Assembly: GCF_001419795.1 (NCBI RefSeq)
Contig: NZ_LIRL01000031.1
Location: forward strand, 1 to 37,302
Source of the DNA: Streptomyces niveiscabiei
GTDB lineage: Bacteria; Actinomycetota; Actinomycetes; Streptomycetales; Streptomycetaceae
Direction: 5' to 3'
DNA: 37,302 bases
The translations under genes were made by a program, and so were the position numbers. Of this stretch, positions 1-37,302 are shown piece after piece. Each line of letters begins with the position of its first letter. The first letter of the stretch is position 1. Below the pieces are notes generated by a model. It saw nothing but the letters and a program-made list of their open reading frames with translations, had not been told where the DNA came from and made no database searches.

Positions 1-789
1 GAGGTCGCCGACGGGGCGGCGGTCGGCCTCGTCGTCGCTGTCGCGCAGGACACCGAGGGTGCGGCGCATCGAGGCGAGCGCCTCGGTGGCGGCGCGCTCC
101 ATGCCGGCCAGCACGGGGTCGAGTTCGTCGCGCCGGGTCGTGGCCATCATGCGGGCCATCTGCGTCTGGACGAGGATGCCGGTCACGTGATGCGCCACGA
201 AGTCGTGGAGGTCGGCGGCGATGGCGACGCGCTCGGCGCGCCGGGTCTCGCCGACGGCGACGGTGCGCCGGTAGTCCATGGCCCGCAGGTAGGCGGCGAG
301 CCCGATGAACAGGCCGATGAGGACGAGGACGACGAGCAGGAGCCCGAGTTCCTCGATGACGACCGGCTCCACGCTCCGCAACGGGAGCAGCAGGATCGCC
401 ACGACCGCGAGGGCCCCGCAGCCGACGGCCCACCTCGGCGGACTGTGCCGCACCGCGAGGAACAGCACGCACAGCAGGATCGCGACCTCGCCGGGGCCGA
501 AGGAGTTGGAGCCGAGGACGAACAGCGAGCCCAGGGAGTAGAGGACGGAGGCGAGAGCGGGTACGGCGGTGCGGACCTGCGGCGTGAGCCAGTCGGGGCG
601 CCGCGCGGCCGGCCACAGCACGGCGGCCAGGCCGATGAGCAGGACGGCCAGCGTCGGCAGGACGGGCAGCGCGGTCGGCAGGACGCTCGTGCCGTCGGAC
701 CCTGCGCTCAGGACGTCGACGGCACAGGCCGACAGCAGCAGGCCGACGGCGAAGCCCCGGAGGAGTTCGCGGGGTGAGACGGACTTCAT
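1..789 (-). CDS. Sensor histidine kinase (HisKA_3 family), C-terminus outside window
   Basis: Two-component sensor kinase of the NarL-partner type. 263 residues are visible and the frame is still open at the left window edge. Several hydrophobic segments between residues about 10 and 168 give a membrane-embedded sensor part. The dimerisation/phosphoacceptor helix follows, with the motif AADLHDFVAHHVT around residues 191-203; H195 is the likely phosphorylated histidine. The HATPase_c domain should lie to the left of the window. Start ATG at 789; I see no better start upstream. The signal it senses is not visible. The divergent DUF4333/permease pair could be its target, but that is inference from position only. 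Confidence 0.9.
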   Translation of the reverse strand, partial: MKSVSPRELLRGFAVGLLLSACAVDVLSAGSDGTSVLPTALPVLPTLAVLLIGLAAVLWPAARRPDWLTPQVRTAVPALASVLYSLGSLFVLGSNSFGPGEVAILLCVLFLAVRHSPPRWAVGCGALAVVAILLLPLRSVEPVVIEELGLLLVVLVLIGLFIGLAAYLRAMDYRRTVAVGETRRAERVAIAADLHDFVAHHVTGILVQTQMARMMATTRRDELDPVLAGMERAATEALASMRRTLGVLRDSDDEADRRPVGDL

Positions 790-834
790 GCCGATCACGG
801 TACGGCGCCGCGCCGCCTTTCCGGATCGGCCGAA

Positions 835-877
835 CGGCCGAGGCCGGTGGTGCGGGAAATGGCCATTCGGCCGAGGC
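835..877. repeat. Direct repeat CGGCCGAGGC between divergent genes
   Basis: The 10-mer CGGCCGAGGC occurs at 835-844 and 868-877, 33 bp apart (about three helical turns), in the 151-bp gap between the sensor kinase and the DUF4333 gene. The spacing would suit two copies of a regulator bound on one DNA face. In GC-rich DNA a 10-mer of G/C letters can recur by chance, so this is only a candidate. Confidence 0.25.
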
Positions 878-940
878 GGGGGGCCGGTGCCGGGGGCGAC
901 GCTGGAGGCACCTTCTCACCACGCACTTCAGGAGCGGTCG

Positions 941-1312
941 ATGCAGCACAGCAGATTCCTCGTCGGTGCCCTCGGCGGTGTGGCCGCCGTCGCCACGCTG
1001 GGCGGCGTCGCCACCTACTTCATGGCGGACACCGAGTCGACGACGCCGCTGGACGACTACACGGTGGTGCGGGTGGACGGTCAGCGGGCGCTGTCCCCGA
1101 ACATCGTCGCGGGCCGCACCGAGTCCAAGTTCCACCCGTTGCCCTGGGTCGGCGACAAGCTCACCGGGGTGACCTGCCCGACCGGCCTCAAGGCCGTCGT
1201 GGGAGCGAGCCTCACGTGCACGGGCGAGAAGAGCGGCGGCGGGACCGTGCAGATACCCGTACGGGTGACCAAGGCGGACGCGAAGAGCCTGACCTGGAAG
1301 TTCGACCGCTGA
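941..1312 (+). CDS. DUF4333 domain-containing secreted/membrane protein
   Basis: 123-residue protein with an N-terminal hydrophobic segment (residues about 6-28), best read as a signal anchor, then an extracytoplasmic domain. The C-terminal part contains VTCPTGLKAVVGASLTC, the paired-cysteine pattern of the actinobacterial DUF4333 family. Its biochemical role is unknown. The start at 941 is supported by AGGAG at 930-934; the open frame further upstream has no ribosome site and crosses the promoter region. It lies 55 bp upstream of the ABC permease on the same strand and may be co-transcribed with it. Confidence 0.85.
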   Translation: MQHSRFLVGALGGVAAVATLGGVATYFMADTESTTPLDDYTVVRVDGQRALSPNIVAGRTESKFHPLPWVGDKLTGVTCPTGLKAVVGASLTCTGEKSGGGTVQIPVRVTKADAKSLTWKFDR

Positions 1313-1367
1313 GCCCCGTCCGCGCCGCGGCGAGTCCTCTCCCCCATCCACAGCCCCCGGAGCCCCC

Positions 1368-3485
1368 ATGCGTTCCTCCGTCCTCCCTCTGACCTGGCAT
1401 CTCACCAGGGCCTCGGGCCGCCGCGGCCTCCAGTCGCAGCTTCTCGCGGCCGGTGCCGCCGCCGTCGGCTCGTTCCTGCTGCTGGTGATGGTCGCCGCCG
1501 CCCTCGGCTCGGGCGCCCGCGCCGACCACACGACCTGGCGCACCCCGCGCGCCGTCGCGGCGCAGAAGGCGACGGCGGTGCAGGCCACGACGGTGACGTA
1601 CGTCCGCCACGACCCGGTGACCGTCGTGAACCTCGCCCAGCTGCCGGACCGTGCGGCAACGCCCGCGCCGCCCGGTCTGACCGGCTTCCCGAAGCAGGGC
1701 GAGATGTACGTCTCCCCCGCCCTCGCCGACCTCCTGGCCGAGCTGCCGAAGGGCCAACTCGCCGACCGCTTCCCCGGGGTGAGGTCCGCCGGCACGATCG
1801 GCTCCGCCGGTCTCGCCTCGCCGGACGACCTGGTCGCCGTGGTCGGCCGCGCGCCCGGCGACGCTGCGGTCTCCCCGGCCGCGGGCAACCAGAACTACTA
1901 CGACGAGAACCTCGCCGAGCGCGCGCTGGTCTCCGGGTTCACCAGCACGAAGGCCAGCGTGTTCACCGGCGGCGACCGCACGTCGGTCCTGCTGGGCGTG
2001 ATCCTCCTCGTGATGCCGGTCGTCGTGCTCGCCTCGGCCGCCGGACGGCTCGGCGCGGCCCGGCGTGAACAGCGGCTCGCCGCGCTGCGGCTCGCGGGTG
2101 CGACGCCCCGGCAGATCCTCGCCATGACCGCCGTCGAGTCGGCCGGAATCGGCGCGGCCGGCGCGCTCACGGGCGCCCTCGCGTACACGGCCCTGCTGCC
2201 GGTGCTCGCGCAGCTCCCGTTCGGGATCGGCGCCTGGTACACCGGCCAGCTGTGGGTGGGCCCGTTGTGGTTCGCCGGCATCGTGCTGGCGGTGACCGCG
2301 CTGATCACCGTGAGCGCGGTCACCATGCTGCGCCAGGTCGCGACGTCCCCGCTGGGTGTCGCCCAGCAGTCCAACCCGCGCCGTACCCGCGCGATCCGTC
2401 TCGTGCTGTTCGTCGGGGTCCTCGGCTACATCTGGTCGACCACGGGTGGCGGCCAGTTGAAGACGCGTGAGCTGATCGCCCTGCTGCTCCTCTTCTACGG
2501 CGCGTTCTGGCTGTTCGGGCCGTGGGTCGTGGACCGGCTCGGGCGGATCGCGGGCCGGTACGCCGTCCGTCCGGCGACCCTGCTGGCGGCGCGCCGTCTC
2601 AGCGACGATCCGCGCGGGGCGTGGCGTACGGTCAGCGGGCTGGTCCTCGCCGGGTTCGTCGCCGGGTTCTTCTCCATCAGCTCGCTCGACATGGGCGGCC
2701 CCACCCACCACGGCCAGGTCGCCGTCACCGCCGAGAACCCCGCCGACGCCCGGAAGGTCGCGGCCGAGGCGCGTACGGCGCTGGACCGGGCGGGTGTCGA
2801 GGCGACGGTCACCGTCACGAGCGAGGACGAGTTCGACAGCCTGCTCGGCGGTGTCGACGGCGTGATCGCGAAGGTCTCCGGCGGTCAGGACCGCGTCGAC
2901 GCGGCCGTCACCGCTCTCACCCCCCTCGGCGGGGGGCGGTTCCCCTTCACCCAGGACTACGTCTCGGCGCCGGACACCACGATCACAGACCGGGTCGCCA
3001 CGGTCTCCACCGCCACCCTTGTCCTCAGCTTCCTCGTCGCGTCCGCCTCGGCCGGCCTCACCGCCGCGGCGAACGTCCTCGACCGGCGCCGGGTGGGGGT
3101 GTTCGGGGGCCAGCCGGTACTCCACCGACACCACGACCAGGTCCAGTTCCCGCGCCCACTCCAGGACCCCGTCCACGCCCGTGCGGTTGTCGCCGAGGAC
3201 CATGCCGCCGCCGTGGGTGTGGTAGATCACCGCGCGCGGCCGGGCCGGCGGGGGAGTGGTCGGCGTACAGATCAGGAGGGAGATCGAGGGGGCGCCCTCG
3301 GGGCCGGGCACCACCCGGTCCTCGACGGTGAACGCGCCGCCGAGGGTGAGGTCGGTCGGGACCATCAGCGCGGGCCGCTCCCCTCGGCGCAGCGCCCGTA
3401 CGTCCTCGATGGTGATTGTGGGCCCGATGACGTCCTTGATCATCTCCAGCGCTGCGGACAGCTCGGGGTCGAAGGGCGGCGGTGA
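1368..3485 (+). pseudogene. FtsX-type ABC transporter permease, truncated at its 3' end
   Basis: Membrane permease of the MacB/FtsX class, which works with a separate ABC ATPase. Visible parts are a first transmembrane helix (residues about 22-48), an extracytoplasmic stretch, FtsX domain 1 with RLAALRLAGATPRQI near residue 233-247, a block of helices, a second extracytoplasmic domain, and the beginning of FtsX domain 2 (from about residue 541). True homology stops at ANVLDRRRV, near residue 576 (nucleotide about 3094). The remaining 130 or so codons to the stop at 3485 are the antisense of the neighbouring hydrolase and have no membrane character. Roughly the last 100-120 residues of a normal permease are missing, including its last helices. 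No ATPase partner is present; it may have been lost in the same event. Probably non-functional. Confidence 0.85.
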
Positions 3486-3497
3486 CATCGTCGTCAT
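3073..3497 (-). pseudogene. Alpha/beta-hydrolase (HSL/esterase family), N-terminal fragment
   Basis: N-terminal remnant (about 141 residues) of a carboxylesterase of the hormone-sensitive-lipase family. The oxyanion-hole motif HGGG is at residues 95-98 and the typical VEYRLAPEHPHP follows at about 125-136. The homology then ends. The nucleophile motif GxSxG and the Asp/His of the triad would lie in the lost half, so no catalysis is expected. Start ATG at 3497, with AGGAG at 3503-3507 on the minus strand. The frame stays open far into the antisense of the permease (to about 1212), but that stretch shows no hydrolase features. Full-length members are usually a little over 300 residues. Confidence 0.85.
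3075..3094. other. Deletion junction joining permease and hydrolase 3' parts
   Basis: The 20 bases GTCCTCGACCGGCGCCGGGT are explained by both genes. On the plus strand they encode VLDRRR of the permease. On the minus strand they encode PAPVED of the hydrolase, the usual residues after its RLAPEHPHP motif. Left of this stretch only the permease is recognisable; right of it only the hydrolase is. The simplest reading is a deletion between two short direct repeats that removed the 3' ends of two convergent genes and whatever lay between them. An assembly collapse would look the same. Confidence 0.7.
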
Positions 3498-3559
3498 GGC
3501 TACTCCTGAAGTGGGGTGGACTGGAGCCATGTTCCGGCCATAGGGGCCCCGGCGATCCA

Positions 3560-3595
3560 CCGCCGTACGGCGGACGCTGCCCGCCGACCGGCGGG
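3560..3595. repeat. Two adjacent palindromes between hydrolase and TerC genes
   Basis: CCGCCGTACGGCGG (3560-3573) is a perfect palindrome. CCCGCCG-AC-CGGCGGG (3580-3595) is a second one with a two-base centre. They sit in the 239-bp divergent gap between the hydrolase remnant and the TerC gene and could be operator sites or hairpins in a leader. Nothing else is recognisable in this gap. Confidence 0.3.
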
Positions 3596-3736
3596 TGGAG
3601 CCCGCCGAGCTGGACCGATCGCGTTCCGTGATGATCTGTTCACCGGATCGAAGTGGAAAGAATCCGGCCGTTGAAGGATCATGGCGAATCCCCACAGCCC
3701 CACAGCCCCCCACTACCAAACAGGAGTACCGAACCC

Positions 3737-4693
3737 GTGAACGTCACCCTGACCGTCTGGCTGGTGACCGTGGCCGCCCTGTGCGTCCTGGTCGCCGTCG
3801 ACTTCTTCATCGGCAGAAAGCCGCACGAGGTCTCCCTGAAGGAGGCCGGGACCTGGACGATCGTCTGGGTGGCGCTCGCGCTCCTGTTCGGCGTGGGCGT
3901 CTGGATCTACGGCGGCGGCCAGTCCGCGGGCGAGTTCTTCGCCGGGTACATCACGGAGAAGTCCCTCAGCGTCGACAACCTCTTCGTCTTCGTCCTGATC
4001 ATGTCCAAGTTCGCGGTGCCACCGCAGTACCAGCAGCGGGTGCTGATGGTCGGCGTCCTGGTGGCGCTGGTGCTGCGCGCCGGCTTCATCGCGGCCGGCG
4101 CGGCGATCATCTCCGCGTTCTCGTGGGTGTTCTACATCTTCGGCGCCTTCCTGATCTGGACCGCGTGGAAGCTCGTGCAGGACGCCCGCAAGGGCGGGCA
4201 CGGGGAGGAGGAGTACGAGGAGAGCAAGATGCTGAAGATGGTCGAGGAGCGCTTCGGCGTCGCCGACCGCTACCACGGCACCAAGCTCTGGATCGAGCAG
4301 AACGGCAAGAAGGTCATGACCCCGATGCTGGTCGTGATGCTCGCCATCGGCTCGACGGACATCCTGTTCGCCCTCGACTCCATCCCCGCGATCTACGGCC
4401 TGACCGACGACCCGTACATCGTGTTCACCGCCAACGCGTTCGCGCTGATGGGCCTGCGCCAGCTGTACTTCCTGATCGGCGGCCTGCTGAAGAAGCTGGT
4501 GCACCTCAGCTACGGCCTGTCGATCATCCTCGGCTTCATCGGCGTGAAGCTGTTCCTGCACGCGCTGCACGAGTCCGGCGTGCACGTCCCCGAGATCAGC
4601 ATCCCCTTCTCCCTCGGGTTCATCGTCCTGGTCCTCGCGGTGACGACGTACACGAGCCTGCGCGCGTCGAAGAGGCGGGAACTCACGAACTGA
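3737..4693 (+). CDS. TerC family integral membrane protein
   Basis: 318-residue polytopic membrane protein of the TerC/Alx family, linked to tellurite resistance and, for several members, to manganese or other metal export. The sequence shows about eight to nine hydrophobic segments, the family motif SVDNLFVFVLIM in the first half and STDILFALDSIPAIY in the second; their Asp residues lie inside helices and are the presumed metal site. A charged cytoplasmic loop (about residues 150-190) separates the halves. Start GTG at 3737 is supported by AGGAG at 3722-3726; an in-frame ATG at 3653 would add a non-homologous leader. The stop overlaps the 3' end of convergent helR by 11 bp. Confidence 0.93.
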   Translation: MNVTLTVWLVTVAALCVLVAVDFFIGRKPHEVSLKEAGTWTIVWVALALLFGVGVWIYGGGQSAGEFFAGYITEKSLSVDNLFVFVLIMSKFAVPPQYQQRVLMVGVLVALVLRAGFIAAGAAIISAFSWVFYIFGAFLIWTAWKLVQDARKGGHGEEEYEESKMLKMVEERFGVADRYHGTKLWIEQNGKKVMTPMLVVMLAIGSTDILFALDSIPAIYGLTDDPYIVFTANAFALMGLRQLYFLIGGLLKKLVHLSYGLSIILGFIGVKLFLHALHESGVHVPEISIPFSLGFIVLVLAVTTYTSLRASKRRELTN

Positions 4694-6809
4694 GCACGAC
4701 GAGCTGCCGGGTGGCCCGCGTCATCGCCACGTAGTGGTCGACAGCGCCGAACCGCTCGGGGTCCACGAGGACGACGAGGTCGAACTCCAGCCCCTTCACC
4801 AGCTCCGGCGACAGCGACCGCACCCGCCCGCCGTCCCCGGCGTACGCGGGCGCCCCGATGACGCAGGCCGTCCCCTCGTCGTGCCCGGCGAGCCACGCGC
4901 CGACCACCGACTCCAGCTCCGGCACCGCCCCGTAGGAGACCGGCACGCCCGAACTCCGCACGGACGTCGGCACGTTCGCGTCCGGCAGCACCGCGCGGAT
5001 CACCGGCTCGGCCTCCGCCATGATCTCCTCCGGCGTCCGGTAGTTGACGCTCAGGGAGGACAGGGTGACCCGGTCGAACCCGACCCGCTCAAGACGCTCC
5101 TGCCACGACTCGGTGAACCCGCGCCGCGTCTGCGCCCGGTCCCCGACGATGGTGAAGCTGCGGGACGGGCAGCGCAGGAGCAGCATCTGCCACTCGGCGT
5201 CGGTGAGTTCCTGCGCCTCGTCGACGACGATGTGCGCGAAGGGACCGGCGAGCAGGTCGGGTTCGACGACCGGCGCCTGCGGGGTGGCCAGGGAGTTCTG
5301 GAGGTCCTGGCCGGTGAGCATGGACATCAGCATGCCCTCCCAGTCGTCGTCGCCGCGCTGGAGGTTCTCCGTGACCTGCGCCCGGTATTCCCGCTCGGCG
5401 GCGGCCTCGGCCTCCTGACGCCGCCTGCGCCGGGACGCGCCCGGGTCGCCGAGCCGCTGCCGGGCGGCGTCGAGGTAGGGCAGGTCGGACACGGTCCACG
5501 CGTGCGCGTCCGCGCGCTGGAGGCGCCGTACCTCGTCCGGGGCCAGCCAGGGCGCGGCCAGCCGCAGGTACGCCGGGACCGTCCACAGGTCGCCGACCAG
5601 GTCGGCCGCCTCGATCAGCGGCCACGCCTGCGACAGCGCCGAGGTCAGCGGCTCGATCTGGCGCAGCATCCGCTGGAACAGCTGGGGCGAGAGGTCGCCC
5701 TCGTACTTGTCCCAGAGGATCTCGACGAGCTTCGCCCACACCTCCTCGCGGCCCTCGTTGTGCGGGGTGCCGGGCTCGGGCGCGTCGAACGCCTCCGCCC
5801 AGTCGGCGGCCGTCAGCGGCAGCAGGACGCGATCGAGGGCGAGGGTCATGCCCTCGGCGGGCGGCTCCTCGTAGAACCGCACCGCCCGCTCGACGGCCTT
5901 CACCAGCCGCGCCGACTCCTTGAGGCGGGCCACCTCCGGGTCGCCCTCGGGCTTCGCCGTCGCGCCCTCGGCGACCAGGTCGCGCACGATGCACGTCTGC
6001 ACGCCCTCCTCGCCGAGGCTCGGCAGCACGTCGGAGACGTAGTCCAGGTACGGCCGGTGCGGGCCGACGAACAGGACGCCGCCGCGCCGGTGCCCGAGCC
6101 GCGGGTCGGCGTACAGCAGGTGCGCGGTGCGGTGCAGGGCGACGACGGTCTTGCCGGTGCCGGGGCCGCCGTCCACGACGAGCGCGCCGCGCGAACCGGC
6201 GCGGATGATCGCGTCCTGGTCGGCCTGGATCGTCGCCAGGACGTCCCGCATCCGCTCGGAGCGGTTGGTGCCGAGGCTCGCGACGAACGCGGACTGGTCG
6301 TCGAGCGCGACGCCCTGTTCGAGGCCGTCGCGGGTGAACACCTCGTCCCAGTAGTCGCCGACCCGCCCGCCGTGCCAGCGGTAGCGGCGCCGTGAGAGCA
6401 GGCCCATCGGGTTCGCGTGGGTCGCCGCGAAGAACGGCTCGGCGGCGGGGGAGCGCCAGTCGATCAGCAGCCGCCGCCCGTCCTCGCCGGTCAGCCCGAG
6501 CCGCCCGACGTACACGATCCCCTCCTCGGTGACCATCCGGCCGAGGCACAGGTCGAGCCCGAACCGGCGCAGGGTGCGCAGCCGCCCGCCGAGCCGGTGC
6601 ACCTCGATGTCCCGGTCCATGGCGGCCTGCCCGCTCCCGCCGGGCGCCTTGAGCTCGGCGTCCAGCAGCCGCGAGGTCTCCGCGATCGACGCCTTCAGGC
6701 TCTCGGCGACGGCCGCGAAATGCCGCTCGTCCTCGGCGACCATCGCCGGGTCGGCCTTCGCGGCCAGCCGCTCCGGCAGGTCGAAGGCGCTGGTGGTGAG
6801 GGGGTTCAT
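4683..6809 (-). CDS. helR: HelR, RNA polymerase recycling/rifamycin-resistance motor ATPase
   Basis: 708-residue superfamily-1 (UvrD/HelD-like) ATPase. HelR proteins bind RNA polymerase, displace rifamycin and free stalled enzyme. The long N-terminal helical region is typical of the family. Walker A GGPGTGKT lies at residues about 214-221. Walker B VVDEAQEL and the late motifs VNYRTPEE and AMTRATRQ are also present. The length and N-terminus match HelR rather than general helicases. Start ATG at 6809 has GGAG six bases upstream; a TTG directly before it is possible. It lies 24 bp after the glycosyltransferase stop, so the two should share one transcript and probably the RAE-linked promoter near 8090. 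Confidence 0.9.
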   Translation of the reverse strand: MNPLTTSAFDLPERLAAKADPAMVAEDERHFAAVAESLKASIAETSRLLDAELKAPGGSGQAAMDRDIEVHRLGGRLRTLRRFGLDLCLGRMVTEEGIVYVGRLGLTGEDGRRLLIDWRSPAAEPFFAATHANPMGLLSRRRYRWHGGRVGDYWDEVFTRDGLEQGVALDDQSAFVASLGTNRSERMRDVLATIQADQDAIIRAGSRGALVVDGGPGTGKTVVALHRTAHLLYADPRLGHRRGGVLFVGPHRPYLDYVSDVLPSLGEEGVQTCIVRDLVAEGATAKPEGDPEVARLKESARLVKAVERAVRFYEEPPAEGMTLALDRVLLPLTAADWAEAFDAPEPGTPHNEGREEVWAKLVEILWDKYEGDLSPQLFQRMLRQIEPLTSALSQAWPLIEAADLVGDLWTVPAYLRLAAPWLAPDEVRRLQRADAHAWTVSDLPYLDAARQRLGDPGASRRRRRQEAEAAAEREYRAQVTENLQRGDDDWEGMLMSMLTGQDLQNSLATPQAPVVEPDLLAGPFAHIVVDEAQELTDAEWQMLLLRCPSRSFTIVGDRAQTRRGFTESWQERLERVGFDRVTLSSLSVNYRTPEEIMAEAEPVIRAVLPDANVPTSVRSSGVPVSYGAVPELESVVGAWLAGHDEGTACVIGAPAYAGDGGRVRSLSPELVKGLEFDLVVLVDPERFGAVDHYVAMTRATRQLVVLSS

Positions 6810-6833
6810 CAATGACTCCGTACGTTCCGTGGC

Positions 6834-8024
6834 TCAGCCCGCCACATCGATCAGCAGCTTCGCGGCGACGTCCGCCCCGTCCGCCCGCACCGTCTCGGCA
6901 ACGGCCTTCGCCCGCACCGCAGTCTCGGGCGCGAGCGCGATCCCGAGCGCCGCAGACAGGGTCTCGTACGTCGGTACGGGACCGTCGTGCGCGGCCCCGA
7001 TGCCCAGCGCCGCGACCCGGGACCCCCAGTAGGGCTGGTCCACGATCTGCGGGACGACGACCTGCGGCACCCCGGCGAGCGCGGACGTCGTGGTCGTACC
7101 GGCGCCCCCGTGGTGGACGACGGCCGCGACCCGGCGGAACAGGGCCTGGTGGTTGATCTCGCCGACGACATGGCAGTCGGGCTCGTCGTCGACCGGCGCC
7201 AGCTCGGCCCAGCCGCGCGCGAGCAGCACCCGGCGGCCCTGGGCGCGCACCGCGGCGACGGCCGCGCGGGCGACCTCGGCGGACGCGTCCTTCAGGGCCA
7301 TGCTGCCGAAACCGACGTACACGGGCGGCTCCCCGGCCGCCAGGAACTCCGTCACGTCGGCCGGCAGGGGGCGGCCGTCGGGCAGGATCCACGCGCCGGT
7401 GTGGACGACGGCGCGGTCCGTCGGGGCGAGCGTCTCGTCGGCGGCGAGCCAGGGGCGGTCGGTGAAGACGTGGTCGCGGACGTTCGTCAGGGGTGTCAGG
7501 CCGCGCTTGACGCGGTGGGTGTTCAGGGCCTCGCCGTACAGGGCGTCGACCTTCTCGCCGTCCAGGCCCCACAGGACCATGTTGTCCTTCTCGTCCGGCG
7601 GGAACGGCTTGCCCGGACGCGGCAGCGGCGGGTAGTCGGGGGACGGGATCGAGGTCGGCTGGAACAGCGCGAACACGTACGGGATCCCGTTCAGCTCGGC
7701 CACCGACCGCGCCCCGGCAGGCAGCAGCCCCGTCGCGAGCAGCACGTCGCAGCCCTCGGCCGCCGGGCCGACCGTCTCGAAGTGCTCGGTGACCAGCGCC
7801 TTCGCCGTCGCGAAAGGGTCCGGCCTGGCACTCGACACCAGGTCCCGCACCGACATCCCGAACGGCACGACCTCAGCGCCGACGGCTTCCAGCAGCCGCG
7901 CGAACTCCTCGTCCGGCGGTACGCACACCCGGACCTCGGCGCCCCGCGCCCGCAGCCGCGCGGCGACGGCGGCGAGCGGCTCGACGTCTCCGCGCGACCC
8001 GTACGACATCAACAGCACACGCAT
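6834..8024 (-). CDS. rgt: GT1-family glycosyltransferase, probable rifamycin glycosyltransferase
   Basis: 396-residue GT-B fold glycosyltransferase of family 1 (antibiotic-modifying type). The N-terminal acceptor domain starts MRVLLMSYGSRGDVEPL, and the C-terminal nucleotide-sugar site contains HHGGAGTTTT and the DQPYWG motif. Known Rgt enzymes inactivate rifamycins by glucosylation. I call it Rgt from three points: the fold, the RAE-like palindrome 60 bp upstream, and helR directly downstream in one operon. The fold alone would also fit macrolide or glycopeptide glycosyltransferases. Start ATG at 8024 is preferred over GTG at 8030, because the GGGGG ribosome-binding stretch (8034-8038) would be too close to the GTG. 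Confidence 0.8.
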   Translation of the reverse strand: MRVLLMSYGSRGDVEPLAAVAARLRARGAEVRVCVPPDEEFARLLEAVGAEVVPFGMSVRDLVSSARPDPFATAKALVTEHFETVGPAAEGCDVLLATGLLPAGARSVAELNGIPYVFALFQPTSIPSPDYPPLPRPGKPFPPDEKDNMVLWGLDGEKVDALYGEALNTHRVKRGLTPLTNVRDHVFTDRPWLAADETLAPTDRAVVHTGAWILPDGRPLPADVTEFLAAGEPPVYVGFGSMALKDASAEVARAAVAAVRAQGRRVLLARGWAELAPVDDEPDCHVVGEINHQALFRRVAAVVHHGGAGTTTTSALAGVPQVVVPQIVDQPYWGSRVAALGIGAAHDGPVPTYETLSAALGIALAPETAVRAKAVAETVRADGADVAAKLLIDVAG

Positions 8025-8068
8025 TCCCACAACCCCCAGATACGCAGGTGGAACAGGTCAGGTCGGTG

Positions 8069-8099
8069 ATTGTGCGGGACGGAGGGGGCCTTGCCGCAA
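8069..8099 (-). promoter_or_regulatory. Candidate promoter of the rgt-helR operon
   Basis: On the minus strand TTGCGG (8099-8094), inside the RAE-like palindrome, lies 19 bases before CACAAT (8074-8069), a plausible though imperfect -35/-10 pair. Transcription would begin around 8062, about 38 bases before the rgt ATG. Overlap of the palindrome with the -35 box fits a site that controls initiation. The hexamers are weak matches, so the start point is uncertain. Confidence 0.4.
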
Positions 8100-8106
8100 G
8101 GCCCCC
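8084..8106. promoter_or_regulatory. Rifamycin-associated element (RAE)-like palindrome
   Basis: A perfect inverted repeat with 11-base arms (GGGGGCCTTGC / GCAAGGCCCCC) around a single central C. On the minus strand the core reads CTTGCGGCAAG flanked by G-runs and C-runs, as I remember the 19-bp RAE found upstream of rifamycin-inactivating genes and helR in actinobacteria. Position agrees: it lies between the -35 region and upstream DNA of the rgt-helR operon. It is symmetric and could also act on the divergent plus-strand promoter. Confidence 0.8.
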
Positions 8107-8127
8107 CATGCGTTATAACTTGAGCAT

Positions 8128-8160
8128 GGCAAGGAAAGCCGTTCGGCTCCTTGCCTTTTT
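8128..8160 (+). terminator. Intrinsic terminator just downstream of the RAE
   Basis: Stem GGCAAGG/CCTTGCC (8128-8134, 8149-8155) plus an inner stem AGCCG/CGGCT closed by TT, followed by TTTTT at 8156-8160. The T-run is on the plus strand only, so it acts on rightward transcripts. No gene ends here. It would stop transcription starting at the RAE and leaves the oxidoreductase to its own promoter downstream. Confidence 0.75.
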
Positions 8161-8198
8161 GCTGCCCTCACTTCTCCCGCAGCTTCCCACGGCTTCCC

Positions 8199-8227
8199 TT
8201 GACTTCGAGAGCGCTCGAAGTCATAGC
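8199..8227 (+). promoter_or_regulatory. Promoter of the LLM oxidoreductase with palindromic operator
   Basis: TTGACT at 8199-8204 is a good -35 box; CATAGC (8222-8227) follows after 17 bases as a possible weak -10. The spacer and box edges form an inverted repeat, GACTTCGAG (8201-8209) and CTCGAAGTC (8214-8222) around AGCG. A repressor or MerR-like activator bound here would directly cover the promoter. The expected start is near 8233, about 35 bases before the ATG at 8269. Confidence 0.5.
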
Positions 8228-8268
8228 GTCGGACGTATCAGTGATCGTCCGGTGAGCGGAGACGGGCC

Positions 8269-9150
8269 ATGCACGTCGGTGTGCACATCAATCGTTTCAA
8301 TCATCCCGGGGGCGGCGGCGCGCTCGGCGCCGAACTGGCCGCAGCGGGAGCCGCGGCGGAAGCGGCCGGGGTCAGCCGCCTGTCGGTGATGGACCACTAC
8401 TTCCAGATGGAGTTCAACGGCGGCGCCGAGGACCCGATGCTGGAGGCGTACACGACGCTCGGCTACCTCGCGGCGAACACCTCCACGGTCCGGCTCGGCG
8501 CGCTCGTCACCGGCGTCACCTACCGCCACCCCGGCCTCCTCGCGAAGATCGTCACCACCCTCGACGTCCTCTCCGGCGGCCGGGCCTGGCTGGGGATCGG
8601 CGCGGCCTGGTACGACCGCGAGCACGCGGGCCTCGGCGTGCCGTACCCGGCGGTCGCCGAGCGGTTCGAGCGGCTGGAGGAGACGCTCAGGATCACCCTC
8701 CAGATGTGGGACCCCGAGAACAACGGCCCCTTCGAGGGGCAGCACTACCGGCTCGCCGAGACCCTCTGCGTTCCCGCGCCGGTCAGCGCCCCGCACCCGG
8801 AGATCCTCATCGGCGGCGAGGGCGAGAAGAAGACGCTGCGGCTGGTGGCCCGGTACGGCGACGCCTGCAACCTCTTCGCCTCGTCCCCGGAGTCCGTGCG
8901 CCACAAGCTGGAGGTGCTGCGCGGGCACTGCGAGACCGAGGGCCGGGACTACGACGCGATCACCAAGACGATCACGTACATGGGCGGCGCGGCGGGCGAG
9001 GGCGACTCCGAGGCGTTCCTCGCGGACATCGCCGGGTACGGGAAGCTCGGCATCGACACGGTGATCCTCGGGCCGACGGCCGGGAACCCGGCCGGGTGGA
9101 TCGAGGGGTTCGTGGGGCGGGTCGCGCCCCGGCTCGCCGAACTGGACTGA
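8269..9150 (+). CDS. LLM-class (luciferase-like) F420/FMN-dependent oxidoreductase
   Basis: 293-residue single-domain TIM-barrel oxidoreductase of the bacterial luciferase superfamily. In Streptomyces most such proteins use coenzyme F420. Visible family features are an N-terminal barrel strand (MHVGVHINRF), VMDHYFQ, the cofactor-binding TLDVLSGGRAWLGIGAAWYD around residues 97-116, and the C-terminal EILIGGEGEKKTLRLVARYGD near 181-201. The start has GGAGA shortly upstream. It is divergent from rgt-helR and ends at a strong hairpin shared with the convergent FMN reductase. The substrate cannot be told from sequence; a role in rifamycin chemistry is possible only by position. Confidence 0.9.
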   Translation: MHVGVHINRFNHPGGGGALGAELAAAGAAAEAAGVSRLSVMDHYFQMEFNGGAEDPMLEAYTTLGYLAANTSTVRLGALVTGVTYRHPGLLAKIVTTLDVLSGGRAWLGIGAAWYDREHAGLGVPYPAVAERFERLEETLRITLQMWDPENNGPFEGQHYRLAETLCVPAPVSAPHPEILIGGEGEKKTLRLVARYGDACNLFASSPESVRHKLEVLRGHCETEGRDYDAITKTITYMGGAAGEGDSEAFLADIAGYGKLGIDTVILGPTAGNPAGWIEGFVGRVAPRLAELD

Positions 9151-9166
9151 GCGCGGGCACGCGAAA

Positions 9167-9200
9167 GGGGCCGGAGCTTCTTCCGGAAAGCTCCGGCCCC
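9167..9200. terminator. Bidirectional hairpin terminator
   Basis: Perfect 13-bp stem GGGGCCGGAGCTT (9167-9179) with its complement at 9188-9200 and an 8-base loop that is itself nearly palindromic. It has no T-run, as is common in Streptomyces. It lies between the ends of two convergent genes. Confidence 0.85.
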
Positions 9201-9248
9201 ACGCGCGGGCCGGGAAGGCTCCGGCCGCTGGTACGGCTGACGCGCGCG

Positions 9249-9812
9249 TCAGGCGGCGGCGGGCTCCGTCGCGTGGCCGTGCAGGGTGTTGACGACCTCG
9301 GTCAGCTGGGCCACGACCTCGGCGTCGTCCGACGGGTGGGTCTCGGCGAAGCGGGTCAGCGAGCCGGGGATGGAGAGCTTGGCGTCCTCCAGGACCTTGC
9401 CGCCGGCGATGCCGACGGCCTTGCGGGCCTCGTCCTGCGCCCAGACGCCGCCGAACTGGCCGAAGGCGGTGCCGACCACGGCGGCGGGCTTGCCGGTGAA
9501 GGCGCCGGCGCCGTACGGGCGGGACAGCCAGTCGATGGCGTTCTTCAGGACGGCCGGGATCGTGCCGTTGTACTCGGGCGAGAAGAGCAGGAAGGCGTCG
9601 GCGGAGCCGGCGACCTCGCGCAGCTTCGCGGCGGCGGCCGGCACATTGCCCTCGACGTCGATGTCCTCGTTGTAGAACGGCACGTCGGCGAGGCCCTCGA
9701 ACAGCACGACCTCGACGCCCTCGGGAGCGATCTTGACAGCGGCCTCGGCGAGCTGACGGTTGGTCGAGCCGGCGCGGAGGCTGCCGACGAGCGCCAGGAT
9801 ACGGACAGACAT
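9249..9812 (-). CDS. NADPH-dependent FMN reductase (flavodoxin-like)
   Basis: 187-residue protein of the NADPH-dependent FMN reductase/azoreductase family, which uses NAD(P)H to reduce flavin, quinones or azo compounds. The phosphate-binding loop GSLRAGSTNRQLA is near residues 8-20, and the flavin-contact segment FSPEYNGTIPAVLKNAIDW is near 79-97. Start ATG at 9812 follows GGGAG; upstream in-frame codons lack a ribosome site. It is divergent from a TetR gene and the gap carries two GGACC..GGTCC palindromes, so it is probably repressed by that TetR and induced by a small molecule. Confidence 0.92.
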   Translation of the reverse strand: MSVRILALVGSLRAGSTNRQLAEAAVKIAPEGVEVVLFEGLADVPFYNEDIDVEGNVPAAAAKLREVAGSADAFLLFSPEYNGTIPAVLKNAIDWLSRPYGAGAFTGKPAAVVGTAFGQFGGVWAQDEARKAVGIAGGKVLEDAKLSIPGSLTRFAETHPSDDAEVVAQLTEVVNTLHGHATEPAAA

Positions 9813-9854
9813 GGGTACTCCCAAGAAGTGCGGAACGAAGCTGTTCGGGGATCC

Positions 9855-9902
9855 GGACCGAGGTCCGTTTAAGGTTCTACCACCCTAACCGGACCGGGGT
9901 CC
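9855..9902. promoter_or_regulatory. Twin TetR operators in the divergent promoter region
   Basis: Two matching palindromes, GGACC-GA-GGTCC (9855-9866) and GGACC-GG-GGTCC (9891-9902), lie 36 bp apart in the 121-bp gap between the FMN reductase and the TetR gene. On the minus strand both sit in a longer shared frame beginning AAAC and ending CGGTCCGG. Size and position fit TetR-family operators that control both directions. Confidence 0.75.
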
Positions 9903-9933
9903 AGTTTCATTCCGGGTGCTTTACGCTGAGTTC

Positions 9934-10599
9934 ATGTCCGCCCTTCTGCCCCCCTTCGTGAGCCCTTCGGACGACTCCTCCGCCGGCCCCGAACTCCTCC
10001 AGCTCGAACAGCCGCAGTCCGAGCCGTGCCTGCGGGCGGACGCCGCGCGCAACCGCGCCCGCCTGCTCGACGCCGCGGCCAGACTCGTCGCCGAGCACGG
10101 CGCGGCCGGCGTCACGATGGAAGCCGTCGCCGTCGAGGCGAACGTCGGCAAGGGCACCGTCTTCCGCCGCTTCGGCGACCGCACCGGCCTCCTCACCGCA
10201 CTCCTCGACCACTCCGCGCGCAAGTTCCAGACCGCGTTCATGTCAGGTCCCCCGCCGCTCGGACCCGGCGCGCCCCCCGTCGAGCGGCTCCACGCCTTCG
10301 GCCGCGAACTGCTGCGCACCACCCTCGACCACCTCGACCTCCAGATCGCCGCCGAGGCCCCCGCCGAACGCCGGTACGCCATCGGCGCCGGCCGCTTCCT
10401 GCACAGCCACGTCGTGCTGCTGCTGCGCCAGTGCGTCCCGGACGCCGACCACGTCCTGCTGGCCCACGCGCTCCTGGGGTACCTGAGCCCGCCGTTCGTG
10501 CACCACATGGTCCGCCAGTGCGGCGAGCCCGTGGAACGGCTCGAAGCGGGCTGGAGCGACCTGGTGGACCGGGTGACGCGCACCCCCTGCGACTCCTGA
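9934..10599 (+). CDS. TetR/AcrR family transcriptional regulator
   Basis: 221-residue repressor. The N-terminal helix-turn-helix covers about residues 38-84, with the recognition part AVEANVGKGTVFRRFGDR near 67-84. The C-terminal ligand/dimer region is all-helical and not further assignable. An extra N-terminal stretch of about 30 residues precedes the DNA-binding domain. ATG at 9934 is chosen; an in-frame GTG at 9916 is also possible. It is likely autoregulated and the repressor of the divergent FMN reductase gene through the twin operators. Confidence 0.92.
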   Translation: MSALLPPFVSPSDDSSAGPELLQLEQPQSEPCLRADAARNRARLLDAAARLVAEHGAAGVTMEAVAVEANVGKGTVFRRFGDRTGLLTALLDHSARKFQTAFMSGPPPLGPGAPPVERLHAFGRELLRTTLDHLDLQIAAEAPAERRYAIGAGRFLHSHVVLLLRQCVPDADHVLLAHALLGYLSPPFVHHMVRQCGEPVERLEAGWSDLVDRVTRTPCDS

Positions 10600-10766
10600 G
10601 GCGGGTGTCGCCCGAGCCTGTGGAAACACTGTGTGACGAAGGTCTCGTCACACCCCTGAGACCCTGGTCACAGGGGGTCCCGACCGGCCGGAAAGACGTC
10701 GTCCGGAATTCCCCTTGCCCCCCTCCGGCCGCCGCGCGCGCCGGGTCTGCCAAGATGCCGTACGTC

Positions 10767-11795
10767 ATGGTGCAGATACCCAGAACGCCCGTGCCGCCCG
10801 CGCCGCGGCCCGTGCCCACCAGCGCCGATGTCGCCCGCCTCGCCGGAGTCTCCCGGGCGACCGTCTCCTACGTCCTGAACAACACCAGCGCGGTCCGGAT
10901 CAGCGAACCCACCCGCCGCCGCGTCCACGACGCCGCCCGCGAACTGGGGTACGTCCCGCACGCCGCCGCCCGCAGTCTGCGCGCCGGACACAGCCGCATG
11001 GTGCTGATGCCCTCGCCGACCGTCGCCGCGGGCCCCCTCTACAGCCAGTTCGTGCACGACCTCCAGCAGTCGCTCAGCCACCTCGGCTACACCGTCGTCC
11101 AGTACGGCGCCAGCGGGCTGCGCGGACAGGAGGCCGTGCGCGCCTGGGCCGAACTGCGGCCGGTCGCCGTCCTGGTGCCGGGCACCGGCATCAGCGCGGA
11201 GGGCGTCGCCGTCCTGAAACGCGCCGGGGCCAAGGCCGTCGTCGCCCTCGCCGCCGGGCACGTCCCGGGCGCCCACACGCTGATCCTCGACCACACCGAC
11301 GTCGGCCGCCTCGCCGCCCGGCACCTGTACGAGCGCGGCAGACGCCGGATCGGTGTCGTCGTCCCCGTCGAACGCGGGATGGACATGTTCTCCACGCCCC
11401 GGCTGACCGGCGTGCGCGCGGAGCTGGCCGGGACCGACGCCGGGGTCACCGAGCTGCGGATGGCCCACACCGAGGAGTCCGCCGCCGAACTCGCCGCCCG
11501 CTGGCCGGACTTCGGGCTCGACGGAGTGTTCGCCTACAACGACGAGTACGCCCTTCCGCTGCTGCGCGCCCTCCAGGACACGGGAGTCCGCGTCCCCGAG
11601 GACGTCTCCCTCGTCGGCGCCGACGACCTCCTGATCGCGCGGCTGTCCCGGCCCCGCCTCACCTCCGTCGCCATCCGGCTGCCCGGCGGGCCCGCCCTCG
11701 CCGACCTCGTCGACCGCGCGGTGCACGCGCCCGGCACCGAGGCCGAGTACGCGGACGCCATCCAAGTCACCTTGGTGGCACGGGAGTCCAGCTGA
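10767..11795 (+). CDS. LacI family transcriptional regulator
   Basis: 342-residue LacI/GalR-type regulator. The DNA-binding head TSADVARLAGVSRATVSYVL lies at residues 18-37, followed by the hinge helix region (AARSLRAGHSRM) and a periplasmic-binding-protein-like domain with GVFAYNDEYALPLLRAL and PEDVSLVGADD, typical of the C-terminal core. No clear Shine-Dalgarno precedes ATG 10767 or the in-frame ATG at 10755, so the transcript could be leaderless; the start is uncertain by four codons. It lies 131 bp upstream of the aldehyde dehydrogenase gene, which it probably controls. The effector is unknown. Confidence 0.9.
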   Translation: MVQIPRTPVPPAPRPVPTSADVARLAGVSRATVSYVLNNTSAVRISEPTRRRVHDAARELGYVPHAAARSLRAGHSRMVLMPSPTVAAGPLYSQFVHDLQQSLSHLGYTVVQYGASGLRGQEAVRAWAELRPVAVLVPGTGISAEGVAVLKRAGAKAVVALAAGHVPGAHTLILDHTDVGRLAARHLYERGRRRIGVVVPVERGMDMFSTPRLTGVRAELAGTDAGVTELRMAHTEESAAELAARWPDFGLDGVFAYNDEYALPLLRALQDTGVRVPEDVSLVGADDLLIARLSRPRLTSVAIRLPGGPALADLVDRAVHAPGTEAEYADAIQVTLVARESS

Positions 11796-11854
11796 ATTCG
11801 ATCCTGTGAATGTGTGTCACGAGCCCTCGTAATTCTGTTCGACGTGGCTAAGCT

Positions 11855-11868
11855 GTTGCGCGCTCAAC
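11855..11868. promoter_or_regulatory. Candidate LacI-type operator upstream of the aldehyde dehydrogenase
   Basis: GTTGCGCGCTCAAC is palindromic at 12 of 14 positions with a central CG, as in LacI-family operators. It lies in the gap between the LacI gene and the dehydrogenase it probably regulates, 59 bp before the start codon and just after a possible -10 (TAAGCT, 11849-11854). A direct repeat GTACAGAGC (11886-11894 and 11899-11907) follows in the leader. Confidence 0.5.
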
Positions 11869-11926
11869 CAATTGGGCCCGCCGCCGTACAGAGCTGCTGT
11901 ACAGAGCCGCCGAACGGAGAGCCGAC

Positions 11927-13357
11927 ATGCCGCTGCTCGACCCCTCGACCTGGCTGACCCACCCCGGCGGGGAACACCCCGTCGTCGAAGCCGCCACCGG
12001 CGAACGGCTCGCCACCGTCACCCTCGCCGGACCCTCGGACGTCGCCACCGCCACCGAGGCCGCGCACGCCGCCCAGCGCGACTGGGCCGCCGCACCCCAC
12101 TTCGCGCGCGCCGCCGTCCTGCGCAAGGCCGGTGACCTGTTCGCCGAGCACGCCCCCGAACTGCGCGACTGGCTCGTCCGCGAGTCCGGTTCGGTCCCCG
12201 GCAAGGCCGACTTCGAACTCCACGTCGCCGCCCAGGAGTGCTACGAGGCCGCCGCCCTCGCCTCCCGGCCCGCCGGGCACCTCCTGCCCAGCGAACAGCC
12301 CCGGCTCTCCTACACCCGCCGGGTCCCCGCCGGCGTCGTCGGCGTCATCGCGCCCTTCAACGCGCCGCTGATCCTCTCCATCCGGTCCGTCGCGCCCGCG
12401 CTCGCGCTCGGCAACGCCGTCGTGCTGAAGCCCGATCCGCGCACCGCCGTCTGCGGGGGACACGCCCTCGCGGCGGTGTTCGCCGAAGCGGGGCTCCCCG
12501 ACGGGCTGCTGCACGTGCTGCCGGGCGGCGCCGAGACCGGGGCCGCGCTCGTCGCCGACCCCCGGGTGCCCGTCCTGTCGTTCACCGGGTCCACCGGCGC
12601 CGGACGCGCCGTCGGCGAACTCGCCGGGCGCCACCTCAAGCGGGTCCACCTCGAACTCGGCGGGAACTCCGCGCTGATCGTCCTCGACGACGCCGACCTC
12701 GACGCCGTCATCTCCACCGCCGCCTGGGGGTCCTTCTTCCACCAGGGCCAGATCTGCATGACCACCGGCCGCCACCTCGTCCACCGCTCGCTCTACGACG
12801 AGTACGTCGCCCGGCTCGCCGCCAAGGCCGACTCCCTCGCCGTCGGCGACCCCCACCGGGAACAGGTCCACCTCGGGCCGCTCATCGACGACGGGCAGCT
12901 CGCCAAGGTCCACGGCCTGGTCACCGCGAGCGTCTCCGCCGGGGCCAAGGTCGCCGCCGGCGGCACCCACGAAGGGCGCTTCTACCGGCCCACCGTCCTC
13001 GCCGACGTCACCGACGCCACCCCCGCCTACGCCGAGGAGGTCTTCGGGCCCGTCGCCCCCGTACGCCCCTTCGACACCGCCGAAGAGGCCGCCGCCCTCG
13101 CCCGCGCGAGCACGTACGGCCTCTCCCTCGGCATCGTCACCCCCGACGTCGGCCGGGGCCTCGACCTCGCCTCCCGCATCCCCACCGGCATCGTCCACAT
13201 CAACGACCAGACCGTGAACGACGAGGCCGTCGCGCCCTTCGGAGGGGTCGCCGCGTCCGGGAACGGGGCGCGCTTCGGGGGCGAGGCGAACCTCGACGCG
13301 TTCACCGACGTGCGGTGGACGACCGTACGCGGGGATACGGCGCAGTACCCGTTCTAG
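11927..13357 (+). CDS. NAD(P)-dependent aldehyde dehydrogenase, benzaldehyde/vanillin type
   Basis: 476-residue member of the aldehyde dehydrogenase superfamily that oxidises an aldehyde to the acid. The cofactor domain has FTGSTGAGRAVGEL, the general base is E243 in LELGGNS, and the catalytic cysteine is C277 in GQICMTT. The C-terminal EVFGPVAPVRPF and the PFGGV motif are normal. Overall pattern (PAGVVGVIAPFNAPL, HQGQICM) is closest to benzaldehyde/vanillin/salicylaldehyde dehydrogenases, so an aromatic aldehyde is a reasonable guess. The start is supported by GGAGA upstream. Its stop codon and the thioredoxin stop on the other strand share the four bases CTAG. Confidence 0.93.
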   Translation: MPLLDPSTWLTHPGGEHPVVEAATGERLATVTLAGPSDVATATEAAHAAQRDWAAAPHFARAAVLRKAGDLFAEHAPELRDWLVRESGSVPGKADFELHVAAQECYEAAALASRPAGHLLPSEQPRLSYTRRVPAGVVGVIAPFNAPLILSIRSVAPALALGNAVVLKPDPRTAVCGGHALAAVFAEAGLPDGLLHVLPGGAETGAALVADPRVPVLSFTGSTGAGRAVGELAGRHLKRVHLELGGNSALIVLDDADLDAVISTAAWGSFFHQGQICMTTGRHLVHRSLYDEYVARLAAKADSLAVGDPHREQVHLGPLIDDGQLAKVHGLVTASVSAGAKVAAGGTHEGRFYRPTVLADVTDATPAYAEEVFGPVAPVRPFDTAEEAAALARASTYGLSLGIVTPDVGRGLDLASRIPTGIVHINDQTVNDEAVAPFGGVAASGNGARFGGEANLDAFTDVRWTTVRGDTAQYPF

Positions 13358-13734
13358 CCCTCGGCGGGCTTGTCCTGCTGCTCCGCGATCGACTTGCGGA
13401 CCTCGTCCATGTCCAGCTTGCGCGCCTGCCCGATCACGTCCGTCAGGGCCGCCTCGGGCAGCGCGCCCGGCTGCGCGAACACCGCGACCTGGTCACGGAC
13501 GATCATCAGCGTCGGGATCGACTGGATCCCGAACGCCGCCGCCAGCTCCGGCTGGGCCTCCGTGTCGATCTTCCCGAACACCAGGTCCGGGTTCGCCTCC
13601 GCCGCCTTCTCGTAGACCGGCGCGAACGAGCGGCACGGGCCGCACCACTCCGCCCAGAAGTCGATCAGCACGAACTCGTTCTCGGTGACCGTCCTGTCGA
13701 AGTTCTCCTTGGTGAGCTCGACCGTGCTGCTCAT
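13354..13734 (-). CDS. trxA: Thioredoxin
   Basis: 126-residue cytoplasmic thioredoxin, a protein disulfide reductase fed by thioredoxin reductase. The redox motif WCGPC gives C31 and C34, the cis-proline lies in SIPTLMIV, and the buried Asp in LIDFWAEWC. A short charged tail extends beyond the standard ~108-residue fold. ATG at 13734 follows GAGG (about 9 bases upstream). The same frame stays open upstream into the transposon gene, but the good start and complete fold show that thioredoxin starts here. The inserted TnpB element now lies immediately upstream and may have displaced the native promoter. Confidence 0.93.
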   Translation of the reverse strand: MSSTVELTKENFDRTVTENEFVLIDFWAEWCGPCRSFAPVYEKAAEANPDLVFGKIDTEAQPELAAAFGIQSIPTLMIVRDQVAVFAQPGALPEAALTDVIGQARKLDMDEVRKSIAEQQDKPAEG

Positions 13735-13786
13735 GGTGTCCAACCTCTTCTGTGGGGATCTCGTGGGCATCCGTCCCGGCAAACAC

Positions 13787-13812
13787 GGCCCGGGACATCG
13801 GTATTCCGGGCC
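13787..13812. repeat. Hairpin at probable right end of the TnpB element
   Basis: Inverted repeat GGCCCGG / CCGGGCC with a 12-base loop, just past the native TnpB stop (13814-13816). A neighbouring short pair, CGGTA / TACCG, overlaps it. In active elements this region forms the scaffold of the omega RNA that guides TnpB. Whether RNA is still made here is unknown. Confidence 0.4.
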
Positions 13813-13813
13813 C

Positions 13814-15264
13814 CTACCGCGTTCCTCCTGAGCGAGGGCGGAAGCGGGCCTTGGGTCTGCTCCTGCCCCGTTGCGGGCATCCCGAACGGTGTTGGGTGCC
13901 CTGGTCGCCCGCGTACTTGCCGCGTCCGGCGGCACGCATCGTGTGCGTGGTCCGGGAACGCGGGGGCGGGGCTCCTCGCGCCCGGTGGTCTCCGGTCGGG
14001 CCTGGACGGTCCGATGCCCGTGACGATCGCTCTGGTCGTCGCGGGGCGGTGCCGTCCGACGCCGGATCGGGTGCCCTTGGGCGCGTCGCCCGATCGCGAT
14101 GCTCGCGGCATCGTGACGGGTCGTCCTGCGGTTCTTGGTGGTGAGGGGTTTCTGCCAGTGCTGGGCGCCCCACTTCGAGGTGTAGGCGGGGTCGACGGCG
14201 ATGACGGTGATGCCGGTGGCGTCCGCCATGGAGGTCAGTCGGGCACGGAGTCTCCCCGTCGGTATGCCGGAGACGAGGTGCCGGAACTTCTTGCGGCGGC
14301 CGTGCCAGGCGGCGAGGTGGTCGGCGTTGGTGTCGACACCGATCACCCCTTCGGCGAGAGCCGCGGCCAGAGGGACGGTCCGGGTGACGGGGACGGTCCA
14401 GGCAGCGGTCAGATACCAGCGTCCTCGTGCTGTGTCGTGGTGGATGCGGTAGGCGACGGCCCGGTTCGCCTCGACGCGGTCGGCCCACTCGGTCCCCCGG
14501 TACGGAAAGGACACCCGCGCGGTGAGGACGTACCGGCCGTGCCCGCAGTTGGCGTACTCAGTCAGGGGCGCGGGGAGTTTGATGCTCACCTCGCCGTCCG
14601 GGGTGACGCGGATGGTCTCGTTGCCGTGGCGCTTGCCGGACTCACCGTCCGCCTGGAGGAACCAGCGCCCGGCCTCCCACCGTTCGCGCCACTGGGCCTC
14701 GGTGAGGTGGGCTTCTTCGAGGTGGTGGCGGGTGGTGAGCAGATGCCTGCCGCCCCGCACGACATGGACGACACCGGCCTCACGATCGGCGCGCACGACA
14801 GAGAGCCGGTCTTGCAGGACGTGCAGGCGGCGGGACTTCTGGAACCACTCCTTCTTCGAGCGGTAACCGCCCGGCGCGCGTTTGGTGCCTTTCTCTCCGA
14901 TCGGCAGCGACAGCCGGTGCCTGATCGTGCGGATGCCGGCTTCGAGGGACTGGACGTGGGCGGCCTGTCCGCGCCGGGCGAGCGCCCACTGGTCATGGGT
15001 GGCCTTGGTGATGCTTCCGGCCCAGCGGGACGACGACAACGGCGTCAGCTCCCGCTTACGGTCCGCCCACGGCTCGGCGGAATGCTCCGGACCGTCAGCA
15101 CAGCGTGCCTTGAGATCCAGGGAGGCGAGCCCGCCCAGATACGCCCCCACCAGTCCCAGAACCTTCTCGTCCTCCGGCGTCAGGTGCTCGAGACGGGTAC
15201 GCACCGTGACACCAGTGGGACCGGGCACCACGAACGGCGCCGCCATCTCCCGCAGTCCGCTCAC
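13814..15264 (-). pseudogene. TnpB-like RNA-guided nuclease gene, RuvC-II lost and 3' frameshift
   Basis: Roughly 480-residue TnpB-related protein of the Streptomyces type (GTG start at 15264 with a purine-rich ribosome site; ATG 15246 also possible). RuvC-I is present as GVIGVDTNADHLAAW. The text then jumps directly to HGRRKKFRHLVSGIPTGRL, which normally follows RuvC-II; some 50-60 residues with the catalytic Glu are absent. RuvC-III survives as RHDAASIAIGRRAQG. Near 13930 the reading frame seems to shift by one base: the tail typical of relatives (GKYAGDQGTQHRSG) lies in another frame ending at 13814, while the original frame runs on into thioredoxin. The nuclease should be dead. The comparison rests on my memory of the family. 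Confidence 0.75.
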
Positions 15265-15353
15265 CGTGATCGCCCTTCCCCTCTGTTCCGGGTGTGAGGG
15301 GTCGGCTCGGGACCCCTGTGGCTCTGTTGTACGCCACCCACCAGACTGGGCCC

Positions 15354-16763
15354 ATGAGTGAATCGGAAACCCTTACTTACGACGTGATCGTCATCGGCGC
15401 CGGGCCGGTCGGTGAGAACGTTGCTGATCGGACGCGGGCGGCGGGGCTGGCCACCGCGATCGTCGAGAGTGAACTCGTCGGGGGCGAGTGCTCCTACTGG
15501 GCCTGCATGCCGAGCAAAGCGCTGCTGCGGCCGGTCATCGCCCGTGCGGACGCGCGCCGGGTGCCGGGGCTGCGTGCTGCCGTCGCCGGGCCTCTCGACG
15601 TGCCCGCCGTCCTTGCCAACCGCGACTCCTTCACGTCGCACTGGAAGGACGACGGGCAGGTCGGGTGGGTCGAGGGGATCGGGGCGGAGCTGTACCGGGG
15701 GCATGGGCGTCTTGCCGGTGAGCGGACCGTGCGGGTCGGTGACAAGGTCCTGACGGCTCGGCATGCCGTGGTCGTCGCGACGGGGTCGCGGGCCGCTCTG
15801 CCGGGGCTGGAGGGGCTTGCGGAGGTGCGGCCGTGGACCAGTCGTGAGGCGACGAGTTCGCAGAGTGTGCCGGGGCGGCTGGTCGTCGTCGGCGGGGGAG
15901 TGGTCGCGGTCGAGATGGCCACCGCTTATCAGGCGCTGGGGTCGCGGGTGACGGTGCTGGTGCGGGGGAGCGGGGGGCTGCTGCCGAGGATGGAGCCGTT
16001 CGCGGGCGAGCTGGTCGCGGAGGCGCTCACGGAGGCGGGGGCGGAGATCCGTACGGGGGTGAACGTCGAGTCGGTGCGGCGGGAGGCGTCCGGCGCGGTA
16101 CGGGTCGCGCTGGACAGCGGGGACGTGATCGAGGCGGACGAGATCCTCTTCGCGACGGGCCGCGCGCCGCGTACGGACGACCTGGGCCTGGAGACGGTGG
16201 GCCTGACGCCGGGTACGTGGCTGGAGGTGGACGACACGCTCCAGGTGACCGGCGTGGACTGGCTCTACGCGGTGGGCGACGCCAACCACCGGGCCCTCCT
16301 CACCCACCAGGGCAAGTACCAGGCCCGTATCGCGGGCGCGGCGATCACGGCCAGGGCGGCGGGCGACCCCCTGGGCCCCGCGCACAAGGCGGTCGCCGAC
16401 CATCACGCCGTCCCGCAGGTCGTCTTCACGGACCCGGAGGCGGCCTCGGCGGGCCTGACCCTGGCCGAGGCGGAGTCCGCCGGGCACCGGGTCCGCGCGG
16501 TGGACGTGGAGCTCTCGTCGGTGGCGGGGGCCGGCCTGTACGCCGAGGGTTACCGGGGGCGGGCGCGGATGGTCGTGGACCTGGAGGAGGAGATCGTCAG
16601 GGGGGTGACCTTCGTGGGCCCCGGCGTGGGGGAGCTGATCCACTCGGCCACGGTCGCCATCGCCGGGCGCGTGCCGGTGGACCGGCTGTGGCATGCGGTG
16701 CCGGCCTATCCGACGGTCAGTGAGGTGTGGTTGCGGCTGCTGGAGGCGTACCGGGACCAGTAG
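15354..16763 (+). CDS. NAD(P)/FAD-dependent disulfide-reductase-like flavoprotein
   Basis: 469-residue class I pyridine-nucleotide disulfide oxidoreductase (dihydrolipoamide dehydrogenase/mercuric reductase fold). The FAD-binding GAGPVG is at residues 15-20. The redox pair is C46 and C51 in GGECSYWACMPSK, a changed form of the standard GGTCLNxGCIPSK. The NAD(P) site GGGVVAVEMA, the second FAD motif YAVGDANHRALLTHQGKY and the dimerisation domain follow. The C-terminal motif normally HPTxxE reads YPTVSE, so the catalytic His is a Tyr. The physiological substrate is unknown. The gene has no strong ribosome site before ATG 15354. The TnpB element lies just upstream. Confidence 0.9.
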   Translation: MSESETLTYDVIVIGAGPVGENVADRTRAAGLATAIVESELVGGECSYWACMPSKALLRPVIARADARRVPGLRAAVAGPLDVPAVLANRDSFTSHWKDDGQVGWVEGIGAELYRGHGRLAGERTVRVGDKVLTARHAVVVATGSRAALPGLEGLAEVRPWTSREATSSQSVPGRLVVVGGGVVAVEMATAYQALGSRVTVLVRGSGGLLPRMEPFAGELVAEALTEAGAEIRTGVNVESVRREASGAVRVALDSGDVIEADEILFATGRAPRTDDLGLETVGLTPGTWLEVDDTLQVTGVDWLYAVGDANHRALLTHQGKYQARIAGAAITARAAGDPLGPAHKAVADHHAVPQVVFTDPEAASAGLTLAEAESAGHRVRAVDVELSSVAGAGLYAEGYRGRARMVVDLEEEIVRGVTFVGPGVGELIHSATVAIAGRVPVDRLWHAVPAYPTVSEVWLRLLEAYRDQ

Positions 16764-16804
16764 GCGGGGTGCTGGTGTTCGCGGCACCCCCTGGAGCGGG
16801 CCTC

Positions 16805-17443
16805 TTAGGACAACGCGAACCCCAGCCCCTCCGCCGCCTCCCTCGGCGTCCCCTGGCCCCACCTCTGCGCCAGCACCTCGTTCGCGGCCAGCGACCGCAG
16901 CTCGGCCCGGTCCAGGTACAGCCCGCCGTCCAGGTGGTCCGTCTCGTGCTGGACGATCCGCGCGGCCCAGCCCGAGAAGACCTCGTCGACGATCCGGCCC
17001 GTCTCGTCCTCGCCCTTGAGCCGGACCTCGGCGTGGCGGGCGACGACCGCCTGGTAGCCGGGGACGCTGAGGCAGCCCTCGTAGAACGCGGCCCGTCCGG
17101 GGCCCACCCCTTCGTACGAGGGGTTGACCAGGACCCGGAACGGCTGGGGGGCACGGCTCCGCGCCGCCTTGATCTCCTCCGGGACCGTCGCCGGGTCCTC
17201 GATCACCGCGATGCGCAGGGGGACGCCGACCTGGGGGGCGGCGAGGCCCACTCCGGGGGCCGCGTGCATCGTGGTGCGGAGGGCCTCGATGAAGCGGGCC
17301 AGCAGGGAGGGGGCGAGCTGGCCCTCGTACCGGGGTGTGCCGGCGCGCAGGACCGGGTCGCCCGCCGCGACGATCGGCAACGGGCCGTCCGTGGCGAGGA
17401 GTTGCTCGATCCGGTCCGTGAGGGGGGTGTTCGGGGGTGTCAT
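16805..17443 (-). CDS. def: Peptide deformylase
   Basis: 212-residue metalloenzyme that removes the formyl group from N-terminal methionine of new proteins. All three motifs are intact: GVGLAAPQ (64-71), EGCLSVPG (122-129, metal-ligand Cys) and QHETDH (165-170, two metal His and the catalytic Glu). About 20 extra N-terminal residues precede the conserved start of the fold. ATG at 17443 fits the family; a longer open frame exists upstream but crosses the divergent promoter region. Streptomyces carry several def paralogues; this one is monocistronic and lies convergent to the flavoprotein gene. Confidence 0.95.
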   Translation of the reverse strand: MTPPNTPLTDRIEQLLATDGPLPIVAAGDPVLRAGTPRYEGQLAPSLLARFIEALRTTMHAAPGVGLAAPQVGVPLRIAVIEDPATVPEEIKAARSRAPQPFRVLVNPSYEGVGPGRAAFYEGCLSVPGYQAVVARHAEVRLKGEDETGRIVDEVFSGWAARIVQHETDHLDGGLYLDRAELRSLAANEVLAQRWGQGTPREAAEGLGFALS

Positions 17444-17473
17444 CGGGTCAGGATGCCACGCGGGCGACAGGGT

Positions 17474-17487
17474 GTGACGTAGGTCAC
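17474..17487. promoter_or_regulatory. Crp-like binding site upstream of the PepSY gene
   Basis: GTGACGTAGGTCAC matches the Streptomyces Crp pattern GTG-N6-GNCAC exactly. Read one base out, it is TGTGA-N6-TCACT, close to the E. coli Crp site. It lies in the 136-bp gap between def (minus) and the PepSY gene (plus). Confidence 0.45.
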
Positions 17488-17579
17488 TGAAATCGGCGGG
17501 AACTCGGCGCCGCCTTTCCCCGACTACTGAACCGCAACAGCTGACCGTCCCCGTCCCCAGCCCCCGGAGAACGCCGCCG

Positions 17580-18971
17580 ATGTCCACCGCTCCCCCGATC
17601 ACCACGGACGACGCCCCGACAGCGGACCCGGCGCCGAAGAAGCGGGGCCCGTGGGCGCCGCTGCGTCCGCTCGTCCTGCGGCTGCACTTCTACGCCGGAA
17701 TCCTGGTCGCCCCGTTCCTGCTCGTCTCCGCGCTGACCGGCCTTCTCTACGCCGCCTCGTTCCAGGTGGAGAAGATCGTGTACGCCGATGAACTCACCGT
17801 CCCGGTGGGCGAGTCGAAGCTCCCCATATCGGAGCAGGTCGCGGCGGCGCGCAAGGCGCACCCGGAGGGCACGGTCTCGGCGGTCAGGCCCTCGCCGAAG
17901 GACGACGCGACGACCCGCGTCCTGCTGTCCGGCGTGCCGGGCGTCGAGGCCACGCACACGCTCGCCGTGTTCGTGGACCCCTACACGGCGAAGGTGAAGG
18001 GCGACCTGGAGCAGTACGGCTCGACGGGCGCCCTCCCGGTGCGCACCTGGATCGACGAGTTCCACCGGGATCTGAGGCTGGGTGAGAACGGCCGCCTGTA
18101 CAGCGAGTTCGCGGCGAGCTGGCTGTGGGTGATCGCGCTGGGCGGCATCGTGCTGTGGTTCTCGCGGCGCAGGGCGCTGCGGAAGGTGCGCGGTACGAGT
18201 GGCCGCCGCCGCACCCTGGGCCTGCACGGCGCGCTGGGCGTCTGGGTGGCGCTCGGCTTCGTGTTCCTGTCCGCGACCGGCCTCACCTGGTCGAAGTACG
18301 CGGGCGAGAGCGTCACGCAACTGCGCACGTCCCTCGGCCAGACGACCCCGTCGGTGTCGTCGGCGGCGTCGGGCGGCGAGCACGCCGGACACGGCTCCGC
18401 CTCGGCGGCGGGCGGCACGGGCGAGCACGGCGTCGGCCTGGACAAGGTCCTCGCGGCGGCGCGGGCGAAGGGGCTCGGCGACCCCGTGGAGATCGTGCCG
18501 CCGGCCGACGCGGAGTCGGCGTACGTGGTCCGGCAGATCCAGCGCAGCTGGCCGGAGAAGCAGGACGCGGTGGCCGTGGACCCGGGGACGGGACAGGTCA
18601 CGGACACGGTGCGGTTCGCGGACTACCCGGTGCTGGCGAAGCTGACCCGCTGGGGCATCGACCTGCACACCGGCATCCTCTTCGGCCTGGTCAACCAGAT
18701 CGCGCTGGCGCTGCTGGCGCTCGCGCTGGTCACGATGATCCTGCTGGGCTACCGGATGTGGTGGCAGCGGGGGCGGGGCAGGGCGTTCGGGCGGCCGATC
18801 CCGAGGGGTGCGTGGGCGGAGGTCCCGCCGTACGTTCTCGTACCGGGGATGGCGCTGATCGCGGCGCTGGGCTACTTCGTTCCGCTGCTGGGGATTCCGC
18901 TCGCCGGGTTCATCGTGGTGGACGTGGTGCTGGGGGAGATCGCGCACCGCAGGAAGAAGACGGCGGCCTGA
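17580..18971 (+). CDS. PepSY-associated TM-helix membrane protein
   Basis: 463-residue integral membrane protein of the PepSY_TM family, seen in iron-siderophore reductases and related redox membrane proteins. A proline-rich cytoplasmic start is followed by the first helix in LHFYAGILVAPFLLVSALTG (residues about 36-55). Further helices lie near 185-200, 218-235, 362-385 and 412-455. Histidines close to helix ends (LRLHFY, FHRDLRL, LGLHG, IDLHTG) could bind haem or metal. A His/Gly/Ser-rich loop (GGEHAGHGS, about 263-285) sits outside. GGAG lies upstream of ATG 17580. Function in iron or copper handling is inference from the family. Confidence 0.85.
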   Translation: MSTAPPITTDDAPTADPAPKKRGPWAPLRPLVLRLHFYAGILVAPFLLVSALTGLLYAASFQVEKIVYADELTVPVGESKLPISEQVAAARKAHPEGTVSAVRPSPKDDATTRVLLSGVPGVEATHTLAVFVDPYTAKVKGDLEQYGSTGALPVRTWIDEFHRDLRLGENGRLYSEFAASWLWVIALGGIVLWFSRRRALRKVRGTSGRRRTLGLHGALGVWVALGFVFLSATGLTWSKYAGESVTQLRTSLGQTTPSVSSAASGGEHAGHGSASAAGGTGEHGVGLDKVLAAARAKGLGDPVEIVPPADAESAYVVRQIQRSWPEKQDAVAVDPGTGQVTDTVRFADYPVLAKLTRWGIDLHTGILFGLVNQIALALLALALVTMILLGYRMWWQRGRGRAFGRPIPRGAWAEVPPYVLVPGMALIAALGYFVPLLGIPLAGFIVVDVVLGEIAHRRKKTAA

Positions 18972-18980
18972 CGACACGTA

Positions 18981-19014
18981 CGGGGCCCGGTTCCTCTCGC
19001 GGAACCGGGCCCCG
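18981..19014. terminator. Bidirectional hairpin terminator
   Basis: Perfect 13-bp stem CGGGGCCCGGTTC (18981-18993) with its complement at 19002-19014 and an 8-base loop, between the convergent PepSY and MarR genes. Confidence 0.85.
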
Positions 19015-19020
19015 CGTCAT

Positions 19021-19458
19021 CTACAGGTCCAGCTGCGCCAGTTCGGCGTTCGCGCGCTGCGTCACCACCTCCAGCACCCGCCCCGCGACCGCCAGCTCCT
19101 CCTCCGTGAGCCCGGCGTAGATCCGCGCCGACGCCTCCGCGATCTCCGCGCTGGCCGCCGCGAAGAGCTCGCGCCCGGCATCGGTCGGCCGCAGGAGGCG
19201 GGGCCCGTCGAAGAACTCCAGCAGCCCCCGCGCGGCGAGATGCGTCACCGCCTCCTTCGACACGTCGAAGTCGTTCTTGAGGTCGATGGTGAGCTGGTCC
19301 GCGATGTCGTCCGGCCGGAAGGGGCCGTCGGCGGCGAGCGCGGCGCGCAGCGCGAGGTGGTCGAGGAAGCCGAGCTGGTGCCGGTCGAGGACCCGCTCGG
19401 CGACCGCGCGTCCGGCGTGGTGGGCGAGGCCGATGATGCGGCCGTTGACAGTGGTCAT
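19021..19458 (-). CDS. MarR-like winged-helix regulator, second gene of the pair
   Basis: 145-residue protein with a winged-helix pattern: DQLTIDLKNDFDVSKEAVTHL as the DNA-binding segment (about residues 54-74) and a wing at GLLEFFDGPRLLRPTDAG. Helices at both ends suit MarR dimerisation. It is translationally coupled to the upstream MarR gene, with the start codon overlapping its stop (4 bases, 19455-19458). Two small regulators in tandem suggest a heteromeric repressor or a regulator plus cofactor; this is inference. No enzymatic motif is seen. Confidence 0.8.
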   Translation of the reverse strand: MTTVNGRIIGLAHHAGRAVAERVLDRHQLGFLDHLALRAALAADGPFRPDDIADQLTIDLKNDFDVSKEAVTHLAARGLLEFFDGPRLLRPTDAGRELFAAASAEIAEASARIYAGLTEEELAVAGRVLEVVTQRANAELAQLDL

Positions 19459-19973
19459 GACGTCTCCCGAGTGATGTCGTGAGGTCGAGCGGTGTCGTCG
19501 TGGGGTCGAGCGGGGGTGTCAAGGGTCAGGGGTGTCTCCAGCAGCAGCCGCAGGTCGTCCGCGAAGGCCGTAGCCCGCGGGCTGTCCTGCCCTCCCAGCG
19601 GCGCCAGCATCTGGTCCAGCAGACTCTGCACCACTCCGATGGCCCGCCGGGTCACCGCGCTCCCCTCCTCCGTGAGGGTGAGCCGCATGGCCCGGGGATC
19701 GCGGGGGTCCTTCTCCCGTGAGAGCAGCCCGGCGGACTCCAGCGCCCGCGCCAGCTTGGAGACGTACAGCGCTTCGAGCCCCGTCCGGTCGGCGAGCCGG
19801 CGCTGGCTGGGCCGTACCCCCGCCCGCCGCATCCCGTGCAGCGAGGCCAGGACGACGTACTGCGCGTGCGTGAGACCCAGCGGAGCCAGCGCGCGGTCCA
19901 CCGCGACCCGCCACTTGCCCGCGAGGCGCCAGACCAGCGAGCCGTGCGTCGCCTGCTCGTTCCCGGTGCTCAT
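19455..19973 (-). CDS. MarR family transcriptional regulator
   Basis: 172-residue MarR repressor. The winged helix has RRLADRTGLEALYVSKLARALESAGLL (about residues 58-84) as helix-turn-helix, followed by the signature DPRDPRAMRLTLTEEG in the wing (93-108). The C-terminus carries a low-complexity repeat (ARPHDDTARPHD). It is divergent from the pirin gene; such MarR-pirin pairs usually mean that the repressor controls pirin and itself. It is the first gene of a two-gene operon. Confidence 0.92.
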   Translation of the reverse strand: MSTGNEQATHGSLVWRLAGKWRVAVDRALAPLGLTHAQYVVLASLHGMRRAGVRPSQRRLADRTGLEALYVSKLARALESAGLLSREKDPRDPRAMRLTLTEEGSAVTRRAIGVVQSLLDQMLAPLGGQDSPRATAFADDLRLLLETPLTLDTPARPHDDTARPHDITRETS

Positions 19974-19987
19974 GGATCGATACCGTA

Positions 19988-20011
19988 CATGGCTACTATG
20001 TCCATGGCTAC
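19988..20011. promoter_or_regulatory. Direct repeats in the MarR-pirin divergent region
   Basis: CATGGCTAC occurs at 19988-19996 and 20003-20011, 15 bp apart. The stretch from the first CATGG to CCATG also forms an inverted repeat. It lies right before the MarR start, where a MarR operator would be expected. Confidence 0.45.
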
Positions 20012-20064
20012 CATCCCGGCGAAGTCGCCGGACAAGACCCGCCCCACGGGGCTAGGTTGACCCC

Positions 20065-20250
20065 ATGAGCAACCTAGATCGGGCCCCGGCCCCCGCCGTC
20101 TGCGGCGGCCGGGGATTCGTCGTAGCGGAACCGGTACGCGAACTCCTCACCCCCCGCCGGGTCCAGCTCGGCGGGTCCACCGAGGTCCGCCGCCTGCTGC
20201 CGAACCTGGGCCGCAGGATGGTCGGCGCCTGGTGCTTCGTCGACCACTAG
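20065..20250 (+). pseudogene. Pirin-family protein, N-terminal fragment cut by the prophage
   Basis: The first 61 codons match the N-terminus of Streptomyces pirin-like cupin proteins (RRVQLGGSTEVRRLLPNLGRRMVGAWCFVDH) and then stop at TAG 20248-20250. In intact pirins VDH is followed by Tyr-Gly-Pro and some 250 more residues with the metal-binding cupin, none of which is present. The break coincides with the change from host to prophage genes, so the gene was split by integration; the rest should lie at the other prophage end, outside this window. Start ATG 20065, with the MarR gene divergent. Confidence 0.88.
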
Positions 20251-20275
20251 TCCAAAGCACACAGGCTCTGACCTG
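20225..20275. other. Prophage attachment-site junction (attL or attR) in pirin
   Basis: Pirin coding sequence ends within GACCACTA (about 20242-20249). From there the DNA no longer fits pirin, and an imperfect repeat CAGG..CCTG follows (20264-20277). A serine integrase would leave a site of about 50 bp with only a two-base core, consistent with the lack of an obvious long repeat. The exact crossover cannot be fixed without the other junction. The phiC31 attB also lies in a pirin gene, but at another position. Confidence 0.65.
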
Positions 20276-20335
20276 CGAAGCATGGTTACGAGGGTGCCTC
20301 AGGGAGCGATTCTTCTCCTGTAGGGCGACAAGCGG

Positions 20336-20364
20336 GAGCCCCGACCCGGTCTGGGTCGGGGCTC
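20336..20364. terminator. Strong hairpin near the prophage end
   Basis: Perfect 12-bp stem GAGCCCCGACCC with its complement and a 5-base loop. It can end the minus-strand accessory operon and transcripts from truncated pirin. The rest of 20251-20544 contains no convincing gene. Confidence 0.8.
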
Positions 20365-20367
20365 CGT

Positions 20368-20404
20368 GACCCTCTCTACCGCCTGGGGGGCATCAGAGAG
20401 GGTC
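20368..20404. repeat. Second hairpin, 10-bp inverted repeat
   Basis: GACCCTCTCT (20368-20377) pairs perfectly with AGAGAGGGTC (20395-20404) across a 17-base spacer, three bases from the preceding hairpin. On the minus strand it comes first after the accessory operon, giving tandem hairpins. A terminator or a recombination-site arm are the likely roles. Confidence 0.5.
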
Positions 20405-20544
20405 GCTGGGGTGACCCGCCGCCGGCGCACGGGGGTACGCGCGGCGGCGGGCCTGGCCGCCCCCGCCGTGGGGGACGAAGCGGGCGGCCGTCGTACCCGT
20501 GCTCTACCGTCCGGCGCCGCCGCCGTCACGGGAGAGTACGGGGG

Positions 20545-20751
20545 TCACGGGGTGCCGGTGTGGCCGGTGGCGTGGGTGCGGATCATGACGGCGTAGTCCG
20601 ACGCGCGGGAGCCGTCCCACGCCCGGAGAGCGTCCTCGCGCAGTCCGGCCAGCTCGGCGCAGCGCTCGCAGCCGGGGACCGGCTCGACAGGGGGCCCGTC
20701 CACCGACAGGTCGAACGGCTCAGGGGAACACGTCGTCTCGGACGTCCTCAC
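20545..20751 (-). CDS. Small conserved-looking prophage protein with CxxC, function unknown
   Basis: 68-residue acidic protein with one CERC motif (residues 28-31) that could hold a metal with a partner or form a disulfide. It starts at GTG 20751, overlapping the stop of the upstream gene by four bases (GTGA), so it is translationally coupled. I recognise no family. The coupling to two other genes and the orderly composition support a real gene. It is the last gene of the minus-strand accessory operon near the attachment site. Confidence 0.65.
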   Translation of the reverse strand: MRTSETTCSPEPFDLSVDGPPVEPVPGCERCAELAGLREDALRAWDGSRASDYAVMIRTHATGHTGTP

Positions 20752-21386
20752 TGACCCGCCTCCTCTGCCTTTTTCTTACGGGCCTCCTCAAGGGTTTCCT
20801 CGTGGGCGCGGAGGACGGGGAGGCCCCGGAGGATGAAGCCAGCGACGCGCTCGATCCGGCAGAGGTCGCCGACGAAGCGCGGCGGCACCGTCCAGTGGTT
20901 CCCCGGAGGCCGGGTGCGGCTGATGTCCGGCACTCCCAGCCAGGAGTCAGTCGTGCCGCTCGTGAGGTACGGGGCTTCGGGGTAGGGCCACTTGAGATCC
21001 TCGGCCGGGACGAGGGCGTAGTACGACACCCCGATCTCGTGCCGGTCGTGGATGACAGGACCGCGCAGTTCCTTCGCCAGGAGGGCGGCCACGGGCTTGT
21101 GGTCCGTGCTGCCGCTGACGAGGTGGATGAGGCTTCCGGGGATGCGTACGGCGGAGAACGGGCGGCCGAGGGGAAGAAGGGAAACTCCGTTCCTTGCCCA
21201 GTCGGTGTGTGCCTGCTCGGTCTTGCGATGGGCGCTCGCGAGCCACCCTCGGATCGCCCGCTCGCGGTCCCGGTCGGCGCCGACGGCGGAGGCCGGGAGG
21301 AGACCGGGGACCTTGGGAGGCGTGGGGTCGGCGGAAACCACGACGCCGGCGGCGGGTGTGTCAGGCGGAGGACTGGTGTCGGTCAT
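20748..21386 (-). CDS. Hypothetical protein of the prophage accessory operon
   Basis: 212-residue soluble protein that I do not recognise. A proline-rich start is followed by a compact domain from about residue 45 (RAIRGWLASAHRKTEQAH, HTDWARNGVSLLPLG, VSYYALVPAEDLKWP, GNHWTVPPRFVGDLCRIERV) and a charged helical tail rich in Glu and Lys (EETLEEARKKKAEEAGQ). The pattern TDWARNGVSLLPLGRPF recalls primase-polymerase-like N-terminal domains in Streptomyces elements, but no catalytic motif is visible, so I make no functional claim. ATG 21386 overlaps the upstream stop (ATGA), and the next gene overlaps its own stop; the three genes form one unit. Confidence 0.75.
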   Translation of the reverse strand: MTDTSPPPDTPAAGVVVSADPTPPKVPGLLPASAVGADRDRERAIRGWLASAHRKTEQAHTDWARNGVSLLPLGRPFSAVRIPGSLIHLVSGSTDHKPVAALLAKELRGPVIHDRHEIGVSYYALVPAEDLKWPYPEAPYLTSGTTDSWLGVPDISRTRPPGNHWTVPPRFVGDLCRIERVAGFILRGLPVLRAHEETLEEARKKKAEEAGQ

Positions 21387-21595
21387 GCTGCGGGCTCCCC
21401 TTGCTGGAGTGCGTACGCGAGTCGGAGGGCCACATCCGCCCGGATACGGCCGAGTTCCACGAGCCCGAGACTCGGCGAGCCGGGGTCTACTCCGAGCGAC
21501 GGCAGCACGATCCCGGCGCGGTCCAGCGCCGTGCGAAGTACCTCCACGGCTGAGAACGGATCGACGGCGGGCGTAGTTGCAGGAGCAGAGGCCAT
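21383..21595 (-). CDS. Small hypothetical protein, first gene of the minus accessory operon
   Basis: 70-residue helical protein (RTALDRAGIVLPSLGVDPGS, LVELGRIRADVALRLAYALQ). No family recognised. Two starts are possible: ATG 21595 and GTG 21604; GGAG at 21602-21605 on the complementary reading is not clear enough to decide. It opens the three-gene minus operon and is divergent from the DUF6879/Scr1 pair, with tandem 10-bp repeats in between. The overlapping stop/start with the next gene supports that it is translated. Confidence 0.7.
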   Translation of the reverse strand: MASAPATTPAVDPFSAVEVLRTALDRAGIVLPSLGVDPGSPSLGLVELGRIRADVALRLAYALQQGEPAA

Positions 21596-21619
21596 GAACA
21601 GCACCGTACGAAGCGCCTG

Positions 21620-21648
21620 TTGACAGGCACCACGCTATGTTCTCGAAT
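21620..21648 (+). promoter_or_regulatory. Promoter of the DUF6879/regulator operon
   Basis: A perfect TTGACA -35 box (21620-21625) is followed after 17 bases by TCGAAT (21643-21648, 4 of 6 matches to TATAAT). The -10 box lies inside the first pair of tandem repeats, so the repeat-binding factor could control it. The transcript would carry a leader of about 120 bases before ATG 21775. Confidence 0.5.
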
Positions 21649-21687
21649 GTTCTCGATGGGTAGCCGGATGTTCTCAGATGGTCTCGA
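21637..21687. repeat. Four ATGTTCTCGA-type tandem repeats (operator array)
   Basis: ATGTTCTCGA occurs twice in direct tandem (21637-21646, 21647-21656). After 11 bases come two variants, ATGTTCTCAG (21668-21677) and ATGGTCTCGA (21678-21687). The pairs are 31 bp apart, near three helical turns, and each unit is one turn long. They lie in the divergent gap of the accessory locus and overlap the predicted -10 of the plus-strand promoter. Confidence 0.8.
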
Positions 21688-21774
21688 ATAGTGGGCGTGA
21701 CTCTGCATGACTGCCCCGCTACCGGGGCCATGCTGAAGACGCGGGAACTCCAACTACTCCCAGGGAGGCACCAC

Positions 21775-22527
21775 ATGGCCCGACGCCTGCGGTTCAACGG
21801 GACCGACAGCAAGCACGGCGGATGCCCGGCCTTGCACGAGGACATCGACTCGAAGGAGATCGTCGTACAGGGCAAGCCCCTCACCGACCCCGACGACATT
21901 GCCCAGCTCCAACACCTCAGTCCCGGCGAAGTCGCAGTGCTCGTCCCTCGGGAACTCCTGGTCAACCACGGCCCCAAGGAGATGGACCGCGTGCCCAAGC
22001 TCATCACCCTCGAAGAGTTCGGCCAGCTTTTCCACCACATCGAGCATTCGGCCTGGCACCTGGAGACCCGGCGTGGGTACGCGTCCGACCGCGAGGACTC
22101 CTCCTACGCAGCCTTCCTGGAAACCGGCACCACCCCGATGGATCTCGACAGCGAGTGGTGCGTGAACATCCGGGAACAGACCTCGCAGGGCAAGCGCATC
22201 GGCCGCGTCCGCGTCGTCGACAACCCGCCCACCGAAGGGCAGTTGTTCCTCCTCAGCTACGCAGAGTGCAACGCGGCGACCGGCGAGGACGTCCGCAGCA
22301 TCTGGCGCGACGACGCCGCACGGGTTCACCTTCCGAACGAAGACTTCTGGATCTTCGACAGCCGACTCGTCGCTGTTCTACGGTTCGACGACGACGATGT
22401 CCTCCTCGACATCGAGGTGATCACCGAGCCTGCCGAGGTGCTGCGGTACTGCCAGGTCCGTGACGCCGCGGTCCACGCGTCCATCCCGTACGACGAGTTC
22501 GGGGCCCAGCTCCACACGAAGGGGTAA
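21775..22527 (+). CDS. DUF6879 family protein with extra N-terminal domain
   Basis: 250-residue protein. An N-terminal part (about residues 1-70: RRLRFNGTDSKHGGCPALHE, LSPGEVAVLVPRELLV) precedes the DUF6879 region (about 75-245: LITLEEFGQLFHHIEHSAWHLETRRGY). That region ends with EDFWIFDSRLVAVLRFDDDD and IEVITEPAEVLRYCQVRDAA. DUF6879 genes commonly sit beside Scr1-type helix-turn-helix genes, as here (9 bp apart). Its FWIFDSRLV closely matches FWIFDERLV in the regulator, hinting at a shared fold. The biochemical role is unknown; a partner in a toxin-antitoxin or signalling pair is possible. Start ATG 21775 has GGGAGG upstream. Confidence 0.82.
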   Translation: MARRLRFNGTDSKHGGCPALHEDIDSKEIVVQGKPLTDPDDIAQLQHLSPGEVAVLVPRELLVNHGPKEMDRVPKLITLEEFGQLFHHIEHSAWHLETRRGYASDREDSSYAAFLETGTTPMDLDSEWCVNIREQTSQGKRIGRVRVVDNPPTEGQLFLLSYAECNAATGEDVRSIWRDDAARVHLPNEDFWIFDSRLVAVLRFDDDDVLLDIEVITEPAEVLRYCQVRDAAVHASIPYDEFGAQLHTKG

Positions 22528-22536
22528 CCGCGCCCG

Positions 22537-23391
22537 GTGAGCACCGACTTCCAGCAGGCCCGAGAAGCCCTCGGTATCCGCCTCAGGGAACTACGGCTGT
22601 CGGCGCCTGGAGGTCGGCTCACCGGACCACGACTTGCCCAGCGGCTCGGGTGGCCGCACTCGAAGATCTACAAGCTGGAGAACGGCCAGCAGACGGCGAC
22701 CGCCGCTGACCTCCGCGCCTGGGCGGACGCCGTCGAAGCCCCCAACGTCTACGACGAGTTGGAAGCACGGCTACGGGGCTTCGAGTCACACATCCGCTCC
22801 TGGCGCCGTCAGCTCGCGGCGGGCCACCGCCCGGTGCAGGACAGTTGGAACCTGGAGGTGGAGCGGTCCACTGTCATCTACGCCTGGGAAGAGGCAGTCA
22901 TCCCCGGCATGCTCCAAACCCCCGACTACGCCCGCGCGATCTTCATTCGCTACGCCGAGCTTTTTGGGTCGACGCGCGACACCGAGGAAGCTGTTCGTGC
23001 CCGCGATCTACGCCAGAAGTGGCTGTACGACGGTCGGCATCGGTTGCACGTTCTGATGTGGGAAGCGGCTCTCCACGCACTGATCTGCTCCCCCTCCGTC
23101 ATGGTCGCGCAACTCGATCGCCTGGTGGGTGTGATCGGCATGGACACGGTGGAGTTGGGGATTATTCCGCTCAGTGCCTCACTCAAGATCCCTGCCGCCA
23201 ACGGTTTCTGGATCTTCGATGAGCGGCTCGTGATCACCGAGGACTGGCACGCCGAGCTGTGGCTGAATGACGCGGATTCCCTCGCCACCTACCTGAGAAT
23301 CTGGCGAACTCTGCGGGAGTCGGCGGTCTACGGGGCGGACGCGCACGCTGTGATTGCGCGGGCCCGCCGCGCTGTCCAGCCTCGGACATGA
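22537..23391 (+). CDS. Scr1-type helix-turn-helix regulator with DUF5753 domain
   Basis: 284-residue regulator. The XRE-type helix-turn-helix is in GPRLAQRLGWPHSKIYKLEN (residues about 30-49); the DUF5753 effector/dimer domain follows from about residue 90 (RSTVIYAWEEAVIPGMLQTP, MVAQLDRLVGVI, then FWIFDERLV at 224-232). In Streptomyces such proteins pair with small DUF397 or DUF6879 partners and act like antitoxins or switch regulators. Start GTG 22537 is 9 bp after the DUF6879 stop. It is the best candidate to bind the tandem repeats upstream of the operon. The gene ends at a hairpin shared with the lysis genes. Confidence 0.9.
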   Translation: MSTDFQQAREALGIRLRELRLSAPGGRLTGPRLAQRLGWPHSKIYKLENGQQTATAADLRAWADAVEAPNVYDELEARLRGFESHIRSWRRQLAAGHRPVQDSWNLEVERSTVIYAWEEAVIPGMLQTPDYARAIFIRYAELFGSTRDTEEAVRARDLRQKWLYDGRHRLHVLMWEAALHALICSPSVMVAQLDRLVGVIGMDTVELGIIPLSASLKIPAANGFWIFDERLVITEDWHAELWLNDADSLATYLRIWRTLRESAVYGADAHAVIARARRAVQPRT

Positions 23392-23395
23392 CGAA

Positions 23396-23431
23396 GCGGC
23401 CCCCGCTCTCCCGAAGGAGCGCGGGGGCCGC
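23396..23431. terminator. Bidirectional hairpin between accessory locus and lysis genes
   Basis: A long GC-rich stem (GCGGCCCCCGC-TC with GAGC-GCGGGGGCCGC, one small bulge) with an 8-base loop, placed between the convergent regulator and holin-like genes. It insulates the accessory locus from late transcription. Confidence 0.85.
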
Positions 23432-23433
23432 AG

Positions 23434-23727
23434 TCACGTGCCGTCAGGTATCCGGGTCTCGACTCTCGTGATCCGGGTCTCGTGATCCGTGAGGCGCTCG
23501 TCGTGCTCGCCGAGGCGGACCATCACCCCCGGCCGGGCCGGTACTCCTGGCCGTTCGGGGGCGCCGAGCCAGTCTTCCCTGATCTCGTCGACCAGGTCCG
23601 CGATCCGTAGGACCGCCCGCAGCAGTCGCCACAGCAGGGCCGCCAGCGCGCCGAGCGCGGTGATCCCGACGGCCCACGCCACCATCATGTCGACGCTCGC
23701 CACACCGGTCGTCGCCTCCGCCGTCAT
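23434..23727 (-). CDS. Small membrane protein, holin-like, with charged coiled tail
   Basis: 97-residue protein with one strong hydrophobic segment (MMVAWAVGITALGALAALLW, residues about 14-33), then amphipathic and charged regions ending in a heptad-like stretch (LGEHDERLTDHETRITRVET). One membrane helix followed by a coiled-coil tail is common for phage holin or spanin-like proteins. ATG 23727 overlaps the stop of the previous gene by four bases. It is the last gene of the late operon, next to the terminator. Assignment as holin rests on position and topology. Confidence 0.7.
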   Translation of the reverse strand: MTAEATTGVASVDMMVAWAVGITALGALAALLWRLLRAVLRIADLVDEIREDWLGAPERPGVPARPGVMVRLGEHDERLTDHETRITRVETRIPDGT

Positions 23728-23951
23728 CTACCACCCTCGCCCTCGTCCGTACGGAGCCAGCCCGGGAGGAGCGCCTGGACGCCGGGCAGCGCCATGACCC
23801 GGGTCGTCCCACCCGCGACGGCGAGCGCGCCGGCCACCCACGGCAGCGCGGCCGGGATTCCGGACGCGGAGACGACTGCGGGGAGGACGGCCGCGATACC
23901 GAGGCCTGTCTGGAGGATCGTGCGCGCGGTGCGCTTCGCCGCGTCGGACAT
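23724..23951 (-). CDS. Small membrane protein, probable holin
   Basis: 75-residue protein with two hydrophobic segments (about residues 12-30 and 35-52: TGLGIAAVLPAVVSASGI, ALPWVAGALAVAGGTTRVMA) and a charged C-terminus (RTDEGEGGR). Two-helix proteins of this size directly behind an endolysin gene are typical class II holins, and actinophages often carry this type. It starts three bases after the endolysin stop and overlaps the next membrane-protein gene. The two may act together or antagonistically. Confidence 0.78.
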   Translation of the reverse strand: MSDAAKRTARTILQTGLGIAAVLPAVVSASGIPAALPWVAGALAVAGGTTRVMALPGVQALLPGWLRTDEGEGGR

Positions 23952-23954
23952 GGG

Positions 23955-24827
23955 TCAGGCTCCCTTCGCGGCGAGGGCCGCAGTCAGCTTCTCGACAGCC
24001 GTGGTGAGGCTGTCGAGCCTGGCGGCGAGCGCGTCGTAGTGCGCGTCGCCGTACTCCAGGAACGTGCTGGCGGCCGTCGGCGTGGGCTTGCCCGCCGCGT
24101 CCTTGCGGAAGCGGTTCGGGATCGGGTGCTTCCAAACTTCGGCGGCGATCTCCTTGGCAGTGGCCATGTCGGTGTCCTCCTCGGACGTGGGGGTGGCGCC
24201 CTTCGCGAGGGCTATGAGGCGGGAGAAGTTGATCGAGCCCGGGTCGCCGTGGGTGTTCTCCGGAACGTGCATGTGCCCGCACACTCCCCGGAACTTGTTC
24301 CACTGCTCGTACGACATCCGCGCCTTGGCCGCGCCGTACGACCCCGGGTACGCAGGCCACGACGCCGGGCCGGTCAGGGGCACCCCGTGCTGGGTGTGCA
24401 TCCACCTGAGGAACTGAGCGAGGTCGAAGAGCGCCCACTCCGGCGCCTCGGGCCAGTAGATGAAGTTGACGTTCTGCCGCTTCCCCGCCTTCACCCACTC
24501 GGCTCGGGTCGCCGGGTCGCAGGTGCCGACCAGTTCGACCTGTGCGACGTTGTTCGTGTTCGTCTCCACCCCGCCCTTCAGGTTGACGAGAGCGCGCGCG
24601 GAGACATCGACGTCGAAGTGCTGGAACCACCGCAGCTTCCCTGCGGTGAAGTCCGGCACGGCGGTGAGCGTCGGAGCGCTCGCACCGCCGCCGTAGTCCG
24701 GCAGCGTCCGGCCCTCCGTCGTGTGGAGGACGACGACGTTGACTTCCATCGGGCTTCCGCCGTACTTCCCCTGGTAGCGGTACTGCTGGCTGGCTCCCGG
24801 GTAGAGCTGGGGTCCGGTCTTGGGCAT
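23955..24827 (-). CDS. Endolysin, N-acetylmuramoyl-L-alanine amidase family
   Basis: 290-residue lysis enzyme cleaving the amide bond between muramic acid and the peptide. The amidase_2/PGRP-like domain fills about residues 25-205: VVVLHTTEGR carries a probable zinc His, and GVCGHMHVPENTHGDPG carries the second His-rich ligand set near 180-196. The remainder (from about MATAKEIAAEVWKHPIPNRF) is a separate C-terminal region ending in a short helix repeat (LDSLTTAVEKLTAAL) and probably binds the cell wall or oligomerises. It has no signal peptide, so it needs the holins next door. ATG 24827 has GAAGGGAA upstream. Confidence 0.9.
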   Translation of the reverse strand: MPKTGPQLYPGASQQYRYQGKYGGSPMEVNVVVLHTTEGRTLPDYGGGASAPTLTAVPDFTAGKLRWFQHFDVDVSARALVNLKGGVETNTNNVAQVELVGTCDPATRAEWVKAGKRQNVNFIYWPEAPEWALFDLAQFLRWMHTQHGVPLTGPASWPAYPGSYGAAKARMSYEQWNKFRGVCGHMHVPENTHGDPGSINFSRLIALAKGATPTSEEDTDMATAKEIAAEVWKHPIPNRFRKDAAGKPTPTAASTFLEYGDAHYDALAARLDSLTTAVEKLTAALAAKGA

Positions 24828-24840
24828 GGTGTTCCCTTCG

Positions 24841-25323
24841 TCAGATGAGCCGTGCGTATGTGGGGGCGCCGCCGATGCAGCCGCCCCCGCCGAACTTCCC
24901 GCCAGTCGTCGCGCCCGAGGTTCGCCGGACTTCGATCTGCACCTTGAGCTGCTGCATGGCGCGGTACGGGGTGAGGTCGAGGACGACCGCAGGGAAGGAG
25001 AAGGAGAACGTCGCGGGTACCGAACCGCTGGCGACGACGGTGGTGTCGTTGAACAACACCTGCCACGCCCCGCCGCTGTTGGTCGCCCCGACTTGGTCCC
25101 CGATGAACACCAGCCCGAGGGCGAGGCTGGCGGTCCGCGGGCTGAGGATCCCTTCCCACAACGTGGTGAAGGCGGTGGCGTCTTCGTACGCCACCCCATG
25201 CAGCGACGTCGGGTAGAACGGCATCTCGTCCCGCTCCCACCCCGCCCGCCGCAGCGCGGCGACTTCGGACTCCAGGCGGGCGATCCGCTGGAGCAGGCCC
25301 GGGGTCTGCGCTGTCTGCGGCAT
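24841..25323 (-). CDS. Phage tail-associated protein, function unknown
   Basis: 160-residue protein. The first 35 residues form a short helix (LLQRIARLESEVAALRRAGW, possible trimeric coiled coil), followed by a beta-rich domain (MPFYPTSLHGVAYEDATAF, LALGLVFIGDQVGATNSGG) and a glycine-rich end (TGGKFGGGGCIGG). A coiled stalk with a beta head is a common plan for short tail fibres or tip decoration proteins. Start ATG 25323 overlaps the upstream stop in TGATG. It lies between the tail appendage genes and the endolysin. Confidence 0.75.
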   Translation of the reverse strand: MPQTAQTPGLLQRIARLESEVAALRRAGWERDEMPFYPTSLHGVAYEDATAFTTLWEGILSPRTASLALGLVFIGDQVGATNSGGAWQVLFNDTTVVASGSVPATFSFSFPAVVLDLTPYRAMQQLKVQIEVRRTSGATTGGKFGGGGCIGGAPTYARLI

Positions 25324-26534
25324 CACGCCCCCACACAGGTAAGACGGACCCGCTCGGGCCCGGCCGCTGCGGTGTTCTCGATGCGGACGATCCGCAGCAC
25401 TGCCTCACGGCCGTGTGGGGACTGGGGCTCGGGGTCGATGACGAACAGCGCCTCGTCCCCCACGCTGTAGCTACCGAACTCCGGGTCGGTGTCCGCAGAC
25501 ACCTCGAAGACCGGCTGCACCTGCGCTTGCGACTGGGCAGTCAGCGCCGACGACGTCAGCCCCTGCACCTGCGCCTCGTCGATCACCCCGTCGTACGACG
25601 CCACGCCCTCCAGGAGCGGCCACCCCGAAGCGATCATGTCGTCCGCCGACGCCGTCCGTACGATCCGAGCCTCGCCCGTCCCGGCCCCCAGCCCGGACAT
25701 CTCCGTGACGAGCGACGTGCCGTCCTCGGGCCAGTCGTACGACAGGATCGACCCGAACCCGCCGCCCTTGCTGAAGACCAAGCCGCTCTGCGCCGCCGTA
25801 CGGCCCCGCCGGGGAAACCACGTTCTGGCCCTGCGGTAACGGACCGGCGGGTTGTTGTTCGCTGGGGAGGTCCATCCGACGTCGATCCCGAAGTCGAACC
25901 CGTCGTCGGCCGCCGCCAGTTCGGCGATCGCCTTGTAGATCTCGGGTCGCTCGTACCCGAAGTACGTCATCGTCCGCGTTACACCGTGGCCCGAGCCCGT
26001 CAGCGTGTTGAGGTCGAGGGGGATGTCCCCGCCGGCCTGATCTCGCGCGTACCGCAGCAGGCTCCACACGATGTGCTTCTGGTCCGGGTAGAGCCTCTGC
26101 GACGTGGAGGTGGTGCCGACGTACGTGGGGTCAATGAGCAGCGACGTGTCCGTGCTGAGGGTGCGCTTCACGTACCGGTGCTGAAAGTAGCTCAGCAGCT
26201 CGGCTGCCTGGATCTGCTTCCCGCCCCGTGCGGACGTGCGCGTCCACACGATCCCGGCCCAGACGATCACCCCGTCGCGGTCGACGTACACCACCGTGCG
26301 GGCCGGGGTGGATGCGGTCTCCGGATCGAGCGGCAGCGTCTCCGTCGAGTACGGGATGGTCCCCGTGAGCGTCCCGACGGCGTTCAGTTCGCAGCTGTAG
26401 GAGACGTCGGACATCGGGAGTTCAGCGAGCAACGTGTCCGTGCGCAGGTCGCAGAACAGGTACGTGTACGTGTGCTGCGCGGTCCCCGTCGGACCGGCCA
26501 GCAGCGCCGAAGCGAAGTCGGCGGGCGCGGTCAT
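25323..26534 (-). CDS. Minor tail/baseplate protein (Gp37-like, tail hub candidate)
   Basis: 403-residue protein resembling actinophage minor tail proteins of the Gp37-like group, which build the tail tip or hub. Beta-rich opening (YLFCDLRTDTLLAELPMSDV), a recognisable middle (VVYVDRDGVIVWAGIVWTRT) and a later segment YPDQKHIVWSLLRYARDQAG agree with that family. Start ATG 26534 overlaps the stop before it (TAATG). Located after Dit and a receptor-type protein, it is in the position of Tal-like hub proteins. The assignment is moderately firm. Confidence 0.8.
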   Translation of the reverse strand: MTAPADFASALLAGPTGTAQHTYTYLFCDLRTDTLLAELPMSDVSYSCELNAVGTLTGTIPYSTETLPLDPETASTPARTVVYVDRDGVIVWAGIVWTRTSARGGKQIQAAELLSYFQHRYVKRTLSTDTSLLIDPTYVGTTSTSQRLYPDQKHIVWSLLRYARDQAGGDIPLDLNTLTGSGHGVTRTMTYFGYERPEIYKAIAELAAADDGFDFGIDVGWTSPANNNPPVRYRRARTWFPRRGRTAAQSGLVFSKGGGFGSILSYDWPEDGTSLVTEMSGLGAGTGEARIVRTASADDMIASGWPLLEGVASYDGVIDEAQVQGLTSSALTAQSQAQVQPVFEVSADTDPEFGSYSVGDEALFVIDPEPQSPHGREAVLRIVRIENTAAAGPERVRLTCVGA

Positions 26535-27679
26535 TAGGCGATCCTCTGCACGCGCAGCCACGACCCGGCCCGCATGATCGTGGCCTGCGCCGCGTTCGTA
26601 GTTCCCTGCGCCCACCTCAACCTCAACAGGCCAGCGGTGCCCGCCGTAGTGATCCGGCCTTTCGGATGCGCGGACACGTCGGTGCCGCCACCGAAGGTGC
26701 CGAGAAGGCGCACGGTGCTCTCGTCGGTCGAGACGATGTCCATGCCGGTCGCGGCGTTCTGTGACGGGCCGTTCCGCGACCACCGCAGGGTGCTGCCCGC
26801 AGGGATGCTCCACACCGCGCGGAGGTCACCGGGGCCAGCCGCGAACGTCTGCCCGGTGTAGATGAACAGCCCGTCGATCAGGTACGTCGCGTTGGCCGCG
26901 AGGCTGACGAACAAGTGGTCGTCGTCCTGGAGGGTCGCGTTACTCACGGACTCGTCCGCCGACTTGTACGCGGTCAGCCACGGCGATCCCGCCGAGGAGA
27001 GGAGTTGGCCCGTCGTCCCGTCGCCCTTGCCGTACACGAAGGTGTCCGTGTCGGTCCTGTACCGCACCTGGCCGGGGGCCGGGCGGTCCATGTCGACGGT
27101 CGACAGGATCGGCACGATGCCGCCTGCGGCGACGGAGTAAATGCGGACGTCGCCGATGTTGGCATTGGTCACGCTGGTCTGCGACGGTCCGATTGCGAGG
27201 TCCGCGAGGAGTTGCGCGTTGCTCGGCAGGGCGGGTCGTACCGTCGCCCCCGCGCTCGCCGCGTACGCACCCTGGATCACCTCAAGGCGCCACTCCGACG
27301 CCGAGCCCGAGTACTCGGCGTCGTACACCGAGGCCACCACACAGTCCTTCCGGTACTGCCCGGCCCCGCCAGCGGGCTGCACGGTGAGGGTGACGTCGCC
27401 ATCGTTCGCACAGATGTAGGTGCCGACGCCCCCCGTGTCGTGCTGGTCGATGAAGCACACGCCGCCGGACACGATGACGGTCATGTTCGGAGTCGACGCC
27501 GCGCGCACCTTGAGCTGATAGTTCTGGTAGCTGGGCTTCACGCCCTGTCGAATCCGCAGCGGGGTCGCCTCGTCGAAGCTGAACCCCGAGTACGACATCA
27601 AGCCCGTCAGGGCCAGCCGGTCGTTGCGGGCCGGGTAGTTCCCGGCCTGCAACCACGCTGGGGGGTTGATCACGGCCAT
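26534..27679 (-). CDS. Tail appendage/receptor-binding candidate
   Basis: 381-residue beta-rich protein. The N-terminal part (SYSGFSFDEATPLRIRQGVK, NMTVIVSGGVCFIDQHD, TLTVQPAGGAGQYRKDCVVA) resembles the attachment domain of actinophage minor tail proteins. The C-terminal half (about 240-381: LFVSLAANATYLIDGLFIYT, STLRWSRNGPSQNAATG) looks like a receptor-binding head of the kind variable between phages. It sits directly after Dit, 17 bases downstream. Host-range function is inference from position and architecture. Confidence 0.72.
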   Translation of the reverse strand: MAVINPPAWLQAGNYPARNDRLALTGLMSYSGFSFDEATPLRIRQGVKPSYQNYQLKVRAASTPNMTVIVSGGVCFIDQHDTGGVGTYICANDGDVTLTVQPAGGAGQYRKDCVVASVYDAEYSGSASEWRLEVIQGAYAASAGATVRPALPSNAQLLADLAIGPSQTSVTNANIGDVRIYSVAAGGIVPILSTVDMDRPAPGQVRYRTDTDTFVYGKGDGTTGQLLSSAGSPWLTAYKSADESVSNATLQDDDHLFVSLAANATYLIDGLFIYTGQTFAAGPGDLRAVWSIPAGSTLRWSRNGPSQNAATGMDIVSTDESTVRLLGTFGGGTDVSAHPKGRITTAGTAGLLRLRWAQGTTNAAQATIMRAGSWLRVQRIA

Positions 27680-27695
27680 AGGGCCGCCTCCTCTC

Positions 27696-28550
27696 TTACA
27701 GGCTGGTGTCGCGCCAGGTGACGGTGAGCAGGGACTCTTGCCCGGGGGAGCCCGGCAACGCCGAGCCCCGGTAGGCGAGTTCGTTCGATCCGGGCGCGAG
27801 CAGGGGCCACACCGAGCCGGCGCGCACCCACGCCCTACGCGGAGCCGTCCCCATGTAGAGGACCGCCCGCGACCGGGTGTCGATCAGCACGAACTCCCCG
27901 GCCTGGAGATCCGCATCGAGCTGGAGGATGCCGCCAGCCGTCACCTGCTCCACCGCCGGATCGGACACCGGCCCGTCAAGGCGCAGCACCGGATACGCCG
28001 CGCTTGCGCCGCCGTTGACCGCCGTCAGCCGCCCCGACGTCCCCGCGCTCCCGTACGACCGCGGATAGGCCATCGGGTACGTCCGGCCGGCAGAAGGGCT
28101 GTACGCGGTCGTCGACTCCGAGCGCTCCTCCAGTCCGTACAGGTAGGGGTCGGCGCAGTACCACTCGATCGCCGCATCCCCGATCCGCCACAGCGCCTCG
28201 GCGTCGTACGGCAGGCTGCGCCTCCGAACCTTGCCGTAGACGAGCGTCCCCTGATCGACGAACTGGAGCATGGCGGGCTGCGCCTGCGGCTGCGTCGCGT
28301 TGCGCAGCGCAAGGGTCAGTGCGCGGAGATCGTCCGGGCTGTCCCCGCGAACGCCCAGCTTCAACTGGATCGTGCGCGCTGCGGTGTAGTCGGGGCCCGT
28401 GTAGTCGCCGTGCTGGCCCGGTCGCTCCACGTCCTCGGCGCGAATGTCCGGGAGGTCGTCCAGCCCCTCCACGGCGGTGACTGCGTACGGCGTGCCGGGC
28501 CCGAAGGTCAGGTCGCCCCACTGCACGTTGCCGAGTCGCTGCTGCGCCAT
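27696..28550 (-). CDS. Distal tail protein (Dit-like)
   Basis: 284-residue tail protein that caps the tail tube and anchors the tip complex. Beginning QQRLGNVQWGDLTFGPGTPY, a mid part PYDAEALWRIGDAAIEWYCA and the C-terminal QLDADLQAGEFVLIDTRSRA are typical of siphophage Dit/phage-tail family proteins. ATG 28550 is chosen because it falls two bases after the tape-measure stop (28553-28555); upstream in-frame codons lie inside the tape measure gene. Its position directly after the tape measure is diagnostic. Confidence 0.85.
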   Translation of the reverse strand: MAQQRLGNVQWGDLTFGPGTPYAVTAVEGLDDLPDIRAEDVERPGQHGDYTGPDYTAARTIQLKLGVRGDSPDDLRALTLALRNATQPQAQPAMLQFVDQGTLVYGKVRRRSLPYDAEALWRIGDAAIEWYCADPYLYGLEERSESTTAYSPSAGRTYPMAYPRSYGSAGTSGRLTAVNGGASAAYPVLRLDGPVSDPAVEQVTAGGILQLDADLQAGEFVLIDTRSRAVLYMGTAPRRAWVRAGSVWPLLAPGSNELAYRGSALPGSPGQESLLTVTWRDTSL

Positions 28551-28552
28551 CG

Positions 28553-31500
28553 TCACCGCCCCCCGACTAGTCCCTGCCACGACAGCGCGCGCAGGATGCC
28601 GTCCGGGCTCGCTTCGGAGCCGTACAGGTTGAAGGTGTTGTGCTGGTCTCCGCCGCTGCCCCCGCCGCCGTACACCGCCGCGAGTTGCCCGGCCGTCGGA
28701 GTCGACGCGATCGCGCGAGCGCCGACATCGAGCGCGGCCCCGGCCATCGAGCGCGCCGCGTCCCGGACGCGGGCGACCGAGGCGAGGATGCCGCCGCGCA
28801 GGCCCTCGCCGTCCATGACGCCGATCGCATGGAAGGCCCGGGATGGGCTGCGGGTCTTGTGGACGGTCTTGACGGTCTTCAGCATCTGCTCGGCGATCCG
28901 CCTCATCTGCGCCTCGATGGCGCGCTCCTGGCTCTTCAGCCCGGCGACAAGTCCCTGAGCCGCGCGAATGCCTGCGCCGTACAGGGCGTCGCCGACCGTC
29001 GCGCCGGTCGCCGTCGCGCTCTTCGCCAACTGCGCCTGGAGGTCGTTGATCTGCTTCACCTGCGCGGGCGTTGCCTTGGCGAGTGCGGCGGCCGTCGCCG
29101 CGCCCCCGGCCACCCCGGCATCGGCGATCTGCTGGAGGAGGTCCGCGCGGAGACCCGACTTCTTCAGCGCAGCGATGTTCGCCTGGAACTCGGTGCTCTT
29201 CTTCAGTGCCTGCTGGAGCCCGACCGTGATTGCGGTCACCGAGTTGACGTCGCCGCGCCCCGTGGTGATGTTGGCCTCGTCGAGGATCCCCGACGTGATG
29301 TCCCCCGCCGCCTTCGCGCGGGCCTTCACCAGGTCGTCCAGCCTCTTCTGTGCTGCGGCGAGCTGCTTGAGGACGCCGTCCCTTCGGGTCACCTGCGCCT
29401 GAAGCTCGGCGGTCGCCTTCGCCAGCACCTTCCCGTACCCGCTCCGCACGTTGGCGGGGAGCGCCTTCGTGATCGAGCTGAGCTTGGACCGCAGCTGCGC
29501 CGTGGTGCCGTCGATCCCCTTGATGAACCCCTCGATCAGCAACCTGCCCGCAGGGGTGAGGATCTTCGCGTCCTTCTCCTTCGGCCCCTTCCAGTCCGTG
29601 AGTTTGCTGGTCAGGCCCGACAGAGTGGACTGCACGTCGGCGATCTTCGATTTGATGCCGCTGATGAATCCGGAGATCAGCGACGCGCCCGCGCTGGCCA
29701 ACCGTCCGCCGAGATTCCCGAGCGCCGACGCCGCGCGACCCGGCAGCGTAGCAACGAGGGACGCCGCCTCGCCGAGCTTGGTGCGGATGGTGCTGATCAT
29801 CCGATCGTGCGCGGCACCGGCCGCCGTCATCAGCCGCCCGGCCAACGGCGCGAGCGCCGTAGCCAGCTTCACGGGCAAGCTCACGAAGAGGCTGATCGCG
29901 ATGGACACCATCCCCGAGACGGCCTTCTTGACCCCGTCCATGGCGCCCGACACGTCACCCCGCAGGAGCGCAGTCAGGGCCTGGAGCGCGGGGGCGACGA
30001 CGGTACGGATCACGACAGTCAGGCCCGTCGCGAAGAGCGCGGCGAGCTGGCCGACGCCGGACAGGATGGGCCCGATCGCGGGGGCGAGCTGGGCCATCAG
30101 TAGGGCAGCAAGCTGGGCCGCAGCTTGGAGCAACGGGGCGAGCGCGGCTAGAAGTTCACCGCCCGCGACCCCAAGTTGCACGAAGCTGGGGGCGAGGTCG
30201 ATCAGGAGATCGCCCATGTTGGTCAGCGCGAAGATCAGTTGCCCGGTCAGGAGCTGGGCGAGTGGATCGATGATCTTCGGGAGCTGCGCCAGGATGGGGG
30301 CAAGCGCTCCCTGCAAGATCGTCGCGACCTGATCGATCACGGGGGCGAGCGCCTGGAAAACCGTCTGACAGGCAACCAGAAGCGGCGTTAGTGCGGGTAG
30401 GAGCGCGGCAGCAAGCTGTCCGATGACGGGCAGGAGCGGTGACGCCGCGTCGACCAGCACCCCCACGGCGGCAGCCGCCTGTACCAACACGGGACCGAGT
30501 GCGGTGATGATCGGCTGGAGCCCGGCGCCGAGCGCGCGGATCAGGGTCTGCGCAGGGGGACCGAGGGCGGTCAGCACGGGGGCGACCGCAGCCAGGGCCT
30601 GCCCGAGCAGCGGAGCGGCCGTGGCTCCGAGCGTGGCCATGGTCTGAAACAGGGCGCTTAGCCCGTTTTGGGCCGGGACTGATGCGGTGACCTTCGCGAT
30701 CTCCCCGGTGATGTCCTGGAGGATGCCGAGGAACGCGCCCCCGCCAGGGCCCGCAGCGAAGAGGTTGCCGACGATCTGGGCGACGTTGCCGCCGACGTCG
30801 GCCAGCGTCCCCAGCAGGCCGATCGCCTGGTCGATCGCCTGCTCCAGGCTCCCCGACTCAAACGCTGCTCCGAGCCGAGCACCGATGCGGGTAGCCGCGT
30901 CACCGGCCTTCGCGGTCAGCCGGTCGAAGGACGGCCCCGCCGCAGCCGCGACTTGGCCCAGCCCGGTGACCAGCAGGCCGGGAATGCCGCTGAGGTTCTT
31001 CAGGCCCTTGCTGGCTGAGCCGAGCGCCTTCCCCAGCGTGCCGCTGTCCGCCAGCCCCTTGGCCGCGTCCAGCGTCCCGACCGCCATCCCCCGCAGCGCG
31101 CCCGCCGTCGACAGGAGGTTCGTCCGCAGCACCGGCAACACCGACTTGCCCGTACGCTCCAGCCGATCGCCGAGCCCGTCGAAGAACTCCTGCTGAACGT
31201 CCTTCTGGAGATCCCGCAGCGCTGGGCCAGCGTCCCGCACGGCGAGCGCGAACTCCCGCGCGCTGGGGGCCAGCTCCTTCAGCGCCTTGTCGAACTCCGT
31301 CGCCTTGCTCGGATCGAGCGCCGCCGACAGCGCGTCGCCCATGCCCGCCGTCGCCAGCTTCACCGCGCCGGCCGCGAGCGCCACCGACACGAGCCCCGTC
31401 GCCGCGAGACCGGACGCAGGCACGATCTCCGCGACCACAGCCGACGCACCTGCGAGGAGCGGCAGCGCGGCGCCGACCGCCGCCGTGACCTTGCCGACCG

Positions 31501-32044
31501 CCCCGGCGACCCCGCCGAGCGATCCGGCCATGCCGCCGAGGCGTCCGAGGATCCCAGTCAGCCGGTCCATGCCCCGGACGCGGTCCTCGTCGACGCGCAC
31601 GTTCACGTCGACATCGACGTCCGTGTCGTCCACGTGCCGCGCCGCAGCCAGTACGGCAGAGAGCTGGGCCGTTGCCTGCTGCGTTGCGGCCCGCACCTCG
31701 ACCCGCGGGTGCTCGTCGCTAATCCGCTGCATGTGCGCCTGGAGGCGCTCCATCTGCCGGACCGCGTCGTCGATCGAGATGTCGACGCCGATGCGCTGCG
31801 AGTCCAGCTGGGCCAGCTCGCGGTGAATGCGGACGAGGTCGCGGTCGAGGGGATCGGAGTTCCCGTCAATCTCTACCTGGGGGAGGTTGCGGAGCAGCCG
31901 GTCCAGCTCGCGGTTGACTCCCCGCCCCAGGGCCGCGCCCATCGAGGAGCCCTGCGTGGAGGCGTCCGAGACCGCACCGGACACACCGTCCAGGTTGACC
32001 TGGAGGTGCGACACCAAGTTCGGCAAGTTGATGTCGTTGGCCAC
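28553..32044 (-). CDS. Tape measure protein
   Basis: 1163-residue tape measure that sets tail length and is threaded through the tail tube. It is the longest gene here. The N-terminal third is helical and charged (VRIHRELAQLDSQRIGVDIS, MERLQAHMQRISDEHPRVEV). The middle is very rich in Ala/Leu/Gly with many hydrophobic helices (LGALLGQALAAVAPVL-like runs) and probable membrane segments. The last third is charged and coiled (KATAELQAQVTRRDGVLKQL), ending in SPSRAFHAIGVMDGEGLRGG, a motif common in actinophage tape measures. GTG 32044 has AGGAGG upstream (32050-32056). By the usual relation of about 1.5 angstrom per residue the tail would be near 170 nm. Confidence 0.95.
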   Translation of the reverse strand: MANDINLPNLVSHLQVNLDGVSGAVSDASTQGSSMGAALGRGVNRELDRLLRNLPQVEIDGNSDPLDRDLVRIHRELAQLDSQRIGVDISIDDAVRQMERLQAHMQRISDEHPRVEVRAATQQATAQLSAVLAAARHVDDTDVDVDVNVRVDEDRVRGMDRLTGILGRLGGMAGSLGGVAGAVGKVTAAVGAALPLLAGASAVVAEIVPASGLAATGLVSVALAAGAVKLATAGMGDALSAALDPSKATEFDKALKELAPSAREFALAVRDAGPALRDLQKDVQQEFFDGLGDRLERTGKSVLPVLRTNLLSTAGALRGMAVGTLDAAKGLADSGTLGKALGSASKGLKNLSGIPGLLVTGLGQVAAAAGPSFDRLTAKAGDAATRIGARLGAAFESGSLEQAIDQAIGLLGTLADVGGNVAQIVGNLFAAGPGGGAFLGILQDITGEIAKVTASVPAQNGLSALFQTMATLGATAAPLLGQALAAVAPVLTALGPPAQTLIRALGAGLQPIITALGPVLVQAAAAVGVLVDAASPLLPVIGQLAAALLPALTPLLVACQTVFQALAPVIDQVATILQGALAPILAQLPKIIDPLAQLLTGQLIFALTNMGDLLIDLAPSFVQLGVAGGELLAALAPLLQAAAQLAALLMAQLAPAIGPILSGVGQLAALFATGLTVVIRTVVAPALQALTALLRGDVSGAMDGVKKAVSGMVSIAISLFVSLPVKLATALAPLAGRLMTAAGAAHDRMISTIRTKLGEAASLVATLPGRAASALGNLGGRLASAGASLISGFISGIKSKIADVQSTLSGLTSKLTDWKGPKEKDAKILTPAGRLLIEGFIKGIDGTTAQLRSKLSSITKALPANVRSGYGKVLAKATAELQAQVTRRDGVLKQLAAAQKRLDDLVKARAKAAGDITSGILDEANITTGRGDVNSVTAITVGLQQALKKSTEFQANIAALKKSGLRADLLQQIADAGVAGGAATAAALAKATPAQVKQINDLQAQLAKSATATGATVGDALYGAGIRAAQGLVAGLKSQERAIEAQMRRIAEQMLKTVKTVHKTRSPSRAFHAIGVMDGEGLRGGILASVARVRDAARSMAGAALDVGARAIASTPTAGQLAAVYGGGGSGGDQHNTFNLYGSEASPDGILRALSWQGLVGGR

Positions 32045-32062
32045 GGCTCACCTCCTCGGCGG

Positions 32063-32691
32063 TTACTTGCGGTGCATCGCGGCGAACCCCAGGAGCGAGG
32101 CGCCGTCAGCAGGTTCGGTCTCACGTCGGCCGCCGGTCTGGTGGGCGGCCTGGTGCTCGTCGGCCAGCGTCATGAGCTGGCTGAGCGTCATGCCCCAGAA
32201 GTCGCCGGGAGGAATGTGAAGGGCACCGACGGCGAGGTAGAGGAACTGTCCCCAGGGGAAGGCAACGTCTCCACCGGGGTCGGGGCGTTTCCCCGGCTCC
32301 GGGACTCCAGCGCGCGGCTGAGCGCGGCCGTGAAGGCGCGGGTGTATTCGTCGAGGCGTCCGGGGTCGAGGAGGTCGTCGAGCATCACGCCGTCCGCGCG
32401 CCGCCGGTAGACGATGTCCTGGATGCGGCGCTCGCCCTTGGCGTCCTGGTACTCGCGGATGTGGGGCTCGAAGCCGCCGGGGCCGACTGTGCCCGCACCG
32501 ATAATCTGGGAGAGCGGGCCGAACGCGGCGCCCTGTCCGGTCGAGTCGATCGCGGACTGCACGGCGCCGACCGAGCCGAACTTCGCTTCGAGGAGCGCGA
32601 GCGCGCGGAAGGAGTAGCGGAGCGGTACTTCGGTGCCGTCGGTGAGGGTGACGGTGCCGCCCTCGGCGAGGAGGTCAAGGCCAGTGGTCAT
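32063..32691 (-). CDS. Tail assembly chaperone gpGT, made by -1 frameshift
   Basis: Extended chaperone that joins the first 135 codons of gpG to 74 codons in the -1 frame. The shift is predicted at GGGAAAC (32293-32287), read as G GGA AAC in the gpG frame, a classic slippery heptamer. After the slip the frame reads RPDPGGDVAFPWGQFLYL and runs without stop to TAA at 32063-32065, with the motif HIPPGDFWGMTLSQLMTLAD, typical of the T part in actinophages. It ends 18 bases before the tape measure start. Known gpG/gpGT pairs load the tape measure into the growing tail. Confidence 0.85.
32188..32691 (-). CDS. Tail assembly chaperone gpG-like
   Basis: 167-residue unshifted product. The N-terminal part (GTEVPLRYSFRALALLEAKF, GAVQSAIDSTGQG) is conserved in siphophage tail assembly chaperones. 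The segment after residue 135 (APTPVETLPSPGDSSSTSPS) is low in complexity and looks like out-of-frame text, in agreement with the frameshift partner reading the real coding frame there. ATG 32691; it lies between the tail tube and tape measure genes, as expected. Confidence 0.88.
   Translation of the reverse strand: MTTGLDLLAEGGTVTLTDGTEVPLRYSFRALALLEAKFGSVGAVQSAIDSTGQGAAFGPLSQIIGAGTVGPGGFEPHIREYQDAKGERRIQDIVYRRRADGVMLDDLLDPGRLDEYTRAFTAALSRALESRSRGNAPTPVETLPSPGDSSSTSPSVPFTFLPATSGA
32287..32293 (-). promoter_or_regulatory. Programmed -1 frameshift heptamer GGGAAAC
   Basis: On the minus strand the heptamer is GGGAAAC in phase G GGA AAC with the gpG reading frame, the X XXY YYZ pattern. Downstream the -1 frame is open for 74 codons. 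Confidence 0.85.
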
Positions 32692-32784
32692 GGTGGTGGG
32701 TCCCTATGTGAGTGCCGGGCTTCGGCCTGCGGATGGGGAGGGGACCGTACGGGCGCGCTGAGCGATGGACGCGCCCGCACGGGG

Positions 32785-33363
32785 TCACGGCGTTGCGGCC
32801 GTCGCGATCGCGGTGGCGGTCTCGTTGATCGTCACGTCGATCCAGTCGCCGGTGCTGATCAGCGGCACGGCGCGCGCTTCGTTCTCCGGGGTCTTGTAGT
32901 CCTCCTCGGCAAGACCGAGGCCGGGGAATCCGGACATGACGCACTTCAGCAGCGCGAAGTGCACGTCGCCGCCGACGAGGTCACCGCCACTCGTCGGGGT
33001 CTTGGCCTCGATCTTGAAGGGCTTCGGCTTGGCGCCCTTCTTCAGCTTCCACTTCGTCGTCTGCGACGGCGTGGTACCGGCGTCGGTGACCGTGCTCTCC
33101 ATCAGCGCGACCAGCACGTCCAGCGACAGCTTGGCGTGCGGCCACGACACGGTGATGTTGGAGATCGAGGAGTCGCTGTCGAGGAGTCCGTTGTCGCCGC
33201 GCAGTTCCTTGACCTCCACGTCACCGGAGATCTCCAGCGACTTGATGCCGGGCACGTCGATGCCCGCGGCGTACGACGGCGTGCCGCCGTCCGGGTCGGA
33301 GAGCAGCGGGAAGATCTTGCAGTCCTCCACCGCGTACAGCTTGGTCACTCGGGAGATGGCCAT
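32785..33363 (-). CDS. Major tail tube protein
   Basis: 192-residue tail tube subunit. The pattern fits the actinophage major tail protein: VTKLYAVEDCKIFPLLSD at the start, LEISGDVEVKELRGDNGLLD (typical of the tail tube fold) near residue 42-61, and a long beta-rich remainder with VHFALLKCVMSGFPGLGLAE. ATG 33363, with a GGA-rich ribosome-binding stretch upstream. The gene is single and followed by a 93-base gap before gpG, which may hold a transcription or processing site. Confidence 0.88.
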   Translation of the reverse strand: MAISRVTKLYAVEDCKIFPLLSDPDGGTPSYAAGIDVPGIKSLEISGDVEVKELRGDNGLLDSDSSISNITVSWPHAKLSLDVLVALMESTVTDAGTTPSQTTKWKLKKGAKPKPFKIEAKTPTSGGDLVGGDVHFALLKCVMSGFPGLGLAEEDYKTPENEARAVPLISTGDWIDVTINETATAIATAATP

Positions 33364-33394
33364 CGGGTTGTCCTTCCTGGTGCCGGGGTTCGGC

Positions 33395-33691
33395 TCAGCT
33401 CGGGGGCGGGGTGTCTGCCAGGTCGCCGGGGACGACGCCCAGCACCGAGCCCGGCAGCAGCTCGGCGAGCGCCTCGTCCGGGACGCCGGCGGCTTGGGTG
33501 GGGATCGTGGAGTCGACGACCCACCAGCACGTGCCGGGTCGGCCGGCGGTCGGGTAGACGATCGCGGCGCCGTCGGTGACGGTCCCCTCGGGGAGGGTGA
33601 GGTAGGCGGTGTCGGGGCGCGGGGGCCACGACGGGGCGAGGTAGGAGATCACCTCGTCGCGGTCCATCGGGAGGTACACGGGATCGCTCAT
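33395..33691 (-). CDS. Small head/tail-region protein, function unknown
   Basis: 98-residue protein with MDRDEVISYLAPSWPPRPDT and a beta-rich rest (AAIVYPTAGRPGTCWWVVDS). No family recognised. It starts at ATG 33691, overlapping the stop of the tail terminator gene by four bases (ATGA), and precedes the tail tube gene by 31 bases. Position suggests a minor structural or assembly role. Confidence 0.75.
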   Translation of the reverse strand: MSDPVYLPMDRDEVISYLAPSWPPRPDTAYLTLPEGTVTDGAAIVYPTAGRPGTCWWVVDSTIPTQAAGVPDEALAELLPGSVLGVVPGDLADTPPPS

Positions 33692-34137
33692 GGGGCCACC
33701 TCGTCGCGCAGCAGGGTCCGCCGGACCGTGATGGTGATCGAGTGGCGGACGCGGTTGTCCTCGATGGGGATGCGGTCGATGTCCTGGACGCGGACGGCGG
33801 TGACCTTCGCGGGGTGCGCGGAGAGGGTGCAGCCGTGGAGGGCGTGCGCGATGGCCTCGGCGAGGCCGTACCGCTCGGTGACCTTCGTGGTGGCAGCGCC
33901 GGTCTGGACACGGGCGCGCTGGACGAGGTCGACGATGACGGTCTCGGCAATGTTGATCTCGGCGTTCGGGTCCCCGAAGTCACCGTTGGCGATCGTGTCG
34001 AGTCCGGCGGGGATGCCCTCCTGGACGACGATGAACGGCTCGCCTTGCCCCTGGCGGGGGCCGTCTCTGAACACGGGTACGCCGAAGCCGCGCGCCTCCA
34101 GGTACGCCTTGATCGCGCCGGACGTCGTGGCGGCCAT
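33688..34137 (-). CDS. Tail terminator/tail completion protein candidate
   Basis: 149-residue protein. The start SGAIKAYLEARGFGVPVFRD, IAETVIVDLVQRARVQTGAA in the middle and RHSITITVRRTLLRD at the end suit the tail terminator (gpU-like) or DUF3168-type neck proteins. It lies between the gp10-like gene and the tail tube, which is where tail terminators are encoded. Start ATG 34137 overlaps the preceding stop (TGATG). Confidence 0.75.
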   Translation of the reverse strand: MAATTSGAIKAYLEARGFGVPVFRDGPRQGQGEPFIVVQEGIPAGLDTIANGDFGDPNAEINIAETVIVDLVQRARVQTGAATTKVTERYGLAEAIAHALHGCTLSAHPAKVTAVRVQDIDRIPIEDNRVRHSITITVRRTLLRDEVAP

Positions 34138-34607
34138 CAGCGCCGTCCGATCTGCGAGGCGTGCGCCCGCCAGAAGATCGGCGTCAGCTCGATCGCCGGA
34201 CGAAGGAACGGTTGCGGCCGGGTGCCGGGGTGGTTGACCTGCGCGACCGGGTGGGCGGCGCCGGGCCAGAACAGGGCCTTCTTGTTGCGCGGCTTGATGA
34301 CGTGCGGCGCGGTCCCGTACTCCACCGCCGCCGCGTAGTTGACGTTCGTCCCCACGACGTAGCCGACCGACCGGCCGCTGCTCTCGGCGCGCGAGACGAT
34401 CGAGGAGCGCAGGCGGCCGGTGTCGACCGGCGCGCGACGGCGGGCCTCGTTCTGCACGTCGATGCGGGTCCGGTCCACGGCCCGCTTCACGTCGTCCGAC
34501 ATCCCGCCGAACCAGCGCCGGAGGCCCCGTTCGTACGCGCGGGTGTTGATCGTCGTCGTCGCCTCGGCCCGCATCCGCGTTGAGACACGCGCTCTCGCCC
34601 GCACCAT
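34137..34607 (-). CDS. HK97 gp10-like head-tail morphogenesis protein
   Basis: 156-residue neck protein of the HK97-gp10 family. Signature segments are RRRAPVDTGRLRSSI (about residues 64-78), VGTNVNYAAAVEYGTAPHVI (about 92-111) and HPGTRPQPFLRPAIE near the end, which are the standard pattern of this family. Start ATG 34607 overlaps the connector stop (TGATG). The arginine-rich N-terminus is normal. Confidence 0.9.
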   Translation of the reverse strand: MVRARARVSTRMRAEATTTINTRAYERGLRRWFGGMSDDVKRAVDRTRIDVQNEARRRAPVDTGRLRSSIVSRAESSGRSVGYVVGTNVNYAAAVEYGTAPHVIKPRNKKALFWPGAAHPVAQVNHPGTRPQPFLRPAIELTPIFWRAHASQIGRR

Positions 34608-35290
34608 CACACGCCCCCGATCAAGGTGTGACCCCGGTTGAGATAGCCCGCGAGAAGGGCGTCCACCTGCGTCGATCCGGTAGACGACGACGGGTCGACG
34701 GTCGACGACGACTCGTCGTCGGTGTTCTCGATGGCGACGTTGTTGCCCTCGTCGTCCACCTGGAGGCCCGGGTCCTGCGCGGCGTCCGCATCCGACGGCG
34801 CAGCCTTCGCCTGGACGTCGGCGGCCAGCAGCGCGCACGCCTGCGCGACGAGGAGCGGCACCTCGGCGTACCCGAAGACGCCGGTCACCTCGACCTGCCG
34901 CGCACCCCACCGGTCCCACAGTCCTGCCCAGCCGCCGTTGTACGACTCGGCGCCGACGACCAGGTCGTCCCAGCCGCCCAGCCTCAGGTGCACGGCGTCG
35001 ACCTGTCCAAGCACGTCAGACGACGTGACCCGGTACGCAGACGACGGGACCGACGGGACGTCGTCGGACGCCAGGACGGGCTTGACCGAGGCGACGGTTC
35101 GGACGCGGCGCGGGAGGATGACCAGTCCCCCCGCGCCGACATCCGCCACCACCACCAGGTCAGTTGGTTCGAAGAGCTGCTGCGTGTAGGCGTCGATCCG
35201 CTCCCGGGCAGCGGCGATCCAGGCCGCGACCTCGGCATCGGTGCCGGTCACGCCCTTCTCGCGCGCGTCAGCCAGGGAGCAGTACGCCAT
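34607..35290 (-). CDS. Head-tail connector protein (gp6/adaptor-like)
   Basis: 227-residue adaptor. The first half is helical (EVAAWIAAARERIDAYTQQL) and resembles HK97 gp6-type connectors; a beta-rich central part and a long Asp/Ser/Thr-rich linker (DDESSSTVDPSSSTGSTQVD) follow before a short conserved end (LLAGYLNRGHTLIGG). The acidic linker is unusual but not disruptive. ATG 35290, three bases after the previous stop. Confidence 0.82.
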   Translation of the reverse strand: MAYCSLADAREKGVTGTDAEVAAWIAAARERIDAYTQQLFEPTDLVVVADVGAGGLVILPRRVRTVASVKPVLASDDVPSVPSSAYRVTSSDVLGQVDAVHLRLGGWDDLVVGAESYNGGWAGLWDRWGARQVEVTGVFGYAEVPLLVAQACALLAADVQAKAAPSDADAAQDPGLQVDDEGNNVAIENTDDESSSTVDPSSSTGSTQVDALLAGYLNRGHTLIGGV

Positions 35291-35293
35291 CGG

Positions 35294-35599
35294 TCAGCCC
35301 TCGGCGCTCTCGGCGGCCGGCGCGGCGTCCAGCTCGCGCTTCACGCCCTCGGTGATCAGCGCGCCCTTGACGGCGATCTGCCGGGCGTAGCCGCCGGGGT
35401 GCGTGTGCACGACCGGTCCCGTGGGCTCACCGGTCCCCGCCGCGTCGAGCGCCCGGTACGCGTCGTCCGGCGCCTGCCGGCCGACCGCCCACGCCTCGCC
35501 TCCGGTGTACTGGCGGGTGGAGACGATCGCCACGTTGGGCTGCTCGTCGACCTCGGGCTGCTCGACCTCGGCGGGAGTCGCCGCCTTCTGTGCTGCCAT
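35294..35599 (-). CDS. Small phage protein, function unknown
   Basis: 101-residue protein with a Glu/Pro-rich start (ATPAEVEQPEVDEQPNVAIV) and a more ordered remainder (QYTGGEAWAVGRQAPDDAYR, TGPVVHTHPGGYARQIAVKG). No family recognised. Start ATG 35599 follows the previous stop by one base (TGACATG). It lies between the capsid-associated small gene and the connector, so a head or neck accessory role is likely. Confidence 0.72.
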   Translation of the reverse strand: MAAQKAATPAEVEQPEVDEQPNVAIVSTRQYTGGEAWAVGRQAPDDAYRALDAAGTGEPTGPVVHTHPGGYARQIAVKGALITEGVKRELDAAPAAESAEG

Positions 35600-35600
35600 G

Positions 35601-35819
35601 TCAGGCACCTCCGATGACGCCGCGCGTACGGAGCGCGGCCAGCAGGGCGTTGAACTCGGCTTGCGTGGGTGCAGCCGAGGAGTTGTTGACGACCGGCTTC
35701 GTCGAGCCGTCCATCAGGGCCGGAGCGGACCCGATGACGCGGATCACCTCGGTGTCCTGGTTCTCGACACGGGCGGCGCTGCTCTTCGTCAGCGTCACCT
35801 GCTTGACGACGGCGCCCAC
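35601..35819 (-). CDS. Small capsid-associated protein, head-fibre-like tail end
   Basis: 72-residue protein. Its C-terminal half (SSAAPTQAEFNALLAALRTR) has the form of trimerising ends seen in phage head-fibre proteins. The N-terminal part (VKQVTLTKSSAARVENQDTE) is beta-like. It starts at GTG 35819, which overlaps the capsid stop codon in TAGTG, so the two are translationally coupled. Role as capsid decoration is inference. Confidence 0.65.
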   Translation of the reverse strand: MGAVVKQVTLTKSSAARVENQDTEVIRVIGSAPALMDGSTKPVVNNSSAAPTQAEFNALLAALRTRGVIGGA

Positions 35820-37138
35820 TACGGCAGCGCCGCAAACGTGATCTTCACGAACGCTGCGGGCGTGTGCACCGCGACGTTCGCCCGACGCTCCGCGAGGACC
35901 ACCAGCGTGTTCGCGGTGAACAGCTCCGCGTGCGAGTCGGTCATGAGGATCGTGATCCCCTGCCGCTCCCACAGCGTCGCGCCCATGCGGAAACCGCCGA
36001 GCAGGGCGGTGCCGCTGGCCATCGCGACCGAGGTGACGACGGTCAGGCCCCAGATCCGCATCGGCGCACCGGAGTCGGTCACCGTGGTGATGACGCGGAA
36101 CTGGCCGTTCGCGTCGGTGTCCAGCTCGATGTCCTGCCAGTCGAGCGGGTTCATCACGATCGCGTCCGGCGGGTACAGGGCCAGCTCGCCCTGGGTCTTC
36201 GCCTTGCGAACGGTGATGAGCTTCGGGTCCGTGTTGCCCGACGGCGGCTGGTAGGTGCCAATGCCCGAGGTCGTGAGAATCCCCTGCATCTGCGACGTGC
36301 CATTGCCGGTGAGGATCTCGCGGTCGAGCTTGTACTCCAGGCCGTACGTCAGCCTCCCGTTGATGTAGCCCATCAGCTGGCTGTTGTCGTCAGCGGCCTG
36401 CCGCGTGATCGGTACCCAGTGGGCGACGGTCTTGAGACTGGTGCTGATCAGGTCGAAGGAGAACGGGCCGCTCTTCGGCTTGTCCCCGCCTTCCGCAACG
36501 ACGGCCGCGTTGTTCCACGACGACTGCGGGCCGGATGTGTCCCGCATGTACTCCAGCGTGGTGCCATCGCTGGACTGCCTATCGATCAGGCTCGCGATGA
36601 GCAGCGGCATGTCCGGGTTCTGCGGGATGATCCCGGGTACCCGGGTGTTCTGCTGCGGCTGTGTGCCCGTGGTGACGGTGCCGGCCGGGGCCGCGCGGAA
36701 CTCGACCGCGCCGGACTCGCCTCGGAAGCCGCGCTCGCGGAACGTCTGGAGCGCAGCGGACCGAACGAACGCTTCGGCCACGGTGACGGGGTCCGGGTTG
36801 CCGTCCTCGTCGGGGCCCATGCCTGGCTGCTGGCGCTGGCTGGGGTTGGGCTGCGGATCCCCCGGGGGCACGGCGCCCTGAAGGGCTCGGAGTCGGGCAG
36901 CACGGGCGTTGGCCTGCTCGATCTGCGCACTGACCTGGTCGGCCCGTGCCAGGAGTTCGTCGATGTCGCCGTCGTAGTTCGGGTCGGCGAGGAGCCGGGC
37001 GACCTCGTCGCGCTGCTCCAGCAAGGTCGGGGCGCCGCCCTTGATCGCGTAGATCGGGTACCGCTTGCTCGGGTCCTCACCGGATGCGGCGCGGCCCTTG
37101 CGGTAGCCGAGGGGGCGGACCTTGGCGAAGTTGCTCAC
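35819..37138 (-). CDS. Major capsid protein, HK97 fold
   Basis: 439-residue HK97-type capsid protein. An N-terminal scaffold-like delta region is predicted to be helical (LLEQRDEVARLLADPNYDGD, DELLARADQVSAQIEQANAR; residues about 41-90). A linker rich in Pro/Gln follows (about 95-120). The capsid domain starts about residue 150 with the typical VPGIIPQNPDMPLLIASLID, WVPITRQAADDNSQLMGYIN and the late TVVTSVAMASGTALLGGFRM. Start GTG 37138 follows an AAAGGAAA ribosome site. The delta region is probably removed by a protease encoded further right. The 164 bases up to the window edge show no gene. Confidence 0.93.
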   Translation of the reverse strand: MSNFAKVRPLGYRKGRAASGEDPSKRYPIYAIKGGAPTLLEQRDEVARLLADPNYDGDIDELLARADQVSAQIEQANARAARLRALQGAVPPGDPQPNPSQRQQPGMGPDEDGNPDPVTVAEAFVRSAALQTFRERGFRGESGAVEFRAAPAGTVTTGTQPQQNTRVPGIIPQNPDMPLLIASLIDRQSSDGTTLEYMRDTSGPQSSWNNAAVVAEGGDKPKSGPFSFDLISTSLKTVAHWVPITRQAADDNSQLMGYINGRLTYGLEYKLDREILTGNGTSQMQGILTTSGIGTYQPPSGNTDPKLITVRKAKTQGELALYPPDAIVMNPLDWQDIELDTDANGQFRVITTVTDSGAPMRIWGLTVVTSVAMASGTALLGGFRMGATLWERQGITILMTDSHAELFTANTLVVLAERRANVAVHTPAAFVKITFAALP

Positions 37139-37302
37139 CGTGGTTTCCTTTCGGCCGGTGGACGGCTCGCAGCCGCCCATACGTGATGGGTGTCTGCGGT
37201 CCGTCTGTCACGGCCGGTGGATCGCGCCCGGCAGGCTCGCGGCTTTCACGTCCGGTGCGAGCGGCCCGGATGGGGGGAGGGTAGATCGAATCGGGGGATG
37301 CG

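Follow-up and report, generated by a model that had tools for sequence, protein, structure and literature searches.

The five-gene locus at positions 20545-23391 of the window (the whole 37,302-nucleotide stretch of Streptomyces niveiscabiei DNA that was analysed) is likely to be a self-contained, locus-specific transcription switch of the WhiJ/Scr1-like kind, carried as a lysogenic-conversion cassette by a temperate phage. The features computed for it are a conserved gene pair, a direct-repeat array, a coupling between regulator residues and array bases, a promoter geometry, a single exact site in the genome and a predicted phospholipase D (PLD)-like fold. The gene layout given by an earlier, sequence-only reading was borne out: all five reading frames are present, three overlapping on the minus strand and two on the plus strand, and they form two divergent operons, P0003-P0002-P0001 and P0004-P0005, respectively.

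The same reading had placed the locus where phages keep lysogenic-conversion genes, between lysis genes and the attachment site and insulated by hairpins, and this placement was also upheld. A chromosomal pirin-type gene starting at 20065 is interrupted at an 11-bp attachment core, GTCGACCACTA (20239-20249, no strand assigned), which was located from the end of the homology and from the other junction; of 61 genomes searched, 33 (counted by rows) show homology to the pirin-type gene as far as 20249 and no further. The genome has the missing 3' part of this gene on a different contig (C835; L052/L173), where it directly adjoins what was named, by eye, a large serine recombinase, and the core, common to both junctions, sits in an imperfect dyad. 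The five genes lie inside the prophage, between the attachment site at 20249 and lysis-type genes, as a non-structural, self-contained accessory locus. A strong hairpin stands on each side of them: the one at 20330-20372 (minus strand; -32.3 kcal/mol, z -4.5) follows the minus-strand operon and is terminator-like, and the one at 23390-23436 (no strand assigned; -38.7 kcal/mol, z -6.7) separates P0005 from the convergent lysis-type genes. The label "lysis" was given by resemblance: the reading frame at 23434-23727 has only a weak XhlA match in Pfam (E 0.042), and its two neighbours have no Pfam match. A second prophage-like locus, L180, shows a 75% DNA match to one lysis-type gene of the window; the genes around it look similar, by eye, to those of the window. 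In phage records no match was found to the P0004 protein or to the locus DNA. Related loci recur on viral contigs, on plasmids and on an apparent integrative element.

The five genes had been taken as one system, and the block was looked for over 81 loci and rejected as a unit: P0001, P0002 and P0003 occur together only in the window, L176 and L180, and two of these three frames are broken in L176 and the P0002 gene of L180 is a distant relative. The conserved unit is the DUF6879-HTH/DUF5753 pair, here P0004-P0005, which is divergent from variable small genes. This pair is present in all 40 fetched DUF6879 loci (mostly the top of a longer match list, with some listed places skipped) and in 77 of the 81 loci of the larger set. 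The divergent small genes differ between loci, P0003-like genes being the most frequent, and at least 6 of the 40 copies face a methyltransferase cassette instead. Related switches number in the hundreds, with 483 relatives counted. The suggestion that the arrangement is undescribed stood, since no paper on it was found in the literature searched, nor any mention of DUF6879.

P0005 (22537-23391, plus strand) carries an N-terminal HTH_31 domain (E 1.1e-10) and a C-terminal DUF5753 domain (E 1.7e-33), each above the Pfam cut-off, and was thus rightly recognised as an Scr1-type (WhiJ/Scr1) regulator. Its recognition helix reads ...WPH41SKIY45K.... XRE-DUF5753 regulators are abundant in Streptomyces and linked to development and antibiotic production; to our knowledge, few of them have known DNA sites. 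P0005 might instead be an antitoxin, and a small protein or the DUF6879 protein the toxin, in a type II toxin-antitoxin system like the XRE-DUF397 ones. The antitoxin-like HTH regulator, the small partner genes and the carriage on mobile elements are what such a system would have, and XRE-DUF397 pairs had been predicted as toxin-antitoxin systems (PMC7159879, in the part of it available). However, none of the five proteins has a DUF397 match in Pfam, the HTH gene keeps DUF6879 as its constant partner with small genes that change, and in S. acidiscabies the HTH gene is intact though the P0002 and P0003 frames are broken. Moreover, fourteen XRE-DUF397 pairs are reported, in the available portion of PMC10364602, to be without type II toxin-antitoxin behaviour. 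We consider a toxin-antitoxin role quite improbable.

The divergent intergenic region contains, as is known for WhiJ9, a direct-repeat candidate operator. It is made up of four direct repeats on the plus strand with a spacing of 10/21/10 bp, which we regard from their sequence as candidate operator repeats: DR1 ATGTTCTCG (21637-21645), DR2 ATGTTCTCG (21647-21655), DR3 ATGTTCTCA (21668-21676) and DR4 ATGGTCTCG (21678-21686). Among 7,803 spacings, 10/21/10 ranked first in 44 loci (26.7 vs 21.0, sd 0.50) and again first in 68 further loci (27.3 vs 21.0, sd 0.55). An array score of at least 27 was reached in 23 of the 44 loci, compared with 28 of 516 control upstream regions, and all of these 28 lie alongside the very intergenic region described here; in 8 of the 44 loci the array is not significant (p>0.05). 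Nor was the array found in 14 distant P0003-HTH pairs lacking DUF6879, one of which has only 75 bp of intergenic DNA.

The host genome has the exact repeat-pair pattern TGTTCTCNNNTGTTCTC at a single place, and this search alone covered prophage DNA on any contigs beyond C835. An HTH protein encoded in a prophage beside an operator array could be the immunity repressor of that prophage, with the array as one of its operators. C835, the contig with the other end of the prophage, nevertheless has no array comparable to that of the locus (best pair 1.8, against 35.5 and 30.3 at the locus), and the repressor role was rejected on this ground; by eye, C835 also has its own pair of small HTH-like genes. 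Of 80 related loci, only 4 match the window in any other DNA, so the module is not bound to this one phage, though the others may lie in unrelated prophages. An immunity repressor is accordingly a very remote prospect.

The repeat sequence varies with residue 41 of the recognition helix, which was the best of 201 variable columns (partial correlation 0.705) in a test on 78 of 103 non-redundant loci, the 25 below the threshold being dropped. Residue 45 was the second-best column (0.558), having ranked only fourth in the first locus set, and residue 125, outside the HTH, the third (0.534). The code at residue 41 is His-G, Gln-A and Gly/Asn/Val-T; the pairs counted were H-G 43, G-T 14, K-G 8 (the K41 group with its register moved by one base), Q-A 6, N-T 3, R-G 1 and V-T 1, with H-T 1 and K-A 1 as exceptions. 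L044, in which P0005 is cut off by the contig end, was excluded from the code tests. A tree from which the helix was left out has 14 residue changes, 13 base changes and 15 joint ones, and with assigned ancestral states residue and base change on the same branch in only 7 of 20 change branches; the coupling is in some part phylogenetic. In three genomes with an array readable in each of two or three copies, the codes differ between copies (H/K/Q, N/Q/K and H/Q), and the copies of a fourth genome differ too (Q/N), one of its arrays being borderline; rough arithmetic gives this a chance of about 0.05-0.07. This count did not include L304/L132 and L305/L126, which are the same places, or L303, which has no HTH match, and it left out G075, G016, G126 and G319 (at least one copy without a readable array) and G039 (second copy without an array); for L112 (G091), where the automatic choice missed the array, the earlier reading of it was used.

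A -10-like box, TACGGT (21603-21608, minus strand), lies 7 nt before an ATG at 21595. The motif TAnnnT...ATG was found in 58 of the 78 loci and in 3.9% of shuffled sequences, and in 57 of the 58 the ATG is 39-40 bp from the array. We regard the ATG at 21595 as most likely the start of P0003 because the other candidate, a GTG at 21604, falls in the conserved box; P0003 therewith looks leaderless. The array would lie at about -41 to -91, an activator-like position, which makes activation our first guess.

P0004 (21775-22527, plus strand; 250 aa) belongs to DUF6879 (PF21806, E 2.5e-52; 177.1 bits against a cut-off of 23.9) and has the long form of it, with a conserved N-terminal part of 80 aa. 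Its predicted model matches the PLD fold (1byr: Z 11.2, 136 aligned, rmsd 3.8 A; 7clg: Z 11.6, 148 aligned, rmsd 3.7 A). The HxKxxxxD (HKD) catalytic motif of the PLD superfamily occurs in 0 of 50 DUF6879 sequences, and all 50, aligned by eye, have Asp where the motif has Lys. DUF6879 is predicted from these models to be a PLD fold lacking the HKD motif. A sequence search of solved structures gave nothing for P0004; in this search query A5 gave nothing meaningful and query A4 weak matches, mainly to HTH proteins. The effector domains of the archaeal regulators TrmB/TrmBL2 also resemble the DUF6879 model (Z 9.3-10.5), a similar fold in regulation, but there the domain is fused to the DNA-binding domain, whereas DUF6879 is a separate protein. 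Comparison of DUF6879 with DUF5753 by hhalign (probability 70, E 4e-5) is only suggestive of homology, and a PLD fold for DUF5753 is a suggestion from this match.

The three divergent genes begin with P0003 (21383-21595, minus strand; about 70 aa), the probably leaderless first gene of its operon, whose family was found in 102 of 150 genomes and whose relatives adjoin an HTH-DUF5753 gene in 28 of the 29 loci examined. P0002 (20748-21386, minus strand; 212 aa) is of a recurrent family of the genus, found in 51 of 150 genomes, and P0001 (20545-20751, minus strand; 68 aa) has a CxxC and a C-terminal HxxxH, zinc-binding-like by eye; its family stands divergent beside other DUF6879-HTH pairs in 8 of 40 loci (E<=1e-3). 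The best nine matches of the predicted P0002 model are all Prim-Pol domains (Z 4.8-5.8, below the clear level of the tool; next match 3.1), those of pRN1 ORF904 and NrS-1 included, while Foldseek gave no match at E<=0.001 and a profile search of solved structures by sequence gave nothing. The Prim-Pol catalytic motif is an acidic pair plus His. Compared with pRN1 ORF904 and NrS-1, the 22 sequences of the P0002 family keep a single conserved Asp near the expected catalytic place (D114, 20/22) and no conserved His, and thus lack the catalytic set; a Prim-Pol-like fold without it is possible for P0002 on the predicted model. Since P0002-family genes adjoin ATP-grasp and PCMT genes at other loci (39 P0002 loci, part of a longer list of P0002 matches), a RiPP reading of P0003 and P0001 was considered; it was rejected, Pfam showing no ATP-grasp or PCMT enzyme among the five proteins.

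Some defence proteins contain PLD-fold or Prim-Pol-like domains. Together with the lysogenic-conversion position, the mobile-element carriage of the relatives and the PLD-fold restriction enzymes (7clg, 4rct and 2c1l) among the P0004 model matches, this would suit an anti-phage defence or superinfection-exclusion island in which the DUF6879-HTH pair senses infection and turns on protective small proteins. The uniform absence of HKD, the missing P0002 catalytic set and the methyltransferase cassettes opposite other copies all speak against it. The defence or toxin-antitoxin role proposed by the sequence-only reading was not supported by gene content either, PADLOC giving nothing beyond weak HTH-level matches of P0005 (capH 22.5 bits, HTH_VI 13.5) and no DUF397 gene being present; we regard a defence island as unlikely. 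A considerably stronger possibility, if still short of an even chance, is that the element uses the cassette to control development or specialised metabolism of its host, with the small proteins as developmental effectors. The methyltransferase cassettes fit this, as do the precedents iosA-whiJ9-bldB9 (PMC10294661, as far as available) and Scr1-Scr2 (PMC10364602, likewise; see also PMC6262351); against it, P0001, P0002 and P0003 match no family in any of the four libraries, Pfam, NCBIfam, PHROGs and PADLOC.

For the transcription switch that we favour, we infer the following mechanism. The recognition helix of P0005, whose residues 41 and 45 would determine the base preference, would contact the four direct repeats (21637-21686), which P0005 would occupy in two pairs separated by 31 bp. 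So bound, P0005 would control, perhaps by activation, the divergent operon P0003-P0002-P0001, and also the DUF6879-HTH operon to which it belongs. The product of the gene directly ahead of it, P0004, is probably a partner or sensor that modulates P0005 and has a catalytically dead PLD fold, in the role that DUF397/BldB proteins have for WhiJ/Scr1, and the small proteins may act on the host.

The closest likeness is to iosA-whiJ9-bldB9 of S. venezuelae, in which WhiJ9, according to the available text of PMC10294661, binds three direct repeats and is required to activate the divergent leaderless iosA. Both loci have a WhiJ-type HTH gene divergent from a small-protein gene, leaderless there and probably so here, with intergenic direct repeats, which WhiJ9 binds there and P0005 is predicted to bind here. 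As described in that text, the iosA repeats number three, have the consensus CGXXCTCAAC, precede the iosA start by 113 bp and go with the DUF397 partner BldB9, whereas the window locus has four repeats (spacing 10/21/10) at roughly 40 bp from the divergent ATG, DUF6879 as the partner and other cargo genes. Scr1/Scr2 and the S. coelicolor XRE-DUF397 pairs likewise are two-gene units of an XRE-DUF5753 regulator and a partner (PMC10364602, in the part available); in the window the HTH gene comes after that of its partner, DUF6879, a protein of 250 aa for which a PLD-like fold is predicted. What is new is the 10/21/10 array and its change with recognition-helix residue 41.

With these results a whole subfamily of XRE-DUF5753 regulators gains a predicted operator, a residue-to-base code, a predicted target-promoter layout and a predicted partner fold, all from sequence, which makes targets predictable and single-residue experiments possible. 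We put forward tentatively, at slightly below an even chance, that DUF6879-HTH cassettes are a large Streptomyces family of mutually insulated switches, in which a rigid four-word operator (10/21/10) is read by the HTH, probably in a DUF6879-DUF5753 complex on dead PLD folds, specificity is re-coded mainly at residues 41 and 45, and each switch has a swappable cargo operon. If this is true, several copies could share one cell and ride phages and plasmids without cross-talk, and they would be candidate orthogonal switches for Streptomyces engineering. The locus is an example of how a phage may equip a lysogen with an insulated regulator and cargo that the phage itself provides.

The locus consists of P0001 (20545-20751), P0002 (20748-21386) and P0003 (21383-21595) on the minus strand and, on the plus strand, P0004 (21775-22527), which encodes a DUF6879 protein, and P0005 (22537-23391), which encodes a WhiJ/Scr1-type regulator with HTH_31 and DUF5753 domains. 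When the genus was searched for DUF6879, 62 of 150 genomes matched at E<=1e-25. From these matches 40 loci whose DUF6879 gene is of the long form were taken, and in every one of them the next same-strand gene was an HTH-DUF5753 gene. A separate scan, comprising the best 80 of 483 relatives and the window, found this pair in 77 of 81 loci; 13 of the 81, the window included, repeat the first locus set. The divergent neighbours in the 81 loci were P0003-like in 49, P0001-like in 10 and P0002-like in 7, at permissive thresholds under which some weak matches are probably spurious, and 6 of the 40 loci had a divergent cassette with a methyltransferase. Since the divergent genes vary in this way, they are exchangeable cargo of the DUF6879-HTH pair. 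The sequence-only reading had treated the five genes as one unit, which was not sustained: P0001, P0002 and P0003 were seen together with the pair only in the window, in locus L176 of S. acidiscabies (IMG/VR counterpart L044) and in locus L180 of S. neyagawaensis. Relatives of P0003 occur in 102 of 150 genomes (E<=0.001); an HTH-DUF5753 gene adjoins them in 28 of the 29 loci examined, which were the best-scoring ones, including all 14 distant loci without DUF6879. In the host genome, 5 of 6 other DUF6879 genes adjoin a regulator of the HTH-DUF5753 type.

Between the two divergent operons lies an array of four direct repeats (21637-21686), ATGTTCTCG at 21637, ATGTTCTCG at 21647, ATGTTCTCA at 21668 and ATGGTCTCG at 21678, spaced by 10/21/10 bp. 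This spacing ranked first of 7,803 combinations in the upstream regions of 44 loci, with a mean score of 26.66 of 32 against an all-spacings mean of 20.98 (sd 0.50), and ranked first again in 68 loci outside that set (27.34 against 20.97, sd 0.55). Compared individually with Markov resamples, 29 of the 44 arrays reached p<=0.01 and 36 reached p<=0.05. Twenty-eight of 516 control upstream regions from the same loci scored at least 27, and all 28 border that same intergenic region. The 14 distant P0003-HTH pairs showed no array (10/21/10 score 20.93, mean 21.16). In six loci (L095, L096, L114, L121, L122 and L124) a recurrent divergent cassette, composed of small genes, F6 (167 aa, matching no known family) and F8 (a SAM methyltransferase), lies opposite an operator array of this type.

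The repeat word varies from locus to locus. Its relation to the regulator was analysed in 103 loci, non-redundant at 95% regulator identity, of which 78 with array scores of at least 28 of 36 (a score reached by 0.3% of resamples) were kept and 25 dropped. Residue 41 was the top of 201 variable regulator columns for association with the repeat words (partial r 0.705, overall divergence removed), followed by residue 45 (0.558) and by residue 125, outside the HTH (0.534). The first locus set, analysed with a less strict cut-off that retained 38 of 43 loci, likewise placed residue 41 at the top, here of 196 columns (0.497); residue 37 came second and residue 45 came fourth. The pairs of residue 41 and repeat base in the 78 loci were H-G (43), G-T (14), K-G (8, the repeat being read one base over in the K41 group), Q-A (6), N-T (3), R-G (1) and V-T (1), the exceptions being one H-T, with Ser at 45, and one K-A. 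With the helix residues left out of the tree, 14 changes are needed for residue 41, 13 for the base and 15 for the joint label, whereas nearly 27 joint changes are expected if the two are independent; by assigned ancestral states, both changed on 7 branches, the residue only on 7 and the base only on 6. The equivalents of residues 41 and 45 in the phage 434 repressor are Gln29 and Gln33, two of its DNA-contacting residues. Genomes G022, G091 and G338, and the borderline G050, each hold 2-3 readable arrays, with a different code in each copy.

A TAnnnT box followed by a divergent ATG was observed in 58 of the 78 loci, and in 57 of these the ATG is separated from the array by 39 or 40 bp; the motif appeared in 3.9% of shuffled sequences. 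In the window the predicted promoter comprises TACGGT (21603-21608) and the ATG at 21595. This geometry implies that the message of the divergent gene would be leaderless and that the array would extend from roughly -41 to -91. To our knowledge, the nearest studied relative of P0005 is WhiJ9. It binds to three direct repeats that lie upstream of iosA, a leaderless gene whose activation depends on it (PMC10294661).

The window is a single contig of a 9.5-Mb genome. Its segment 15530-20033 is 91% identical to L176 of S. acidiscabies, in keeping with a Streptomyces origin. A pirin-type gene starting at 20065, its name supported by a Pfam pirin hit to the 3' portion, is truncated at 20249. Homology ends exactly at 20249 in 33 of 61 genomes searched (counted by hand), the remainder of the gene lies on contig C835 of the same assembly (L052/L173), directly beside a large serine recombinase gene (named by eye) at the att site, and GTCGACCACTA, inside an imperfect dyad, is common to both att junctions; therefore, the DNA right of 20249 is prophage. 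This mapping bears out the earlier placement of the five genes between the att site and the lysis-type genes (23434-24827), and strong hairpins flank them on both sides, as had been proposed. A 95-bp hairpin-rich stretch by the att site (20405-20499) has an 87% identical copy at 17242-17334 of contig C525.

The pattern TGTTCTCNNNTGTTCTC occurs once in the host assembly, counting exact sites and not degenerate ones. A weight-matrix scan scored 35.5 and 30.3 at the locus and 14.3 at the next window site, and its highest score on C835, which carries the prophage's other end, was 1.8; two small HTH-like genes were noted by eye on C835 itself. The scan scores and these HTH-like genes make it unlikely that P0005 is the phage repressor. 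The single exact site, the lack of a comparable score on C835 and its own HTH-like genes indicate that P0005 is most likely a local regulator.

In L180 the gene order is that of the window, namely P0001, a distant P0002 relative, P0003, DUF6879, HTH and lysis-type genes (named by eye), one of the last with 75% DNA identity to that of the window phage; the chromosomal neighbourhood differs, being near a gyrA-like gene (by eye). L047 (IMG/VR) has P0003, DUF6879 and HTH genes with a different second gene, and the genes beside L211 are, by eye, a tape-measure-like gene and a tyrosine recombinase gene at one end and an FtsK-like gene at the opposite end. P0004 was matched by 27 plasmid records at E<=1e-25, 23 of them covering at least 80% of it, and by no INPHARED phage record. 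In phage TurkishDelight (L042, gp44-gp45) an HTH gene is divergent from a P0002 relative, in a slot between lysis and excisionase/integrase genes as in the window prophage. In S. acidiscabies NRRL B-16521 (L176:4630-8566) the same five-gene locus is next to a pirin gene that is intact but inverted, with no phage genes recognised on the side away from it; with broken P0002 and P0003 frames and an internal deletion in DUF6879, the locus has the appearance of a relic. L044 (2093-5207) contains a second P0001-P0002 pair beyond the inverted pirin start, with a different HTH gene (~410 aa) upstream.

The model of P0004 (mean pLDDT 87, above 90 in the DUF6879 part) matched the phospholipase-D superfamily, including Nuc (1byr, Z 11.2, 136 aligned, 3.8 A), SauUSI (7clg, Z 11.6, 148 aligned, 3.7 A), NucT, Zucchini, PLD3/4, BfiI and NgoAVII, and also TrmB/TrmBL2 effector domains (Z 9.3-10.5); the best Foldseek E was 3e-4. 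The catalytic HxKxxxxD is missing in all 50 DUF6879 sequences. When the DUF6879 profile was compared with that of the HTH-DUF5753 family, FWIFDSRLV was paired with FWIFDERLV (probability 70, E 4e-5), which suggests that DUF6879 and DUF5753 may share one fold. The nine best matches of the P0002 model (pLDDT 80, built on nine sequences) were Prim-Pol domains (Z 4.8-5.8; next 3.1), Foldseek gave no match at E<=0.001, and the family has no conserved catalytic set. P0002-family genes adjoin an ATP-grasp (MvdD-type) gene in L135, L138, L139 and L140 and also a PCMT methyltransferase gene in L135, L139 and L140 (families tested on representatives), and in L139 and L140 a gene for an HTH-family regulator of >400 aa is transcribed divergently from them. 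A link to graspetide clusters is possible.

A defence or toxin-antitoxin role, considered plausible in the sequence-only reading, has no support yet. In the non-subscription literature searched, DUF6879 is not mentioned, and in the examined parts of its papers on Scr1, BldB, graspetides, conflict systems and WhiJ9 neither the array nor the code nor the PLD-type fold is described. We consider the module to be a variant of the WhiJ/Scr1 type. Judged from sequence, the locus is a real, ordered and widespread putative regulatory module, which in this genome is borne by a prophage.
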